Positions 1 through 64,000 of a DNA stretch of 64,000 bases are shown piece by piece. Location of the stretch: contig NZ_LT745763.1 in the NCBI RefSeq assembly GCF_900166595.1, forward strand, positions 223,430 to 287,429, written 5' to 3'. The position numbers and the translations under genes are program-made. The notes beneath the pieces were generated by a model. The model saw only the letters and a program-made list of their open reading frames with translations, was not told the origin of the DNA and did no database searches. Positions within the stretch are counted from its first letter, which is position 1. Every line of letters starts with the position of its first letter. The stretch comes from Virgibacillus dokdonensis. Lineage in GTDB: Bacteria > Bacillota > Bacilli > Bacillales > Amphibacillaceae.

Positions 1-16
1 GATATTCTAGCTTCGC

Positions 17-637
17 TTAATTAATACCTAATGTTTGATATGGTATACGAAATTTAAACGATAAATTATTTGCCTGTAAGTCAATATGTTCGACGGCGAC
101 CTGAAAATTACTTTTTAACTCGATATCCGTCACAGCTACATATATTTCTTCTTCTTTTGGATTAACAGTAACCCATTCTGGCATCGGGAGGTATTTATCC
201 ATGTATTCCATAATTTTTTTGTTCGGTAGTTTTAATAAGCCGATAGAAATGGACTTCTGTTTCAAAATAATATCTCCATTTTCTTGTACAAAAGGTTCTA
301 AATGAACAGATAATGGAACGGTTGAGGAAAAAACAGGTAACTCACCAATTAAGTGTACATCGTCTCCTAGTTCAATACGATATTCATGATCTGTCCCTGC
401 AAGTAATTGGTCAATATACGTATTGGCCAAATCGTTTAAATTTTTTTTAGTCGTACGAACAATAAATTCTGAATTTGCATCTGTTTCTTCAGTAGCTTTT
501 TCTGGGTATTCAGCTTGTGGAACTGGCCAAAAAATAAGTGTGAGCAATACAAAAAGCAGGATCATGTTAAAGGAAAGTAACCCGATAAATAGCCTTTTCC
601 ACTTTTTACTTTTGGTATGTTCCGTTCTATTCCCCAT
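17..637 (-). CDS. ypmS: YpmS-like membrane-anchored protein (DUF2140)
   Basis: The product has about 206 residues: a basic N-terminus, one membrane segment near residues 15-38, and an extracytoplasmic beta-rich domain. This layout and the position directly after a GDSL hydrolase match Bacillus YpmS of the DUF2140 family, whose biochemical role is unknown to me. I placed the start at 637 because the AGAGG ribosome site lies 9 bases upstream. The in-frame ATG at 646, which overlaps the stop of the upstream gene, would sit directly against that site. It is translationally coupled to the preceding hydrolase gene. Family call is fairly sure; function is not. Confidence 0.8.
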   Translation of the reverse strand: MGNRTEHTKSKKWKRLFIGLLSFNMILLFVLLTLIFWPVPQAEYPEKATEETDANSEFIVRTTKKNLNDLANTYIDQLLAGTDHEYRIELGDDVHLIGELPVFSSTVPLSVHLEPFVQENGDIILKQKSISIGLLKLPNKKIMEYMDKYLPMPEWVTVNPKEEEIYVAVTDIELKSNFQVAVEHIDLQANNLSFKFRIPYQTLGIN

Positions 638-642
638 GCTGT

Positions 643-1512
643 TCATCCTCTTTCTTGTTCATTCTTTAGCACCTCAAATATACGTTCAGCAATCCGCTCA
701 TAGCCTAACTGATTTGGATGAAAATTATCTTCTGCAAACAAATTTTCATCTGTGTTTGAAAATAAATCACTAATTGGTATAAAGGAGCTGTTTTCATACG
801 TAGTTATTATCTCTTTACCAGTTTTATTCCAATTGTCTGCAATTAGCTTCAGTTCTTTAATGTCCTTAAAATACTGCCCAAAAGGGTTGTAAAAACCGAG
901 TAAGTAAATTTTCGTATCTGCATTTACCGTTCGGATGTTGGTTAAGATTTTATGAAGTCGTTTTTCATAGTCTACCCGAGCTTTTTCAAATGCCTCCATT
1001 TGGAGATTTGTAATATTTTCTTTTAATACACGCATCACATCATTAGCGCCAATTGTTATAAATACAATGTCCGCTTGCTTTATGGAAGCAATAATATCGT
1101 CTTGCTGCAGTCTTTTAAGTAGTTGGTCTGAGCGATTGCCTCGTACACCAAAATTATCAAAAGAAGCTTCTGTGTTTGCTTGAGTCATTATTTGTTCAAG
1201 GGCTCCGACATAGCCTCCTTGTTTTGTTTCATCGCCAACACCTTGTGTCAACGAATCACCAATTGCCGTGATATGTCTTGATTGATAAAAATGCTTCGTA
1301 ACCTGTTGCTCTTTATGAGTAAAAAGCTTTGGCGATGGTTTTTGCTCATGCTTTTTGATGTTGGCCGTTTTTTCTTTTGTTGCTGCATCCTGTTGCTTTA
1401 TATCCTTTTCAGCAAGATTTGCTTGATCTGCTTCATGTATGAAAATATAGAGCGTGGCTCCTACGATGAGTAACAGGAGAGTTACTCCGGTTATTAATTT
1501 CTTTTTTTGCAT
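643..1512 (-). CDS. ypmR: SGNH/GDSL-family hydrolase (YpmR-like)
   Basis: A secreted or membrane-anchored esterase/lipase-type enzyme. The first 25 residues form a signal-anchor, then a polar linker leads to the catalytic domain. Block I is AIGDSLTQG with the nucleophilic Ser, a GxND block is visible as TIGANDV, and the C-terminal FHPNQLGYERIAERI supplies the DxxH-type His. Length (289 aa) fits YpmR. I prefer ATG at 1512 because TTAGGTG lies about 9 bases upstream; the GTG at 1524 has no spacing for a ribosome site. The gene overlaps ypmS by a few bases, so the two form an operon. Natural substrate is unknown. Confidence 0.82.
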   Translation of the reverse strand: MQKKKLITGVTLLLLIVGATLYIFIHEADQANLAEKDIKQQDAATKEKTANIKKHEQKPSPKLFTHKEQQVTKHFYQSRHITAIGDSLTQGVGDETKQGGYVGALEQIMTQANTEASFDNFGVRGNRSDQLLKRLQQDDIIASIKQADIVFITIGANDVMRVLKENITNLQMEAFEKARVDYEKRLHKILTNIRTVNADTKIYLLGFYNPFGQYFKDIKELKLIADNWNKTGKEIITTYENSSFIPISDLFSNTDENLFAEDNFHPNQLGYERIAERIFEVLKNEQERG

Positions 1513-1524
1513 CGTTATCAACAC

Positions 1525-1956
1525 CTAAGTGGATTAGTTTTAAACATCGGGCTTGTTAAAAGTTTTATGGTAACTATACTAACTTAATGAGGACTTTGTT
1601 TGTATGATTAGAGTATTGGCTGCTTGTAGTATACAGCATATGTATACTACAAGCATTTGCTTACACTATAGGGCAGTATAATATTTTGAAGTTTATCCCG
1701 ACTATAAGATACTATAAAACTCGCGTTGTTCTGAGCTAACAGCATCCCAACTTTTAAAATAAGTAGGGGATGAAAGAAAATTCCACTGATTAGAAATTCA
1801 CTTTATATCATAAGTTGAATTTTTCCAATTAGACGTATCAAATCTTCTATTTCTACTGACTACTTTCATAGCTTGCCGATTTTGGCTACCTTCATTCATT
1901 TTATCATTAGAAAAACTTGGCTTGTCGTAGGAAGAAAGCCTTTATTTTTCTTAAGA
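1525..1956. other. Intergenic region upstream of ypmR, no gene
   Basis: About 430 bases with no plausible reading frame. It contains a degenerate copy of repeat A around 1690-1745 (an ACTATAAGATACTATAAAA core) and AT-rich sequence that should include the ypmR promoter. Nothing else is recognisable. Confidence 0.5.
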
Positions 1957-2223
1957 GATAAGAAAGTATAAAATTAGGGGCTAATGAGGGGCTTATGTAT
2001 AACCAAATAACCTAATAAGCCAGCACCCAGCAACTAGGCGACTTCACCAAATCGCCTTACGATAAGTCATCATCTGTTCGTGCTAAATAGGAAGGTCGAC
2101 TAAAACGGGCTTGCCTTAGTGCGTCGGCATACCCCTGTTTTAGTGGCATGACTCCTAAAACTTTCGTTGATTTGTTCCACTCGCTACGTTGCTAAACGAG
2201 CGCCCTGCCTTTGTTCTACTATA
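1957..2223 (+). repeat. Repeat B, copy 1 (structured ~265-bp element)
   Basis: This block begins with GATAAGAAAGTATAAAATT and ends with TTGTTCTACTATA. In between it carries the motifs GCAACTAGGCGACTTCAC, CGATAAGTCATCATC, TAAATAGGAAGG and CACTCGCTACGTTGCTAAAC. The same ordered motifs recur at 18969-19233 and 39427-39696, with a shorter version near 12270-12405. It has no open frame and contains several short stems. This copy has diverged more than the other two long copies. Confidence 0.8.
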
Positions 2224-2244
2224 AACCAAAAAAATCTAATAGTA

Positions 2245-2275
2245 AAAAAGATCGCCTTCAATTACAAGGCGATCA
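2245..2275 (-). terminator. Terminator of the metY-type gene
   Basis: GATCGCCTT and AAGGCGATC form a 9-bp stem with a short loop. On the minus strand the stem is followed by TTTTTTAC, a good intrinsic terminator about 75 bases after the sulfhydrylase stop codon. Confidence 0.75.
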
Positions 2276-2348
2276 GAAAGGGAAGGTTAGTTATAATTTT
2301 TCCAATTATACAAACAAATAAACCTGTTATAAAAAAGGTAATGGTATG

Positions 2349-4100
2349 CTATGCAAATACAGGTGCCTCCGTAGCATTGTTTCGAAGCAATAACGCTTCT
2401 TCATAAGGGTTTTTTTGTGTAATAACAGTAATGCCAGTTGCTTTAGCATGTTCTATCGTAGCAGCTGTTTCATTTGTTTTTTCCACCCATAAAAGCTTAC
2501 AGTCTTTATTTACGAGCTGCTCTAACAGTGGAGCTGGTAATGTAGGCTGCAGTGACCAAGTAGCGTCCACTACTGGGATGTCCGTTAATTCTTTATACTG
2601 TGGTAAAGGGATAGTTAGGTTAGTACTTCCCACAACAGCTATATCGAATCCGAACGCTTGTAATTGGAAGACTTTTTTTCGGTCTGTTTCATTTGCTGTT
2701 TCTAAACCGTATACGGCAAGGCATTTTTTGCGCACATTTCCACCGTCTCTTAAAAAAGAAGAATGAAGCAGCCAATGGATAGCCTGTTGTTCACCAATAG
2801 CGATGGTTGCTTGTTCCCCTGTAGCTTTTGCTATTGCGTTGTCCAAAGTAATGAGTAGATCATGAACAGACTCTAAGCCAACCGATAAACGAATGGTTTC
2901 TTCTGTTGTCCCACTTGCGGCTAATTCCTCCGTTGTTAGCTGTTGATGTGTGGTAGATGCAGGGTGAATAATGAGCGATTTAGCATCACCTACATTTGCT
3001 ACATGCGACCATAATTCAATTTGATCAATTAATTGTCTTCCAGCTTCCCTTCCACCTTGAATACCGAACGTTATAATTGACCCGGCAGTACCCTCACGAA
3101 AGTATTTTTTTGTTAATGGATAGGAAGGATGATTGGACAAGCCAGGATAATTAACCCAATCAATTGCTGGATGATCTGTTAAAAAAGCAGCAATTTTTTG
3201 TGCGTTCTTCGTATGTTGTTGCATGCGTAAATGTAACGTTTCTAACCCTTGAAGCAACAAAAATGCGCTATGTGGGCTTAAACAAGCTCCAATATCACGA
3301 ATTAATTGTACACGTAGTTTTGTAGCGAAAGCGGCAGGTCCAACATCAGCAAATCGCAAGCCGTTGTAACTTGCATCAGGTTCGGTAAAACCTGGGAATC
3401 TATCGTGATTCCAATCAAACCTTCCTCCGTCTACAACCACCCCGCCAATCGTTGTTCCGTGACCACCGATCCATTTTGTTGCAGAATGGACAATAATATC
3501 TGCTCCCCATGCGAATGGTTTAACGAGGTAAGGGGCAAAGGTATTATCGATAATTATAGGGATATGGTGTGCATGTGCTATTGCTGCGATCGTTTCAATA
3601 TCAAAAACATGCAGGCTGGGATTGGTGATCGTTTCCCCAAAAATAGCTTTTGTTTTCTCAGTAATTGCAGCCTCTACTTCATTTGGATTGGAACCATCTA
3701 TGAATTTTACATGAATTCCGTAACGAGGAAGTATATTAGCAAATAAATTGTATGTGCCACCGTAAAGATTGCTATCGGTAATAATTTCGTCCCCAGCACT
3801 TGCTACATTTAAAATAGCGAAAGTGATTGCGGCCATTCCAGAAGATGTAGCTACTGCAGCGACACCATCTTCTAGTTGGGCAACACGTTGTTCAAACGTA
3901 TCTACAGTTGGATTACCAATTCGGGAGTATATATTTCCAGGTTCTTTTAAACCGAATAAGTTTTGTGCGTGTTCTGTATCGTTAAATACATAAGAGGTCG
4001 TTTGGTAAATAGGGACTGCTCTAGCTCCTGTTTCTGAATCGGGGGTTTGCCCACCGTGAAGTAATGCAGTTTCTGGATTTTGCGTAAAAAAATGACTCAT
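2349..4100 (-). CDS. metY: O-acetylhomoserine sulfhydrylase with C-terminal CoA-binding-like domain
   Basis: Residues 1 to about 430 are a complete Cys/Met-metabolism PLP enzyme. They include SSGMAA, the DNTFAPY block and the PLP lysine in HSATKWIGG (Lys209), and are closest to O-acetylhomoserine aminocarboxypropyltransferase, which makes homocysteine from O-acetylhomoserine and sulfide. About 150 further residues follow, starting near GEQQAIHWLL. They look like a Rossmann CoA-binding-type domain (KCLAVYG, AFGFDIAVVG, YKELTDIPVVDA, ATGITVI). Family members normally end near 430 aa, so the 583-aa length indicates a fusion. The start at 4100 has AAAGGAGG about 8 bases upstream. A SAM-I riboswitch precedes it, which supports methionine biosynthesis. 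The tail's role is unknown. Confidence 0.9.
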   Translation of the reverse strand: MSHFFTQNPETALLHGGQTPDSETGARAVPIYQTTSYVFNDTEHAQNLFGLKEPGNIYSRIGNPTVDTFEQRVAQLEDGVAAVATSSGMAAITFAILNVASAGDEIITDSNLYGGTYNLFANILPRYGIHVKFIDGSNPNEVEAAITEKTKAIFGETITNPSLHVFDIETIAAIAHAHHIPIIIDNTFAPYLVKPFAWGADIIVHSATKWIGGHGTTIGGVVVDGGRFDWNHDRFPGFTEPDASYNGLRFADVGPAAFATKLRVQLIRDIGACLSPHSAFLLLQGLETLHLRMQQHTKNAQKIAAFLTDHPAIDWVNYPGLSNHPSYPLTKKYFREGTAGSIITFGIQGGREAGRQLIDQIELWSHVANVGDAKSLIIHPASTTHQQLTTEELAASGTTEETIRLSVGLESVHDLLITLDNAIAKATGEQATIAIGEQQAIHWLLHSSFLRDGGNVRKKCLAVYGLETANETDRKKVFQLQAFGFDIAVVGSTNLTIPLPQYKELTDIPVVDATWSLQPTLPAPLLEQLVNKDCKLLWVEKTNETAATIEHAKATGITVITQKNPYEEALLLRNNATEAPVFA

Positions 4101-4194
4101 TATTTTTCCTCCTTTGATTAAATGTAAAAATGGGTTTGCTATTCGACTAATTGAAAAAGAGAGTGCATGGATAAGAACCATGCATCTTGTGTTG

Positions 4195-4290
4195 CACTAT
4201 AGAAAAGTATAAAATTTTTTGGGTTTATAGTATAAGAAAAATGACAGCGTTTTTTCGCCATAAGACTTGGCGATAAGCGAAGTTTTTCTA
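4195..4290 (+). repeat. Repeat A copy inside the metY 5' leader
   Basis: The sequence has the repeat-A landmarks in order: CACTATAGAAAAGTATAAAA, TTTATAGTATAAGAAAAA, TGACAGCG, GCCATAAGACTTGGCGATAAG and AAGTTTTTCTA. It lies between the riboswitch terminator and the metY start codon, so metY mRNA carries its reverse complement. Confidence 0.8.
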
Positions 4291-4335
4291 CTATTGGTTA
4301 GAAGTAAGTAGTTTGCAAGGAAGAAATGAAAACAA

Positions 4336-4369
4336 AAAATAAAAAACCCTCTTCTTAAGAAGAGGGTTT
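4336..4369 (-). terminator. Riboswitch-controlled terminator before metY
   Basis: AAACCCTCTTCTT and AAGAAGAGGGTTT form a perfect 13-bp palindromic stem. On the minus strand a TTTATTTTTTG tract follows. It lies just downstream of the SAM-I aptamer and is the expected expression platform. Confidence 0.88.
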
Positions 4370-4383
4370 AAAATATACATTCC

Positions 4384-4512
4384 GTCCTCCTCTTATCTTC
4401 CAAACCTTATAATAGGTTTGTAGGATTTAGCACCGTAAAAAGCAAAGTTGGTTGCTTTCAGGTTGCCGGGCTTCACAGGGCCTATTCCCTCCACCGCTCA
4501 TAATAAGAGATG
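4384..4512 (-). promoter_or_regulatory. SAM-I (S-box) riboswitch
   Basis: Read on the minus strand, the region starts with CTCTTATTATGAGCGGTGGAG and continues with GGGAATAGGCCCTGTGAAGC, CCGGCAACC, GGTGCTAAATCC and a closing GATAAGAG. These are the conserved S-box elements: the P1 arms, the kink-turn, the CCGGCAACC segment and the GGTGC-AAATCC junction. SAM binding should stabilise the aptamer and allow the following terminator, switching off metY. Confidence 0.95.
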
Positions 4513-4614
4513 TTATTTAAATTACTGAATATTATATAAGGTTCAAATGAATTTGTCAACGGTGATTTTTGTTATTAGAGCTTGCTTGTTCAACTGTTTG
4601 TTTTTAATAAAGCG

Positions 4615-5526
4615 TTAGTTTGCTTTTTTAAATTGCTTTTTTGTAGGCTTTTGGTAACTAGCTAACAGATAGTTAATCAGTGCGAACCATATGAATAAAA
4701 ATGCGATGAAGTGAGCAGAAGTGAATGGCTCTTTATATAAAAAAACTCCTATTAACAACATAAGCGTTGGTGCAAGGTATTGCAAAAAGCCGACCAAGGA
4801 TAAAGAAATGCGTTTCGCTCCACTTGCAAATAGTAATAACGGTATTGCTGTAACTACGCCAGCACCTATTAGTAGCATGTTTGTCGTTGATAGAATGGTG
4901 CTCCATTGAAAAGTGTTTTGCGGAAGAAACAATAAGAATAGAAGAGCGACTGGAGAAATTAACATCGTTTCGATTGTCAGTCCAATCATAGGACCAATAT
5001 CTATCTTTTTCTTTAACAAACCGTACAACCCAAAGCTCGTTGCAAGCAATAAAGATATCCAAGGAAATACGCCATAACTTATTGTCAAATAAAGGACGCC
5101 AATAGCTGCCATGATAAAGGAAATGGTCTGTCTAAAGGTAAAAGATTCCTTCAGTACAAGGATACCAAGCAAAATACTGATTAAAGGGTTAATATAATAT
5201 CCTAAACTTGCTTGAATAACATGATCATTGTGCACCGCCCAAATAAATGTCAGCCAATTGAGACTAATAACAGTAGTTGCCATAAAAACGCCTATGAATT
5301 TTCGTCTGTTTTGCATTAATGCCTTCCATTCGCGAAGCAATTCATGCCATTTCCCAACAATAAGTACAATGATAATCATAAAAATAGCCGACCATATAAT
5401 TCGATGTGCCAGCGTTTCGCCAGGTGAAACGCTCTCTAGAAATTTCCAATAAATGGGAAGAACTCCCCATAAAGCATAAGCTCCTAAGGTATGTATGATA
5501 CCCGTTTTATCTTGTGTAACGGTCAT
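4615..5526 (-). CDS. rarD: RarD-type EamA transporter
   Basis: A 303-residue, ten-helix protein of the drug/metabolite transporter superfamily. The N-terminal block GAYALWGVLPIYWKFL and the later SVSPGETLAHRIIWS are typical of RarD ('chloramphenicol-sensitive protein'). The start at 5526 has GAAGGGAG 3 bases upstream; an upstream extension in the same frame has no ribosome site. It is a single gene, facing away from the cardiolipin synthase gene. The transported substrate is not established. Confidence 0.88.
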   Translation of the reverse strand: MTVTQDKTGIIHTLGAYALWGVLPIYWKFLESVSPGETLAHRIIWSAIFMIIIVLIVGKWHELLREWKALMQNRRKFIGVFMATTVISLNWLTFIWAVHNDHVIQASLGYYINPLISILLGILVLKESFTFRQTISFIMAAIGVLYLTISYGVFPWISLLLATSFGLYGLLKKKIDIGPMIGLTIETMLISPVALLFLLFLPQNTFQWSTILSTTNMLLIGAGVVTAIPLLLFASGAKRISLSLVGFLQYLAPTLMLLIGVFLYKEPFTSAHFIAFLFIWFALINYLLASYQKPTKKQFKKAN

Positions 5527-5720
5527 GTTCTCCCTTCTTTCATGTAAAATAATATGGTGAGTAAGAGATAAAAAAAGAAAATTCACGTTTATATATTGAT
5601 GAAAGCACTGTGCAGTTAAGCTTTTTAATACAAAGAAAGCATGTAACCTCTCCAGATGGATGTCAATATAATATAGTCATTCTAAATCTCTTTTGCAAGA
5701 AAAGCAAGAATAGTAAGTAA

Positions 5721-5757
5721 AAGGCCTTTTCCAGATTCCGAGGAAAGGTTTTTTTGT
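5721..5757 (+). terminator. Orphan terminator-like hairpin
   Basis: CCTTTTCC and GGAAAGG flank a short loop and are followed by TTTTTTTG. No plus-strand gene precedes it. It abuts a repeat A copy and may be part of that insertion. Confidence 0.45.
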
Positions 5758-5846
5758 ACTATAGGAAAGTATAAAGGTTTAAAGTATAAGAAAAACGACA
5801 GCGTTTTTTCGCCATAATATTTGGCGACAAGCCAAGCTTTTCTAAA
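5757..5846 (+). repeat. Repeat A copy
   Basis: The copy shows ACTATAGGAAAGTATAAA, AAAGTATAAGAAAAACGACA, CGCCATAA and TTGGCGACAAGCCAAGC followed by TTTTCTAAA. The final stem TTGGC/GCCAA with a T-rich tail resembles an intrinsic terminator. A further diverged copy with AAAGGCTTTGG and AAAGACTTTG occurs at about 5880-5935. The rest of 5527-6050 shows no gene. Confidence 0.75.
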
Positions 5847-6050
5847 TACATAGAAAAACATTAAAATGAAGGTTAATTTTATAAATAAAACAAAGGCTTT
5901 GGCCGTAAAGACTTTGTAAATCTATGTTTTGTTTATACATGAAAAGGGGATTTTAAAATACAATAGATAAAAAATGAATAACATGGTATGCTATAGTATT
6001 ATGGAAGAGTGTAAAAAAAATGGAGTAAGGTTGGGGAAGGGGGGAAAGTG

Positions 6051-7499
6051 ATGCAAATAGATCTATCTTCTTATTTGCTAAGCTTTGTTTTAATTTTAAA
6101 TATTGCCTTAGGAATTTCTATTATCTTTCTTGAACGAAAAGATCCAACCTCAACTTGGGCTTGGCTAATGGTGCTATTGTTTATCCCAATTGCAGGGTTT
6201 ATCCTGTATTTGATTTTTGGGAAACCAATTAGCAGAAGGCGTATTTTCACTTGGGATACCAAAAGTAGATTAGGGGTAAAAGCAGCCGTACAATCGCAGT
6301 TGCGTGCGCTTGAAGAAGGAACTTTTGAATTTAAAAACAAAGACATCGCTAAATATGAAGACCTCTATTATTTACATTTACGCAACGACGATGCAATTTT
6401 CACTCATAATAATGAAGTAAAGATTTTTACAGATGGTAAGGAGAAATTTGAAGCCTTAATCAAAGATTTAGAACGGGCTACAGATCATATTCATTTGTTG
6501 TATTATATTGTTCGTAGTGACCAGCTCGGCCAAAGAATTGCAGATGTGTTAATAAAAAAAGCAGAAGAAGGTCTAGAAGTACGTATGTTGTTTGATGATA
6601 TGGGGTCACGATCTTTAAGTCGAAAGTATATAAAGAAACTTCTTAATGCCGGTGTAGAAGTAGAAGCTTTTTTTCCTCCTAAGATACCTAAGATTAATTT
6701 TAAAATAAATTACCGAAACCATCGTAAATTAGCCATTATTGACGGAAAGGTAGGGTATATTGGTGGCTTTAATATTGGTGATGAATATTTAGGGATGAAT
6801 AAAAAATTTGGGTATTGGCGTGACACGCATTTGTGTATTTACGGAGATGCTGTACGCCAAATGCAAACACGTTTTATATTAGATTGGAACCAAGCTTCTC
6901 GTAACGACATCTTATATGAAGACCGTTATTATAGTGCTAACCCAGTAGGTCATGTTGGTGTACAAATTGTCTCCAGTGGACCTGATTCGGATTGGGAGCA
7001 AATAAAAAATGGCTACATTAAAATGATCATGACTGCAAAAGACTATGTTTATATTCAAACTCCTTATTTTATTCCTGATGAAAGCTTACGTGATGCACTG
7101 CGAATTGCTTCACTGTCTGGGGTCAATGTTCGAATCATGATTCCTAATAAACCAGATCATCCTTTCGTATATTGGGCAACATTATCACATATAGGGGATC
7201 TATTAGAAGCAGGAGCAGAAGTATTTATTTATCAAAATGGCTTTCTGCACGCCAAAACCATCGTAGTAGATGGTAAAATCGCTTCTGTTGGAACAGCAAA
7301 TATTGATGTTCGTAGCTTCCGCTTAAACTTTGAAGTGAATGCTTTTTTATATGATAATGATTTGACGCAACAATTAGTATCGAAATTTGAAGAAGACATG
7401 TTACTATCGACACAAATGACAGAAGGTTTATATCGCCAGCGGTCGTTAGGAATTCGATTTAAAGAGTCTGTTTCACGACTTCTTTCGCCAGTATTATAA
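6051..7499 (+). CDS. cls: Cardiolipin synthase
   Basis: A 482-residue membrane enzyme that joins two phosphatidylglycerols to make cardiolipin. The first 60 residues form two helices with the phospholipase-D N-terminal signature ERKDPTSTWAWL. Two HKD active sites are visible: HRKLAIIDGKVGYIGGFNIG and HAKTIVVDGKIASVGTANID. Length matches the bacterial Cls family. A GTG directly before the ATG is possible, but the G-rich ribosome site favours the ATG at 6051. It is monocistronic. Confidence 0.93.
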   Translation: MQIDLSSYLLSFVLILNIALGISIIFLERKDPTSTWAWLMVLLFIPIAGFILYLIFGKPISRRRIFTWDTKSRLGVKAAVQSQLRALEEGTFEFKNKDIAKYEDLYYLHLRNDDAIFTHNNEVKIFTDGKEKFEALIKDLERATDHIHLLYYIVRSDQLGQRIADVLIKKAEEGLEVRMLFDDMGSRSLSRKYIKKLLNAGVEVEAFFPPKIPKINFKINYRNHRKLAIIDGKVGYIGGFNIGDEYLGMNKKFGYWRDTHLCIYGDAVRQMQTRFILDWNQASRNDILYEDRYYSANPVGHVGVQIVSSGPDSDWEQIKNGYIKMIMTAKDYVYIQTPYFIPDESLRDALRIASLSGVNVRIMIPNKPDHPFVYWATLSHIGDLLEAGAEVFIYQNGFLHAKTIVVDGKIASVGTANIDVRSFRLNFEVNAFLYDNDLTQQLVSKFEEDMLLSTQMTEGLYRQRSLGIRFKESVSRLLSPVL

Positions 7500-7583
7500 A
7501 GCAAGCCTTTCATCTGTATAAGCACTAATTGTTAGTAGGCCAATAATATGTGACCTAAAGGTCTCTAACGAAAAAAGGATTTT

Positions 7584-7651
7584 GTGCTGTTATCTCGCAC
7601 GAAGTCTTGTCCAGCTCCATCTTCCAATTCTTGAAGTAAGTCTTACAGCAC
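7584..7651 (-). repeat. Repeat C copy 1 (imperfect hairpin)
   Basis: On the minus strand it starts GTGCTGTAAG and ends AGATAACAGCAC about 68 bases later, so the ends pair as GTGCTGT/ACAGCAC. The same end motifs occur at 43989-44054, and a weaker version at 52555-52615. Confidence 0.6.
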
Positions 7652-7688
7652 CCTAAGTATCGGATAAATGATAAGAAGGAGGGGTAAA

Positions 7689-8213
7689 GTGGAAAAAAGA
7701 ACTTGTACACATTCTTTGGCAGTCAAAACATCGTATGTGTTGCCACCAGATACGAATACGTATGGTACGTTATTTGGCGGTAAGCTCATGGCTTATATGG
7801 ATGATGTTGCTGCTATAGCCGCATCACGACATGCTCGTATGCCCGTTGTTACAGCTTCTACCGATTCGGTTGACTTTTTAGCTCCAGTAAAAGAAGGCCA
7901 TTCTATCTGTGTGGAAGCTTTCGTTACCTGGACGCACAACACGTCGATGGAAGTATTTGTGAAAGCAGTAACGGAAGATTTACGAACTGGACAGCGGCAG
8001 GTTTGTTCAACTGCTTTTTTAACATTTGTAGCGATAGATGAAGAGGGAAAACCTAAACCTGTGCCAAGTGTCGTTCCAGAGTCCGAACATGAACAGAAAC
8101 TGCATGCATCAGCAGCAGATCGCGCCAAACATAGAAAAGAGCGGAGAAAGCAGGCAAAAGAATTTGCTGAAATTTTTGGCACAGATTACCCATGGAATCG
8201 TTCGAGAAATTAA
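7689..8213 (+). CDS. Acyl-CoA thioesterase, hotdog fold (YkhA-like)
   Basis: A 174-residue protein with one hotdog domain followed by a charged, Lys/Arg-rich tail. The sequence NTYGTLFGGKLMAYMDDVAA carries the active-site Asp of the YciA/YkhA acyl-CoA hydrolase group, and VTASTDSVDFLAPV is the following strand block. It should release CoA from fatty acyl-CoA. I chose GTG at 7689 because GGAGGGG precedes it by 4-5 bases; the upstream ATG at 7668 would include the ribosome site in the coding sequence. Confidence 0.86.
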   Translation: MEKRTCTHSLAVKTSYVLPPDTNTYGTLFGGKLMAYMDDVAAIAASRHARMPVVTASTDSVDFLAPVKEGHSICVEAFVTWTHNTSMEVFVKAVTEDLRTGQRQVCSTAFLTFVAIDEEGKPKPVPSVVPESEHEQKLHASAADRAKHRKERRKQAKEFAEIFGTDYPWNRSRN

Positions 8214-8385
8214 TGTAAAATGATACAATAACAAGCAAATGGAAGCTGAAGCTCTTTGGGTGGAAAAGGGTCTTCCACGACATCTTTGGCTTAGTTAGGC
8301 GGAAGAATTAAATGAAAGATTTTTTTATGATGACTGTAATGCGATGTACAACCTTATATGTAAAAGGGAATCTTTTTCAAAGACG

Positions 8386-8415
8386 TCCGCCTGCTGAGTC
8401 AGGCTGTTTTAATTT
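8386..8415 (+). terminator. Putative terminator after the thioesterase gene
   Basis: GCCTG and CAGGC flank a short loop and are followed by TGTTTTAATTT. It lies about 170 bases after the thioesterase stop. The rest of the 8214-8582 spacer holds only a fragment of repeat A at about 8465-8490 (GTTGGCGATAAGCGAAG followed by TTTTTCTAAA). Confidence 0.5.
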
Positions 8416-8582
8416 GCGCAGTAACCAATAATAAGGAGAGATTAGCTATATTGTCAAAAAGAGTTGGCGATAAGCGAAGTTTTTCTAAAGGGGAGATGAA
8501 TAGGGGAATATTTCAATTTATTTAAAAAGTTTGTTGTTTTATGATGTGTGGAATGACATCATAAACAAGAGGAGGAATAATC

Positions 8583-10004
8583 GTGTTATTTTTGGAAAAT
8601 TTGATTGGTGATGTAAATAATGTTTTATGGACATACGTCTTAATTGCTGTATTACTTGGATTAGGCTTATGGTTTACGATTAAAACAGGTTTTGTGCAAT
8701 TCAGATACTTACCTGAGATGTTTCGAGTTATTGCAGATAAACGAACCATTAGTGCTGCAGGTAAAAAAGGGACTTCTTCATTTCAAGCTTTTGCCATTAG
8801 TGCAGCATCGAGAGTGGGGACTGGGAACATGGCTGGCGTAGCTGCAGCTATAGCAGCTGGAGGCCCGGGAGCGGTTTTATGGATGTGGATCATCGCTTTA
8901 CTTGGTTCAGCCTCTGGTTTTGTAGAAAGTACATTAGCGCAAGTATATAAAGTTCCTCATGAAGATCAATATCGCGGTGGACCTGCATATTATATGGAAA
9001 AAGGACTAAAAAGTCGTTGGCTTGCAGTGTTATTTGCGATTACAATTACGTTTACGTACGGATTGGTGTTTAACTCTGTTCAATCAAATACTATTAGTTT
9101 GGCGTTTGAAAATCAATTTGCCATTGATAGTGAAGTTATTGCTATTATTTTATTTGTTTTTACTGCAATAGTTATTTTTGGTGGATTAAAGAGCATTGCG
9201 AATGTAACACAAATCATCGTACCTGTAATGGCTATTTTATATATTTTATTAGCTATTTATATTTTAATTACAAATATTACTGCAATCCCAGATATGTTAA
9301 CGTATATCGTCTCCAATGCTTTTGGAATTCGTGAAGTAGCTGGTGGTGGTTTTGGTGCAGCTATTATGATGGGGATTAAACGTGGTTTGTTCTCTAATGA
9401 AGCAGGTATGGGTAGTGCCCCAAATGCTGCAGCGACTGCTGAAGTTACCCATCCTGCTAAGCAAGGGCTTATTCAGGCATTAGGGGTATTTTTTGATACG
9501 ATTTTAATTTGTAGTGCCACTGCGTTTGTGATTATTACAGCAGGTGGTTTTGAAGGAAGTAAGGCTGACGGTATACAGTTGACGCAAAATGCGTTCACTT
9601 TCCATATAGGAGATTGGGCTGGCGGTTTTATTGCCATAGCTATACTATTGTTCGCTTATAGTTCCATTTTAGGGAATTATTACTATGGGGAAACAAATAT
9701 AACGTACATCCGGGATAGTAAAGTAGGTTTATTTTTATATCGAATCGGAGCGCTATTAATGGTGGCGTTTGGTGCAATAGCTTCGTTTGACTTTGTTTGG
9801 TCATTAGCTGATTTAACGATGGCAATTATGGCTTTAATTAACTTGTATGCGATAGCCAGATTGTTTAAAATCGCTAATCAAGTGCTTCAAGATTATCGTA
9901 GACAACGGAAAGCAGGAAAAGATCCTGTCTTTTACCGCGATGTGTTAGATGATCAGGAAGGTATTGAATATTGGGATCGAGAACAAGCAGAGCATTCTAA
10001 ATAA
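8583..10004 (+). CDS. alsT: Sodium:alanine symporter family protein (AGCS)
   Basis: A 473-residue transporter with about ten helices. Typical AGCS blocks are ASRVGTGNMAGVAAAIAAGG, GPGAVLWMWIIALLG and the later RGLFSNEAGMGSAPNAAA. It imports alanine or glycine (in some members glutamine) with sodium. The GTG start at 8583 has GAGGAGG about 7 bases upstream. It stands alone and is followed by a strong bidirectional terminator shared with the convergent HxlR gene. Confidence 0.9.
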   Translation: MLFLENLIGDVNNVLWTYVLIAVLLGLGLWFTIKTGFVQFRYLPEMFRVIADKRTISAAGKKGTSSFQAFAISAASRVGTGNMAGVAAAIAAGGPGAVLWMWIIALLGSASGFVESTLAQVYKVPHEDQYRGGPAYYMEKGLKSRWLAVLFAITITFTYGLVFNSVQSNTISLAFENQFAIDSEVIAIILFVFTAIVIFGGLKSIANVTQIIVPVMAILYILLAIYILITNITAIPDMLTYIVSNAFGIREVAGGGFGAAIMMGIKRGLFSNEAGMGSAPNAAATAEVTHPAKQGLIQALGVFFDTILICSATAFVIITAGGFEGSKADGIQLTQNAFTFHIGDWAGGFIAIAILLFAYSSILGNYYYGETNITYIRDSKVGLFLYRIGALLMVAFGAIASFDFVWSLADLTMAIMALINLYAIARLFKIANQVLQDYRRQRKAGKDPVFYRDVLDDQEGIEYWDREQAEHSK

Positions 10005-10015
10005 ACAAACACAAA

Positions 10016-10056
10016 AAACAAGAGCGCGTCCTATGTATAGGAGGCGCTCTTGTTCA
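10016..10056. terminator. Bidirectional terminator between alsT and the HxlR gene
   Basis: ACAAGAGCGC and GGCGCTCTTGT pair around an internal CCTATGTATAGG hairpin, with an A-rich 5' flank. It follows alsT and lies downstream of the convergent regulator gene. Confidence 0.7.
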
Positions 10057-10086
10057 TGCGTCAATATTCGGGAAAAAGATCTTTGT

Positions 10087-10416
10087 TTAACATTCCTCAC
10101 TTGTCTCATCATCGGAAATATGTTCTTCTGCCCACTTTTGAATTTCTTTAATGACTGGTGCGAGTGCTTTTCCTTTCTCGGATAAAGAATATTCAATGCG
10201 AACAGGGAATTCCGAGTAGACATCTCTTGTAACAATACCTTCTTTTTCCAACATTTTTAGTCGATCTGAAAGTAAACGTCCACTTATTGGTAAATCAGCT
10301 TCCATTTCCGAAAATCGCTTTGTACCTTTAAGTAAATCAAACAGAATGAGTCCTACCCATCTTGTGCTTAATAAGCCCATTGCTTTTTCAAAACGAGGGC
10401 ATAGATTCGTATCCAT
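10087..10416 (-). CDS. HxlR-family transcriptional regulator
   Basis: A 109-residue winged-helix protein. The conserved N-terminal Cys (CPRFEKAMGLLSTRWV), the block RFSEMEADLPISGRLLSDRLKMLE and the wing region YSLSEKGKAL are classic HxlR/DUF24. Such proteins often sense redox or electrophiles through that Cys. The start has AGGTGATG upstream. No target is adjacent in the same direction, so its regulon cannot be read from this window. Confidence 0.9.
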   Translation of the reverse strand: MDTNLCPRFEKAMGLLSTRWVGLILFDLLKGTKRFSEMEADLPISGRLLSDRLKMLEKEGIVTRDVYSEFPVRIEYSLSEKGKALAPVIKEIQKWAEEHISDDETSEEC

Positions 10417-10436
10417 AGATCATCACCTCAATTGGT

Positions 10437-10868
10437 ATCCATTCCCATAGATAAACAGTTATTACGAAAAGTAACTTGTTTCTAGGGTATCATATTTTAG
10501 ATGTTGCGTAAAGTTTGCTAAGAAGCACGTTTGTGTTAAGTTTTTCTCTACATAAGTATAGCCCAAACATCCAACCTCTTTACGTCCACTTTTACTGTTT
10601 TAAAAGGAACAATTGGTTATAAATACATAGCTAGTGATCGCTGCTGCGGGGTCATCCCATTGCGCTTTCCCATCGAAGTCTTCGTGTTTTTCCTACGCTA
10701 ACATGTTATTTTATTTTTTTTGAATAGAAATAGGCTCTAATGTCCTCCTCGTGAAATATTTTACACATACAAGAAGTACTTTCTCTTTGTAAATGTTCGG
10801 CTTTGGTATTTTCATTGTATTTGTGGAATAATAAAGGATATACACTAATTATTTTTTGGAGGTTAACA
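10437..10868. other. Intergenic region between HxlR gene and ampS, no gene
   Basis: No credible frame is present on either strand. The divergent promoters of the HxlR gene and the aminopeptidase gene should lie here. No repeat A or B copy was recognised. Confidence 0.5.
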
Positions 10869-12107
10869 ATGGTTACTGAACAAGTACAAAAAAAATATGC
10901 TACATTAGCACTTCGTACAGGTGTTAATTTACAAAAAGGGCAAGCTTTAATGATTAATGCACCAATAGAAGGGGCGGACTTCACAAAAATTGTAGTCCGC
11001 AAAGCCTATGAAATGGGAGCGAAAAACGTACATATTAATTGGGTAGACGACGAACTAACACGGCTTAAGTTCGAATATGCTCCCGATGAAGTCATTGCCC
11101 ATTTCCCAGAATGGAGAGTCATGCTTCATGAAAGTTTTGCTGAGGATGGAGCAGCAGTTTTAAACATTCGTTCAACGAATCCAGACTTATTGCAAGGAAT
11201 TGACTCAGCTAAAGTGGCAAAAGCAAATAAAGCAGGCGCAGAAGCCATGAAAAATTTTCGCAAATATACGATGAATGATAAGATTGCGTGGTCCATTATT
11301 TCGATCCCTACAGGGGACTGGGCGCAAAAGATTTTTCCTAATAAATCAAGAGAAGCTGCTATAGAGAGCCTTTGGGAGGCGATTGTGAAAATTGTTCGTG
11401 TAGATAAGGAAGATCCTATAGCTGCTTGGGAGGAGCATAATGCTTCTTTACGTGTGGCAAGAGAGGTTTTAAACGATAAAAACTATAAGAAGCTTATTTT
11501 TAAAGCACCAGGTACAAATTTGGAAATGGAGCTTCCAGAAGGACATATCTGGAAAGGCGGCTCTGCCCAAACGGAGGGTGGTATAACGTTTAATCCGAAT
11601 ATGCCAACAGAAGAAGTGTTTAGCTTGCCGCATAAATATCGCGTGAACGGTACTGTTTCAAGTACGAAGCCGTTGAATTATGGCGGAAGCTTGATTGATC
11701 GATTCAAATTAACATTTAAAGATGGAGAAGTTGTTGATTTTACCGCTGAACAAGGTCAAGATACATTAGAGCATTTACTAAATATTGACGAAGGCTCTAA
11801 ACGTCTTGGTGAAGTGGCTCTTGTTCCTCATGAATCACCAGTATCACAGTCTGGGCTCATTTTTTACAATACGTTATTTGATGAAAATGCTTCTTGTCAT
11901 ATCGCATTAGGAAAAGCTTATCCAACGAACTTGGAAGGCGGAGCGCAAATGAATGAGGAGGAATTAGATCAACATGGCGTTAATGATAGCTTAAGTCACG
12001 TTGACTTTATGATTGGTTCGGATCAACTTGATATCGATGGCGTATTTGCCGATGGCACAACTGAGCCGGTGTTTCGGAACGGAACATGGGCGTGGAAAAA
12101 GAAGTAA
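10869..12107 (+). CDS. ampS: M29-family aminopeptidase
   Basis: A 412-residue cytoplasmic metallopeptidase that removes N-terminal residues from peptides. Family M29 features are visible: the N-terminal LRTGVNLQKGQALMINAP block, WVDDELTRLKFEYAP, GHIWKGGSAQTEGGITFNPNMPTEEVF with metal-binding Glu, and the C-terminal NLEGGAQMNEEELDQHGVN plus HVDFMIGSDQLDIDG. The start at 10869 has TTGGAGG about 7 bases upstream; the longer frame upstream lacks a ribosome site. It is followed by a strong terminator. Confidence 0.92.
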   Translation: MVTEQVQKKYATLALRTGVNLQKGQALMINAPIEGADFTKIVVRKAYEMGAKNVHINWVDDELTRLKFEYAPDEVIAHFPEWRVMLHESFAEDGAAVLNIRSTNPDLLQGIDSAKVAKANKAGAEAMKNFRKYTMNDKIAWSIISIPTGDWAQKIFPNKSREAAIESLWEAIVKIVRVDKEDPIAAWEEHNASLRVAREVLNDKNYKKLIFKAPGTNLEMELPEGHIWKGGSAQTEGGITFNPNMPTEEVFSLPHKYRVNGTVSSTKPLNYGGSLIDRFKLTFKDGEVVDFTAEQGQDTLEHLLNIDEGSKRLGEVALVPHESPVSQSGLIFYNTLFDENASCHIALGKAYPTNLEGGAQMNEEELDQHGVNDSLSHVDFMIGSDQLDIDGVFADGTTEPVFRNGTWAWKKK

Positions 12108-12143
12108 TAAGCTGATTGCTTGTTTGGAAATAAGAAATAAAGC

Positions 12144-12185
12144 AAAACATCCATCTCGAGTGTGTAAGTCGAGATGGATGTTTTG
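12144..12185 (+). terminator. Terminator of ampS
   Basis: AACATCCATCTCGA and TCGAGATGGATGTT form a long perfect stem followed by TTGG and T-rich sequence. Confidence 0.8.
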
Positions 12186-12189
12186 GTTT

Positions 12190-12412
12190 ACACTATAGGA
12201 AAGTATAAAAGTTTAAAGATTTATCGTATAAGAAAACGACAGCATTTTTCTGCCATAAGACTTGGTAACTTCAGCTCCATTGCCCTACGATAAGTCATCA
12301 TCGGATCGTGTTAAATAGGAAGGCCGACTAAAACAGGGGTATAATTCTTTTATCTCTGTTGATTCCATTCGCTACGTTGCTAAACGGGATCTTGCGCCTT
12401 TGCTCCCAAGCA
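12190..12412 (+). repeat. Composite repeat A + shortened repeat B
   Basis: The left part is repeat A (ACTATAGGAAAGTATAAAAG, CGTATAAGAAAACGACAGC, GCCATAAGACTTGG). At about 12265 it switches to repeat-B motifs: CCCTACGATAAGTCATCATC, TAAATAGGAAGGCCGAC and ATTCGCTACGTTGCTAAACG. The GC-rich middle of repeat B is missing. The rest of the 12413-12539 spacer shows no gene. Confidence 0.72.
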
Positions 12413-12539
12413 TCAGTTTTTTAGGTTTATCGTATTGGCAGATTTTATTATAAAGGTTTTGGCGGTAGCTTTAAGCCATGCCTTTAGATTACTAACGATT
12501 TGTGGAGAAGAAGGGACTTCTCGCTGATTAAGATTTCCT

Positions 12540-14681
12540 TTATAAATGACCGTGCTTCGTTAAAACAGCTTTGATTTTTGTATACCCAATTGTGTCTGGT
12601 AAAGAATCTTTTAATGGTTTTAGTTTTGGTTCGTCCAATTCTTCACGAGCAGCCAAAACAGCTTCTTCTTCCTGTGAGGTGAAAAATATTTCCCAAGCGA
12701 TAGGATATCCGTCTTTAAAAGCTTTAAATAAATGGTTTTCTATGGTTTGTACAGATAGATCGCGCATAGTAGCGATGTCTTGAATTGCTTTTCCCGACCG
12801 AAATAGCTGATAACTTATGATGTGACTTGGCTGGTCTTCCTGTTTAGGGTTCGATTTTTTTATAGGTCTTGATTCTTGAATGGGAATTACCTTTTGAACA
12901 TCAGGGTGTTCTTCTCGCCATTTTTGAATAACGGTTAGAAACGCTTCTCCATACTGGTCAAACTTCCTTTCGCCAACTCCTTTAACCAGTAACATTTCTT
13001 CTTTGGTAGTTGGAAAATACCTACTTAAATCCTTTAGTGTTGCATCGGAAAACAGAATGTAAGGTGGCACGTTTTGTTCTTCCGCTAGCTGCTTTCTTAA
13101 TTGTCGTAGTGAAGTGAATAAATCTTCATGATAATCTGCTACGTCATTTGTTGGCATAGGAGCAGTAAACATCCAAACGGTTCTTTTCCCTTTTAATATA
13201 TCAACGGATTGTTGGTTCAACTTTAGTGTTGGAAACTTCCCTTCTTCGGTTGCTAGCAATTGTTCAGCAACTAAAAACTGGATCCATTCTGTCAGTTCTC
13301 TTTCGGTATAGGCGGACAGAATACCGTATGTAGATAAAGTATGTAGGCGGAATTGCCTGATTTTCCTATCTTTAGACCCTTTTAACACTTTAGCTGTCAT
13401 ACCTACGCCAAATTTTTCGCCCATTCGTTTTACACAGGAGAGGATTTTTTGTGCCTCTTCTGTCATATCCACTTTCTCTTGTCGTTTTACACAATTGCTA
13501 CAGCGTCCGCATCTTTTTTTCAATGAAGCGTGAAAATAACCTAAAATATAATCGGTTAAGCAACTATGTGTATGACAGTAATTAATCATTGCTTGTAATT
13601 TACGGTATTCTGCTTGCTTCACAGATTCTTCCATATTGGATTGTTCAATTAAAAATTTTTGTAGTTGAATATCCTGCGGAGAAAATAACAGGATACAATC
13701 ACTTTTCTCCCCGTCTCTGCCAGCTCTACCTGCTTCTTGGTAATACGATTCAATATTCATTGGCATGGCGTAATGAATCACAAAGCGAACATTAGATTTA
13801 TCAATTCCCATACCGAACGCATTCGTTGCTACCATAAGTTGTTTTTCATCATGAATAAAGGCAGCTTGGGCTCTCTTTCTATCCATTTCTGATAATCCTG
13901 CATGATATTTTGCCACAGAATACCCTTGCGTTTCAAGCTGATCATAGAGAGAATCCGTTTGTTTTCTTGTAGCTGCATAAATAATCCCAGATTCTTCTTT
14001 TCGTTCTTGTAAGAAAGATTGAATGTAAGCGCGCTTATCTCTTCCTTTAATGACATGAAAAGCGAGGTTTTCTCTTTCAAAACCTGTGTTAACAACATTT
14101 TCAATATGTAGTTGCTGCTGAATATCTTCAATTACTTCTGTAGTGGCTGTTGCTGTTAGAGCCATCATCACAGGTCTTTTTGGTAACTGTTGCAATTGGG
14201 GAATAATGGAGCGATAGCTAGGTCGAAAATCATGCCCCCATTGTGATATACAGTGTGCTTCATCAAAAGCAATTAAGGATATGCGTATGCGGTGCAATAC
14301 ACGCATAAAAAAGCTAGATTCAAATCGTTCTGGAGCTACATAGACAAACTTGTATCTCCCTAGCGAAATGTCTCGTAGACGCGTTTGCTGCTGTTCTGGA
14401 GACAAGGAACTATTGATATATGTAGCGGCAACCCCTAAAGCTTGTAAAGCATCCACTTGATCCTTCATTAAAGAAATAAGTGGGGAGATAATAATTGCTG
14501 TTCCCTCTAAGGCTAGTCCGGGTATTTGATAGCATAACGACTTTCCGCCTCCTGTAGGCATAACAGCAAGAATGTTGTTTCCATTTATGATAAAGTCAAT
14601 AGCTTCCTTTTGACCTGGTCGAAATTGTTGGTAACCAAAATAGGTTTGTAATAGTTTTTCTTCACGTAAACCCAATGTCAT
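12540..14681 (-). CDS. recQ: ATP-dependent DNA helicase RecQ
   Basis: A 713-residue superfamily-2 helicase acting in recombinational repair and fork maintenance. The order is the Q motif (GYQQFRPGQ), Walker A (MPTGGGKSLC), the DEAH box (DEAHCISQWGHDFR), motif III (ALTATAT), motif VI (YYQEAGRAGRDG) and the zinc cysteines C-GRCSNC. An RQC winged helix, an HRDC domain (LPPYILFSDATLKDLSR-type block) and a C-terminal helix-turn-helix-like tail follow. Full length for the Bacillus-type long RecQ. AAAGGAGG lies just before the ATG. Confidence 0.95.
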   Translation of the reverse strand: MTLGLREEKLLQTYFGYQQFRPGQKEAIDFIINGNNILAVMPTGGGKSLCYQIPGLALEGTAIIISPLISLMKDQVDALQALGVAATYINSSLSPEQQQTRLRDISLGRYKFVYVAPERFESSFFMRVLHRIRISLIAFDEAHCISQWGHDFRPSYRSIIPQLQQLPKRPVMMALTATATTEVIEDIQQQLHIENVVNTGFERENLAFHVIKGRDKRAYIQSFLQERKEESGIIYAATRKQTDSLYDQLETQGYSVAKYHAGLSEMDRKRAQAAFIHDEKQLMVATNAFGMGIDKSNVRFVIHYAMPMNIESYYQEAGRAGRDGEKSDCILLFSPQDIQLQKFLIEQSNMEESVKQAEYRKLQAMINYCHTHSCLTDYILGYFHASLKKRCGRCSNCVKRQEKVDMTEEAQKILSCVKRMGEKFGVGMTAKVLKGSKDRKIRQFRLHTLSTYGILSAYTERELTEWIQFLVAEQLLATEEGKFPTLKLNQQSVDILKGKRTVWMFTAPMPTNDVADYHEDLFTSLRQLRKQLAEEQNVPPYILFSDATLKDLSRYFPTTKEEMLLVKGVGERKFDQYGEAFLTVIQKWREEHPDVQKVIPIQESRPIKKSNPKQEDQPSHIISYQLFRSGKAIQDIATMRDLSVQTIENHLFKAFKDGYPIAWEIFFTSQEEEAVLAAREELDEPKLKPLKDSLPDTIGYTKIKAVLTKHGHL

Positions 14682-14939
14682 TTTCCTCCTTTACCCCATC
14701 CATCTTAACATATTTTACAACATGATTACGTATTTATGGCTAGGTGAAAATATATGGGAATAGAGTATTTTCTGATTTATCGTTACATAAATTGTGTTAA
14801 AATTAAAAAATATATGATCGAACTGTAATTTCGAATGGAAAAGGGGGTATATTGCAAAATTTGATATTTAGTTTAACTTTTATACACTATATTTAAGTTG
14901 AAATAAGTATCCTAAAGAACTTTAAATACGGAGGTTTTT

Positions 14940-15503
14940 ATGAGGAAAATGGAATTAAATTATATTTTAAATCACGGAGATATTCAAAAGTTAGCTGAAA
15001 ATTATAACGAGAACAGTACGAGGGCTAAGCGAGCTAAAAAATGGATGGTCATAGGCGCTTTAGTTCTTTCCCTTATTTTAAGTGCTTTTCCTACTCTCGT
15101 AATGGGCAGAGGATTTGATTTTTATTTAGTTTTAGTTCTTATTAGCTTTATCATAACTTCTATCCTTTCTTTGCAGCAGCAAAAAAAGGATCTTATAACA
15201 AGTACAAATAGACGTTTAACAAAAGAAAATATAGGACTATTAGGTGAATATCTTACAACTATCTCTGAAGACGGGATTCATGCTACTTTATTTCCCAATG
15301 ATCCAAAAAAAGAAAGAAATATAACAAATAGTTGGGAAGAAATAGACTATTACAGTAAAGAAAGAAATCTATTTTTTGTTTATGTTGATCGTATTAATTT
15401 TGTTTACGTTATCAAGGCTGAAGAAGCTGCAAGAGTAGATCAGTTTTTAAATAAAAAATTACCTGTCAGAAAAAATAAAAGTGGTTCTAATCATAAAAGC
15501 TAA
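14940..15503 (+). CDS. YcxB-like membrane protein, function unknown
   Basis: A 187-residue protein with a short cytoplasmic start, two membrane helices at about residues 35-57 and 62-83, and a C-terminal domain of about 90 residues. The tail has the pattern ISEDGIHATLF, NSWEEIDYYSKERNLFFVYVDRINFVYVIKAEEA, which resembles YcxB-like domains. The ribosome site CGGAGG precedes the ATG. Its stop codon lies in the loop of its own terminator hairpin. No function can be assigned. Confidence 0.7.
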   Translation: MRKMELNYILNHGDIQKLAENYNENSTRAKRAKKWMVIGALVLSLILSAFPTLVMGRGFDFYLVLVLISFIITSILSLQQQKKDLITSTNRRLTKENIGLLGEYLTTISEDGIHATLFPNDPKKERNITNSWEEIDYYSKERNLFFVYVDRINFVYVIKAEEAARVDQFLNKKLPVRKNKSGSNHKS

Positions 15504-15526
15504 ATAATTGGAACCACTTTTTTTAT
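15478..15526 (+). terminator. Terminator overlapping the end of the YcxB-like gene
   Basis: AGTGGTTC and GAACCACT pair and are followed by TTTTTTTATTT. The stop codon at 15501-15503 sits in the loop. The IS4-type element inserted a few bases after the T-tract. Confidence 0.75.
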
Positions 15527-15537
15527 TTACCTCATAG

Positions 15538-16940
15538 CACTAGCATTGCATAAATATGGTTTGAAAATTCAGTAAACATCTTTGCAGGATTTTTTGCCAA
15601 AAAGACAAAGGCTAAACAAAGGTGGTCTGTCCATTTAGAAAAATTATACAATTAAACTATTAGCAACAGCGACACTGTATGTATTTACGGAATAGATCTA
15701 TCGTCAAATCTGCGAATCCAGATGTACGCAGGTTTCCACAGCGCTTTATTTAACCAGCGGCTAATTCGGAGTAAGGACTTCTTACTCCTCATCTCTAACT
15801 GGATAAGTACATGTAAACAGTAAGCAATGAGCGCAAGGAAGATTTGATTTTGAATGGCAGTTTCGCTCATGCCATAAAAGTGTTTGATCTCTACATGCTG
15901 TTTGAGCCATTTGAAAAATAGCTCTATGGCCCACCGTTGACGGTAAATTTCACTAATCTCTTCGGAATTTAGATCGAAACGGTTAGTAATTAATCGTAGA
16001 ATGTTTCCCTTTGTATCCACTACTTCAAGTAGGCGGAATACATTCTCTGTACGATTTTGCGTCGAACCGATGTAAACCATCTTGTCGGATAAAACCGTAG
16101 AATCTTTAGGTATAGAAAATGATTCTACTTCACGAGTGATGGCGTTTTTCTTCAGTCTTGATACGAAAAAATAGCCTTCATCTGTCATTCGATCAAATCG
16201 TTCATAATCAACGTATCCACGGTCAAACACATACATGGCTTCTTTGTCGTCTACGAGAACTTCCAGTTGATTTCTGTCATGTTCTTTGGCTGTTGTAATC
16301 ACTGCTTTTTCAGGATAGACGGTATCTTTATTCATAAATATAAGTCGTAAATGTAGCTTAACTCCTGCTTTTGTTTTACGGAACTTTGCCCACTTATGAT
16401 TCGTTAAGTTTAATGGAAGCGTGCTAGAATCAATGATTTTCAATGGCATGTATTTCCCGTTTTTAAATTGGATACCTTTTATTTTGTAAACAAGGTCCAA
16501 GAATAAATGGGAAAGGATCATTGGATTCATTTCATTATTCTTCCTTGATAGCTGAGATGTACTAATCGATTCAAACCCCAGTGCTTTCTGAAGTCCATCA
16601 TCTATTAGGGCATCGCTCATTTCTTCCAAGCTCTCGAATCCTTGCAGTTGGGCAAGTAACATGAGCTTTATATACCCTGCAGTTGTTAGCTTTTTTGTGT
16701 AGTAATCTTGTTTATTTTCTTCTACTTGTTCAAATAGTTTTTTCGTATTTATAGGTGAAACCCATTTACCAAATGATGATTTTAGTGTATTCTTGTCTAT
16801 ACGGATTATCCTTTACTTTTGGATTTGGACAGGAACCACCTGTACTTCCATTGTAAAGGATTTTTTTGTATCATGAACACGTAATTATTGAACATTTTCA
16901 GTATTTTGAATCATCAGGTTTAATTAATGCAATGCTAGTG
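15538..16940 (-). mobile_element. IS4-family insertion sequence, copy 1
   Basis: The element is 1403 bp. The ends CACTAGCATTGCATAAAT and, at the other side, the complement of CACTAGCATTGCATTAAT form an ~18-bp terminal inverted repeat. The 9-bp sequence ACCTCATAG directly flanks both sides (15529-15537 and 16941-16949), a clean target duplication. It carries one transposase gene on the minus strand and is nearly identical to the copy at 37941-39341. Confidence 0.93.
15685..16800 (-). pseudogene. IS4-family transposase with lost start codon
   Basis: The frame matches the intact 371-residue transposase at 38079-39194 without frameshift or internal stop. At the homologous start position it has ATA (16798-16800) where the other copy has ATG, and no in-frame ATG, GTG or TTG is visible upstream. 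The next in-frame ATG is at 16662, giving a 325-residue protein without the first 46 residues of the N-terminal domain. The catalytic part is intact: DSSTLPL, VFDRGYVDY, and the YREK motif in IYRQRWAIELFFKWLK. Expression from ATA or a truncated product are both possible. Confidence 0.8.
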
Positions 16941-16970
16941 ACCTCATAGACTAATATAAAAATTTTTCAT

Positions 16971-18269
16971 TCAAACAGACGCTTCACGCTTTTGTATTTT
17001 GGATAGAACCCAACCAATGAATCCACCGATGATTGCAGGAAGCAACCAACCTAATCCGATATTAGAAAACGGAAGCATTGTCATATATTCCGAGATAAAT
17101 GACATTTTCACTCCTAATTCTAGTATTCCGTCATACAAGCTGACGATAGCAGTAAAGAGGATGGCTCCTCGATAAACAGCTTGCTTATTTTTAAACAGTG
17201 GCTGCATAAAGGTAAGTAGAATAAGCACAATAGCAATTGGATATAAGCAAACAAGTACTGGTACAGAAAAACGAATGATTGTATTTAGTCCTTGGTTGGC
17301 AATGAGATAACTTGCGAATGTAATAATGACCGCAAGCCACTTATAGGGTACTGGACTGATTTTTGCGAAAAATTGCGAAGCGGCTACAACGAGTCCTACA
17401 GATGTTGTAAAACAGGCTAATGTTACGATAATTCCTAGTAACAATGTACCTGACGTGTTAAATATTTGCGTAGCTGCTTCTGACAATATCTCGCCGCCAT
17501 TTACAAACGAGCTACCATTCGGCATTCTCGCACTAATCCAACCGAGAGAAGCGTAGACGATAGCTAGTCCAACTCCTGCTATTGTTCCGGATTTTAACGT
17601 TGCTTTTATAATGTCCGCTTTTGCGGATAATCCACGCTCTTTAAAAGTTTGCACAACAATAATACCAAAGGCTAATGCAGCGATTGCATCCATTGTTAAA
17701 TATCCTTCAACAAAACCTGTGAAAAATGGATTTTGGGCATAATCTCCAGAAGCTGTTGGTAGTGGCTGATTAAATAAAATAAGTCCTCCAATGACTAGCG
17801 CTGCGATGGAAAGCAATAGGATTGGTGTTAGTAGCTGACCGATGCGATCCACCATTTTGGACGGGTTTAAACTGACGAAAAGAACAGCTAAGAAGAATAT
17901 GCTCGTAAATAGCAATAAAGCTGCGGAAGAAGTATTTTGTAATAGCGGCTCAACGCTCATTTCATAACCAACAGTAGCCGCTCTTGGTATGCCAAAAAAT
18001 GGTCCGATTGCTAAATAAACAAGACAGGTGAAAATAAGTCCAAACAAAGGATGAACATGATTTCCAAGTTCTCTAGCATCATTTTTTACATAAGAAATTG
18101 CTGTAACTGCTAAAATTGGTATGCCAATGCCAGTAATGATAAATCCTATAATAGCTGGAAAAAAAGACGAGCCTGAAGAAACTCCTAAAATAGGAGGATA
18201 GATTAAGTTACCAGCGCCGAAAAACAAAGCAAATAGCATAAAACCAATAATAAATGTATCACGTTTCAT
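16971..18269 (-). CDS. brnQ: Branched-chain amino acid:cation symporter BrnQ
   Basis: A 432-residue, twelve-helix importer of leucine, isoleucine and valine driven by sodium or protons. The N-terminus FALFFGAGNLIYPPILG is the LIVCS family signature, and GYLTMDAIAALAFGIIVV is a second family block. The start at 18269 has GGAGGGAAC upstream. The stop codon is only 30 bases from the IS4 copy, so the native terminator region may have been displaced. No T-box or other leader was recognised. Confidence 0.92.
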   Translation of the reverse strand: MKRDTFIIGFMLFALFFGAGNLIYPPILGVSSGSSFFPAIIGFIITGIGIPILAVTAISYVKNDARELGNHVHPLFGLIFTCLVYLAIGPFFGIPRAATVGYEMSVEPLLQNTSSAALLLFTSIFFLAVLFVSLNPSKMVDRIGQLLTPILLLSIAALVIGGLILFNQPLPTASGDYAQNPFFTGFVEGYLTMDAIAALAFGIIVVQTFKERGLSAKADIIKATLKSGTIAGVGLAIVYASLGWISARMPNGSSFVNGGEILSEAATQIFNTSGTLLLGIIVTLACFTTSVGLVVAASQFFAKISPVPYKWLAVIITFASYLIANQGLNTIIRFSVPVLVCLYPIAIVLILLTFMQPLFKNKQAVYRGAILFTAIVSLYDGILELGVKMSFISEYMTMLPFSNIGLGWLLPAIIGGFIGWVLSKIQKREASV

Positions 18270-18870
18270 GATTGTTCCCTCCGTATTAAAAGGCAATGCT
18301 TTTCCAGGATGATTAACAAGCGTTGTATTTTAACTATTTTGAAAGTATAAAATTTTAAAATGAACAGTATAAAATAATAGCTTTTACAACTAGTTAATAA
18401 GCCGAGTTTTTTAGAGAATTAGAATTAACTGACAATAATAAATAATACCTTGTCTATGTTTTCTAAGTAAAAATTGGCTCTATAATCTGAAAATTTCGCC
18501 TTTTGATGTCGCTTTTTTGAAAATAGTACAAAGCAGTCATTATAGTAACAGGTAGTTGTTTTCTATGTCAATAAAACAGTATAAAAACTTGTCTTATCTT
18601 CACGCCTCTATGATGAAAGCCTTCGTTTTACCCATACTTTAACCTTGAAATTTTAGATACTTTCCCACAATGTCCATAAAAATGAAGGGGTAACTCATGG
18701 AAGCAGTATTATGCATACTTCTTTCATACAAAAAACGTAAAAGAAAAAAAGTTTGCAATAATTTATTTTAAATCTTATTTGATAAAAATTGTTTACATTA
18801 TTGCTTTTCACCTTTAAAATGTTTTTATCTTGTGTTTAACTTATAACGTAGGTTCGGCACGAAAGATTTA
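18270..18870. other. Long spacer upstream of brnQ, no gene
   Basis: The stretch is AT-rich with no supported gene. A decayed repeat A copy lies near 18335-18420 (GAAAGTATAAAATTTTAAAA, then AAGCCGAG and TTTTT). The brnQ promoter should be here. Confidence 0.5.
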
Positions 18871-18968
18871 AACTATTAGGAAAGTATAATAGTTTAAAGG
18901 TTTATAGTATAAGCAAAACGACAGCTTCCCCAATAAAGCTTTGGTGGTAAGCCAAGTTTTTCTAAAAG
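18871..18968 (+). repeat. Repeat A copy adjoining repeat B
   Basis: The motifs are ACTATTAGGAAAGTATAATA, TTTATAGTATAAGCAAAACG, AAAGCTTTGGTGGTAAGCCA and AGTTTTTCTAAAAGG. It runs directly into the repeat B copy, giving an A-B composite. Confidence 0.75.
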
Positions 18969-19233
18969 GATAAGAAAGTATAAAAATTAGATGCTTTGGT
19001 ATAAGAAAATAAGCCACGTCCGGCTTAAGCGCGCAGCAACTAGGCGACTTCACGAAATCGCCCTAAGCTAAGTCATCATCGGTTCGTACTAAATAGGAAG
19101 GCCGACTAAAGACGGGCTTGCCGGAGGGCGCCGGCATACTCCTGTTGCAGGAGCATGATTCCTAAAACTTTAGTTGCTTGGTTCCACTCGCGCTACGTTG
19201 CTAAACGGGCGCTTGAGCTTTTGTTCTGCTATT
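18969..19233 (+). repeat. Repeat B, copy 2
   Basis: The order is GATAAGAAAGTATAAAAATT, GCAACTAGGCGACTTCAC, AAATCGCCCTAAG, TAAGTCATCATCGG, TAAATAGGAAGGCCGAC, GGGCTTGCCGGAGGGCG, the stem CTCCTGTTGCAGGAG, and CGCTACGTTGCTAAACGGG. It is close to the copy at 39427-39696. Confidence 0.82.
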
Positions 19234-19434
19234 ATGGCTTAGCTTATCATGAGTGAGTTTAGTTTTAACCGTTTCTTTAAGGGAAATGAGTTTACAAATC
19301 AATTTTAAAGCAGTTTATTCTTCTGCTCCTTCAATTTTAACAGTAATTATTATAGTCATTACAATTGGAGGGGCAGTTCTATACCTCCAAGAAAAGGAGT
19401 CATACCAATTTTATTTTAACCGAGGAGGTATAAC

Positions 19435-21294
19435 ATGGTACCATCTTTACTATTTGAAATCATGCTAATCGGTCTTTTAGGGATCGGATCACAATGGGTC
19501 GCTTGGCGTTATCGAATGCCTGCGATTGTCGTTATGTCCATAACAGGGTTGTTGGCAGGTCCTATTTTTGGTTTTTTGAATCCCGAAGAAGACTTTGGCA
19601 GTTTATATAGTCCGATTATTTCTGTAGCTGTAGCCATTATTCTATTTGAAGGAAGCTTAAATTTAAGTTTTAAAGAATTACGAGGGCTAGGTAAACCAGT
19701 CTTTCGTATTTCAACGGTTGGTGCATTTATCGCCTGGATTCTGGGCTCGTTAACAGCACACTATATTGCAGGACTCTCATGGGCAGTAGCTTTTGTAATT
19801 GGTGGCTTGTTTATCGTTACTGGTCCAACGGTTATTATGCCGCTTTTACGCCAATCGAAGTTAAAAGCACGACCTGCAAAAATTTTAAAATGGGAAGGGA
19901 TTATTGTCGATCCAATCGGCGCATTGCTTGCCGTATTCGCTTTTGAAATTATTACCTTCCTAACTGCATCAGAGCCTGATGTAGCTCAACTTCTTCTATT
20001 CTTTGCCGCCTCTATCTTTGCTGCGATTTTTGGTTGGGCTTGTGGAAGGGGTATTGGCTGGATGTTTGAAACCGGTCATATACCAGAATTTTTAAAGTCA
20101 CCTGCTGTTGTCATTGTCGTTATTATGTGTTTTACAGTAGCTGATGAAATTGTTCATGAAACAGGGTTATTATCTGTTACAGCGATGGGGATAACACTGG
20201 TGAATATGGGGATTAGCTCTATTTCTGATATGCGTCACTTCAAGGAAAATATATCGATTCTGCTTATTTCAACGATCTTCATTATGTTAACAGCTTCTTT
20301 GCAATTAGAAACGCTGTTGCACATATTTAGCCCAAATATCATCGGCTATGTTCTGCTTATGATGTTTCTTGTCCGACCATTATCGATTTTTCTTTCCACG
20401 ATAGGAACGAGCTTAACGTTTAATGAAAAAGCGCTCGTTGGTTGGATTGCTCCAAGAGGGATAGTAGCATTAACAGTGTCTGGTTATTTTGCTGGTGTTT
20501 TATCAGAACAAGGATATGAAGATGCGCAAATCTTAACGACGTTAACCTTTGGGCTTGTGTTCTTTACCGTTGTGGCACACGGATTTTCTATTGGCTGGTT
20601 GTCGAAGAAGCTACATTTGTCTATGGAAGGAAGACCAGGAGCAATGATTGTTGGGGCAAATCGATTTACGGTGGAACTAGCTAAATCTCTTTCAAAAGCA
20701 GATTTTCCAGTTATTATTGTAGACTCTTCATGGGAGAAGCTAAGAACTGTAAGAGAAGCAGGGATTAATTTTTATCATGGTAATATCCTATCTGAACAAA
20801 CCGAGTATAATTTAGATACGATTCCATATGAATATTTGTTGGCAGCAACGGACGATCATGCCTTTAATTCATTAGTTTGTACGACATTTATGCCAGAGTA
20901 TGGAAGGACAAATGTGTTTAAAATTAGTCCATTCGACCAATTTAATGGCGATTCTGTTGATGTTGTGTCAAGAGTGGGCGGAAGAATTTTGTTTGATAAG
21001 AAATTTACAATGGAAGACTTGCTTGATAAATTAGATCATCATTATGTATTTAGACAGACAACGTTAACCAGTCAATATAATTACAAACAATATTTAGCCG
21101 ATAAAGATGATGCAACAGTGTTCCTATATTTAATCAAACCTTCTGGACAACTAAAGTTTTATTCTGAAGAAATGAGGACGGTACCTGCTGTAGGAGACCG
21201 GATTGTTAGCTTAACCCCACCAAATAAAGAAAAAGCAAAAATACAAGCAAAGCTGGAAACACAGCGCAATGGTCAATCCAAAGAAAACAGGTAA
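19435..21294 (+). CDS. CPA1-type cation:proton antiporter with RCK/TrkA-N domain
   Basis: A 619-residue membrane protein. The first ~400 residues are about twelve helices of the Na+/H+ (or K+/H+) exchanger family, with the charged block GIIVDPIGALLAVFAFE and GWIAPRGIVALTVSG. Residues from about 405 form a Rossmann TrkA-N/RCK_N domain (MIVGANRFTVELAKSLSKADFPVIIVD) that may sense nucleotides, followed by a TrkA-C-like end. It probably exports Na+ or K+ for pH and salt tolerance. GAGGAGG lies upstream of the ATG. Confidence 0.88.
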   Translation: MVPSLLFEIMLIGLLGIGSQWVAWRYRMPAIVVMSITGLLAGPIFGFLNPEEDFGSLYSPIISVAVAIILFEGSLNLSFKELRGLGKPVFRISTVGAFIAWILGSLTAHYIAGLSWAVAFVIGGLFIVTGPTVIMPLLRQSKLKARPAKILKWEGIIVDPIGALLAVFAFEIITFLTASEPDVAQLLLFFAASIFAAIFGWACGRGIGWMFETGHIPEFLKSPAVVIVVIMCFTVADEIVHETGLLSVTAMGITLVNMGISSISDMRHFKENISILLISTIFIMLTASLQLETLLHIFSPNIIGYVLLMMFLVRPLSIFLSTIGTSLTFNEKALVGWIAPRGIVALTVSGYFAGVLSEQGYEDAQILTTLTFGLVFFTVVAHGFSIGWLSKKLHLSMEGRPGAMIVGANRFTVELAKSLSKADFPVIIVDSSWEKLRTVREAGINFYHGNILSEQTEYNLDTIPYEYLLAATDDHAFNSLVCTTFMPEYGRTNVFKISPFDQFNGDSVDVVSRVGGRILFDKKFTMEDLLDKLDHHYVFRQTTLTSQYNYKQYLADKDDATVFLYLIKPSGQLKFYSEEMRTVPAVGDRIVSLTPPNKEKAKIQAKLETQRNGQSKENR

Positions 21295-21371
21295 TAAAAT
21301 ACTCGAATGCTTAAAAGTGGGAACGAATTACTCATGTGTCAAGTGAGTATTGTTATGAAAACATATCCTAA

Positions 21372-21426
21372 AGAAAAACGATAGCTTGTCGCCGAGCATG
21401 AACAGCGAATGTTATCGTTTTTCTTA
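21372..21426 (+). terminator. Terminator of the antiporter gene
   Basis: AAAAACGATAGC pairs with GTTATCGTTTTT across a 27-base loop that may form its own stem. A TTCTTATTT tail follows. Confidence 0.7.
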
Positions 21427-21429
21427 TTT

Positions 21430-21525
21430 GCACGATAGGAGAGTATAAATTCTTAAGGGTTTATAGTATAAAAAAACTCGGCTATCGTCACAAAGACTTT
21501 GACAGCTGAGTTTTTCTAAAATTAC
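21430..21525 (+). repeat. Repeat A copy with altered hairpin
   Basis: CACGATAGGAGAGTATAAA and TTTATAGTATAAAAAAAC-like motifs are followed by AAAACTCGGCTATCGTC, AAGACTTTGACAGCTGAG and TTTTTCTAAAA. The terminal stem has changed from CTTGGC/GCCAAG, but pairing is kept between CTCGGCT and AGCTGAG. Confidence 0.65.
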
Positions 21526-21558
21526 GTCTATTGTATAAACCGTATACAAAGTTAGCTG

Positions 21559-21741
21559 TTATCTATTTAATGCGTCCAACTGACGATGTACTTCGGCAAT
21601 TTCTCCTTCTAAACGAATTAATTGTTCCTCGGCAGAAGATACTCTGCCACGCACATACTCCAGTTTATCTAAATCCCCCTGAATTCGCACGTAGTCCGAT
21701 TTTAATTCATCCAGCTTATCTTGTAATTGTTTTTCGTTCAT
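21559..21741 (-). CDS. SE1832-family small coiled-coil protein
   Basis: A 60-residue, highly charged helical protein. The opening MNEKQLQDKLDELKSDYVRI and the heptad pattern through GDLDKLEYVRGRVSSAEEQL match the small SE1832-type family common in Staphylococcus and Bacillaceae. GGAGGGATAG precedes the ATG. It probably forms a coiled coil; no function is known to me. Confidence 0.8.
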   Translation of the reverse strand: MNEKQLQDKLDELKSDYVRIQGDLDKLEYVRGRVSSAEEQLIRLEGEIAEVHRQLDALNR

Positions 21742-21836
21742 TTCCCTATCCCTCCTTACTATGAGTGTAACGAAAAAAGCCTTTACAAAACAGTATAAAC
21801 TATATATCGTTTAAAAAAAGCAAAGGGGGAGGCAAG

Positions 21837-22673
21837 GTGAAAGTCCAGTTCGCAAAATCAGTAGAGGCTTATGTAGATTTCGTTGAGAAGAAGCTTTTAG
21901 AAAAAGAAGCATGCAATAATTTAATCCTTGGTATATTAGAGCGTCTAAAACAGAATAACGAAGGTGCCTATTATTTAGGGTGGGTAGAAAAGGATAAAGA
22001 GCTTCTTTTTCCTTTTATGCAAACAGCCCCAAATAATTGGGTGCTCCCAGATTTGGTGCAATTTGTTGGAGAAGAGGTGATCCGTGCTGCTGTAAAGCAG
22101 ATTTGGGATCAAGGTATGGAAGTGCCAGGGGTGATAGGACCAAAACAGTACGCTACTATCTTTGCAAAAGAATGGCAAGATATTACAGGTAATCAACCTG
22201 TAGTTCATATGCAAGAGTGGATTTACCAGTTAGATGCGGTTAATCAAGTGCAGCAGCATGGTGAATTGGTATTCGCTCAAGAGAAAGATTTGTCATTACT
22301 AATTCATTGGTTACAACAATTTGGAGAGGAAGCTGGTGTGAAAATTACAGAAAAACAGGCAGAAGCAATTGCGCGGCGTAATATAAATCAACATTCTGCT
22401 TTCTTATGGCAAGTCGGAAAACATTACGTATCCATGGCAAACCGATCAAGAACAACAAAGAACGGAGCCACAATTAATGCTGTGTTTACTCCTGATCAAC
22501 ATAAAGAAAAAGGGTATGCTACGAGTTTAGTTGCTACATTGAGTCAACAATTACTTGATAGTGGATATCAGTTTTGTAGCTTATACACCGATACATCCAA
22601 CCCTATCTCCAATCATGTATATCAAAAAATTGGTTATTATAAAGTTGGCTCAGCAATCGTTTATAGTTTTTGA
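21837..22673 (+). CDS. GNAT-family N-acetyltransferase
   Basis: A 278-residue protein. The C-terminal half carries the GNAT fold with AVFTPDQHKEKGYATSLV (acetyl-CoA-binding loop, R/Q-x-x-G-x-A variant KEKGYA) and the end block SLYTDTSNPISNHVYQKIGY. The N-terminal half resembles other two-domain GNAT proteins of Bacilli. The GTG start at 21837 has AAAGGGGGAGG upstream. Substrate unknown. It converges on the AI-2E-type permease and shares a bidirectional terminator with it. Confidence 0.82.
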   Translation: MKVQFAKSVEAYVDFVEKKLLEKEACNNLILGILERLKQNNEGAYYLGWVEKDKELLFPFMQTAPNNWVLPDLVQFVGEEVIRAAVKQIWDQGMEVPGVIGPKQYATIFAKEWQDITGNQPVVHMQEWIYQLDAVNQVQQHGELVFAQEKDLSLLIHWLQQFGEEAGVKITEKQAEAIARRNINQHSAFLWQVGKHYVSMANRSRTTKNGATINAVFTPDQHKEKGYATSLVATLSQQLLDSGYQFCSLYTDTSNPISNHVYQKIGYYKVGSAIVYSF

Positions 22674-22679
22674 AATGAA

Positions 22680-22788
22680 TAAATGTTGTAAAGTCGCTGA
22701 ACTTCATCCCATTTCGCTTGAGTTTCATGAGAAGTTGCTGAAGTTCACAATAAAGTCGCTGAAGTTCACAAGAGTTGCTACACCTTAA
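22680..22788. repeat. Short degenerate tandem phrases
   Basis: The phrase AAGTCGCTGAAGTTCACAA and variants (AAGTCGCTGAACTTCATCC, AAGTTGCTGAAGTTCACAAT) recur three to four times between the GNAT stop codon and the terminator. It has no coding potential. Confidence 0.6.
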
Positions 22789-22795
22789 ACCAATA

Positions 22796-22834
22796 AAAAA
22801 CAGTAGCGTTTGAAAGTCGCTACTGTTTTTTACA
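22796..22834. terminator. Bidirectional terminator
   Basis: AAAAAACAGTAGCG and CGCTACTGTTTTTT are perfect inverted arms with U-tracts on both strands. It serves the convergent GNAT and permease genes. Confidence 0.9.
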
Positions 22835-22891
22835 CATTTGTTTGTTTTTACTCCAGATGAGATTTTGCCAAAAAACTGCGTGATAGTCGTT

Positions 22892-23980
22892 TTAAATGAG
22901 CGCGTCGTCTTTATTCTTTTTGGAGTCCACATACGTTTGATAAAAATGGACAAAAATTGTTTTAATGAGCGCATAGAAAGGAACTGCGAACAGGATACCT
23001 AAGAAGCCAGCTATGCTCCCAGCAGCTAGGATAACGGTAATAACGGTTAATGGATGTAAGTCTAATGCCCGACCCATCACGTTTGGTGAAATTAAGTTAC
23101 TTTCAATTTGCTGAGCGGCGATCATAACGAGTGATACCCAAACGACCATAAATGGCTCTTGAAAGGCGCCGACAATCAATGCTGGAATAACAGCAATAAA
23201 CGGACCAGCAAATGGAATGACGTTCATTACCATGGCAAATAAGGCGAGCGTTAATGAGTAATTTAATCCAATAATTAAGTAACCAATAAACAATAATACT
23301 CCTACAGAGAAACTAACAATTAATTGACCCTGAATGAAAGAAGTTAACGTAGCATCAAGTTTAGATAGCAGTGCGCGAATGTTGGCAGCTTTTTTCTTGG
23401 AAAAAATTTGCGTTATGAATGGTACAAGTTTTTCTCCATCCTTAAGCATAAAGAATAGAAAAAACGGAACAAGCACAATTGACGTAACAAAGCCGATAAT
23501 TTGCCCAATAAAGCCAAACAAATAATTGATAACACTATCAATATGTGATTGTAAATTATTGGTGAAATCATTAATGGCTTTATCTATTTGCTCTGGAATA
23601 GCCGTTTGGTTGGCTTGCCATAAGGAAATCATATCTTGTGCCCAATTTACCATTTTCGGAACATTATCAATTAAATTACGGAATTGCTGCTGGGCGATTG
23701 GCGCAATATACATATATACAAATACACCGAGAAGGATGATTACAACAAAGACAAGAACGATAGAAATAATCCGATTAATCTTCAAACGCTCAAAAAAATA
23801 CATTAACGGTTTTGTTAAATAGTAAAGGATACCCGCACCGATAATAGGCACTGCCACAGCGCCAACTATTTTCACAAAGGGAAAGAAGATAAATTTTGTT
23901 ACTGAGATTAATAGAATGAGTGTAAAAGCTAAAATAAAAAACATAAAAAATTGAAACCAGCGTTTGTTTACCACATACAT
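22892..23980 (-). CDS. AI-2E family transporter (PerM/YtvI-like)
   Basis: A 362-residue permease with two N-terminal helices, a long amphipathic stretch with LIDNVPKMVNWAQDMISLW, and further helices including GQLIVSFSVGVLLFIGYLIIGL and AVFPFAGPFI-type VMNVIPFAGPFIAVIPALIV. These are AI-2E/UPF0118 hallmarks. Despite the name, many members move unrelated solutes or ions. The ATG at 23980 has TAGGG directly against it; GTG at 23974 has better spacing, so the start is uncertain by two codons. Confidence 0.86.
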   Translation of the reverse strand: MYVVNKRWFQFFMFFILAFTLILLISVTKFIFFPFVKIVGAVAVPIIGAGILYYLTKPLMYFFERLKINRIISIVLVFVVIILLGVFVYMYIAPIAQQQFRNLIDNVPKMVNWAQDMISLWQANQTAIPEQIDKAINDFTNNLQSHIDSVINYLFGFIGQIIGFVTSIVLVPFFLFFMLKDGEKLVPFITQIFSKKKAANIRALLSKLDATLTSFIQGQLIVSFSVGVLLFIGYLIIGLNYSLTLALFAMVMNVIPFAGPFIAVIPALIVGAFQEPFMVVWVSLVMIAAQQIESNLISPNVMGRALDLHPLTVITVILAAGSIAGFLGILFAVPFYALIKTIFVHFYQTYVDSKKNKDDALI

Positions 23981-24228
23981 CCCTACTTTCGAGTGTTCAT
24001 AGATCTTATTTTTTATTTTACTGGTTTATGTTAAAAATAGAAAGAATATATTCAACGATATCTTATATTCTACTAAAACCTATTACTAAGTTTATCCATT
24101 TTACAACCGATGTAAACAAAAAAGGGTAGGCATAGTATAATTAGAGAAAATATGCTAAAATTCGTATAGTATGAAAGTAGCAAATAAATAGTGCTAATGT
24201 TTTAATATACGATTATTTATAATAGTAA

Positions 24229-24273
24229 ACGAGGAAGTCCAATGTTCGCAAAATGGTAAGGGAGCGCCCTCGT
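24229..24273 (+). promoter_or_regulatory. Hairpin-forming leader before pgcA
   Basis: ACGAGG pairs with CCTCGT about 45 bases apart, in a short GC-richer stretch just before the pgcA ribosome site. It does not match a riboswitch class that I recognise and has no U-tract. Confidence 0.35.
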
Positions 24274-24299
24274 ATAGAAAAAACTTGGAGGATAAGCAA

Positions 24300-26033
24300 A
24301 TGATGAGCTGGAAGCATATCTTTGAAAAGTGGGATTCGTTTGAAGACTTAGAACCTAATTTAATACAGGAATTGAAGGAATTAAAATCAGACCCTGTTGC
24401 ATTGGAGGATGCTTTTTATAAAGAACTGACCTTTGGTACTGGTGGCATGCGTGGAGTTATTGGAGCAGGAATAAATCGAATGAACGTCTATACTATCCGA
24501 AAAGCTGTGAATGGCTTAGCGAATTATTTGCTCGACCATACAGTAAATGTGAAAGATCGTGGCGTTGTCATCGCTTATGATTCGAGACATATGTCGAAAG
24601 AATTTGCTTTAGAGACCGCTAAAGTATTAGGATCGTTTGGTATAACATCCTATGTGTTTTCGTCTTTAAGACCTACGCCTTTACTTTCATTTGCTGTACG
24701 CTATTTAGGTACAGTTTCAGGTGTTATGATTACGGCTAGTCACAATCCGCCTGAATATAATGGTTTTAAAGTTTATAATGAATATGGTGGGCAGATTACT
24801 CCAAACCAAGCTTCAGAAATTGTTACTTGTATTAATAAGGTAGAGGATGAATTATCTGTTCCTTATTTGGAAAAAAAGGAGCTAGAAGAAAAAGAACTCT
24901 TAAACTGGATAAAAGATGAAATCGATAATGCTTATTTAGATAAATTGCAAGGAATATCGAAAATGCCTGCAGATAAAATAGAGATAGAAAAGGAAATGCC
25001 AATTGTTTTCACTCCTTTGCACGGAACAGCCGCTGAGCTTGTACCTAAAGGGTTGAAACAGTTGAATTTCAAGCATGTTCATGTGGTAAAGGAACAGGCT
25101 GTTGCTGATCCTGAATTTTCTACGGTTGCATCACCAAACCCAGAGGAACATCAAGCATTTACGATGGCCATAGAACAAGGGAAGCAAATCGATGCTACTC
25201 TATTACTTGCTACGGATCCTGATGCAGATCGTTTAGGTGTTGCGGTAAAAAATAGTGCGGGAAGTTATCAGGTTCTGACCGGAAACCAGCTAGGCGCTTT
25301 AATGTTAGATTATATTCTAGCCCATAGTGACGAAGCATTATTAAGAAGCGGACGAATGATTAAAACCGTTGTCACATCAGAGTTAGGCAGAGCTGTTGCC
25401 GATTATTATGGTATTCAGACATTGAATACATTAACAGGATTTAAGTTTATCGGTGAGAAAATTAGACAGTTTGATCGTACCGGTGAAACGTTTGTGTTTG
25501 GTTATGAAGAGAGCTATGGGTATTTAATTAGCAGTTTTGCTAGGGACAAAGACGCAGTGCAAGCTTCAGTAATGGCTTGTGAAATGGCCTATTATTGGCA
25601 ACAACAAGGTAAAACATTATTAGATGCTTTATACGACCTATTTGCTCGTCATGGATACTATTTTGAACACATGCAATCGATTACTCTAAAAGGAAAAGAA
25701 GGCTCAGAAAAAATTGGTGTTATTATGGATGATGTTCGCAGAAAGCCTGCAGAGCAAATTGGTGGGTTGAAAGTAGTGCAAATGGAAGATTATTTAGTTA
25801 GTAAAAGAACGCTTAGAGACGGGAATGTTGAAACAATCGAGCTACCGAAAGAGAATATGGTGAAATATAAGTTGGAGCAGGATTGTTGGATTTGTTTACG
25901 CCCATCTGGAACGGAACCAAAAATTAAATGTTATTTTGGTGTTCGCGGTACGAGTGAAGAGGATAGTAAAAATAAATTAGCCACTCTACAGGAATCGATG
26001 AATCAAATTTTACAAGGAACGATAGAAGTATAG
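24300..26033 (+). CDS. pgcA: Phosphoglucomutase / phospho-sugar mutase
   Basis: A 577-residue enzyme of the alpha-D-phosphohexomutase family that interconverts glucose-6-phosphate and glucose-1-phosphate for glycolipid and wall precursors. Visible are the phosphoserine loop TASHNPPEYNG, the metal loop DPDADRLGVAV, the sugar loop GYEESYGYL and the phosphate-binding end RPSGTEPKIK. The opening FGTGGMRGVIGAGINRMN is typical of PgcA. I use ATG at 24300 because TTGGAGG, part of an apparent upstream TTG start, is the ribosome site. Confidence 0.94.
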   Translation: MMSWKHIFEKWDSFEDLEPNLIQELKELKSDPVALEDAFYKELTFGTGGMRGVIGAGINRMNVYTIRKAVNGLANYLLDHTVNVKDRGVVIAYDSRHMSKEFALETAKVLGSFGITSYVFSSLRPTPLLSFAVRYLGTVSGVMITASHNPPEYNGFKVYNEYGGQITPNQASEIVTCINKVEDELSVPYLEKKELEEKELLNWIKDEIDNAYLDKLQGISKMPADKIEIEKEMPIVFTPLHGTAAELVPKGLKQLNFKHVHVVKEQAVADPEFSTVASPNPEEHQAFTMAIEQGKQIDATLLLATDPDADRLGVAVKNSAGSYQVLTGNQLGALMLDYILAHSDEALLRSGRMIKTVVTSELGRAVADYYGIQTLNTLTGFKFIGEKIRQFDRTGETFVFGYEESYGYLISSFARDKDAVQASVMACEMAYYWQQQGKTLLDALYDLFARHGYYFEHMQSITLKGKEGSEKIGVIMDDVRRKPAEQIGGLKVVQMEDYLVSKRTLRDGNVETIELPKENMVKYKLEQDCWICLRPSGTEPKIKCYFGVRGTSEEDSKNKLATLQESMNQILQGTIEV

Positions 26034-26163
26034 CATATAAAGTGGTTGACATTTTTCTCTGAAACATGTTTAATAAAATAGTAATTTTGTTCCTATAATC
26101 AAATGTCGTAAAAACAATATCTTCTATACCATAGGAAATTAGTTTTTTGGACATGCTTTTTAT

Positions 26164-26252
26164 AAAGGGGAGTAGCTGTACAATTTTAGTCGTCATTACG
26201 AGATCATTCTCCGGCTGAATTGGCAACGATCGTTGTTAGCGAGACCTTTACC
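26164..26252 (+). promoter_or_regulatory. yybP-ykoY (Mn2+) riboswitch
   Basis: The run AAAGGGGAGTAGCTG opens the aptamer. CGTCATTACGAGA, CTCCGGCTGAATTGGCAAC and AGCGAGACCTTTACC follow, matching the conserved yybP-ykoY loops and the P1 closing arm. This class binds Mn2+ and usually controls TerC/YkoY-type exporters, exactly what follows. The 3' P1 arm GACCTTTACC can instead pair with GGTAAGGGTC to make a terminator, so ligand should switch the gene on. Confidence 0.9.
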
Positions 26253-26280
26253 AAACTTGGTAAGGGTCTATTTCTTTTTT
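26241..26280 (+). terminator. Riboswitch-controlled terminator 1
   Basis: GACCTTTACC and GGTAAGGGTC form a 10-bp stem followed by TATTTCTTTTTT. The left arm overlaps the P1 strand of the Mn2+ aptamer. Confidence 0.85.
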
Positions 26281-26282
26281 AT

Positions 26283-26312
26283 GATTCTTACCAATTGGTA
26301 GGAATCTTTTTT
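26283..26312 (+). terminator. Second terminator in the terC leader
   Basis: GATTCTTACC and GGTAGGAATC form a stem around AATT, followed by TTTTTT. It sits 2 bases after the first terminator and 100 bases before the terC start. Its arms are similar to those of terminator 1. Confidence 0.8.
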
Positions 26313-26412
26313 CATTGTTAAGAAGACCTGCTGCATTGTTTTGTAAAACTTTGGAAGCTGTTTTCTAAACAGAAAAATTTCGATCGCCATAAGCGAAAGG
26401 AGAAGATAAGGA

Positions 26413-27201
26413 ATGGGCGTTGATTTACTCATCGAATATTTATGGGTTTTAGTGGTGCTTATCGGTTTAGAGGGATTGTTAGCGGCAGATAATGCACTTG
26501 TACTAGCAATTATGGTCCGGCATTTGCCAGAAAAACAGCGTAAAAGAGCATTGTTTTATGGATTAGCAGGTGCTTTTGTTCTGCGATTTGGGTCATTATT
26601 TGTTATCTCGTTTTTAGTAGATGTTTGGCAGGTACAAGCTCTTGGTGCGCTGTACTTACTATTTATATCTGGAAAACATTTATATGATCGATTTAAACCG
26701 AGAAAAGAAGTGGAAGAAGGAGCGAATGTAACAGAAAAAAAGGGAAGCGGCTTTTGGATGACCGTGTTAAAAGTAGAGTTTGCTGACCTTGCATTTGCAG
26801 TTGACTCTATTTTAGCTGCTGTAGCATTAGCAGTTGCATTGCCAGCAACTGGGTTAGGCCATATAGGAAGCCTCGATACGGGACAGTTTTTAGTCGTGTT
26901 TGCTGGTGGAATGATCGGTCTCATTGTTATGCGATTTGCTGCAAATATATTTGTAGAATTGTTAAATAAACGACCTGGGCTTGAAGTAGCGGCTTTCGTT
27001 ATTGTTGGTTGGGTTGGCGTGAAGCTAAGTTTAATTGTACTTGCTCATGAGGATATTGCATTCATACCACATGATTTTCCGCATTCTACGTTATGGAAGA
27101 TCATCTTCTATGTAGTGCTTGTGGGAATTGCTGTCACTGGTTGGTTCTCATCCAGTAAGAATGAAATAGATGACGTAAAAGTAAACAAAATAGAAGGTTA
27201 A
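26413..27201 (+). CDS. TerC/YkoY-family membrane protein (Mn2+ exporter candidate)
   Basis: A 262-residue integral membrane protein with about seven helices. The family metal-site blocks are EGLLAADNALVLAIMVRHLP and FADLAFAVDSILAAVALAVA, each with conserved Asp. TerC proteins behind a yybP-ykoY riboswitch export Mn2+ or help metallate secreted proteins. AGGAG-rich sequence lies before the ATG. It is followed by a strong terminator and forms a single-gene unit. Confidence 0.9.
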   Translation: MGVDLLIEYLWVLVVLIGLEGLLAADNALVLAIMVRHLPEKQRKRALFYGLAGAFVLRFGSLFVISFLVDVWQVQALGALYLLFISGKHLYDRFKPRKEVEEGANVTEKKGSGFWMTVLKVEFADLAFAVDSILAAVALAVALPATGLGHIGSLDTGQFLVVFAGGMIGLIVMRFAANIFVELLNKRPGLEVAAFVIVGWVGVKLSLIVLAHEDIAFIPHDFPHSTLWKIIFYVVLVGIAVTGWFSSSKNEIDDVKVNKIEG

Positions 27202-27233
27202 CCTAATTATGAAAGTTTAGCCATTTAGCCTAT

Positions 27234-27272
27234 GCTTCCATTCCATTCATTTTGAATGGAATGGAAGCATTT
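27234..27272 (+). terminator. Terminator of the terC gene
   Basis: GCTTCCATTCCATTC and GAATGGAATGGAAGC form a 15-bp perfect stem around a 5-base loop (ATTTT), followed by ATTTTAAG. Confidence 0.8.
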
Positions 27273-27341
27273 TAAGTCTATGGTTATTATGCAAAGTAAA
27301 CTTCAATCAGAAGGGGTTTTTAAAAGATAAATTCTAAACAG

Positions 27342-27506
27342 TTATTGTTTCTCAATCTTTAAATTATAGTTATCAGGCAAAATTAATACATCTTTTGCTT
27401 CTAGAAGATATTTTTCTGCTTCTTGGTAAGTTTCAAAAATCATCTCCTGCTCATTCATAGCTATAATTGCCCGTACATTATTGCTAATTGCAACGATTCG
27501 ATACAT
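27342..27506 (-). CDS. Small protein of unknown function (54 aa)
   Basis: AAAGGAGAG lies 6 bases before the ATG at 27506. The product opens MYRIVAISNNVRAIIAMNEQ and ends LILPDNYNLKIEKQ, with a predicted beta-beta-alpha pattern (EMIFETYQEAEKYLLEAKDV as helix). An upstream in-frame ATG adds eleven basic residues that include the ribosome site, so I rejected it. I do not recognise the family. Confidence 0.6.
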   Translation of the reverse strand: MYRIVAISNNVRAIIAMNEQEMIFETYQEAEKYLLEAKDVLILPDNYNLKIEKQ

Positions 27507-27579
27507 GTGATCTCTCCTTTTTCTTGTTGAAAGCTTCAACTCACCTTAGCTCCTCTGATATAAATAGGCAGTAATCGAT

Positions 27580-27660
27580 TTTTATACACTATAGGAAAAG
27601 TACAGAATGATATGTTTTATCACTTAAGGACTTGGCGACAAGCCAATTTTTTCTAAAAAT
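27580..27660 (+). repeat. Repeat A copy, partial
   Basis: ACACTATAGGAAAAGTACAG is followed, after a shortened middle, by GGACTTGGCGACAAGCCAAT and TTTTTCTAAAAA. Confidence 0.68.
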
Positions 27661-27696
27661 CTTACATATATATAGGACTTGTGAATGAAATTTTTA

Positions 27697-27733
27697 ATAA
27701 AAAAGCCGAAAAGGGTTCATCCTTTTCGGCTTA
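27697..27733 (-). terminator. Terminator of the DUF2294 gene
   Basis: AAGCCGAAAAGG and CCTTTTCGGCTT form a 12-bp stem around GTTCAT. On the minus strand TTTTTTATT follows. Confidence 0.85.
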
Positions 27734-27768
27734 TGTCTTAGCGCTATTGTCCAGACATTCCTACCAAT

Positions 27769-28479
27769 TTATTTTTCGGCATGTAGTATGAGTACGACAT
27801 AACCGATGTCTTGTTGAAAATCCCAATCTACAAACAGATCTTCAATCCTTTGCTTTAAAATGGATTCTAAATACGACCTGTCGATAATGCTTTTCTCTAA
27901 TTTTCTTTTAGAAAGCCTTAATTGCTCTTCAAAGCCAGAAGAAATAAGTTCTTTTTCAATGCTGACGAGAATGTCCTCTCGCTTTGATATAATAGTTCGT
28001 TCATTTAATCGAACAGAAGCTATATTACGAGGAGCTTTTTGTGCTTTTTCAGTAAATCGTTTCATTTCTTGATGAATTTTTGTTTCCTGTTCGCTAGAAA
28101 GTGCGCTCAAGTTCTTTGTTAATTGTGTTGCCTTTAATTCAGCAAATATAACACCTGTCGTATTTGCTAAGTTCCAATCATAATAAATCTGATGAACCTG
28201 GATCGCAAACTCGTTACTCCACATCGTTTTTAGTTCAGGCATACATTTTTCCATGACAATATCTCGTGTTTCTTCTATTTTCAAAGCTTGTTTTTGCTTA
28301 AGTAAGACATTTTCCATCGGTGTAATAAAGTCTTTCAAATAAATGATTAAATAAGAATGGGCTATAGATACATATAATGCTCCAGGCCCTTTACCAAAAT
28401 AGCTTCTTAATAGTTTACCAGTTGCACTAGCAATGGAAGCTTCGGTTGATTTGGCTTTCGCTTTCACGTTTTCATTCAT
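27769..28479 (-). CDS. Tandem DUF2294-domain protein
   Basis: A 236-residue soluble protein made of two related halves. The first contains GKGPGALYVSIAHSYLIIYL, KDFITPMENVLL and YYDWNLANTTGVIFAEL. The second repeats the pattern with RTIISKREDILVSIEKEL and LFVDWDFQQDIGYVVLILH. This matches DUF2294 (Na-translocating decarboxylase-unrelated, function not established). The gene stands alone between the small orphan and chrA and has its own terminator. Confidence 0.8.
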   Translation of the reverse strand: MNENVKAKAKSTEASIASATGKLLRSYFGKGPGALYVSIAHSYLIIYLKDFITPMENVLLKQKQALKIEETRDIVMEKCMPELKTMWSNEFAIQVHQIYYDWNLANTTGVIFAELKATQLTKNLSALSSEQETKIHQEMKRFTEKAQKAPRNIASVRLNERTIISKREDILVSIEKELISSGFEEQLRLSKRKLEKSIIDRSYLESILKQRIEDLFVDWDFQQDIGYVVLILHAEK

Positions 28480-28741
28480 CCTTTTTTGAAGGAATACACC
28501 TAGTATTGCATTCCCTTTTTTTAGTATATCATTACCCCATAAACAGTGACAAGAAACATCCCTATTACAGTTATGTAAAAAACATTAACATACGATGCAA
28601 TTTATGATACATTATCAGTACTATTCGTAGAAGCTCTTATTTCTAGATTGTGAGCGACTTTGCTTGATTTGTTCACCGAACAAGACCGTGGGGAGGAAAG
28701 TCCCCCTTGATAGATATAGATTTACTTATTGGGAGGCGATT

Positions 28742-29920
28742 ATGACTAAGAATCAATCCTTATTAGACATATTACGAACTTCATTAAAGTTGGGGTTAAC
28801 ATCGTTTGGTGGCCCAGTGGCTCATTTAGGGTATCTTAAAACGGAGTATATTGATAAGCGTAAATGGTTAGATGATAAAACATATGCCGATATTATTGCT
28901 TTGTGCCAATTTTTACCGGGGCCTGCTAGCTCACAAGTAGGAATAGCTATTGGTATGTTACGAGGTGGATTTTTAGGTGGTGTTGTCTCCTGGTTTGGTT
29001 TCACATTACCTTCTGTGTTTGTGCTCGTGTTGTTTGCTCTATTCTATCAATCTTTCACACTTGGTGATGCGAATTGGATTGCTAGTTTAAAAATTGTCGC
29101 TGTTGCCGTAGTAGCTCATGCCGTACTTGGTTTGGGTAAAAAGCTGGCACCAGATAAACCGCGGATTGCAATTGCGTTGGTAGCAGCACTGATTATGCTT
29201 CTTTTCCCATCTGCATTCGTACAAATTGCCATTATTTTAATGGGGGCAGGTATTGGTTACTTTTTGTATAAGAATAAAGCACAACCGAAGCTTTCTTCTT
29301 TTGCTGTCTCGATTTCGAAAAAACAAGGAATACTTGCACTATCCATATTAGTGGCAATGTTGATTGGACTTCCCATTTTAGCAAGTGTGTTTCCTTATAT
29401 GTATATACAGATTGCAGATACGTTCTTTCGTGTCGGTTCGTTAGTGTTTGGCGGTGGACATGTTGTGCTACCGATGCTAGAACAGGAAATTGTTCCGACA
29501 GGATTTGTAACGAGCGATGAATTTTTAGCTGGTTATGGGATGGCACAAGCAGTTCCTGGGCCATTATTTACGTTTAGTTCTTATGTAGGAACAATGATGA
29601 ATGGAATAATTGGTGCTGTCATTGCTACGGTTGCTATTTTTTTACCTTCCTTTTTACTTATTGTAGGTACATTGCCATTTTTAAGTGAACTACGTAAACG
29701 TTCTAGCTTTCAAGGTGTTTTAACGGGAGTGAATGCAAGCGTTGTTGGCTTATTAGTTGCTGCTTTCTATGACCCTGTTTTTACAAGTTCTATTTTAAAC
29801 GGAGCCGATTTTGGCTTGGCGGTTATTTTATTTGCATTATTGCATTTCTGGAAGGTTCCGGCTTGGCTCATTGTTATTATGGGAGTTATTGGTGGAGAGA
29901 TTGTCCATTTAATCGGGTGA
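28742..29920 (+). CDS. chrA: Chromate transporter ChrA
   Basis: A 392-residue CHR-family protein with two homologous halves. Each half begins with the signature pattern: SLKLGLTSFGGPVAHLGYLK with ALCQFLPGPASSQVGIAIG in the first, and FFRVGSLVFGGGHVVLPMLE with GYGMAQAVPGPLFTFSSYVG in the second. It effluxes chromate. The ATG at 28742 has GGGAGGCG upstream. The ~120-bp leader includes a GGGGA-GGAAAG-TCCCC hairpin at 28689-28705 of unknown meaning. Confidence 0.9.
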   Translation: MTKNQSLLDILRTSLKLGLTSFGGPVAHLGYLKTEYIDKRKWLDDKTYADIIALCQFLPGPASSQVGIAIGMLRGGFLGGVVSWFGFTLPSVFVLVLFALFYQSFTLGDANWIASLKIVAVAVVAHAVLGLGKKLAPDKPRIAIALVAALIMLLFPSAFVQIAIILMGAGIGYFLYKNKAQPKLSSFAVSISKKQGILALSILVAMLIGLPILASVFPYMYIQIADTFFRVGSLVFGGGHVVLPMLEQEIVPTGFVTSDEFLAGYGMAQAVPGPLFTFSSYVGTMMNGIIGAVIATVAIFLPSFLLIVGTLPFLSELRKRSSFQGVLTGVNASVVGLLVAAFYDPVFTSSILNGADFGLAVILFALLHFWKVPAWLIVIMGVIGGEIVHLIG

Positions 29921-29944
29921 CATCTAATTTAAAAACGGGTAAGC

Positions 29945-29983
29945 AGACAATTTTCAATATAAAAATTGGAAATTGTCTTTTTT
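29945..29983 (+). terminator. Terminator of chrA
   Basis: AGACAATTTTCAA and TTGGAAATTGTCT pair with one mismatch around an AT-rich loop, followed by TTTTT. Confidence 0.8.
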
Positions 29984-30073
29984 GCACTATAGGAAAGTAT
30001 AAAACTTTAAGGATTATAGTATAAGAAAAACAAAGGCTTTCCTTATAAGACTTTGCACTAGCCATGTTTTTCA
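29983..30073 (+). repeat. Repeat A copy
   Basis: CACTATAGGAAAGTATAAAA, ATTATAGTATAAGAAAAAC, AAGACTTTGCACTAGCCATG and TTTTTCAAAT are in order. Two further decayed copies follow at about 30140-30280 (TTATAGGAAAGTAG, TTGGCAATAGACCAACTTTC) and a fragment at 30375-30420. Between 29921 and 30609 there is no gene. Confidence 0.7.
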
Positions 30074-30467
30074 AATACTTTAGAATGTTACAGGTGTATA
30101 AACCAAACTAGAAATTTGAATAAGCCAAGGTTATCTAATATTATAGGAAAATGTAAATAGTATAAAAATCCTTTTTAGGCGTTAAGCAGAAGTTTTTTAC
30201 ATTATAGGAAAGTAGTTTATAGTATAAATAAAATGACGGCACCTTCATAGAGATTGGCAATAGACCAACTTTCTAAACTTACTTTTGAATTTGTATAATC
30301 TTCGAGACTTCATGCCATGCTTAAAATAGCCTTTCACAGTGAGATGATGAAGATCATATGTCATAGAATTTTAGTGTTTATCGTATAAGCAGAATGGCGG
30401 TTTTCACTGTAAAAATATAGCGTTATTTAAACGAGTAAAGGAAGCAATATAATATGAAATTATTTTC

Positions 30468-30496
30468 TTGACAGGCATGCGGAAAAAATGTAATCT
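30468..30496 (+). promoter_or_regulatory. Putative sigma-A promoter of tcyP
   Basis: A perfect TTGACA at 30468-30473 is followed by a 17-base spacer and TAATCT at 30491-30496, about 110 bases before the tcyP start codon. Confidence 0.5.
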
Positions 30497-30609
30497 AAGT
30501 AAAGTCTTAGTATTTTTATCGGATTAATATAATATGCATGTATCATGTTGGGTTAAAAGCGCATAAAATAAGTTCAACTAGATGCAAACAATAAAAAGGA
30601 GGTAAGCTA

Positions 30610-32001
30610 ATGGGCATGTATACGATACTGAATGTGGCAATATTAGCTGTACTTATAGGAATTCTTATTTGGATGCAAAAGAAACACTTTTCGTTTACAA
30701 AGCGTGTTTTTACAGGCTTAGGTGCCGGAATTATTTTAGGAGCCATTCTTCAATGGGCTTATGGGGCTGGGTCTGATGTATTAATAGAGACAACGGATTG
30801 GTACAGTATTGTTGGAAGTGGGTATATTCGCTTTCTAATGATGATTGTTATTCCACTTGTGTTAGTTTCCATCATTCAATCCATTATTAACTTAGAAAAA
30901 TCGGCCGAATTAGGAAAAATGGCTAGTTGGATCATTGGAATTTTAATCTCAACAACGATGATTGCAGCTTTAGTTGGCATCGTTACGGCTACGGTGTTTG
31001 ATTTAAATGCTGAACAAATTGAAGCAGGGCAAGCAGAGAACGAACGAGGAACGATACTAGAATCAACCTTAGAAGAGGTGGAAGAGCAAACAGCTGCACA
31101 AAAAATTGTTAGTTTTATTCCATCAAATATCTTCTTGGATATGACAGGAGATCGGTCTACGTCTGTTATCGCTGTCGTTATTTTCTCGGTTATTGTAGGC
31201 ATTGCTGTTTTGGGAGTAAGAAGAAAAAACCCTGAACAGGCGGAAATGTTTACCAAAATGATTAATGCGTTGTATGCAGTAGTTATGCGGATAGTGACAC
31301 TTATCCTTCGATTAACACCATATGGAATTTTAGCTTTAATGGCAAACACAGTGGCGAGTACTGATTTTGCAGGTATATTAGAATTAGGAAAGTTTGTAGC
31401 TGCTTCTTATGTTGCGATAATAACTATGTTTGTAATTCATTTAATTCTTGTCGGTTTATTTGGTCTAAATCCGTTCATGTATTTACGTAAAGCTATTCCA
31501 GTGCTTGGCTTTGCATTTACATCCCGTTCTAGTGCTGGAACAATTCCGTTGAACATCCAAGCTCAACAGCATGCTTTAGGTGTTGATCAAGGAGTAGCGA
31601 ATATGTCAGCATCCTTTGGTGCAACAATGGGGCAAAATGGGTGTGCGGGTATTTATCCAGCGATGCTTGCGGTAATGATCGCTCCAACAATGGGAATTGA
31701 TCCACTATCACCAGGCTTTATTTTACAGCTTGTGTTAATTATCGGCGTCAGCTCATTTGGAATAGCAGGAGTAGGCGGTGGAGCAACTTTTGCAGCGTTA
31801 ATCGTTTTATCTTCTATGAACATGCCGGTTGCTTTAGCTGGGTTATTAATTTCCATCGAAGCATTTATCGATATGGGTAGAACGGCGTTGAATGTCAATG
31901 GTTCTATGGTAACTGGAACAATTACAGCAAGAATTTTAAATAAGCTCAACGTAAAAACGTTTCAAGATAAAACGGCAATACAAGAAGCAACGGACATCTA
32001 G
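30610..32001 (+). CDS. tcyP: L-cystine:cation symporter TcyP
   Basis: A 463-residue member of the dicarboxylate/amino acid:cation symporter family with about eight helices plus re-entrant loops. FAFTSRSSAGTIPLNIQAQQ is the serine-rich re-entrant block and FGATMGQNGCAGIYPAMLA is the second one. The Cys-containing variant of the latter is typical of TcyP. It supplies cystine as a sulfur source. AAAGGAGG precedes the ATG. Confidence 0.92.
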   Translation: MGMYTILNVAILAVLIGILIWMQKKHFSFTKRVFTGLGAGIILGAILQWAYGAGSDVLIETTDWYSIVGSGYIRFLMMIVIPLVLVSIIQSIINLEKSAELGKMASWIIGILISTTMIAALVGIVTATVFDLNAEQIEAGQAENERGTILESTLEEVEEQTAAQKIVSFIPSNIFLDMTGDRSTSVIAVVIFSVIVGIAVLGVRRKNPEQAEMFTKMINALYAVVMRIVTLILRLTPYGILALMANTVASTDFAGILELGKFVAASYVAIITMFVIHLILVGLFGLNPFMYLRKAIPVLGFAFTSRSSAGTIPLNIQAQQHALGVDQGVANMSASFGATMGQNGCAGIYPAMLAVMIAPTMGIDPLSPGFILQLVLIIGVSSFGIAGVGGGATFAALIVLSSMNMPVALAGLLISIEAFIDMGRTALNVNGSMVTGTITARILNKLNVKTFQDKTAIQEATDI

Positions 32002-32156
32002 AAGGAATAACAGATGAATAAAGGATAAAGTAGTAATCCATGATATGCTAATATAGTGATAAACTTTAGGTAGATCAGGATGAAAACTGCGCTTCAGCAA
32101 TCCTTCGAGATAACCGGTAAAGTAGAGGTTAAACAACGCATGTATTTAGAATGGAA

Positions 32157-32198
32157 ATGGTGCTTACTTCTTTAGTTTGGAAGTAAGTGCCATTTTTC
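32157..32198 (+). terminator. Terminator of tcyP
   Basis: ATGG-TGCTTACTTC pairs with GAAGTAAGTGCCAT, followed by TTTTCG. Confidence 0.7.
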
Positions 32199-32203
32199 GC
32201 TTT

Positions 32204-32294
32204 AAATTATAGGAAAGCATAGAAGTTGTATAGTTTAAGAAAAACTACAGCTTTTACCATAAGACTTGTCGACAAGCCAAGTTTTTTTCTAATA
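32204..32294 (+). repeat. Repeat A copy
   Basis: ATTATAGGAAAGCATAGAAG, TTTAAGAAAAACTACAGC, ACCATAAGACTTGTCGACAAG and CCAAG followed by TTTTTTTCTAA. Here the stem is extended to the perfect palindrome CTTGTCGACAAG. The remainder of 32295-32713 has no supported gene; two short frames there lack ribosome sites. Confidence 0.75.
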
Positions 32295-32713
32295 GGGAAG
32301 TATCTCACCTTGCAGTTCATGAGCCGATATTTATTATATAGTGAATCTTCATGGAACAAATCGATATATGTAGCTGTTATTATTTGCTCGCATTTTTCGT
32401 TTCTTGAAGTTGGATACACGTCTCTATAACCAGTATCGAAGTTTTTTCAGACACAATCCCATGTTTGTACATTTTATCCTATTAGAAACTTGTCGTGGTC
32501 GCATGGAGATAGCTAACGTTTTTAAGAAACGCACTTGCAAGCAAATTTTTGCATGCAAAAGCGTCGTTTTTCCATCCCTATTTCGCAACAATTCGAACAT
32601 ATAATTTTAAAAGGGGCGTTATAGATTTATTGCCGTATGTATGCCGGATGCAGTTAAAATATGTTACTATTTTAATAGCTTTATTATTGGAAAAAGTGAA
32701 AGAGGAGGAGCAT

Positions 32714-33754
32714 ATGATATTTTTTAAACAATTATTTGTTAAAGTTATCAAATTAAATAATTGGTTTTTGCTTTTTGCTACACTTACTTTAGTGTTTGCC
32801 AGCAGTTATTTTATTTATTACTTAGAACCTGATACATTTGCTAGTCCGTTTGAAGGGCTTTGGTGGACGATGACAACTGTCACAACAGTTGGATATGGGG
32901 ATATCTCACCAACGACTGTAGGCGGGAAGCTTTTTGCCATGTTCCTATATATTGTAGGGATTGGTTTAATGACTATTTTTATTGGCAAAGCGATTGATTT
33001 TTTGAGCATTCGAAAGCGGTTGAAGGAGGAAGGTAAATTGACGATTACTACAGAGGATCATATCATTCTCATTAATTGGACGAAGAAAGCAAGCATTACA
33101 TTAGATGAGATTTTACATACATTTGATGATGTTCGCATTGTAATCATTGATGAGAAAATCGAAAAAACACCATTGATTCATGAACAGGTAGAGTTTGTTT
33201 ACGGTAATCCAGCGAATCGAGATGTACTATTAAAGGCAAATTTGCTTAAAAGTAAATCTGTGATGGTTTTTGCTTCTGAAGATGGGGTAGCAACATCTCA
33301 AGCTGATGGTCAAACATTACTCATTGCAACAACCTTAGAAAGTATTGGCAAGGAGTTTTCACAGAATATTTATACGATCTGCGAGGTGTTGGAATCTACA
33401 CATATTCCAGCCTTTAAGCATGCAGCTGTTGAAGAATTTATTACGGCGAATGATACAGCAGCACACTTGGCAGCACGTTCGATTTTATTTAATGGATCAA
33501 GCGAGATTATTCGTCAACTAACGAGTCATCGAGGTTATGATCTCTATTCCATAGGTAAAAAAGCAGAATGGGATACATATGAGCATGCTCGGACAGAATT
33601 AGCATCGCAAGGGGCTATTTTACTTTCTAATCGTAATGATTTATCAATTATTAACCAATTAAAAGATTCGATCCCCCAAGGCGCAAAATTGTTTATTATT
33701 TGTGATGAAGATGCATATGCTAATTTGCTTCATCAAGGTGTTCCAACTAGTTAA
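32714..33754 (+). CDS. Potassium channel protein with NAD-binding-type domain (YugO-like)
   Basis: A 346-residue protein. Two helices flank the pore loop, with selectivity filter TTVTTVGYGDISP near residues 50-62. The C-terminal ~230 residues form an RCK/TrkA-N-like domain (DHIILINWTKKASITLDEIL, VRIVIIDEKIEKTPLI, VEFVYGNPANRDVLLKANL). In B. subtilis the relative YugO releases K+ during biofilm signalling. GAGGAGGAG lies 3-5 bases before the ATG at 32714; the longer upstream frame is unsupported. Confidence 0.88.
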   Translation: MIFFKQLFVKVIKLNNWFLLFATLTLVFASSYFIYYLEPDTFASPFEGLWWTMTTVTTVGYGDISPTTVGGKLFAMFLYIVGIGLMTIFIGKAIDFLSIRKRLKEEGKLTITTEDHIILINWTKKASITLDEILHTFDDVRIVIIDEKIEKTPLIHEQVEFVYGNPANRDVLLKANLLKSKSVMVFASEDGVATSQADGQTLLIATTLESIGKEFSQNIYTICEVLESTHIPAFKHAAVEEFITANDTAAHLAARSILFNGSSEIIRQLTSHRGYDLYSIGKKAEWDTYEHARTELASQGAILLSNRNDLSIINQLKDSIPQGAKLFIICDEDAYANLLHQGVPTS

Positions 33755-33886
33755 TGTTTTTGCATTTCAGGAGAAATTTGTTTAAGCAACACTTGACGTA
33801 TCGCCAAGTGCCGCTTGTTGTATCCTAGTTAAGAAAAACCGAAAATGATTCCTTATGAAGAAGTCTATTTCCGTGATTGGTACGTT

Positions 33887-35686
33887 CTAAGTTCCTAAAA
33901 AAGTCAAAATTTCTGTGAGATTTTGGCTTTTTTTAACTGCTTTATAAGCTCGCCATGGACATCCGCGTTGTTTGACAAGCTCCACAGCATTTTTTATCGT
34001 AAAGCTTTTTGGGGAAAGGTCGTTCGTTATTTCCTCCCAGTATAAAGGCATTGCGATGGTAGCTTCTGCGTTTTTTCTCGGTGAATACGGTGCTATAATC
34101 GTTTTCCCTTTGCCATGCTGTACATAGTCAATATAGAGCCTACCTTTTCGTTTTTCCTTAAGACGCTCGGTCGTGAACAGTGCTGGAAACGCATTTTCTA
34201 ACGTACGTGCTATCGCTTCCGTAAACAAAGCAGTCTGTTTATAAGTCATGCTACCAGAGGGGATAGGGATGTAGATTTGCAACCCTTTATTACCAGACGT
34301 TTTAACAAAGGAAGTTAGCTGTAACTCATCAAAAACATGCTTCATGTTTAAAGCTGCATGGATAGCTAAATCAAAACGGTCTCTATTTGGCGGGTCTAAA
34401 TCAAAGACGATTTCTTCTGGTGTACGTGCTGTAAGGCTTTGAAATGGTGTATGGAATTCGATTGTTCCGTGATTGGTTAACCAAATAAGATCTTTTAAAG
34501 TCTCGCAAGTAATGATTTCTTTTCCTTGATGTGTTTGTCTTGCCATGAATGGAGGCGCGTAGCTTGGTAAATGCTTTTGGAAGAAATGTTCTCCTTCTAT
34601 CCCATCAGGTGCACGGATAATGGTGAGCGCCCGTTGCTGTAAAAATGGCAACATATATGGTGCTATTTGGCGTATATGAAGTAATAAGTCTGCTTTTGTA
34701 TAGTTTAGCCCTTCCCAAAATAGTTTGTCCGCATTTGTTATGTCAATTTCCTTTGGAAACATAGCTTGAGCAAATTCAAGCTTCTTCCACGTCATTTCTT
34801 CTGGACGTGCATGGGCAAGTATTTTCTGAAATGCTGGTTCACGTAGTTCTTGTTTGTATAAATCAAGGCTATGGATCGTAGCACAAATGGCAGGTGGGAG
34901 TGTATACGTTTTGTTTTCGAGTTTTCCTTTTGTTTGAAACAATTGTTTTACAATCGAAAAATCTTTTTGCGATAAACCATGCTTACATTTACCAATCGAA
35001 ATAATGTGATTATTTTTATACACGCCAACTTGGAAATAATCATTATCCCCATCATACGCAGTTAAAAACCCACTTATTGAGCGCCAATTTTTAATTTTAT
35101 ACCAGTCCTGGTGCTGCTTTCCTTGCTTATATGTGCTATGTTTGCGTTTGGCAATCATTCCTTCTCCTAAGTGTGTGAAAATTTTCTCCCAAAGCTGATC
35201 CGGATCACTATAGCTAGGCACATACATTATTTTGTCTTTAAATAGTTGGTGGGATAGCAGCGTTTTTAAAATATTTTTGCGTTCCTCTAATGGAGTGGAT
35301 AACAAAGCATTTCCCTGTTCCTGTAAAATATCAAAAGCCATTAAACAAGCAGAGCGTTCTTTGGATGCGCTTTGAATACTAGCTTCTGCTTGCATCCGTG
35401 CGCGTTTTTGCATCCAATCAAAATTAGCTTGATATGGCTGGTTTATGATGACAAGCTCACCATCTAACATCAGTGGTAAATGAGATTCCACTTGGCCTTG
35501 GACTTGTAAACAAGCTGTAATGATTTCTGGAAATTGCTTGCTTAAATCATTATGATTTTTACTTCGCAATTGAATACTATCTTTTCGCCATTGTAGTGTA
35601 CAACGGTAACCATCATACTTTACCTCATATAACCATGCATTACCTCGGGGAATATCTCTTGTAGGTATGGGTTTCATGACTTTCAT
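33887..35686 (-). CDS. ligD: DNA ligase D (ATP-dependent ligase + polymerase)
   Basis: A 599-residue NHEJ enzyme. The ligase domain comes first, with the adenylated lysine in EVKYDGYR (Lys23) and later EGMIAKRK (motif IV) and WYKIKNW (motif V). The LigD polymerase/primase domain follows, with TNADKLFWEG near its start, IVFDLDPPN (metal-binding Asp pair) and YIPIPSGSMTYKQT. No phosphoesterase domain is present, as in Bacillus LigD. CGAGGAG precedes the ATG at 35686. It is divergent from ku; the ~280-bp gap holds both promoters. Confidence 0.93.
   Translation of the reverse strand: MKVMKPIPTRDIPRGNAWLYEVKYDGYRCTLQWRKDSIQLRSKNHNDLSKQFPEIITACLQVQGQVESHLPLMLDGELVIINQPYQANFDWMQKRARMQAEASIQSASKERSACLMAFDILQEQGNALLSTPLEERKNILKTLLSHQLFKDKIMYVPSYSDPDQLWEKIFTHLGEGMIAKRKHSTYKQGKQHQDWYKIKNWRSISGFLTAYDGDNDYFQVGVYKNNHIISIGKCKHGLSQKDFSIVKQLFQTKGKLENKTYTLPPAICATIHSLDLYKQELREPAFQKILAHARPEEMTWKKLEFAQAMFPKEIDITNADKLFWEGLNYTKADLLLHIRQIAPYMLPFLQQRALTIIRAPDGIEGEHFFQKHLPSYAPPFMARQTHQGKEIITCETLKDLIWLTNHGTIEFHTPFQSLTARTPEEIVFDLDPPNRDRFDLAIHAALNMKHVFDELQLTSFVKTSGNKGLQIYIPIPSGSMTYKQTALFTEAIARTLENAFPALFTTERLKEKRKGRLYIDYVQHGKGKTIIAPYSPRKNAEATIAMPLYWEEITNDLSPKSFTIKNAVELVKQRGCPWRAYKAVKKSQNLTEILTFLGT
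33893..33937. terminator. Bidirectional terminator overlapping the ligD 3' end
   Basis: AAAAAAGTCAAAATTTC and GATTTTGGCTTTTTTT pair around a short loop, with U-tracts on both strands. It begins within the last codons of ligD and can also stop transcripts from the potassium channel gene. Confidence 0.65.
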
Positions 35687-35742
35687 GCTTATTCTCCTCG
35701 TATATGAATTTCGTTTATTAACGGGTGAATATTCTCTTTGCG

Positions 35743-35806
35743 TAATTGACATAGGAAAGACGTTTTTTTCCGTGTTGGCGATAAGCCAAGTTTTTTTAAA
35801 AATCCA
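35743..35806 (+). repeat. Repeat A fragment between ligD and ku
   Basis: CATAGGAAAGACG is followed directly by TGTTGGCGATAAGCCAAG and TTTTTTTAAAAA. Only the two ends of the repeat remain. Confidence 0.6.
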
Positions 35807-35964
35807 GACGATTGCTTACATTCACGTTAAAAAGGCAATGTTAATAAGTCTATATCTTCTATTATAGTTCGTCTTCCCTCTCTTAGTTTTTGCCAAAGTG
35901 TATATAATACTCAGATGGATAAAAATGAATTGCTTTGGAAAACTAAACCTAAGGAGGAATGAGA

Positions 35965-36816
35965 ATGCATACGATGTGGAAAGGAACGATTAGCTTTGGG
36001 CTTGTAAATATTCCTGTGAAAATGCATGCGGCAACTGAAAATAAAGATATTAAATTAAGGCAATTGCATAAGGAATGTCAATCACCGATTAAATATGAAC
36101 GGTCATGTCCTGTATGCGACCGGCCAGTAGAAAATGAAGAAATTGTGAAAGCATATGAATATGCAAAGAATAAATTCGTTGTGTTAGATGAGGAAGAGTT
36201 AGAAGCATTAAAGCAAGAACAGGCGGATAAAGCGGTCGAAATCATGGACTTTGTGCAGTTGGCTGAAGTAGATCCAATTTATTATGAGAAAAGTTATTTT
36301 TTATCGCCGAATGAAGGCGGAGCGAAAGCCTACGGACTTTTACGAAAGGCTTTGAAAGAGACTGGAAAAATCGGCATTGCGAAAATGATGATTCGTTCTA
36401 AAGAACAATTGGCAATTATTCGTGTCTATGAGGACACACTAGTTGTGGAAACCATACATTATCCAGATGAAGTGCGTCGTATTGAAGATGTGCCTAACAT
36501 ACCAAAGGAAGTGGAAACAGATCCTCAAGCATTAGATACAGCAAAGATGCTCATTGATCAGTTATCAACGACGTTTGAACCGACAAAATACAAAGACGAG
36601 TATCGCCATGCATTGCTAGACTTAATTGAACAAAAGAAAGCTAACGAGCAAACGGCGACAGCACAAGATAAGCCTTCCCCTGATGCAGCTACAAACTTGA
36701 TGGATGCTTTACAAGCTTCGTTAGAGCGTGCAAAACAAGAAAAGCCGAAACCAAAACAACCATCGCTCACCAAAGAAAAGGAAAAAAAGATAAAGAAGAA
36801 GAAAACGGGAACATAA
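35965..36816 (+). CDS. ku: Ku DNA end-binding protein
   Basis: A 283-residue homodimeric NHEJ protein that binds double-strand ends and recruits LigD. The beginning MHTMWKGTISFGLVNIPVKM and KAYEYAKNKFVVLDEEELEAL are core Ku blocks. LSPNEGGAKAYGLLRKAL and MLIDQLSTTFEPTKYKDEYR belong to the central and C-terminal parts. The last 50 residues are Lys/Pro-rich and likely touch DNA. The start at 35965 has AAGGAGG 7 bases upstream; ATG at 35959 would be too close. Confidence 0.95.
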   Translation: MHTMWKGTISFGLVNIPVKMHAATENKDIKLRQLHKECQSPIKYERSCPVCDRPVENEEIVKAYEYAKNKFVVLDEEELEALKQEQADKAVEIMDFVQLAEVDPIYYEKSYFLSPNEGGAKAYGLLRKALKETGKIGIAKMMIRSKEQLAIIRVYEDTLVVETIHYPDEVRRIEDVPNIPKEVETDPQALDTAKMLIDQLSTTFEPTKYKDEYRHALLDLIEQKKANEQTATAQDKPSPDAATNLMDALQASLERAKQEKPKPKQPSLTKEKEKKIKKKKTGT

Positions 36817-36827
36817 TGACGGGGTAC

Positions 36828-36853
36828 GCAGGCGGCTTGGACAAGCCGCCTGC
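36828..36853 (+). terminator. GC-rich hairpin after ku
   Basis: GCAGGCGGCTTG and CAAGCCGCCTGC form a perfect 12-bp stem with a 2-base loop. There is no U-tract, so termination efficiency is uncertain. Confidence 0.5.
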
Positions 36854-36877
36854 ACTCGCTCTAGCTGAAAAGTCTCC

Positions 36878-36948
36878 CTAACCAAGCAAGAATTGGCTCA
36901 TCCCGAGCAGAAATTCGCCCGCTCCAAGTAGTAATTCGCTCACCCCTG
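36878..36948. repeat. Short degenerate tandem phrases after ku
   Basis: Three imperfect units of about 22 bases carry the theme AAGNAATTSGCTCAYCCC: AAGAATTGGCTCATCCCGAG, AGAAATTCGCCCGCTCCAAG and AGTAATTCGCTCACCCC. It is non-coding and GC-richer than its surroundings. Confidence 0.5.
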
Positions 36949-37055
36949 TGATCAAAAGTTAATCCTATAGTTCTATGTTAGGAATATATGGGAAATGTTA
37001 GAATAATGATAAAAGGGCACGCTTTATCATTATTTATTTTTTATAGGGGGTATGG

Positions 37056-37214
37056 ATGGCTAAACAATTTGTAGCGATGTTGGGAGGGGTTATATTTACA
37101 ATGGTCATTATTTCTATAATCGTTGATGAGTTATTATGGGGCAGTTTAATCGGTTTTGCAGTTGGTGTGGGTCTAATGTATCTCTTTTTAAAAATAATGA
37201 AGAGAAAATCGTAA
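37056..37214 (+). CDS. Small two-helix membrane protein (52 aa)
   Basis: ATAGGGGGT lies 4 bases before the ATG. The product starts MAKQFVAMLGGVIFTMVIIS and has two hydrophobic stretches (about residues 6-24 and 29-47) around the acidic turn VDELLWG, ending in KIMKRKS. This layout is typical of small Bacillus membrane proteins; I do not recognise a named family. It lies between ku and a greA paralogue. Confidence 0.6.
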   Translation: MAKQFVAMLGGVIFTMVIISIIVDELLWGSLIGFAVGVGLMYLFLKIMKRKS

Positions 37215-37326
37215 GCGGCTTGTATGCTTCTCATAAACTGAGCTCAGTTGTTCGCTCGTTTTCCTAAAATTATAGTATGCTTGGGTTTAAGGGAATTGAA
37301 TTGCTACTATCGTGGGGGAAAATGAT

Positions 37327-37800
37327 ATGAAAAAAACAATACCTGTAACAAAAGCAGGTTATGAAGAACTACAAGAGAAATTGAATACATTAAAGGAAGA
37401 GAAATTGGTTGAGGCAAATAAACAAGTGAAGGCAGGAAGGGCATTTTGCGATTTTCATGAAGATCCTGAATTCGATAGATCTTTAGATGAGTTAAACAAA
37501 ATACAGGAGCAAATCTCAGAATTAGAATCTATTCTTGCTCGTGCAGAAATAATTGGAGAAGCAAATAGCGACGTGGTTCAACATGGGGCGTTGGTGACAT
37601 TTAAAGAATACCCAGATGGCGAAGAAGAAGCTTTTCAGGTTGTTAGTGCTGCAGAAGCAGATGCGCAAAAATTACAGATCTCTGATAATTCCCCAATGGG
37701 GAGAGCATTGCTTGGAAGGAAAGTAAATGAGGAAGTGTCTGTAGAAACCCCTGCTGGAACGGTGAAGTTGCTTATAACCAAAGTGCAATACAAGGTGTAA
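37327..37800 (+). CDS. GreA/GreB-family elongation factor paralogue
   Basis: A 157-residue protein with an N-terminal coiled coil (ITPVTKAGYEELQEKLNTLK-type opening, EQISELESILARAEII) and the C-terminal FKBP-like domain ending with LLGRKVNEEVSVETPAG. It should enter the RNA polymerase secondary channel. The coiled-coil tip, usually the DLSENAEY-type motif, here reads FCDFHEDPEFDRSLDE and includes a cysteine. It is therefore probably a divergent paralogue rather than the main GreA. ATG at 37327 has GGGGG upstream. Confidence 0.85.
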   Translation: MKKTIPVTKAGYEELQEKLNTLKEEKLVEANKQVKAGRAFCDFHEDPEFDRSLDELNKIQEQISELESILARAEIIGEANSDVVQHGALVTFKEYPDGEEEAFQVVSAAEADAQKLQISDNSPMGRALLGRKVNEEVSVETPAGTVKLLITKVQYKV

Positions 37801-37940
37801 AACTGTTGCAAAAGTGACCTGTAAATATAGTACCTAAAGATGTATAAACAAGCAACGATGGTTAACTCCTCAGATATGCTGGCAGTCTATTAAAAGTGAG
37901 AAACTACCATTTTCGTTATAATAGTTTTTATATATTTGTT

Positions 37941-39341
37941 CACTAGCGTTGCATTAATTAAATCTGATGATTAAAAATACTAAAAATGTTCAAAAATTAG
38001 TGTTCATACAACAAAAAAATCCTTTACAATGGAAGTACAGGTGGTTCCTGTCCAAATCCAAAAGTAAAGGATAACTGCATGGACAAGAATACACTAAAAT
38101 CATCATTTGGTAAATGGGTTTCACCTATAAATACGAAAAAACTATATGAACAAGTAGAAGAAAATAAACAAGATTACTACACAAAAAAACTGACAACGGA
38201 AGCGTATATAAAGTTGCTGTTACTTGCTCAATTACAAGGATTTGAGAGCTTGGAAGAGATGAGCGATGCACTAATAGATGGTGAACTTCAGAAAGTATTG
38301 GGGTTTGAATCGATTAGCCCATCGCAACTTTCAAGGAAGAACAATGAAATGAATCCAGCCATCCTTTCCCATTTATTCTTTGATCTTGCATACAAAATCA
38401 AAGGTCTCCAATTTAAAAATGGGAAATACATGCCATTAAAAATCATTGATTCTAGCACGCTTCCATTAAACTTAACGAATCATAAGTGGGCGAAATTCCG
38501 TAAAACAAAAGCAGGAGTTAAGCTACATTTACGACTTGTATTTATGGATAAGGGCACCGTCTATCCTGAAAAAACTGTGATTACAACAGCCAAAGAACAT
38601 GACAGAAATCAACTGGAAGTTCTCGTAGATGACAAAGAAGCCATGTATGTGTTTGACCGTGGATATGTTGACTATGAACGATTTGACCGAATGACGGATG
38701 AAGGCTACTTTTTCGTGTCCAGACTAAAGAAAAACGCCGTCATTCGTGAAGTAGAATCATTTTCTGTACCTAAAGATGCTACAGCTTTATCCGACAAGAT
38801 GGTTTACATCGGTTCGACGCAAAATCGCACAGAGAATGTATTCCGTCTACTTGAAGTAGTGGATACAAAGGGGAACATTTTGCGATTAATTACTAACCGT
38901 TTCGATCTAAATTCCGAAGAGATTAGTGAAATTTACCGTCAACGGTGGGCCATAGAGCTATTTTTCAAATGGCTCAAACAGCATGTAGAGATCAAACACT
39001 TTTATGGTATGAGCGAAACTGCCATTCAAAATCAAATCTTCCTTGCGCTCATTGCTTACTGTTTACATGTACTTATCCAGTTAGAGATGAGGAGTAAGAA
39101 GTCCTTACTCCGAATTAGCCGCTGGTTAAATAAAGTGCTGTGGAAACCTGCGTACATCTGGATCCGCAGATTTGACGATAGATCTATTCCGTAAATACAT
39201 ACACTGTCGTTGTTGCTAACAGTTTAATTGTATAATTTTTCCAAATGGACAGCCCACCTTTGCTTAGGTAATGTCTTATTGGCAAAAAATCTTGTGCAAA
39301 TGATTACTGAATTTTCAAACTAATTTTATGCAACGCTAGTG
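37941..39341 (+). mobile_element. IS4-family insertion sequence, copy 2
   Basis: The element is 1401 bp, with terminal inverted repeats CACTAGCGTTGCATTAAT and the complement of CACTAGCGTTGCATAAAA. ATATTTGTT occurs immediately outside both ends (37932-37940 and 39342-39350). The insertion is therefore recent enough to keep its 9-bp target duplication. Confidence 0.94.
38079..39194 (+). CDS. IS4-family transposase (intact)
   Basis: A 371-residue DDE transposase. An N-terminal DUF4372-type region (SSFGKWVSPINTKKLYEQVE) precedes the catalytic core with DSSTLPLNL (first Asp), MYVFDRGYVDYERF (second Asp) and IYRQRWAIELFFKWLK, which fits the Y-x2-R-x3-E-x6-K signature with the catalytic Glu. The start codon is intact here, unlike in copy 1, so this copy could supply transposase to both. 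Confidence 0.92.
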   Translation: MDKNTLKSSFGKWVSPINTKKLYEQVEENKQDYYTKKLTTEAYIKLLLLAQLQGFESLEEMSDALIDGELQKVLGFESISPSQLSRKNNEMNPAILSHLFFDLAYKIKGLQFKNGKYMPLKIIDSSTLPLNLTNHKWAKFRKTKAGVKLHLRLVFMDKGTVYPEKTVITTAKEHDRNQLEVLVDDKEAMYVFDRGYVDYERFDRMTDEGYFFVSRLKKNAVIREVESFSVPKDATALSDKMVYIGSTQNRTENVFRLLEVVDTKGNILRLITNRFDLNSEEISEIYRQRWAIELFFKWLKQHVEIKHFYGMSETAIQNQIFLALIAYCLHVLIQLEMRSKKSLLRISRWLNKVLWKPAYIWIRRFDDRSIP

Positions 39342-39426
39342 ATATTTGTTGAAAAATTAATCTTTTTTAAGGGTCTTTACGTTTTCTGATTCTACTATAG
39401 AAAAGCATAGGATTTTTTTGTTCAAA

Positions 39427-39696
39427 GATAAGAAAGTATAAAATTTGATGCTATGACGTAACCAAACAACCAAACGGGCTCCGTCCGGCTTCAGCGCCCA
39501 GCAACTAGGCGACTTCACGAAATCGCCCTACGATAAGTCATCATCGGTTCGTACTAAATAGGAAGGCCGACTAAAGACGGGCTTGCCGGAGGGCGCCGGC
39601 ATACTCCTGTTGCAGGAGCATGATTCCTAAAACTTTCGTTGATTCGCTCCACTCGCTACGTTGCTAACCGGGCGCCCCGAGCATTTGTTCTACTAT
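39427..39696 (+). repeat. Repeat B, copy 3
   Basis: The best-preserved copy. It opens with GATAAGAAAGTATAAAATTT and carries GCAACTAGGCGACTTCACG, AAATCGCCCTACGATAAGTC, TACTAAATAGGAAGGCCGAC, GGGCTTGCCGGAGGGCGCCG, CTCCTGTTGCAGGAGCATG and CACTCGCTACGTTGCTAACC. It closes with TTGTTCTACTATA, which is at the same time the left end of the next repeat A. A half repeat A (CTACTATAGAAAAGCATAGG) precedes it at 39395. Confidence 0.85.
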
Positions 39697-39786
39697 AGGA
39701 AAGTATAAAAGTATAAAGGTCTATAGTATAAGAAAAACTACGCCATTCGCCATAAGACTTGGCGACAAGCCAAGTTTTTCTAAAAA
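39690..39786 (+). repeat. Repeat A copy, best preserved
   Basis: CTACTATAGGAAAGTATAAA, CTATAGTATAAGAAAAACTA, CGCCATAAGACTTGGCGACA and AGCCAAGTTTTTCTAAAAA. CTTGGC-GACAA-GCCAAG followed by TTTTTCT has the form of an intrinsic terminator on the plus strand. Confidence 0.82.
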
Positions 39787-39883
39787 CAAAGTCTTTCTAA
39801 TGTACTATGAGTTAATCTTCTTTTAGTGGCTTAAAAACATAGTTGAACATAAGTAAACGTTCAATGCACTGGAAAGGATAAGA

Positions 39884-39905
39884 GTTACTGAAAAGGTTCA
39901 GTAAC
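39884..39905. promoter_or_regulatory. Perfect 9-bp inverted repeat upstream of the DUF5391 gene
   Basis: GTTACTGAA and TTCAGTAAC are separated by AAGG, about 40 bases before the start codon. It could be an operator or a leader hairpin; there is no U-tract. Confidence 0.4.
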
Positions 39906-39944
39906 TGGCTTTGCTAATTATAACAATAGATAGGAAGCGTTTTT

Positions 39945-40364
39945 ATGAAGAACAAAAAATATATCATCGCTTTAACGGTTTTATCGGCATTTTTATTTAG
40001 TGCGTTAATTATCGCAGGTTCGTTGTCGCCTTTATCGGAAATGGGGGACAATGTAAATCAATTTAACTCAGTAGGCATGTGGCTTTCTATTGCTATGATA
40101 CTTTTTTTCTACCTTATTCCAGTAATACTATATGCAATCGGATTAAATTGGATCAAGATAATAATGGCTATATTTTGTGTCATCGGCATTGTTATATTGC
40201 TATCAACAATTGTTATCGTACTTATAATTGGATTAGTCAATCATAACATGTTGCAACTAAGTAGTGTTCTTATTGTGAGTATCCTAGGTGTTATCATAAA
40301 CATTGTGTGGCTTATTGTTGCGTTTTGGAAAAATCGAGGTAAGGCTTCGGGCTTGTCTTCTTGA
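39945..40364 (+). CDS. Four-helix membrane protein (DUF5391-like)
   Basis: A 139-residue protein with four hydrophobic segments (about residues 7-27, 44-65, 69-95 and 103-127) and a basic C-terminus. The start MKNKKYIIALTVLSAFLFSA and SLSPLSEMGDN resemble DUF5391 proteins of Bacillus. ATAGGAAGCG lies upstream of the ATG. No function is known. Confidence 0.65.
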   Translation: MKNKKYIIALTVLSAFLFSALIIAGSLSPLSEMGDNVNQFNSVGMWLSIAMILFFYLIPVILYAIGLNWIKIIMAIFCVIGIVILLSTIVIVLIIGLVNHNMLQLSSVLIVSILGVIINIVWLIVAFWKNRGKASGLSS

Positions 40365-40527
40365 TAAATAAGTAAAGGTGATTTTTATTCCGGATATAAT
40401 TCATTGTGCTTTTATTGCTAAATTTTAAAGACAGATACATGCTAGAATAAGTTAAAATATTATCAAGTATTCTCATTTAGTGTCGTCTGCTTTAAATTTT
40501 GGTTAAACAGAGGAGAAGATAATATTA

Positions 40528-41418
40528 ATGGATATTCGTGAGTTAAAATATTTTATAGAAATTGTAAAAAAGAAGAACTTTACGTTAGCTGCAAAAAATC
40601 TTCATATATCCCAACCAGCCTTGAGCAAAACAATGAAAAACTTGGAGTCTGAATTAGAAGTACAGTTGTTAGATCGATCAGATAAAGAAATAAAACTAAC
40701 TGAAATCGGCCAACTATTTTTTGTCCAGGCGGAAGCTGTTTTAAATGCTTTTGATTCTTTGAAGGCATCTCTTTATGACCAAAGCAAGTTGAATAAAGGA
40801 GAAGTGATTGTCGGGCTACCACCCGTAATAGGATCTAGTATATTTGTCAAAGTGTTAACAACATTTAAAGAAAGTTTTCCTGATATCAAATTGCATATTA
40901 TAGAAAATGGCGCGAAGATGGTCGAGCATAATTTATATAACGGCAAAATTGATCTAGGGGTAGTGATAGCCCCTGTGGACGAAAACCAGTTTGAATATAT
41001 ACCAATTATGGAGGATGAAAGTGTTTTAGTTGTCCATCATCATCATCCTTTGGCGCAGAGAGAAGCTGTTTCAATTGCAGACTTAAAAGAAGAAGAATTC
41101 CTTCTTTTGGATAAAACGTTTATGCTCCATCACCATGTTGTTCAGTATTGTCAGGACGCAGGGTTTAAGCCTAATATTTTATTTGAAAGCTCACAGTGGG
41201 ATTTTCTTGTGGAACTTGTTGCGCAAAATCAAGGGGTTACTATCCTCCCTCGACCAATTTTGTCGCGGGTGGAAAACAGACAAATACACATTATACCTAT
41301 CCGTCCTAATTGTTTAAAGTGGAAAGTGGGATTCCTCTTAAATAGAGAGCAATATGTTACACATGTAATGAAAGTTTTTATTGATCATACTGTTCGTACA
41401 GTTGCAACATGTGAATGA
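40528..41418 (+). CDS. LysR-type transcriptional regulator
   Basis: A 296-residue protein. The N-terminal winged helix reads MDIRELKYFIEIVKKKNFTL, then AAKNLHISQPALSKTMKNLE, and the effector-binding domain starts with KGEVIVGLPPVIGSSIFVKV. It is close in layout to CidR/CitR-type LysR proteins that respond to small acids. It lies directly upstream of the SDR-thiolase-CoA transferase genes in the same direction but is separated by its own terminator. Control of that cluster is likely but inferred. Confidence 0.88.
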   Translation: MDIRELKYFIEIVKKKNFTLAAKNLHISQPALSKTMKNLESELEVQLLDRSDKEIKLTEIGQLFFVQAEAVLNAFDSLKASLYDQSKLNKGEVIVGLPPVIGSSIFVKVLTTFKESFPDIKLHIIENGAKMVEHNLYNGKIDLGVVIAPVDENQFEYIPIMEDESVLVVHHHHPLAQREAVSIADLKEEEFLLLDKTFMLHHHVVQYCQDAGFKPNILFESSQWDFLVELVAQNQGVTILPRPILSRVENRQIHIIPIRPNCLKWKVGFLLNREQYVTHVMKVFIDHTVRTVATCE

Positions 41419-41475
41419 AATAGTATAGTAATTGCGTATAAAAGAGCAGTTTAAAAAGTCTAAGATTTGCTTCCT

Positions 41476-41505
41476 ACCACAGTGCTGTCATACTGTGGTT
41501 TTTTA
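41476..41505 (+). terminator. Terminator of the LysR gene
   Basis: ACCACAGT and ACTGTGGT form a stem around GCTGTCAT, followed by TTTTTA. Confidence 0.82.
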
Positions 41506-41599
41506 CGTACTAAAAAATATTATCATTCTCATTCAGGTTCTCCATTGTTTTATATGAAAATATATCATTAAGCTAAGGAGAGTACCTTTGGATAAATAC

Positions 41600-41746
41600 A
41601 GCGGTACATTATTTTAGTGTTTATGGTATAAGCAAAAAAAGGTTGCCTTCTTCTCAAGGCTTAGCTCAATAATCTAAGCTTTTTTTATACTATAGGAACT
41701 ACAGCTTTTGCCATAAGACTTGGCAATAAGCCTAGTTTTTCTAAAG
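41600..41746 (+). repeat. Rearranged repeat A copies
   Basis: A fragment GTTTATGGTATAAGCAAAAA is followed by a new stem, then by ACTATAGGAACTACAGC, GCCATAAGACTTGGCAATAA, GCCTAG and TTTTTCTAAA. It is the rightmost repeat A copy in the window. Confidence 0.62.
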
Positions 41747-41885
41747 ATGGACAGTGTGGTTATTTCTACCTGTCATAGGAAAAACATTACTGTCTATAAC
41801 TATTAGTTATTACTCCAAGAACTTTTATGTATTATACAACGGATTTATTTAGGATTATGATTATAAATAGTTCATATCAATTAAT

Positions 41886-41899
41886 TGTAAACGCGTTCA
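41886..41899 (+). promoter_or_regulatory. CcpA cre-like operator
   Basis: TGTAAACGCGTTCA matches the catabolite-response consensus TGWAANCGNTNWCA at all but one position. It lies about 80 bases before the SDR start codon, where carbon catabolite repression would act. Confidence 0.6.
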
Positions 41900-41979
41900 A
41901 AACGGAAATCTTGTTGTTTTTTATAACTATTAATTATAGTTGGGTATGAAAAGTGAAAGTAGAAAGGAAGAGGTGTTAT

Positions 41980-42708
41980 ATGATGAAACAATTAAAAGAC
42001 AAAGTAGTCGTGGTAACTGGGGGAGCACAAGGATTAGGTAAGGCGATGTGTGAGCGATTTGCTTATGAAGGAGCTGAAGTTGTTTATTCGTTAGATTTAC
42101 AAAAAGGAAATCTCACAGCAGATAATGTAAGACATCAGGAGTTAGATGTTACAAACATAGCGGAGATTGACTCTTTTATTCAATCGGTCAAAGAAGCGTA
42201 CGGTCGCATCGATGTTTTAGTCAATAATGCAGGGGTCACTCGTGATGCATTGACACAGAAAATGGATGATAATAAATGGGAATCAGTGATGGATATCAAC
42301 TTAAAGGGTGTTTTTCATATGACGAAGGCGATCGCTCCCATTATGATGGAGAACGGGTCTGGTTCTATTATTAATATTTCGTCCATTGTAGGTCTTTATG
42401 GAAATATTGGCCAAGCAAACTATGCTGCTACGAAGGCAGGAGTCATAGGGATGAGCTATACATGGGCAAAAGAATTTACGCGTAAAGGTGCTGCTGTACG
42501 TACGAATGTAATTGCTCCCGGCTTTATTGAAACGGATATGATGAAAGCGGTTCCGGAAAAGGTGTTGCAGCCGCTTCGTGATCAAACACCATTAAAAAGA
42601 TTAGGACTTCCTGAGGAAGTGGCGAATGCGGCGTTATTCTTAGCGAGTGATGAGTCGAGTTATGTAAATGGTCATGTGCTTTCCGTAGATGGTGGATTAA
42701 GGCTGTAA
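41980..42708 (+). CDS. SDR-family 3-oxoacyl/3-hydroxyacyl dehydrogenase (FabG-like)
   Basis: A 242-residue NAD(P)-dependent short-chain dehydrogenase. Cofactor-binding VVTGGAQGLGKAMCERFA, the NNAGVTRD block, the catalytic Ser in NISSIVG and the YAATKAG Tyr/Lys pair are all present, and it ends with SVDGGLRL. In this setting, next to a thiolase and CoA transferase, it more likely oxidises a 3-hydroxyacyl substrate than serves fatty acid synthesis. AGGAAGAGGTG precedes the ATG at 41980. The thiolase gene follows after 17 bases. Confidence 0.85.
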   Translation: MMKQLKDKVVVVTGGAQGLGKAMCERFAYEGAEVVYSLDLQKGNLTADNVRHQELDVTNIAEIDSFIQSVKEAYGRIDVLVNNAGVTRDALTQKMDDNKWESVMDINLKGVFHMTKAIAPIMMENGSGSIINISSIVGLYGNIGQANYAATKAGVIGMSYTWAKEFTRKGAAVRTNVIAPGFIETDMMKAVPEKVLQPLRDQTPLKRLGLPEEVANAALFLASDESSYVNGHVLSVDGGLRL

Positions 42709-42725
42709 AATAGGAGGTTTACGTA

Positions 42726-43937
42726 ATGACAAAAGTATATGTAATAGATGCTAGACGAAGTGCGATTGGATCTTTTTTAGGTACAATTGCTTCTGTACCG
42801 CCCAGTGATTTAGCTGCTCAAGTAATGAAAAGTATCATTCAGTACCATCAACTAAATGGTAGTGAAATAGACGAGGTAATTATTGGAAATGTATTATCTG
42901 CGGGGCAGGGGCAAAACATTGCTAGACAAGCAAGTATAAAAGCTGGATTACCTGAATCCGTTCCGGCTTACACAATGAATATGGTTTGTGGCAGTGGCAT
43001 GAAATCTTTAATGACTGCTTATAGTAGCATTTTAACTAATATGGCTGATCTTATGTTAGTTGGTGGCGTTGAAGTGATGTCACAGGCTCCTTTCGTAACA
43101 ACGGCAGAAGTTAGAACTGGTAAGAAGCTTGGGAACCTTCAATTGCATGACAGTATGGTTCAAGATGGTTTAACCGATGCATTTCATCATTATCATATGG
43201 GGATAACTGCTGAGAATATTGCTGAAAGATATCATATAACCAGAGAAGAGCAGGACAGATTTGCTCTAACATCGCAGCAACGAGCTATCAAAGCAAATGA
43301 TAGTGGTCGTTTTGAAGCTGAAATTGTACCTGTGGAGTTTATGGATCGTAAAAAGCATCTTATGACATTTAAAGAAGATGAATATCCCAATTACTCTACT
43401 ACTCTTGATAAGCTTGCCCGTTTAAGACCAGCGTTTAAGAAGGATGGGACGGTTACTGCTGGAAATGCTTCTGGCATTAATGATGGAGCAGCTATACTCT
43501 TAGTAGCTTCTGAAGCTGCAGTAATGAAATATCAGCTTGAGCCAATTGCTGAGATTGTTGCGGTTGGACAAGGTGGAATAGACCCAGCTGTTATGGGGTT
43601 AGGTCCTGTAAAAGCGATTCAACATCTATTTAGTAAAACAGATGTGAATCCAGAACAGGTGGAGCTAATAGAGTTAAATGAAGCATTTGCTTCTCAATCT
43701 ATCGGAGTAATCAAGGAGCTTCAGGAAATGTATGGTTGGACGAAAGAATGGATCGAATCAACTGTAAATGTTAATGGTGGAGCTATCGCGCTAGGTCATC
43801 CTTTAGGGGCTTCCGGTGCGCGGATTATTACTACACTTGTACATGAAATGCAAAAGCGAACGATAACATATGGGCTCGCATCTCTTTGTATTGGTGGAGG
43901 AATGGGTACAGCTACATTATTAAAATCTATAGAGTAG
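42726..43937 (+). CDS. Acetyl-CoA acetyltransferase (thiolase)
   Basis: A 403-residue thiolase that cleaves acetoacetyl-CoA to acetyl-CoA or runs in reverse. The nucleophilic Cys is in MNMVCGSGMKSLM, the catalytic His in NVNGGAIALGHPLGASGARI and the second Cys in SLCIGGGMGTA. AGGAGG precedes the ATG. It follows the SDR gene within the same unit. A 360-bp gap with a strong hairpin separates it from the CoA transferase. Confidence 0.92.
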   Translation: MTKVYVIDARRSAIGSFLGTIASVPPSDLAAQVMKSIIQYHQLNGSEIDEVIIGNVLSAGQGQNIARQASIKAGLPESVPAYTMNMVCGSGMKSLMTAYSSILTNMADLMLVGGVEVMSQAPFVTTAEVRTGKKLGNLQLHDSMVQDGLTDAFHHYHMGITAENIAERYHITREEQDRFALTSQQRAIKANDSGRFEAEIVPVEFMDRKKHLMTFKEDEYPNYSTTLDKLARLRPAFKKDGTVTAGNASGINDGAAILLVASEAAVMKYQLEPIAEIVAVGQGGIDPAVMGLGPVKAIQHLFSKTDVNPEQVELIELNEAFASQSIGVIKELQEMYGWTKEWIESTVNVNGGAIALGHPLGASGARIITTLVHEMQKRTITYGLASLCIGGGMGTATLLKSIE

Positions 43938-44296
43938 TCCGTATCTGAAATTGGGTGTTGAGATTGTGTGAGATTGTCCTGCATTAAAGTGCTGTAAGTT
44001 TCCTGGTTTAAATGAAGGGGTCACATACACGTTTTTTAGTACAGATAACAGCACCTAAATACCCAATTTGACTTAGAGGCCTTTAGGTGCTGTCTAAGTA
44101 GTATGAACAATTAGTGGGAGAAAAAAGCCCAGTGTAGATTTATTTTATAACACATAAGCGTGAAGCAGGAACAGTTTCTCGTAAATCATCGAGAACAGTT
44201 GTGAAAGCGCATTCTGTTTTGCTCTGGCGAATAGTTTCCAGACTTGAAATAGTTTCAAGTTATGTGAAGATCATGAAACATAAAGGTGTGAAAGAG
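43938..44296 (+). promoter_or_regulatory. Structured spacer with repeat C copy 2
   Basis: No gene is present. GTGCTGTAAG at 43989 can pair with the end of AGATAACAGCAC (44043-44054). The same ACAGCACCTAAA can instead pair perfectly with TTTAGGTGCTGT at 44082-44093. The two pairings exclude each other. A weaker cre-like sequence, TGAAAGCGCATTCT (44202-44215), lies further down. Confidence 0.5.
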
Positions 44297-45907
44297 ATGA
44301 AAGATAACTTACAATTTATGTCTGCTCAAGAAGCGGTACATTTGATTAACACAGGTGATAGAGTTGGAATAGGGGGATTTATTGGTACAGGAGTTGCTGA
44401 GGAAATTCATATGGCAATTGAAAATAAATACATCGAAACGAATACACCACAGAACCTAACGTTAATCTATGCCGCTGGTATAGGGGATGGAAATGGTGCA
44501 TCCAAGGGGCTTAATCACTACGCTCATGAAGGATTAATTAAACGAGTAATAGGGGGGCATTGGGGAATGGCTCCTCGTCTCGCTCCACTCGTCGAAGAGA
44601 ATAAGTTAGAAGCATATAATTTGCCGCAAGGGGTTATTACACAGCTCATTCGTGAAAGTGCAGCAGGTCATCCGCGTTTAATCTCTCATGTCGGCTTAGG
44701 GACTTTTGTTGATCCTGATTGGGATGGCGGTAAGTTAAATGCAGTTACCACGGAGGATATTGTTGAAAAAATTCAATTTGATGGTCAAGATTATTTAGCG
44801 TATAAAACACTGCCGATAGATGTTGCTATTTTAAAAGGTACAACCGCTGATGAAAAAGGAAATATAAGTTTAGAAGATGAACCACTAACTTTAAATGTTC
44901 TATCCTTTGCTATGAATGCCAGAAACAACGGCGGAAAAGTAATTGTTCAAGTTGAAAAGGTTGTACGGGAATCTTCACTAAATCCTAAAAATGTTCACAT
45001 TCCTCATGTCTTAGTTGATGCTATCGTCGTTGTAGAAAATAAAGAAAACCATATGCAAACATTCGGCACACAATACAATGAAGCTTTTATACGTAGTGAT
45101 TTGGTAGTTAATGATAAAAAATCTATCTATCCATTAAATATACGCAAAGTAATCGCAAGACGCAGTGCGAAGACCTTAACCCAATCAATGAAAGTAATTA
45201 ATTATGGGATTGGTGTTCCAGAAGTGGTAGCTAATGTATTAAGTGAAGAAGGACAGGAAGACCATTTTATCCCCACGATTGAACCAGGCATATTTGGAGG
45301 AACTCCAGTTGGCGGACTTGATTTTGGATGCTCCATAAACCCGGACGCGATTATTGATGAATCGTATATGTTTGATTACTACGATGGAGGAGGACTAGAT
45401 ATAGCCTTTTTAGGATTAGCTCAATGTGATGATAAAGGTAATGTAAACGTTTCAAAATTCGGACCTAAAATTGCAGGCTGTGGTGGATTTATTAACATTA
45501 CACAAAATGCCAAAAAGCTTGTCTTTTGTGGGACATTTACAGCTGGCGGGTTAAAAATGGAAGTATGTGATGGAAGGTTAGTAATCTTACAGGAAGGAAA
45601 AGTGAAAAAATTCACCAGCGATGTAGAGCAAATTACCTTCAGTGGAAAAGTAGCGAAACAAAATGAAAAACCTGTTTTGTATGTAACGGAGAGAGCTGTG
45701 TTTGAATTACGTAAAAATGGATTGACATTAATAGAAATAGCTCCAGGAATCGATTTAGAAAGAGATGTTTTGGCACAAATGGAATTTACACCACTGATTA
45801 GTAAGGACTTAACATTAATGGATAAAGCAATTTTTAAAGAAGGTCCTATGGGGCTCATATATAATCGGAGTGAGCAGGATATGGGTAGTGATTTTCTCAC
45901 AAAATAA
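44297..45907 (+). CDS. Acyl-CoA:acetate/3-ketoacid CoA transferase
   Basis: A 536-residue fused alpha-beta family I CoA transferase of the YdiF/propionate CoA transferase type. The oxyanion block IGGFIGTGVAEEIHMAIE opens the first half, and the catalytic Glu is in IPTIEPGIFGGTPVGGLDFG. It moves CoA from a donor thioester to a short-chain acid, activating it for the neighbouring dehydrogenase and thiolase. The ATG at 44297 has AAAGGTG upstream; the longer frame up to 44201 would include the putative operator. Confidence 0.9.
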   Translation: MKDNLQFMSAQEAVHLINTGDRVGIGGFIGTGVAEEIHMAIENKYIETNTPQNLTLIYAAGIGDGNGASKGLNHYAHEGLIKRVIGGHWGMAPRLAPLVEENKLEAYNLPQGVITQLIRESAAGHPRLISHVGLGTFVDPDWDGGKLNAVTTEDIVEKIQFDGQDYLAYKTLPIDVAILKGTTADEKGNISLEDEPLTLNVLSFAMNARNNGGKVIVQVEKVVRESSLNPKNVHIPHVLVDAIVVVENKENHMQTFGTQYNEAFIRSDLVVNDKKSIYPLNIRKVIARRSAKTLTQSMKVINYGIGVPEVVANVLSEEGQEDHFIPTIEPGIFGGTPVGGLDFGCSINPDAIIDESYMFDYYDGGGLDIAFLGLAQCDDKGNVNVSKFGPKIAGCGGFINITQNAKKLVFCGTFTAGGLKMEVCDGRLVILQEGKVKKFTSDVEQITFSGKVAKQNEKPVLYVTERAVFELRKNGLTLIEIAPGIDLERDVLAQMEFTPLISKDLTLMDKAIFKEGPMGLIYNRSEQDMGSDFLTK

Positions 45908-45924
45908 TGATTGGGGATAGCACG

Positions 45925-47145
45925 ATGAATGAAGCGATTCAGAAAAATGGCGTTAGGGCATATATCATGGAAACGATTATGTTTTTTACGTATGCATTTT
46001 TTGCGGTTAGCTGGATTGCGGGGACGACACTGACCTCGCAAATTATGGAGCATTTTAAGTTGACAGATTTTGCTTCCGCGACATTTATTTCAAATGCAAT
46101 TACGGTTGCTAAAATTATAGGTAATCTACTAGCAGCATGGTTTTTGGTTAAACTACAACCGAAAAAAGCAATTGCTTTTGCTTCGTTGTTAATTGTACTC
46201 GGAAGTGGTTTAGGTGTGTTCGTAACGGAATATTGGATGTTTGTTGTAACAAGGTTTATTACTGGTTTTGGGGGAGCCCTATATATTGTATATTTTGGAC
46301 CAATTGTTATTCGTTATTTTGATCCAAAACGACGCTCTACTATTAATGGGATTAATGCAGCAGCTTATAATGTGGGAAGTATTATTGCTATGGTTGTTGT
46401 AACACCTGTTTTTACGTGGCTAGTAACTTGGCAAAATAGTATCCTGTTTTTTACAGCCTGTAGCCTTGTGTTATTCGTATTATGGCTCATATTTGGGGAA
46501 GATTTTGAACTAAATCAAACCTCTAACGATCAAAAAACGGTGAAAGCATACACATTTAAAGATGGTTTAAAGGATAAGTTTAATTATGTCTTTCCGTTTA
46601 CTTATGCTGGCTTGTTATTGTTATATATCGTTATTCTTACAATTTTCCCAGTTTCAGATAGTGCTGCGATCAATCCAAAAACGCTGAGTACAGTAGTAGC
46701 GATCGCCGGAGTAGTCGGAACGATATTTGGAATTATGGTAACGAAGCGATTTGCTCGCCGTTTGCCAGTACTTCGTTGGTCAGGGCTAGCGATGACGGTA
46801 TCAGCTGTAATCATGGTCATGACAACATCGGGTGCATTGGCGTTAGCTATGGCAGCACTGGTCGGATTCTTCATGTTCTTGCCAATGACAGCGTTGGTTA
46901 CGATTCCACAAGAGCTTCCTGATATGACACCAAGCAAATTAACGTTAATCATGGGATTCTTCTGGTCGTTTGCTTATATGTTTGAAACGGTTGCCTATTA
47001 TTTTGTGGGAGTGTTAATTGATGTATCTGGCTTCCAGGCTGGATTATATTGTGCGATTCTATTAAGCTTATCATTTTTTATTGGTTCCTTCTTACTACCA
47101 GAAACAGGAGGGAAGACAGAAGATCAAAAGCAAGCAATCAGCTAA
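45925..47145 (+). CDS. MFS transporter, probable organic acid permease
   Basis: A 406-residue protein with about twelve helices. The loop RYFDPKRRSTINGINAAAYN after helix 4 and the motif VVTRFITGFGGALYIVYFGP are MFS features of the CynX/NarK-like branch. GGGGATAG lies upstream of the ATG at 45925; an in-frame ATG at 45907 overlaps the stop of the CoA transferase gene, so the two are tightly linked. Placement in a CoA-dependent catabolic set suggests uptake of its substrate. Confidence 0.82.
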   Translation: MNEAIQKNGVRAYIMETIMFFTYAFFAVSWIAGTTLTSQIMEHFKLTDFASATFISNAITVAKIIGNLLAAWFLVKLQPKKAIAFASLLIVLGSGLGVFVTEYWMFVVTRFITGFGGALYIVYFGPIVIRYFDPKRRSTINGINAAAYNVGSIIAMVVVTPVFTWLVTWQNSILFFTACSLVLFVLWLIFGEDFELNQTSNDQKTVKAYTFKDGLKDKFNYVFPFTYAGLLLLYIVILTIFPVSDSAAINPKTLSTVVAIAGVVGTIFGIMVTKRFARRLPVLRWSGLAMTVSAVIMVMTTSGALALAMAALVGFFMFLPMTALVTIPQELPDMTPSKLTLIMGFFWSFAYMFETVAYYFVGVLIDVSGFQAGLYCAILLSLSFFIGSFLLPETGGKTEDQKQAIS

Positions 47146-47171
47146 AGAAATGATGAAAGGGAGGCTTTACG

Positions 47172-48290
47172 ATGGATATGAATCATGTTGAAAAAAAGCA
47201 ATTTTCGTTAGACAGTTATACATTGGAATGCGGGAAAGCGATCCCTGTAACTTTAGGGTATGAGACATACGGGGAATTAAACAAAGACAAATCAAATGTA
47301 GTGGTAGTGGCACATTATTTTAGCGCTTCTAGCCATGCGGCAGGAAAGTATTCTCCTGAGGATGAGACAAGCGGCTATTGGGACTCTTTGATCGGCCCAG
47401 GTAAAGCAGTTGATACGAATAAATTCTTTGTTATTAGTACAGATAATTTGGCGAATGTACAAGCTTATCATCCGAAGGTAATTACAACAGGCCCAAGAAC
47501 AATTAACCCAGAGACAGGGCAAATATGGGGGATGGATTTTCCGCCATTTACATTTCGTGATATGGCGGGTATACAGCATGATTTTATTACGAAGCAGCTA
47601 GGTATTAAGAAACTACATGCTGTCATGGGGGCTTCAGCTGGCGGGTTTATTTCATTAAATTGGGCAGTCCACTATCCAGACATGGTAGAACGTGTAATTG
47701 GAGTAATAACAAATCCACAAAATCCAGTCATAACATCGTTTAATGTGCTACAACATGCCATGCGAGCAATTGAACTAGATTCGAACTGGAACAATGGTAA
47801 TTATGTGGACGATCAAGGACCTGAAGAAGGCTTGCACTTAGCTATTCAAATGATGAATGCAGGTGCGTTTACACCAGAGCTGTATGAAGATACATATCAG
47901 CGAAATAGTGATGAACAAGCTCCTTACGAATATTTTCATATGAAAACAGGTTACGAGCAACAGTTGTATGACGCTGTGAAAGCGGGAATGCCAGTTATGG
48001 ATGCTAGTCATTGGTATTATACTTGTCGAGCAACGATGATGCATGATATCGCCCACGGTATAGGCTCATTAGAAGAAGCGTTAGACAGAATACAGGCTAA
48101 CGTGTTAATGATTTCTTGCACGCGTGATTTACTACAGCCGACCATTTATAATCGTCGTATGGTTGATACGTTGTTGAAGTTAGGCAAAGAAGCAGAATTA
48201 GTAGAAATAGAGAGCTTAAAAGGGCATATGGCAGGCGTATTAGATGGGCATTTGTTCAGTGATGATATCCGAAAGATGCTACAAAAATAG
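47172..48290 (+). CDS. MetX-like alpha/beta hydrolase
   Basis: A 372-residue alpha/beta-hydrolase close to the homoserine O-acetyltransferase family. LGYETYGELNKDKSNVVVVA is the family opening, AVMGASAGGFISLNWAVHYP carries the nucleophile, SCTRDLLQP the Asp and LKGHMAGV the His. The nucleophile elbow is GASAGG instead of the usual GGSMGG of MetX. With the surrounding catabolic genes it may be an esterase or acyltransferase acting on the pathway substrate rather than a methionine enzyme. GGGAGG precedes the ATG. Confidence 0.82.
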   Translation: MDMNHVEKKQFSLDSYTLECGKAIPVTLGYETYGELNKDKSNVVVVAHYFSASSHAAGKYSPEDETSGYWDSLIGPGKAVDTNKFFVISTDNLANVQAYHPKVITTGPRTINPETGQIWGMDFPPFTFRDMAGIQHDFITKQLGIKKLHAVMGASAGGFISLNWAVHYPDMVERVIGVITNPQNPVITSFNVLQHAMRAIELDSNWNNGNYVDDQGPEEGLHLAIQMMNAGAFTPELYEDTYQRNSDEQAPYEYFHMKTGYEQQLYDAVKAGMPVMDASHWYYTCRATMMHDIAHGIGSLEEALDRIQANVLMISCTRDLLQPTIYNRRMVDTLLKLGKEAELVEIESLKGHMAGVLDGHLFSDDIRKMLQK

Positions 48291-48469
48291 CGTTGTAAGT
48301 GCATGAACGAAGTATAACCTTGCCTTAAAGAAAAATGCTTTGAGCTTTCTCTTTCTAAAATGGGGTATGGATTATACAGAATACATGAATGTATAATTTG
48401 TTCAATGGTTTGTAGACTATTCTTGGAGTAATAGAAAGAGTAGAGGGTGAAATTAAATAGACTAAACTA

Positions 48470-48513
48470 AAAAGAGGATATTTTTTCAATATATAAGTAT
48501 ATATCCTCTTTTC
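48470..48513 (+). terminator. Terminator of the catabolic operon
   Basis: AAAGAGGATAT and ATATCCTCTTT form an 11-bp stem with an AT-rich loop, followed by TCTATA. Confidence 0.78.
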
Positions 48514-48567
48514 TATACATATTAGATTTGCACAACAATCCCGAAGGATATAAATTCGTTTGCTATC

Positions 48568-49215
48568 GTGGTAAACGAAAAGGTAAATCTGTTTGATCAG
48601 GGTTTTATACGAGAGAACCTAAATAAATTTGCAATACAAAAAAGTATTACTGACGAAAATTTAATTTGTTTTATTTCAAAACACACCAGTTCCTACATAC
48701 CTACATACTTATGGAATAAAAATGTTGAACGGTGGTGTGGATATTCTTACAGTACAACAGTTATTAGCTCTTGCATCCCCCGAAATGACATTAAGATATG
48801 CCAAGCTAGCTATTAGATAATACGAAAAGACTAGCGTTTGTAACAGTTATAAAGCAAGGTGTTTTTAGCTTTGACTTCAATGGTGAAGTTCAAGAAATGA
48901 AAGCAGGAGAAGACATTCATAACAGATGCGTTGTGGCAAAATCACAAGCTTAAATGCGATGGACAACCCTTATAGAACTTGTCACGCTTTTTAAATGGAA
49001 ACTTTTCTCATATGGAAGCCCCACCTTGTCTAATTTGTGGTTATAATCCCCCATATAAAGACCTAGTGGTAGGCTTTTCTGAGTTAGATAGACAAAAGAA
49101 CATTACACTAGAACATTCACAAAGACAACTGAAATAGTAAAACAACGGATTGAGGAAATGTTGCAGAGAATAATCAAAAAATTTTTACAACCTTATCAAA
49201 ACATGTATCCAACAT
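48568..49215 (+). pseudogene. Decayed Tn554-type tyrosine recombinase (TnpB-like C-terminus)
   Basis: Protein fragments in several frames line up with the end of Tn554-family site-specific recombinases. They are LNKFAIQKSITDEN, then LNGGVDILTVQQLLALASPE with MTLRYAKL (the catalytic-Tyr region), then VFSFDFNGEVQEMKAGEDI, then EAPPCLICGYNPPYKDL with VVGFSELDRQ, then KKFLQPYQNMYP. Frameshifts and stops separate them, so no functional protein can be made. A single 82-codon frame exists but covers only part of it. Identification is from motif order, not alignment. Confidence 0.7.
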
Positions 49216-49344
49216 GTCATATTAGAAGAGTCGTTATGTGACGCTCTTTTTTTATGTTGACGGAACCATTGTTTTTTTAGGATAAAAAAGTTGAAACTTT
49301 TATATAATAATTTCACTCTAATAGGTGGAGAGGAGGTCAAATTG

Positions 49345-49890
49345 ATGAATGAACTTACACTTGTTAAAAAGGCGATAAAGGGAAACAGGGAATGTCTAGA
49401 GGAATTACTTGTTTTGCACGGCGATCAACTGTATCGCACTGCTTACTTATATGTTCGGAATCGCGAAGATGCTTTAGATGTTGTCCAGGAGACATCTTAC
49501 AAAGCTTTTTTATCAATTGGTCAATTAAAAAATGAAAAATACTTTTTAACTTGGCTAACAAAAATACTTATAAATTGTTCGTATGATGTATTGAAAAAGA
49601 GCAAGAAAGAATTACCTCTGAGTAATATGATCGAACTTACTACGGATGAACGGGAAAAAAGAGAGGAGAATCTGGACTTATTAGAGGCAATTAATAGGTT
49701 GAACGAAAAGCACAAAAATGCGATTATTCTTTTTTACTTTCAAGATCTCTCTATAAGTGAGGTAGCTAAGGTAATGAAAATACCTGAAAATACGGTAAAA
49801 ACCTTTTTGAGCAGGGGGAAAGCTCGATTAAAAAAATTGTTAGGAGGAATGAACTATAATGGAGAAAAAATCACTTCAAAAAGTATATAA
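49345..49890 (+). CDS. ECF-type RNA polymerase sigma factor
   Basis: A 181-residue sigma-70 family protein with regions 2 and 4 only. Region 2 contains LYRTAYLYVRNREDALDVVQ and ETSYKAF, region 4 contains ISEVAKVMKIPENTVKTFLS and RGKARLKKLL. GGAGG precedes the ATG at 49345 by 8 bases. Its last codons overlap the next gene by 32 bases, a common arrangement for sigma/anti-sigma pairs. It probably directs an envelope stress response; target promoters cannot be read here. Confidence 0.9.
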   Translation: MNELTLVKKAIKGNRECLEELLVLHGDQLYRTAYLYVRNREDALDVVQETSYKAFLSIGQLKNEKYFLTWLTKILINCSYDVLKKSKKELPLSNMIELTTDEREKREENLDLLEAINRLNEKHKNAIILFYFQDLSISEVAKVMKIPENTVKTFLSRGKARLKKLLGGMNYNGEKITSKSI

Positions 49891-50875
49891 AGAGATTGAA
49901 GTACCTAGAGATAGTGTTTTAGATGCAATAAGGGCTGGGAAGGAACGTGCTAATCATAATGTACCTAAAAATAAAAATAATACAAGGAAAATTATATGGT
50001 CTATAGTTGCAGCTGCAACTTTATTTATTTCTTCCAGTTTCGTTTCTCCCTTTCTATCACACGTAATGGCAGAGGTGCCATTGGTTGGGAATGTGTATAA
50101 TGCCTTCAATGACGCTGTAGGTCGAAATTTACAAACTCAAGATTTGATAACAGAATTGAATCAAACATCCAGTTATAAAGGTATAGATGTATCTGTTACA
50201 AGAGCCTATTATGATGGAGCAGTCATAGGAGTTACTTTTTCTGTTAAAGGTAGTCTGAAAACAGAAGAAGATGGTCAAGTTCAAGGGTTTTATGAAATAT
50301 ATGATGGTAAGGATGGCATTTCCGATAGTAAAGAACTAGTGTATTTGCAGCCAACTGAGAATGGCTATACAGGACATATACAATTTAGCTACCCAAAAAA
50401 TGAATTACCTTCAGAAACTACTTTTCCATTAGAATTTAAGAGGATAGGTGGTACGGAGGGAAGTTGGCGGTTTGACGTCCCGATAAACCAGTTACCATAT
50501 GAGATAGTAAATGTTGATAAAGGAACTAAAAAAGAGAATTCAGAAATAAATGTTCATTTCGATTCAATTACAGAAGGCAAAGCATCTACTGCTATTAATT
50601 ATACCGCTAATTTTCCAATTCAAGGAAAACATAATCAGGTACGTCTAGAGGTTTATGATGATCAAGGTAAAGAACTCTTTATCTCCACGGACGGAATTGA
50701 TCTAGAAACTACCAAAAAAGACGATAGGATTATTGTTAAAGGCAGAAGTATTATTCCACAGCCAATAAAGGGGAAAACTAATTATATTAAAATTCACCCA
50801 AAAGTGGCTTTGACTGGTGAAGATCCAAATGAACCGTTAGAATTAGACCCAATAATAATCGACTTTGATAAATAA
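49859..50875 (+). CDS. DUF4179-type membrane anti-sigma factor
   Basis: A 338-residue protein. About 40 cytoplasmic residues, which would bind the sigma factor, are followed by one membrane helix (IIWSIVAAATLFISSSFVSP) and a long extracytoplasmic part starting SHVMAEVPLVGNVYNAFNDA. That pattern and KGIDVSVTRAYYDGAVIGV are typical of DUF4179 with a DUF5643-like C-terminal domain. The cotranscribed overlapping ECF sigma gene supports the role. How the signal is released is unknown. Confidence 0.85.
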   Translation: MEKKSLQKVYKEIEVPRDSVLDAIRAGKERANHNVPKNKNNTRKIIWSIVAAATLFISSSFVSPFLSHVMAEVPLVGNVYNAFNDAVGRNLQTQDLITELNQTSSYKGIDVSVTRAYYDGAVIGVTFSVKGSLKTEEDGQVQGFYEIYDGKDGISDSKELVYLQPTENGYTGHIQFSYPKNELPSETTFPLEFKRIGGTEGSWRFDVPINQLPYEIVNVDKGTKKENSEINVHFDSITEGKASTAINYTANFPIQGKHNQVRLEVYDDQGKELFISTDGIDLETTKKDDRIIVKGRSIIPQPIKGKTNYIKIHPKVALTGEDPNEPLELDPIIIDFDK

Positions 50876-50948
50876 TGATACCTTTTCAATTTTAATGAAT
50901 TATAGCTTATTAAGAAATCGGGTGCGATTCTGGAACAAGACTAAGAAG

Positions 50949-51003
50949 GATGATACATATGATACATGACTAATATGTATCATCTGTTATTTTATATGAC
51001 TTT
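50949..51003 (+). terminator. Terminator of the sigma/anti-sigma operon
   Basis: GATGATACATAT and ATATGTATCATC form a 12-bp stem, followed by TGTTATTTTAT. Confidence 0.75.
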
Positions 51004-51173
51004 TTACAGTTTAGGTCTTGATACTACCTCCACGCTTTGTGCTTTCTTTACCCCTCTGAATTGCTTTTGTGCTAAACAACTTCTTTATTCTAATAATTCA
51101 CGATTTTGTAAGGTTTTTAAAGATTAATTCTGTTAGAATGGACGTAAGAAGAAAGGGAAAAGGAGGGGGTTGC

Positions 51174-52184
51174 TTGTCTGAAATGAAAGATAAATTTGGA
51201 CGTCCTTTACATGACTTGCGAATTTCTGTGACAGATCGTTGTAATTTTCGTTGTAGATATTGTATGCCAAAGGAAATGTTTGGCAACGATTTTTCGTTTA
51301 TGAAAAGAGAGCAGTTGCTTTCATTTGAAGAGATAGAGCGAGTGGCGAAAATTTTTGTTTCATTAGGAATAAGGAAAATTCGCTTAACGGGCGGAGAGCC
51401 TTTGTTGCGTAAAGATTTACCAGTGTTAATTGATAAGCTAATGTCTATTCATGGATTAGAAGATGTTGCATTGACAACGAACGCCTCATTATTGGAGCGA
51501 ATGGCTCCTCGTTTGAAGGAGGCAGGTTTGCATAGGGTGAATGTGAGCTTAGATGCCATAAACGACGATGTTTTTATGACAATTAATGATGCCGCTTACA
51601 AAACGGAAATGATTTTAAGGGGGATTGATAAGGCTAAAGAAGTCGGGTTAGGCGTTAAGGTCAATATGGTAGTAAAAAAAGGAATGAATGATCATCAAGT
51701 AATTCCAATGGCTACTTATTTTAAGAAACGTGGAATTACGTTGAGATTTATTGAATTTATGGACGTTGGTACAGCGAACGGTTGGAACTTTCGTCAAGTG
51801 ATGACAAAAAAAGAACTTTATGATGAATTATTCAAGCATTTTGCTTTAGAAGCCGTAAACCCTGCTTACGTTGGTGAAGTTGCGAAAAGGTATCGTTATG
51901 TCGGAACGAATACAGAAGTTGGCTTTATTACCTCTGTTTCCGAGTCTTTTTGTTCTACTTGCACAAGAGCAAGAGTTGCGGCTGATGGGAAGCTATATAC
52001 ATGCCTCTTTGCATCTAATGGGTTAGATTTAAAAAGTATACTACGTTCTAATTCTGGTGATGAAGCTGTGCGTGCAGCGATTGTATCGACGTGGCAGAAC
52101 AGAACGGATCGGTACTCGGATGAACGAACAGAAGAGTCGGCAAAGAATAAGACAAAAATTGAAATGTCTTATATAGGTGGCTAA
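51174..52184 (+). CDS. moaA: GTP 3',8-cyclase MoaA
   Basis: A 336-residue radical SAM enzyme that catalyses the first step of molybdenum cofactor synthesis together with MoaC. The N-terminal cluster motif CNFRCRYC and [16 protein letters not shown] are present. The second cluster uses [18 protein letters not shown], and the protein ends with the functional GG. I chose TTG at 51174 because AAAGGAGGGGG lies 6-7 bases upstream; the ATG at 51183 is too far from it. No Moco riboswitch was recognised in the leader. Confidence 0.94.
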
Positions 52185-52302
52185 GTTTCAAGCAATAGAT
52201 GCGTAGATAAATAGAGTGAATCGATGCAAATTCACTTTGCTAAGGACTAATCAAACGATAAACATTATATTTCAAGTGTTTTTAATAGAAGGAGGGGTAT
52301 GC

Positions 52303-52536
52303 ATGGTAGAGGTTTTATTATTTGCACAGCTTCGAGAAGACATAGGAACAGACCGTTTACAAGTAGAGGCTGAAGAAATGACTATTCATGAATTGAAAAA
52401 GCAACTTCAGGAAAGCTATTCGTTATCGCAAATGGAAACAATGATGACAGCAATTAATGAGGAATATGTAATGGATTCAGAAGTGATAAAAGCTGGGGAT
52501 ACAATTGCTTTTATTCCTCCTGTAAGCGGAGGGTAA
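52303..52536 (+). CDS. moaD: Molybdopterin synthase sulfur carrier subunit MoaD
   Basis: A 77-residue ubiquitin-fold protein with the C-terminal PPVSGG tail that is thiocarboxylated by the activating enzyme and delivers sulfur to cyclic pyranopterin. GAAGGAGGGG precedes the ATG at 52303 by 5 bases. The catalytic partner MoaE is not in this window. The neighbours moaA and mobA confirm the role. Confidence 0.92.
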   Translation: MVEVLLFAQLREDIGTDRLQVEAEEMTIHELKKQLQESYSLSQMETMMTAINEEYVMDSEVIKAGDTIAFIPPVSGG

Positions 52537-52554
52537 TTTTTTCTTGAATATAAA

Positions 52555-52615
52555 GTGCAGCAAGACTACCACTTTAATAATCGGAAAATGCAAGTCTAAG
52601 CGGAGATAACAACAC
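52555..52615 (+). repeat. Repeat C copy 3 (degenerate)
   Basis: It begins GTGCAGCAAGACT and ends GGAGATAACAACACC, matching the ends of the copies at 7584-7651 and 43989-44054 with several changes. The pairing is weaker. The rest of 52537-52806 has no gene. Confidence 0.4.
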
Positions 52616-52806
52616 CTAAATAATCTTTGAAAGATCTATGGGTTATATCAATGGGATACTAAACAATCCATGTGGGATAAAATCCTCACTGTATCTCTAT
52701 TGGTGACCTCTTGAAATTTCCACCAATAAAGTCGTCGGTCTTTCACTTTACAGTGTGATGGGTGATTTCTTATTACTTTAAATAGCTCTAAAAAAGGAGG
52801 GCTTCC

Positions 52807-53400
52807 ATGAAACAGGATATAACTGGAGCCGTCATTGCGGGAGGGGCGTCAAGAAGATTTGGCTCCCCAAAAGCATTTGCTAAAAAAGACGGAAAAGCTT
52901 TTTATCAAATTTCCATCGCTGTATTGCGTCCGTTGGTTTACAAGATTTTTTTGGTAACTAGTCCCGCTTTAGCGGCTTGCTTTAGGCATGATGATACGGA
53001 TGTGAAAATCATAGAGGATATACCGCATTATCAAGGGGATGGTCCGCTTGCAGGAATTTATTCCGCAATGACTTCTTGTGAAACAGAGTGGTTGCTCACC
53101 TTGCCTGTCGATGTGCCGTTTATGAAGTCAGAAGTACTAGAGGTTTTGTTGCGGGAGATGGGAGATGAGGTAGACGCAGTTATTCCCATAGTAGATGAAA
53201 AAATGCAAGTCCTTGTAGGGTTATTTCGTTGTACTATAAAAGACAAGATCAAAACGCAGCTTAATCAGGAAGAACGGAAGGTTGATCACTTATTGGAAAA
53301 AATAGCTACACGTTATGTGAAAATAGATGATACCAAAGCATTTTTTAATATAAATCGACAGTCCGAATATCACAAATATGTGGCTAATATAGAACATTAA
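52807..53400 (+). CDS. mobA: Molybdenum cofactor guanylyltransferase MobA
   Basis: A 197-residue nucleotidyltransferase that links GMP to molybdopterin. GAVIAGGASRRFGSPKAF is the GTP-binding signature, and DIPHYQGDGPLAGIYSAM and LLTLPVDVPFM are the following conserved blocks. AAAAGGAGG precedes the ATG. Nucleotides 53027-53202 recur exactly at 63825-64000. moaB starts 14 bases after its stop. Confidence 0.93.
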   Translation: MKQDITGAVIAGGASRRFGSPKAFAKKDGKAFYQISIAVLRPLVYKIFLVTSPALAACFRHDDTDVKIIEDIPHYQGDGPLAGIYSAMTSCETEWLLTLPVDVPFMKSEVLEVLLREMGDEVDAVIPIVDEKMQVLVGLFRCTIKDKIKTQLNQEERKVDHLLEKIATRYVKIDDTKAFFNINRQSEYHKYVANIEH

Positions 53401-53413
53401 GGGGGCTACACGA

Positions 53414-53926
53414 TTGTTACAAGACCATCGAAAGACATCACCAAAGGCTGTAACATGTGCTATTTTAACCATCAGTGATACAAGAAATAAGGAAACCGAT
53501 AAAAGTGGAAGATTCATTCAATCCTTTTTGGGAGAGGAAGGTCATACTGTTTCTGCTTACGATGTAATCCCAGATGAAAAATGCATGATTGAAATGCATA
53601 TAAACAGCTATGGAACAGACATAGAAGCTGTGATTATAAATGGAGGTACAGGCATTTCCAAACGCGATGTCACCATTGAAGCTGTCAAGCCATTATTAGA
53701 TAAAGAATTACCTGGCTTTGGTGAGTTATTTCGTATGCTTAGTTACCAATTGGACATCGGTTCAGCAAGCATGCTATCAAGAGCAGTCGCCGGCGTTTCG
53801 CAAAATCGTGTTATTTTTGCCATACCAGGTTCTAGTGGGGCGGTAAAACTAGCGATGGAAAAGTTAATCTTGCCTGAATTGGGACATCTTGTCATGGAAG
53901 TTAGCAAAGATTTAGAGCAAGGTTAA
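53414..53926 (+). CDS. moaB: Molybdenum cofactor biosynthesis protein MoaB
   Basis: A 170-residue MogA/MoaB-type protein that adenylates molybdopterin before metal insertion. AILTISDTRNKETDKSGRFI, INGGTGISKRDVTIEAVKPL and IFAIPGSSGAVKLAMEKLIL are the family blocks. The start codon is TTG with AGGGGG about 9 bases upstream. It lies between mobA and modA. Confidence 0.92.
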   Translation: MLQDHRKTSPKAVTCAILTISDTRNKETDKSGRFIQSFLGEEGHTVSAYDVIPDEKCMIEMHINSYGTDIEAVIINGGTGISKRDVTIEAVKPLLDKELPGFGELFRMLSYQLDIGSASMLSRAVAGVSQNRVIFAIPGSSGAVKLAMEKLILPELGHLVMEVSKDLEQG

Positions 53927-54043
53927 ACAGGAAAATGATGAAAGAGGCTCGTATTATAAGACGTAAGCTTGAAGAGAGTCAATCACTTTTATTGAATGAA
54001 ATAAAGTGGCAACAATAAGATACGTATAAAAGGATGGAGCAAT

Positions 54044-54850
54044 GTGAAAAAACAAACCATACTCATACTTGTAGCTGTGCTCATCATTATAACTGCTTGT
54101 GGAAATGCATCTAACTCTAACTCAAATGCCAAAGGCTCCATAGAACTTACGATTTCTGCGGCTTCCAGCATGATGGACGTATTAACAGAAATAAAAGAAA
54201 ACTTTGAGAAGGAAAACCCGAATATGGAAGTAACATTTAATTTTGGAGGGACAGGGGCGCTACGGAAGCAAGTAGAACAAGGAGCACCTATTGATGTCTT
54301 TTTTTCTGCTTCTAAAAAAGATTACGATCTGTTATTAGAGGGAGGGTATATTGAACAAGGCGAGGAATTGTTACATAATCAATTAGTTGCTATCCAGCCA
54401 AAAGATGGTTCTGTTTCAACGCTACAAAATGTTGTTAACACGAATCAAAAATTTGCTCTTGGTACACCGGAATCCGTACCAGCAGGCTTCTATGCGCAAG
54501 AAGCATTACAAAAAATGGGTTTTTGGGATGAGTTGCAAGGGCAAATGGTATTTGCTAAAGACGTATCTCATGTCTTGCAATTAGTAAAAGATAAAGCGGT
54601 GTCTGCTGGTATAGTCTATAGCAGTGATCTCCATCGTGTGAACGAAGTAGATATTATAGAGAAAATAGATGGCGCATTACATACCCCAATATCCTATTAT
54701 GTAGCGGTCATTGAAAATGGTAATGAACGTTCTCAAGAAAAGCAAGCAGCGGCAGAACAGTTTTATAACTATGCGCAAAATGAAACGAGTAAAGCGCTAT
54801 TTGAAGCTTACGGATTTGTCATTCGTGATAAGCTGGTGGAGGATACATGA
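54044..54850 (+). CDS. modA: Molybdate ABC transporter substrate-binding lipoprotein ModA
   Basis: A 268-residue lipoprotein. The signal peptide ends in the lipobox IITAC, with Cys19 as the lipid anchor. The mature part opens with ELTISAASSMMDVLTEIKEN, binds oxyanions through FNFGGTGALRKQVEQGAPID and VFFSAS, and is typical ModA. The GTG start has AGGATGGAG upstream. It overlaps modB by 4 bases (ATGA). Confidence 0.93.
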   Translation: MKKQTILILVAVLIIITACGNASNSNSNAKGSIELTISAASSMMDVLTEIKENFEKENPNMEVTFNFGGTGALRKQVEQGAPIDVFFSASKKDYDLLLEGGYIEQGEELLHNQLVAIQPKDGSVSTLQNVVNTNQKFALGTPESVPAGFYAQEALQKMGFWDELQGQMVFAKDVSHVLQLVKDKAVSAGIVYSSDLHRVNEVDIIEKIDGALHTPISYYVAVIENGNERSQEKQAAAEQFYNYAQNETSKALFEAYGFVIRDKLVEDT

Positions 54851-55515
54851 TGTGGTCTTGGCACCCTGTTCAACTTTCGTTAGTCGTAGCCAGTATCGCA
54901 ACAGGGATTGTATTTGTATTTGCTATGATTGTGGCGTATTGGATGACCGAAAAAAATGTGAAAGGACGCGCCATTTTAGAGACGGTTGTCTTCCTTCCTC
55001 TTGTTTTGCCGCCAACCGTCATTGGTTTTTTATTAATTATTATTTTTGGTAATAACAGCTTTGTTGGGCAAGCTATCTCCTGGCTAACCGGACAACCCCT
55101 GTTATTTACCGTCACTGCAGCAGTTATAGCTGCAAGTGTAGTTGCTTTCCCGCTTATGTATCAATCACTGAAAACCGGTTTTCAAATGGTTGATGATACT
55201 ATTCGTGGTGCGGCCAAAGTAGATGGAGCATCTAATTGGAAGCTGCTATTTCTAATTACCATTCCGTTATCCTATCGGTCAATTGCCACGGGGTTTATTT
55301 TAAGTTTTACACGGGCGTTTGGTGAATTTGGAGCAACCTTAATGTTTGCCGGGAATATTCCAGGAAAGACGCAAACCATTCCAACCGCCATTTATCTTGC
55401 TATTGAATCTGGGCAAACAAAAATTGCTACCTATTATGCGCTCATTAGCATTGGTTTTTCGTTTGTGTTGTTGTTTATGATGAACAGATTGACGAGGGTG
55501 GACGTTAAAAAATAG
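54847..55515 (+). CDS. modB: Molybdate ABC transporter permease ModB
   Basis: A 222-residue permease with five to six helices. ETVVFLPLVLPPTVIGFLLI and the ABC-binding EAA loop DTIRGAAKVDGASNWKLLFL, followed by RAFGEFGATLMFAGNIPGKT, identify ModB. It is translationally coupled to modA. No ATPase gene (modC) follows; instead there is a short spacer and an IS256-type element. The ATPase may be elsewhere, as seen in some Bacilli, or was displaced. Confidence 0.92.
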   Translation: MMWSWHPVQLSLVVASIATGIVFVFAMIVAYWMTEKNVKGRAILETVVFLPLVLPPTVIGFLLIIIFGNNSFVGQAISWLTGQPLLFTVTAAVIAASVVAFPLMYQSLKTGFQMVDDTIRGAAKVDGASNWKLLFLITIPLSYRSIATGFILSFTRAFGEFGATLMFAGNIPGKTQTIPTAIYLAIESGQTKIATYYALISIGFSFVLLFMMNRLTRVDVKK

Positions 55516-55817
55516 GAGGGTTGGGAGAAATCATTAAGTTTTAGCTCTAATAACCAACGATCTATTATTATCAGTTATGGCTTATAAATTGAAAAATTGA
55601 TAAGTAGTTTGTTAAGCATTCGTAATGTATATGTTGAAATTATGTATTCAATTATTTAAAGGTTGCTATTTTTAATAGTAATATGCATAGCAGGTCGCGA
55701 GAGTGTAAAATATTTTGTGTAAATAGAAATACCAATTAAACATGTTCATAGAAAAAGGAAGACCCTTTTTGTAGAATAAAGTTAGCACACAAAATTCACA
55801 GAAAAGAGGTCTTCCCT

Positions 55818-56985
55818 ATGAACCATCTTACTACAGATTTAATTGAAGCACTAGCAAAAAAACAAGATATTGAACAAGTTTTTCGTCGTCATTTAGAAGA
55901 AGCTATTAACCAACTACTAAAACATGAATTAACTGTATTCCTGGATTACGAACCGTATGAACGCAAAGGAGTTCATTCAGGTAACTCTCGTAATAGATTT
56001 TATGACCGTACTTTTAAGACGGAGTACGGTGAGCTACAACTTCGTATACCAAGGGATAGGAACTGCGAATTTCAACAACAAACAGTGGCTCCATATAAGC
56101 GTTCCAACGACACGCTGGAACAGTTTGTTATTTATCTTTATGAAAAGGGAATTACAACAGATGAAATCGCACATCTAATCGAACGAATGTACGGACATCA
56201 TTACACCAAACAGACCGTGTCTAACTTAACAAAATTGGTAGCAGAAGATGTACAAGCATTTCATGAACGTAAATTAGAAAAGCGTTACGCATGCATTTAC
56301 TTAGATGCTACTCAAATCCCTATTCGTCGTAACACTGTAGAGAAAGAGTCTGTATATATTGCAATTGGGATCACGGAAGACGGCATAAAAGAAGTATTAG
56401 ATTTTACTATTGCACCAACAGAATCCGCACATATATGGGAAGAATTGATGCAGGAACTATATCAGCGCGGTGTTGAAGACGTTCTACTCTTCGTCTCAGA
56501 CGGTTTAACTGGCATGACAGATGCCATTCACCGTGTCTATCCCAAAGCAAAGCATCAGATGTGCTGTGTCCATGTTGCCCGTAATATTGCTAAGAAGGTT
56601 CGTGTCAAAAACCGTTCAGAGATACTTGGTGACTTTAAAACTGTTTATCATGCCATAGACAAAAAAGAAACCCTGCAAGCGTTAGAACAGTTTCAAAGCA
56701 AATGGGAAAAGACATATCCACGTGTCATTGACGCAGTTGTAAAAAATGAACAATTATTAATATTTTATGAGTTCCCTGCCTCTATTCAACGGAGTATCTA
56801 TTCGACAAATTTAATTGAAGCCTTCAATAAAGAAATAAGAGCAGTTTCCAAACGAGGAGGCTTTGGAACGTTTTCTTGTCACGCGATTTCTAGAGTATAA
56901 TCATAAATTCAGCATGCGCTGCCATCGAGGTTTTGATCAGGCAAAATCTGAATTAGTTGCCATGTTTGAAACTCTGGAGAATTGA
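55818..56985 (+). pseudogene. IS256-family transposase, frameshifted near the C-terminus
   Basis: The first 345 or so codons read as a mutator-type transposase: VHSGNSRNRFYDRTFKTEYG, YLYEKGITTDEIAHLIE, the DDE Asp in CIYLDATQIPIRR, LFVSDGLTGMTDAIHRVYPK, and the Glu in STNLIEAFNKEIR. After RAVSKRGG the frame is lost. The true ending, EEALERFLVTRFLEYNHKFS and on to FETLEN, continues in another frame to the stop at 56983-56985. A small deletion of the KEQFPN-type segment would explain it. The product is probably inactive. Confidence 0.85.
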
Positions 56986-57000
56986 CTTAGAACCCGCCAT

Positions 57001-57173
57001 CCTTGACCTTGTTTACGGTCGTGGTGTATATCTGCGGCGGATGCAGAAAATATAAAACATAAGGGCTCCACCCGCTTTTTTATGGTACCACGACCGTACT
57101 CTTCTATGCTCTCGCTGGCAGGGCCCCCTATACCCAACACAGCGAATCACAAAGAAGAGGCACAAGGTCAAGG
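57001..57173. repeat. Nested inverted repeats inside the IS256-type 3' extension
   Basis: Outer arms CCTTGACCTTGT (57001-57012) and ACAAGGTCAAGG (57162-57173) are perfect. Inner arms TACGGTCGTGGT (57014-57025) and ACCACGACCGTA (57087-57098) are perfect too. The segment is more GC-rich than its flanks and has no open frame. Confidence 0.75.
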
Positions 57174-57316
57174 ACAAGCAGCTAACGCTGTGGCTATAGA
57201 GACTTTCTGATTATGTATTCAGAGCTAACATCTACAAAAGGGGATTTACACAAAATTATTGGTACACCCTACTTTGGTCATATATCATGATTGGTTCCCA
57301 TTTATAAAACATTATT

Positions 57317-57877
57317 CTAACTATTAACTAAATCAGAGTTTTCTTGCTCTCTCAGATAATACATTAATTGGTTTGGAGATGGTAAAGCGGCCTCTGACAA
57401 TACTGTGTCACCTGATGATGCCTCAAATCCCGAAGCATATGTGTTTATAAACACATGGCCATCCTCTTTTAGGCTATTTACATTTCGTTGGGTACTTTTG
57501 TTTTCCCACATTGTCTGATTCATACTTGGCCCTATAAAAATGGGTTTACTATAATTCAACACACATAAGGAAAGCAAATCATCAGCTACTCCATTCGCCA
57601 TCTTTGATAAGAAATTTGCGGAAGCTGGAAGGATTACTAAATGGTCAGCATCCTTAACTAAATTAACGTGAGGTACTTTGTTTGAACTTAAATCAAACGC
57701 ATCTGTATAAACCCCATCTGCCAGTGGTCTGAGTCCATTTGGATTGAGAAAATTAGATGCAGATTTAGTTAGCACAACCTCTACACGATATAAACTTAGA
57801 AGTTCATAAATATAATTAGTTACATTTATAGCTGCTATGCTTCCAGTGATACCGAATACAATTTTTTTATCCTTCAT
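57317..57877 (-). CDS. EpiD-like flavoprotein, candidate peptidyl-cysteine decarboxylase (HFCD)
   Basis: A 186-residue homo-oligomeric flavin-containing Cys decarboxylase. The FMN loop is FGITGSIAA, the catalytic His is in KVPHVNLVKDADHLV (His70), then PASANFLSKMANGVADDLL and the substrate-clamp block GPSMNQTMW. EpiD/MrsD enzymes oxidatively decarboxylate a C-terminal peptide cysteine; the other branch is phosphopantothenoylcysteine decarboxylase. The short length, lack of a synthetase domain and operon with a radical SAM protein and a peptide ending in Cys favour a peptide substrate. GAGGAGG lies 9 bases before the ATG, inside the radical SAM coding end, with an 11-base overlap. Confidence 0.85.
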   Translation of the reverse strand: MKDKKIVFGITGSIAAINVTNYIYELLSLYRVEVVLTKSASNFLNPNGLRPLADGVYTDAFDLSSNKVPHVNLVKDADHLVILPASANFLSKMANGVADDLLSLCVLNYSKPIFIGPSMNQTMWENKSTQRNVNSLKEDGHVFINTYASGFEASSGDTVLSEAALPSPNQLMYYLREQENSDLVNS

Positions 57878-59225
57878 AAACCAAATCCTCCTCAATAATG
57901 TCTAAATATCTTTTGATATTTCTTTTAACAGGAGGACAAGGAGTTTTATTTGCCTCAATTCTTTCTAATGGACAAGCATTGCCCTGGCATGATGGTCTAA
58001 AATAACAGCTTGTACATGCTGAATCCTCGTTTGCCCCTCCTGATAACCATAAAAACAGACGATCCTCGTAAATCTCCATCTCTCCGTCTTCGTAAATATT
58101 CCCGACATGATTTAATGGATTATTAAATGCAACTGTACACTTATAAACCATTCCATCAGAACCAATTACAAATGAGCCTGGAAGAGCAGCATAGCACTCG
58201 CTCCCTCCCGGTTGAAGGGTCTGTTTGTAGAAACTAAAGTCAAATCCTTTGTCTTGAGCGTGGGAATAAAAAGGAAATAATTCTTTCGTATCACAAAGGT
58301 GGATATCACCGCTCTGTTCCCCTTTTAGATTTTTAACCGAAACAAAGTGCATTTGAAACCTTTCATCTGCGGAAAATTCCTTACTTATGTAATCTATATA
58401 CTCGTACATGACAGGAAAGGTCCCTTCGCTAATATTTGAGCGAATCATAATTTGAAAATTATTTTCTTCGAACATATCTCTAATGTTCATCAAGTTCAGA
58501 ACAATCTTGTCAAAAGTTTTTTCTCCGTTTTTACCCACTCTAAATTGATCATGAGTTTCCTTCGTACCATCGAGTGTGATTTGATAACCTAGTACTTTAT
58601 ATCTTAGTAACTCGGTAAATACTTCTGTAGTTAAGTTATACCCATTCGTAGTAATACCAGCCATATATTCGACACCTTTACTATCGCAAATTTCAATTAA
58701 TTCTTTCGACAATTTTTGAATGACATTGAGTGATATTAAAGGCTCTCCACCAAACCATGAGACAACTAATGCTTCGTATTTATGAATGTTATTTTTCACA
58801 TAGTTAATTATCCCTGTTATGGTTTTCTCGTTCATTTCACTTTTTTCAAAGTCCTCATAGCAATACCCGCAACGAAAGTTGCAATCTTCATTCGGCATTA
58901 TGATTAAGTTTAGCGTTCTATCTTCCGATAAACTGCTAACCTTTTGTGCTGTGGCTTTTCTGAATTCATCTATATCACTATTAATCAAGAACTTTTTGTC
59001 CACCAAAAAATCAACCAAACGATTTGTTTCACTGTAACTAATTTCTTTAGATCTCAAAGTATGTAATAAATCATTGGTGTCCCTTCGTGTAAACTTAACT
59101 ATCCTACCAGTAAGACTATTATATAATTTAATGTTTTCCGTACCTCTTTGTATGACATTAAATCTTGATGGTTTCAATGTTAGGTTTTTAACTTTGTTTA
59201 TTTGCGTTGTATCCCTATGGAACAA
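57867..59225 (-). CDS. Radical SAM/SPASM peptide maturase
   Basis: A 452-residue enzyme. Residues 1-90 look like the N-terminal peptide-recognition region of SPASM maturases (LTLKPSRFNVIQRGTENIKL, YNSLTGRIVKF). The radical SAM cluster motif is CNFRCGYC (Cys115, 119, 122), followed by SWFGGEPLISL and AGITTNGYNL. SPASM cysteines include Cys344, 363, 404, 407, 413, 418 and 430, the last group in CTSCYFRPSCQGNACP. Such enzymes form thioether, C-C or similar crosslinks in RiPP precursors. The start is TTG at 59225 with GGGAGG 7 bases upstream. It is cotranscribed with the peptide and flavoprotein genes. Exact reaction unknown. Confidence 0.88.
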   Translation of the reverse strand: MFHRDTTQINKVKNLTLKPSRFNVIQRGTENIKLYNSLTGRIVKFTRRDTNDLLHTLRSKEISYSETNRLVDFLVDKKFLINSDIDEFRKATAQKVSSLSEDRTLNLIIMPNEDCNFRCGYCYEDFEKSEMNEKTITGIINYVKNNIHKYEALVVSWFGGEPLISLNVIQKLSKELIEICDSKGVEYMAGITTNGYNLTTEVFTELLRYKVLGYQITLDGTKETHDQFRVGKNGEKTFDKIVLNLMNIRDMFEENNFQIMIRSNISEGTFPVMYEYIDYISKEFSADERFQMHFVSVKNLKGEQSGDIHLCDTKELFPFYSHAQDKGFDFSFYKQTLQPGGSECYAALPGSFVIGSDGMVYKCTVAFNNPLNHVGNIYEDGEMEIYEDRLFLWLSGGANEDSACTSCYFRPSCQGNACPLERIEANKTPCPPVKRNIKRYLDIIEEDLVYEG

Positions 59226-59243
59226 TTAAAAGCCTCCCTTGTG

Positions 59244-59271
59244 GGATGACCATGTAAAAACACGGCCATCC
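59244..59271 (-). promoter_or_regulatory. Hairpin between the peptide gene and the radical SAM gene
   Basis: On the minus strand GGATGGCCGTG and CATGGTCATCC pair with two G-U wobbles around TTTTTA. No U-tract follows. It ends 13 bases from the radical SAM start codon and just before its ribosome site, so it may adjust mRNA stability or translation of the enzymes relative to the peptide. Confidence 0.5.
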
Positions 59272-59336
59272 ATTTACAATCATAAATTCATGTAAAATAC
59301 CTATTAAACTTGTCCTATCACACTTCAGGTTAAAAA

Positions 59337-59375
59337 TTAGCAAAAAACATTGATAATTTTTGGTGGTCGACTCAT
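59337..59375 (-). CDS. Candidate 12-residue RiPP precursor peptide MSRPPKIINVFC
   Basis: A tiny frame with ATG at 59373-59375 and TAA at 59337-59339 encodes MSRPPKIINVFC. GAGGTG lies 7 bases before the ATG, as good as any ribosome site in the window. An in-frame TGA two codons upstream fixes this start. A TTGACA-17-TATAAA promoter lies just upstream. The radical SAM gene starts 111 bases after the stop and the Cys-decarboxylase-type flavoprotein gene follows. The C-terminal Cys is what an EpiD-type enzyme needs. There is no separate leader region. An alternative reading is a regulatory leader peptide. Confidence 0.65.
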   Translation of the reverse strand: MSRPPKIINVFC

Positions 59376-59421
59376 ACTTATTCACCTCATATTCATTAAC
59401 AATTTTTTACCATTCAAATAA

Positions 59422-59450
59422 TTTATACATTAAAATAAGTTAAATGTCAA
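59422..59450 (-). promoter_or_regulatory. Consensus promoter of the peptide-radical SAM operon
   Basis: On the minus strand TTGACA (59445-59450) is followed by a 17-base spacer and TATAAA (59422-59427). Transcription should start near 59415, about 40 bases before the peptide gene. Confidence 0.75.
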
Positions 59451-59518
59451 TATAATTAGCAAATAAGCAAATATTTTTTAAAATAATTATTGACTTTTAT
59501 TCTAATTTGTTATTAAAT
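59446..59518. promoter_or_regulatory. Divergent promoter region with near-palindromic -35 elements
   Basis: GTCAATATAATTA (59446-59458) and TAATTATTGAC (59484-59494) are inverted relatives that contain the two opposing -35 boxes. The MFS side has TTGACT at 59490-59495 and a weaker TATTAAAT-like -10. The space between holds the direct repeat AGCAAATA/AGCAAATA. A regulator dimer could bind here and control both directions. Confidence 0.5.
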
Positions 59519-59561
59519 AATTTTAACGTTAAAAAAATTTAAATGGAGCTGGTGCTAAGTT

Positions 59562-60812
59562 ATGAAAACTCGAAATTTTATTTTATTGATATCGGGAAGG
59601 ATTGTCACCAATATAGGGGATAGTTTATATGCGGTAGCCTCAATGTGGTTGGTTTATGAACTGACAAAGAATAATTTTTTCACGGGCTTAGCGGGATTTC
59701 TGACTGCAGCACCTATTGCCCTACAATTTTTTATTGGTCCTATAATTGACCGAATAGAACACAGATCAATCTTAATTTATTCTCAAATGCTTCAGGCTGT
59801 TTTATTAGCAGTCATTCCACTCGCTTATTATTTTGATGTTCTATATGCGTGGATTGTATTAACAATTTGTCCTTTAGCCTCTATAATACAGCAATTTGTT
59901 TACCCTACTCATTTTTCAATTTTACCAAAGATTGTTGATAAAGACTCTTTAACAAAGGCGAATTCCTTTATGACCTCCACCTATCAATTATTAGATTTAA
60001 TTTTAATGGGAGTTTCAGGTGTTATAATCGCAATAATGGGTGCTGTGGCTGTTTACATGTTGGATGCTATAGCATTTCTTATAGCTATGACTTTATTTTA
60101 CTATCTCAAATTCCCTGGAACAAAAAATGTTAATGTGGAAGCCGAAAGTAAATTTTCTTTGAAAGAAGAATGGGATACCTACAAATTAGATTTAAAAGAG
60201 GGTTACTGGTTCATAAGGAGATCATTTATACCAAAATTTCTTTTAGCAGCAATAATAGCGAATTTCGTTATTGGTGGGGTCTCTGCAATTTTACCTGATT
60301 ATGCTGCAAATCGAGGTGGTAGTCATATATACGGTTGGTATTTAGGGGCTATGTCGGGTGGTCTTTTAGCCGGTTCCCTTTTAGCCAATGTTTTTAATAA
60401 GATTCCCTTAGGAAGAGTAACAATCATTAGCTTTTTTATTTCAGGGTTGAGTTGGATTTTTTCTGGGGTAACAAATATAACTATATTATCCATTCTTTTA
60501 TTTGGAATAAGCTACATTTCAATAGGTTTGACGAATGTGCTTTTCCTCTCCTCGTTGCAAAATATTTTACCAAGTGAGGTTTTAGGAAGAGTTTTTTCTT
60601 TCGTTGCTGGTGCAACAATGATTGCTTCTCCTTTAGGTTCACTAATTGGTGGTTCTATTGCCACTTTTACAGGAAGTTTTGTTGTGTTTATGTCTGGAAG
60701 TTTAGGAATATTATTTGTATCTTTATACTGGATAATAATTCCAAAATTGAGAAACTTACCGAGTCCCGCCGACTTTGGAGAGGATGGCACTCTAATGGCA
60801 AAGCAAAGTTGA
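59562..60812 (+). CDS. MFS exporter (DHA3-type)
   Basis: A 416-residue, twelve-helix major facilitator of the drug/macrolide efflux type. The opening FILLISGRIVTNIGDSLYAV, the early charged motif GPIIDRIEHRSILIYSQM, and GRVFSFVAGATMIASPLGSL in the C-terminal half are typical. It is transcribed divergently from the peptide operon over a shared promoter region, so it most likely exports the peptide product or gives self-protection (inference). The ribosome site (TGGAGCTGG) is moderate. Confidence 0.85.
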   Translation: MKTRNFILLISGRIVTNIGDSLYAVASMWLVYELTKNNFFTGLAGFLTAAPIALQFFIGPIIDRIEHRSILIYSQMLQAVLLAVIPLAYYFDVLYAWIVLTICPLASIIQQFVYPTHFSILPKIVDKDSLTKANSFMTSTYQLLDLILMGVSGVIIAIMGAVAVYMLDAIAFLIAMTLFYYLKFPGTKNVNVEAESKFSLKEEWDTYKLDLKEGYWFIRRSFIPKFLLAAIIANFVIGGVSAILPDYAANRGGSHIYGWYLGAMSGGLLAGSLLANVFNKIPLGRVTIISFFISGLSWIFSGVTNITILSILLFGISYISIGLTNVLFLSSLQNILPSEVLGRVFSFVAGATMIASPLGSLIGGSIATFTGSFVVFMSGSLGILFVSLYWIIIPKLRNLPSPADFGEDGTLMAKQS

Positions 60813-60857
60813 CGTAACTTGTCCTGCCATTAGAATAGAACGAGGGATGTTGTAACT

Positions 60858-61400
60858 TTACTGATCAAGATAACTCATAATTATATAGTTTACATTGTAT
60901 ATTTCATCTTTTTCAGAATGTTTTTTCTTTCTTGATACAATATCCCTAATTTTTTCATTTACCTCTCTCCATTCCTCTCTCGTTAATTGAACACTAACTA
61001 TGCTCGCTTCAGAAGAAACTATTTCATCAGTTTTATCTAAAAGATCAGATTCGATTCGAGAAATTGCCACATCAGAAAAGGCTTTTAATTGAAACAGTAT
61101 GTATTCCGAGTTTTGATTGGCGTTTTCATGTGAAAAGGTATACTCACCTAACATGCTTGCAGCCGCCTCAGCTAAATAATATTTTTGAGTTAAATTATTC
61201 ACTTTCTTTTCGTCGACAACTTTTATAAGCCCCAGTTCTTCTAACTGGTTTACATGATAATAAAGTTTTGATGGCTTTTCATTTAATAATGTAGCTATTT
61301 CTTTTACGGTCTTTTCTTTATCTTTGATTACTTGTAAGATTCGAGTTCTTTGATAATTGAACAATGATTTTGCAATTTTCGTTTCTTTATCAGTAGTCAT
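60858..61400 (-). CDS. Winged-helix regulator, ArsR-like
   Basis: A 180-residue protein. The N-terminal DNA-binding part reads LFNYQRTRILQVIKDKEKTV, KEIATLLNEKPSKLYYHVNQ and LEELGLIKVVDEKK, an ArsR/HTH_20-type winged helix. The C-terminal ~100 residues are helical (NANQNSEYILFQLKAFSDVA) and likely mediate dimerisation or ligand sensing. GAGGGAAT precedes the ATG. It converges on the MFS gene and probably controls the divergent promoter of the peptide operon. Confidence 0.82.
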   Translation of the reverse strand: MTTDKETKIAKSLFNYQRTRILQVIKDKEKTVKEIATLLNEKPSKLYYHVNQLEELGLIKVVDEKKVNNLTQKYYLAEAAASMLGEYTFSHENANQNSEYILFQLKAFSDVAISRIESDLLDKTDEIVSSEASIVSVQLTREEWREVNEKIRDIVSRKKKHSEKDEIYNVNYIIMSYLDQ

Positions 61401-61669
61401 CCAATATTCCCTCTTTCTATATCTTAATTAAATGTGGTAAAGAATTCTTTATTGTTTTAGACATTTAATGGTTCAGGGGTATCCCTAAACTATCAACAAA
61501 TTAATGAAAATTCAATCAGAGTTAATGTTTCCTGTGTACCATTATAACTCAAATATCAACGTTTGACATTTCCCAATAAAATTGATTAATTTAGTTTTTC
61601 ATAATCACTCTATTTGTTACAATTAGTAATTACACATAACTATAAACTTATTTTATCCTTCGGCCAATA
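61401..61669. other. Spacer between regulator and IS1182-type element, no gene
   Basis: The AT-rich stretch holds the regulator promoter on the minus strand. A TTGACA-like box at about 61565 on the plus strand has no clear gene. Nothing else was recognised. Confidence 0.4.
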
Positions 61670-61670
61670 A

Positions 61671-63536
61671 GGGGCTGTTGCACAATCAGGTAATTGATTG
61701 TGTAACAGCTTTTTTGTGTATACACAAAAAAACAGACCACAAAGGGTCTGCTCTCATGTATTATTAATTTATGACAAATAAAAGAATAATACAAACCCAG
61801 TATACGCAAACTGCAGCAAATTATCAATTATATTTACCGATGGATGTAGAAGAAATGATTCCTATGGATGATTCGGTCCGGCTCCACTGCCTCTTATGTG
61901 AAAGGATGGATTATAGAGAACTACTACAGGCATACGCTTCCAAAGGGAGAAAACCAGCAGTCGATTCAGTCATTCTATTTAAGGTCATTACCTACGCAGC
62001 CTCGCAAAAAATCTACTCTTCCCGAGGGATAGAAAAAGCATGTCGTCGGGATATCAATTTCCGTTGGCTTCTTCAAGGGTATGCAGCTCCTGATCATTCT
62101 ACTATCAGTCGTTTCAAGCAAAAATATCTGACCGATACGGTGATGGAACAGCTCTTCTTTCAACAAGTCGTGTGGCTTTATCAACAAGAAGCGATTACCG
62201 GTGAAACCATCTATATCGATGGCACCAAAATCGAAGCGTATGCCAATCGGTATTCTTTCGTATGGAAAAAGGCAATCACCAAACATGAAGCCAAGATGTA
62301 TACCAAATGGCAAGCCCTGCTGGAACAGATCAATACAACATACTGTCAGATTTTCACCAGTCCTTACGAGACCTTTTTAGAAGATTTGAAAAAAGTGCTT
62401 GTTTTCCTGGAGAAAGTAAAAGCGAAAGAAAACATCACGTTCGTTTATGGAAAGGGGAAAAGAAAAACGGTCCTTCAACGTTATCATGAACAAGTAAAGG
62501 AAATGCTTCAACGTAAAGAACACTACGATACTTCCAATCAGATTATGGGAGAGAAACGAAACAGTTATTCTAAAACAGACCATAATGCCACGTTTATGCG
62601 AATGAAAGATGATCCTATGAGGAATGGTCAACTCAAACCAGCTTATAATGTCCAAGCTGCCGTGGATGCGGAATTTATCGTTGGGATCAATGCGTTTTCC
62701 GATCGAAACGACACAACAACATTGATTCCAATGCTTCAATACGTAAAGGAACATCTTCCCTTTACCTATCGCAACATCGTCGCAGATTCTGGATATGAAA
62801 GCGAAGAAAATTACGTGTATTTAAAGAAGCAAAAACAGACGGCCTATATCAAGCCGCAAAATCATGAACGCAAGAAAAAAGCTTCTTTCAAAAAGGACAT
62901 CAGACACCGAGAAAACATGGCTTATGATAAAAGCACAGATACCTATACCTGTGCCAATAACCAGCAGCTGCATGCCATTAGAAACTACACGCGAACCTCG
63001 CAGACTGGCTATCAATCTAAGGTAACCGTCTACGAATGTGAAGATTGTACAGGTTGTCCGCTCAAAGAAAAATGTACAAAAGCGAAAGGGAATCGCCAAC
63101 TGCATGTAGCCAAGGAATTTCTGGCATACCGGGAAACAGCGCAAGAAAATATTCTAACAGAAACAGGCACACTGTACCGTATGAATCGTTCCATTCAAGT
63201 GGAAGGAACGTTCGGCGTACTGAAGGAAGATTATCATTTGAAGAAATTTCGTACGCGAGGAATAGGTAATGTACGAAACGAACTTTTAATCCTGGCATTT
63301 GGTTATAACCTCAATAAAATACATACGAAAATTCAAGCTAATCGCCTAAACCTCTATTATCATCCATTAAAGACAGCTTAAAAAAATAAAAATAGGCGAG
63401 GCTTATTTAAGTGCGTCAAAAACCGATTAAATTTCCCTTTATCACCATAAATAAAATAATGCATCTTAAAACGAGCAATCTCATATATAAAAAGGAGCTG
63501 TCAGCAAATGCATAATATGCATTTTGCGACAGCTCC
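61671..63536 (+). mobile_element. IS1182-family insertion sequence
   Basis: GGGGCTGTTGCA at the left end and the complement of GGAGCTGTCGCA at the right end form the terminal inverted repeats. Each end also folds on itself: GCTGTT...AACAGC plus TTTTTT on the left acts as a terminator against read-in, and GGAGCTGTC...GACAGCTCC on the right forms another hairpin. One intact transposase lies between. No clear target duplication was found. Confidence 0.88.
61771..63381 (+). CDS. IS1182-family transposase
   Basis: A 536-residue DDE transposase that appears intact. The N-terminal domain has LYLPMDVEEMIPMDDSVR and FKVITYAASQKIYSSRGIEK, and the core has the first Asp in ETIYIDGTKIEAYANRYSFV. NVQAAVDAEFIVG and NIVADSGYESEENYVYLKKQ carry the second Asp. 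The zinc-finger-like CEDCTGCPLKEKC and the C-terminal Glu region RSIQVEGTFGVLKEDYHLKK with FRTRG complete it. Residue pattern and length fit IS1182. Confidence 0.93.
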   Translation: MTNKRIIQTQYTQTAANYQLYLPMDVEEMIPMDDSVRLHCLLCERMDYRELLQAYASKGRKPAVDSVILFKVITYAASQKIYSSRGIEKACRRDINFRWLLQGYAAPDHSTISRFKQKYLTDTVMEQLFFQQVVWLYQQEAITGETIYIDGTKIEAYANRYSFVWKKAITKHEAKMYTKWQALLEQINTTYCQIFTSPYETFLEDLKKVLVFLEKVKAKENITFVYGKGKRKTVLQRYHEQVKEMLQRKEHYDTSNQIMGEKRNSYSKTDHNATFMRMKDDPMRNGQLKPAYNVQAAVDAEFIVGINAFSDRNDTTTLIPMLQYVKEHLPFTYRNIVADSGYESEENYVYLKKQKQTAYIKPQNHERKKKASFKKDIRHRENMAYDKSTDTYTCANNQQLHAIRNYTRTSQTGYQSKVTVYECEDCTGCPLKEKCTKAKGNRQLHVAKEFLAYRETAQENILTETGTLYRMNRSIQVEGTFGVLKEDYHLKKFRTRGIGNVRNELLILAFGYNLNKIHTKIQANRLNLYYHPLKTA

Positions 63537-63637
63537 TCTTCACAATTACTTCTAATTCTATACCCTCTCTTACACAAATACTTCTAAAGTGATGTTGTCT
63601 TCATCAAGTCACATCATTCAATTCTCCAATGTAATAT

Positions 63638-63781
63638 TTAAGCCTTAAATAAAAGAACATTTCCATCAAATTTTTCATGGAGCTTTCGCGCAACAATATA
63701 CACGCAAAGCTCTTTCAAGAGGCCGCAAACTATCACATTCGATTCTTTCTCTATCCGTTTTGTAATCACTGGATTAAACAT
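63638..63781 (-). CDS. Short frame resembling a cysteine hydrolase fragment (47 aa)
   Basis: TGGAGG lies about 8 bases before the ATG at 63781. The product starts MFNPVITKRIEKESNVIVCG and continues LLKELCVYIVARKLHEKF, ending NVLLFKA. The stretch VIVCGLLKELCVYIVARKL resembles the VxVCGvaTdxCVxaTA active-site strand of isochorismatase-like hydrolases, but the other parts of that fold are missing. It may be a remnant or a chance frame. It lies between the IS1182-type element and the duplicated mobA segment. Confidence 0.35.
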   Translation of the reverse strand: MFNPVITKRIEKESNVIVCGLLKELCVYIVARKLHEKFDGNVLLFKA

Positions 63782-63824
63782 GTGTGCAGCCTCCAATGTA
63801 GTTATCTGTACTTAGATTTACCTT

Positions 63825-64000
63825 ATTATCAAGGGGATGGTCCGCTTGCAGGAATTTATTCCGCAATGACTTCTTGTGAAACAGAGTGGTTGCTCACCTT
63901 GCCTGTCGATGTGCCGTTTATGAAGTCAGAAGTACTAGAGGTTTTGTTGCGGGAGATGGGAGATGAGGTAGACGCAGTTATTCCCATAGTAGATGAAAAA
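63825..64000 (+). pseudogene. mobA: Duplicated internal mobA segment, 5'-truncated, runs off the window
   Basis: Positions 63825-64000 are identical to 53027-53202 at every base, an offset of 10,798. The first 73 codons of mobA are missing; the sequence before 63825 is unrelated. As seen here, no start codon or ribosome site serves the fragment, so it should be a pseudogene, unless the window end is an assembly join. It corresponds to MobA residues from about YQGDGPLAGIYS to PIVDEK. Confidence 0.9.

Follow-up and report, generated by a model that had tools for sequence, protein, structure and literature searches.

The window, a 64,000-nucleotide stretch of the Virgibacillus dokdonensis genome, contains a compact three-gene unit on its minus strand (59375-57317), in which a 12-codon frame is followed by a radical SAM/SPASM gene and an overlapping gene for an EpiD-like flavoprotein. 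The features of the locus, in window coordinates, are as follows.

57317..57877, minus strand: EpiD-like flavoprotein gene, 186 aa, ATG at 57877, probable peptidyl-Cys decarboxylase
57867..59225, minus strand: radical SAM/SPASM peptide maturase gene, 452 aa, TTG start, ribosome-binding site (RBS) GGGAGG
59244..59271, minus strand: predicted 12-bp stem-loop between the peptide frame and the radical SAM gene
59337..59375, minus strand: putative precursor peptide frame MSRPPKIINVFC, 12 aa, from ATG (59375) to TAA (59339-59337)
59383..59388, minus strand: RBS GAGGTG, 7 bases before the ATG
59422..59450, minus strand: promoter-like TTGACA-17-TATAAA, with TTGACA at 59450-59445 and TATAAA at 59427-59422
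59522..59533, no strand: palindrome TTTAACGTTAAA, possible operator, between the exporter gene and the peptide frame
59562..60812, plus strand: divergent MFS exporter gene
60858..61400, minus strand: ArsR-like winged-helix regulator gene (HTH_20)

The promoter, the GAGGTG site, the 12-codon frame, the SPASM gene and the overlapping flavoprotein gene all lie where the original prediction had placed them; the promoter rests on reading of the sequence, since the promoter scan, which accepts only T as the sixth base of the second hexamer, did not report the TTGACA/TATAAA pair. TTGACA or TTGACT is also present upstream of the peptide frames in the related loci L004, L001 and L042, and a strong RBS precedes those of L041, L004 and L042. 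The window frame reads ATG AGT CGA CCA CCA AAA ATT ATC AAT GTT TTT TGC TAA. All five loci folded (the window, L041, L004, L045 and L047) have a predicted stem-loop, with 12 to 15 bp, after the peptide frame (z scores of -2.05 to -4.74); L041 and the window have the same one, while those of L004, L045 and L047 differ in sequence. The flavoprotein gene shares 11 bases with the radical SAM gene, the Pfam domains Radical_SAM and SPASM were found in the 452-aa protein and Flavoprotein in the 186-aa protein, and the nearest named protein relative belongs to Virgibacillus pantothenticus (97%). In addition, L041 and L004 retain the exporter gene and a relative of the regulator gene next to the cluster, and each of the three loci has one exact copy of the palindrome, a number that is not significant by itself (0.60, 0.27 and 0.07 copies expected in the window, L041 and L004, respectively, with up to one mismatch).

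Under one RBS rule, the two strands of the window together hold 17 small frames of 8-60 aa, and only MSRPPKIINVFC ends in Cys; when the region from -1000 to +1500 of the window radical SAM gene was scanned without a Cys filter, the same frame was the sole one returned. Related frames lie before the radical SAM gene, with a flavoprotein gene after it, in another genome of the same genus (L041, genome G140; MSQQPRIINVFC), in Sediminibacillus terrae (L004, radical SAM protein 69% identical; MADKPVTVNVFC) and in L042 (genome G682, of the same family as the Paenibacillus locus L001, radical SAM protein 55% identical; MAFSVEKEGEEGGSKTINIFC). Among these frames, silent changes are found in the codons for N (AAT/AAC), F (TTT/TTC) and C (TGC/TGT). 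The last six codons of the window and L041 differ once, silently, and the N-terminal half has three replacement codons, while silent and replacing changes over the last six codons of remoter pairs number 1 and 2 (window-L004), 3 and 2 (window-L042) and 1 and 4 (L042-L047). The frame is under selection as a peptide, and the silent codon changes together with the conserved RBS support its translation. An alternative reading, of a regulatory upstream frame or a chance frame with the substrate of both enzymes encoded elsewhere, might be suggested by the presence of only 12 codons and no leader of normal length despite the RRE-like domain of the radical SAM enzyme. However, a chance frame is rejected on the RBS-rule scans and the peptide-level conservation with silent codon changes, longer frames with the same tail occupy the same place in L042-L045, the precursor of L048 bears repeats, and a Cys-ending frame is present in every locus with a flavoprotein, all of which makes this reading highly improbable. 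The description of the peptide as leaderless fits the three 12-residue peptides but does not extend to relatives, which have 21-residue precursors or real leaders. Very short precursors are also known in microcin C7 (MccA), which undergoes adenylation, and in PqqA, which undergoes a Glu-Tyr crosslink; both resemble the window peptide in having little or no leader and differ from it in chemistry.

The flavoprotein carries the motifs that had been read in it (H70, PASAN and PSMN), and in sequence it comes closest, among solved structures, to EpiD (3.7e-25), MrsD (2.3e-24), AtHAL3a (3.3e-21) and CoaBC (3.5e-17). By fold (model pLDDT 88.9), MrsD and EpiD-type proteins lead, the phosphopantothenoylcysteine (PPC) decarboxylase AtHAL3a ranks fifth, and C175S mutants of AtHAL3a are among the matches. 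The protein has in common with EpiD and MrsD (LanD) the fold, the active-site His, the PASAN-like and P(S/N)MN motifs, the lack of the PPC-decarboxylase Cys and a linked peptide that ends in Cys, and with EpiD also the FE(A/I)SSG segment. It differs in its partner, which is a radical SAM enzyme with a 12-residue precursor rather than a dehydratase and a cyclase, and in lying on a separate branch of the tree.

A spare PPC decarboxylase, or another enzyme of the fold with no relation to the peptide, might be considered, given that CoaBC gave the best NCBIfam score (133 bits against a cut-off of 220, compared with 32 bits against 215 for the CypD model, both below cut-off). However, the protein has neither the ACGxxGxGR segment nor the PAMN of PPC decarboxylases: the segment reads FEASSG (EASSGD) in the window protein and FEISSG in EpiD, and PAMN, which occurs in all 11 CoaC/PPCDC rows, is replaced by PSMN. 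The 17 cluster rows have PSMN or PNMN, save SNMN in P0127 and PNMS in L051. The reductive catalytic Cys of PPC decarboxylases, which the window protein lacks, was found in 9 of the 11 CoaC/PPCDC rows (8 ACG, 1 VCG) and is missing in P0137 and P0138. In a 31-row tree, all 11 of these rows stand apart at 100/99 with no cluster flavoprotein inside; on this ground, together with the missing Cys, a CoA-pathway decarboxylase is rejected. Moreover, the gene overlaps the radical SAM gene, the best PDB matches by sequence and fold are EpiD and MrsD, and the Sediminibacillus genome (G552) has a separate full-length CoaBC besides its cluster flavoprotein; a role apart from the peptide is therefore very unlikely. 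The original prediction had called the protein EpiD-like and would have failed had it clustered with PPC decarboxylases, which it does not; its place relative to EpiD is less sharp, in that the deep forks are weak, the cluster flavoproteins are not one clade, none joins EpiD with good support, and the branch that holds the protein attaches weakly (76/83) to the CoaC half of the midpoint-rooted tree.

RiPPs with an AviCys ring include class Va lanthipeptides, thioamitides, linaridins and kintamdin, in which the C-terminal Cys undergoes oxidative decarboxylation and contributes its sulfur to a ring formed by Ser/Thr dehydration and subsequent enethiol addition (PMC12291118, PMC9415263). Here, by contrast, no Ser/Thr is kept in the tail. 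Neither a dehydratase nor a cyclase was found among the window genes scanned (54044 to 63381), and LANC_like matches, present in four of six genomes (in that of the window, G000, on another contig), are absent from G552 and G682, which argues against lanthipeptide-type AviCys formation. The flavoprotein could instead serve a lanthipeptide pathway elsewhere and lie here by chance, as another contig of its own genome encodes two LANC_like proteins as large as LanM; but the pair of enzymes is linked in ten loci, and G552 and G682 carry it without a LANC_like match, leaving this explanation barely plausible. On that other contig of G000 (C14), the LANC_like domains at 77269-78282 and 82599-83555 lie in frames of 1009 and 913 aa, so that a lantibiotic cluster encoding a pair of LanM proteins may be located there.

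The relation between the flavoprotein and the C-terminal Cys was compared over 34 loci (the window, L003, L004, L005, L041-L053 and L057-L073), with same-place copies counted once. This set covers all places from the genome-set searches and leaves out the loci of the proteins P0007 (Niallia), P0008 and P0012 (Bacillus haynesii, B. paralicheniformis), P0013 (Lysinibacillus) and P0020 (Paenibacillus larvae). In ten loci (the window, L004, L041, L042 and L046-L051) the cluster includes a flavoprotein gene, with an intervening protease gene in three of them (L046, L049 and L050); loci counted as without flavoprotein have none in the fetched stretch (7 to 15 kb, with short contigs in L003, L005 and L069). 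Scanning from -1000 to +1500 without a Cys filter returned 37 small frames across the loci, 14 of them Cys-terminal, and the precursor frame of each locus was chosen by eye. Eight of the ten flavoprotein loci have a Cys-terminal frame within this range; in L047 (MNKNLEQEILELEETLADEVFGEQKTNNNVIC, found with the Cys-filtered scan) and L048 it lies further upstream. The L048 precursor, read by eye as its RBS failed the rule, reads MTKLEQEILAIEAELAGELSGEAQ, then TVPTQNTNNNVC six times in a row, then a stop.

A short Cys-terminated frame, expected at homologous loci, is indeed present in all ten loci with a flavoprotein, compared with 6 of the 24 without (L003, L052, L059, L062, L063 and L064; those of L003 and L052 came from the Cys-filtered scan only, and one of the three frame copies in L064 ends CG). 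Six further loci without flavoprotein (L005, L043, L044, L045, L072 and L073) have a frame that bears Cys elsewhere than at its end, and the remaining 12 (L053, L057, L058, L060, L061 and L065-L071) have a conserved Cys-free frame. By Fisher tests, which ignore descent, P is 6e-5 for 10/10 against 6/24, 0.012 for Cys-bearing frames only (10/10 against 6/12) and 0.001 after manual merging of near-copies (8/8 against 4/15). The most telling contrast lies inside a single radical SAM clade (100/100), where L042, with a flavoprotein, ends NIFC, whereas its Paenibacillus relatives L043, L044 and L045, without one, end NVQCGG, NVVCF and NVQCG, respectively; it amounts to one evolutionary event. Nine of the ten flavoprotein loci fall in one 20-row radical SAM clade (100/97), which also has four loci without flavoprotein and seven database proteins known as proteins alone; this tree omits L005, whose radical SAM frame is broken. 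When whole genomes were searched for the flavoprotein, G550 (L001/L045), G553 (L005) and G551 (L003) each gave a single match, a CoaBC-size frame (414-460 aa). Five further database protein pairs that apparently co-occur (P0006/P0124, P0009/P0131, P0010/P0130, P0011/P0129 and P0013/P0132) also suggest linkage. The link does not run both ways, as the six Cys-terminal loci without flavoprotein rule this out, so a C-terminal Cys by itself does not imply decarboxylation.

The radical SAM protein has a CNFRCGYC motif (CX3CX2C) and seven Cys in the SPASM region, and C115, C119, C122, C344, C363, C404, C407, C413, C418 and C430 are invariant in 32 aligned sequences. Residues 20-446 of its structure model align almost end to end with residues 1-448 of CteB (5why), a thioether-forming SPASM maturase and, by the model, the best-matching solved structure; this alignment points to an N-terminal RRE-like domain, the N-terminal part of CteB being an RRE. 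On the radical SAM core, the scores of anSME and ChlB come close to that of CteB, so the fold does not fix the chemistry. With TIGR04463, the protein reaches 220.4 bits against a cut-off of 525, which places it outside that equivalog; while TIGR04463-like maturases (sactipeptide/ranthipeptide) act on Cys-rich substrates, the window enzyme has a 12-residue peptide with one Cys, and a flavoprotein as partner.

The proposal that the peptide is the substrate of both enzymes is well supported by the conserved frame and by the precursors of the flavoprotein loci, all of which end exactly in Cys. As a whole, the locus is likely to encode a minimal RiPP-type pathway in which MSRPPKIINVFC is a ribosomal precursor without separable leader. 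The EpiD-like flavoprotein would very likely decarboxylate Cys12 oxidatively, with loss of HCOOH (46 Da), to give an enethiol. There is little doubt that the radical SAM enzyme acts on the same peptide, where this RRE-bearing, CteB-like enzyme would modify the conserved N-[V/I]-x-C tail. This tail reads NVFC, NIFC, NVQC or NVVC in the window's clade and NVIC in L047; the L048 repeats read NNVC, L059 has NVFC inside KNVFCGAGC, and remoter precursors (NNCWC, CSGNC, NCHIC) have Asn near Cys at a different spacing. As Asn and Cys are constant, and Cys persists even in loci without the decarboxylase, a thioether is favoured in which the Cys sulfur would be joined to the Asn three residues upstream with a further loss of 2 Da, for which we would give slightly under an even chance. 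Calculated monoisotopic masses for SRPPKIINVFC are 1272.701 unmodified, 1226.696 after loss of HCOOH and 1224.680 after the additional loss of 2H; the corresponding values with Met retained are 1403.742, 1357.736 and 1355.721. A cyclophane or other link through Phe is unlikely, for Phe is not kept among these tails. The MFS pump might then export the small product under the ArsR-like regulator.

Both enzymes could also act on the peptide without the radical SAM enzyme using the Cys sulfur, through a change at Asn/Val or a C-C link, so that a free and perhaps metal-binding enethiol would result; we consider this possible, although on balance doubtful. In the six-repeat Tumebacillus precursor (L048), only the last repeat is Cys-terminal before cleavage, which favours the radical SAM step first, and a radical SAM enzyme acting first would need to leave the thiols free for EpiD-type chemistry; the 12 distant radical SAM relatives beside Cys-free frames are likewise consistent with a sulfur-free reaction. 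On the other side, the nearest clade keeps Cys without a flavoprotein (the NVQCG, NVQCGG and NVVCF tails), suggesting that the radical SAM enzyme needs it, CteB is a thioether former, and a C-C link through Phe would meet the variable Phe position. Because EpiD chemistry requires a free thiol, the flavoprotein is unlikely to act once a thioether has formed, which for the thioether would favour decarboxylation as the first step. The enethiol sulfur could then be bonded to Asn9 by the SPASM enzyme, giving an AviCys-like ring by a dehydratase-free radical route on a leaderless 12-residue precursor. This is put forward tentatively; if true, the route would be a new RiPP class, whose relatives keep leaders, TldD/TldE-like proteases and repeated 12-residue cores.

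Full-text searches of open-access papers, a scope outside which most subscription journals lie, returned no title or opening of an abstract that describes a radical SAM/SPASM and EpiD-like pair, in line with the original prediction, for which no described pathway with these enzymes on an apparently leaderless 12-residue precursor was known. The locus would thus unite two enzyme families, in a pairing absent from the literature searched, on a very small ribosomal precursor of a radical SAM maturase, and it offers a test case of how an RRE-bearing enzyme recognises a leaderless substrate; its three small genes make for easy rebuilding in a laboratory strain. Moreover, the precursors form a natural series (leader with a single core, leader with six repeated cores, 21-residue and 12-residue peptides, with and without decarboxylase) that opens the question of leader loss.

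Proteases accompany the longer precursors, TldD/TldE-like in L047 and S8-DUF1611 in L046 and L049. A TldD/TldE protease for the short peptides is disfavoured, with no PF01523 match in G000, G140 and G552 (4 of 12 genomes matched), an absence that is weak because this model misses the cluster-type pair of L047 found by PF19289. In L048 (reverse complement), the six head-to-tail copies of the repeat at 2281-2631, the last of which ends at the stop codon, are followed by an MFS-like gene, two genes, the flavoprotein gene and the radical SAM gene; the two genes occupy the position of the L047 TldD/TldE pair and were placed by position alone.

The cluster is uncommon. A radical SAM match was found in 4 of 159 genomes of the family (E 1e-60), 18 of 398 in the class sample (1e-75), and 5/344 (1e-105), 2/7 (1e-105), 3/397 (1e-100), 4/19 (1e-105), 0/11 (1e-90) and 2/397 (1e-110) in further sets, where the sets overlap and the centre genome is counted. 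The radical SAM protein matched six plasmid records (best 36.6% identity) and two phage records (30.2%), and the flavoprotein had no match in viral contigs. Mutator-family and DDE transposase genes (55818-56900 and 61771-63381) flank the cluster in the window, and gene content beyond the regulator varies among the window, L041 and L004, both of which would fit a mobile cassette.

In L052, L062, L063 and L064, one to three copies of a short frame with an NCNC end occur near radical SAM relatives without flavoprotein. The conserved Cys-free frames (27-29 aa, such as MKILKPAISPQQAANSGRLSKSVPGNLR) lie some 1.3-1.45 kb past the start of the radical SAM gene, beside enzymes 35-39% identical to that of the window, and are apparently another short precursor family with a chemistry not based on Cys. 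In the window, the segment at 51069-55515 contains the molybdenum-cofactor gene moaA and others, followed by genes for a solute-binding protein and a permease that are probably for molybdate uptake.
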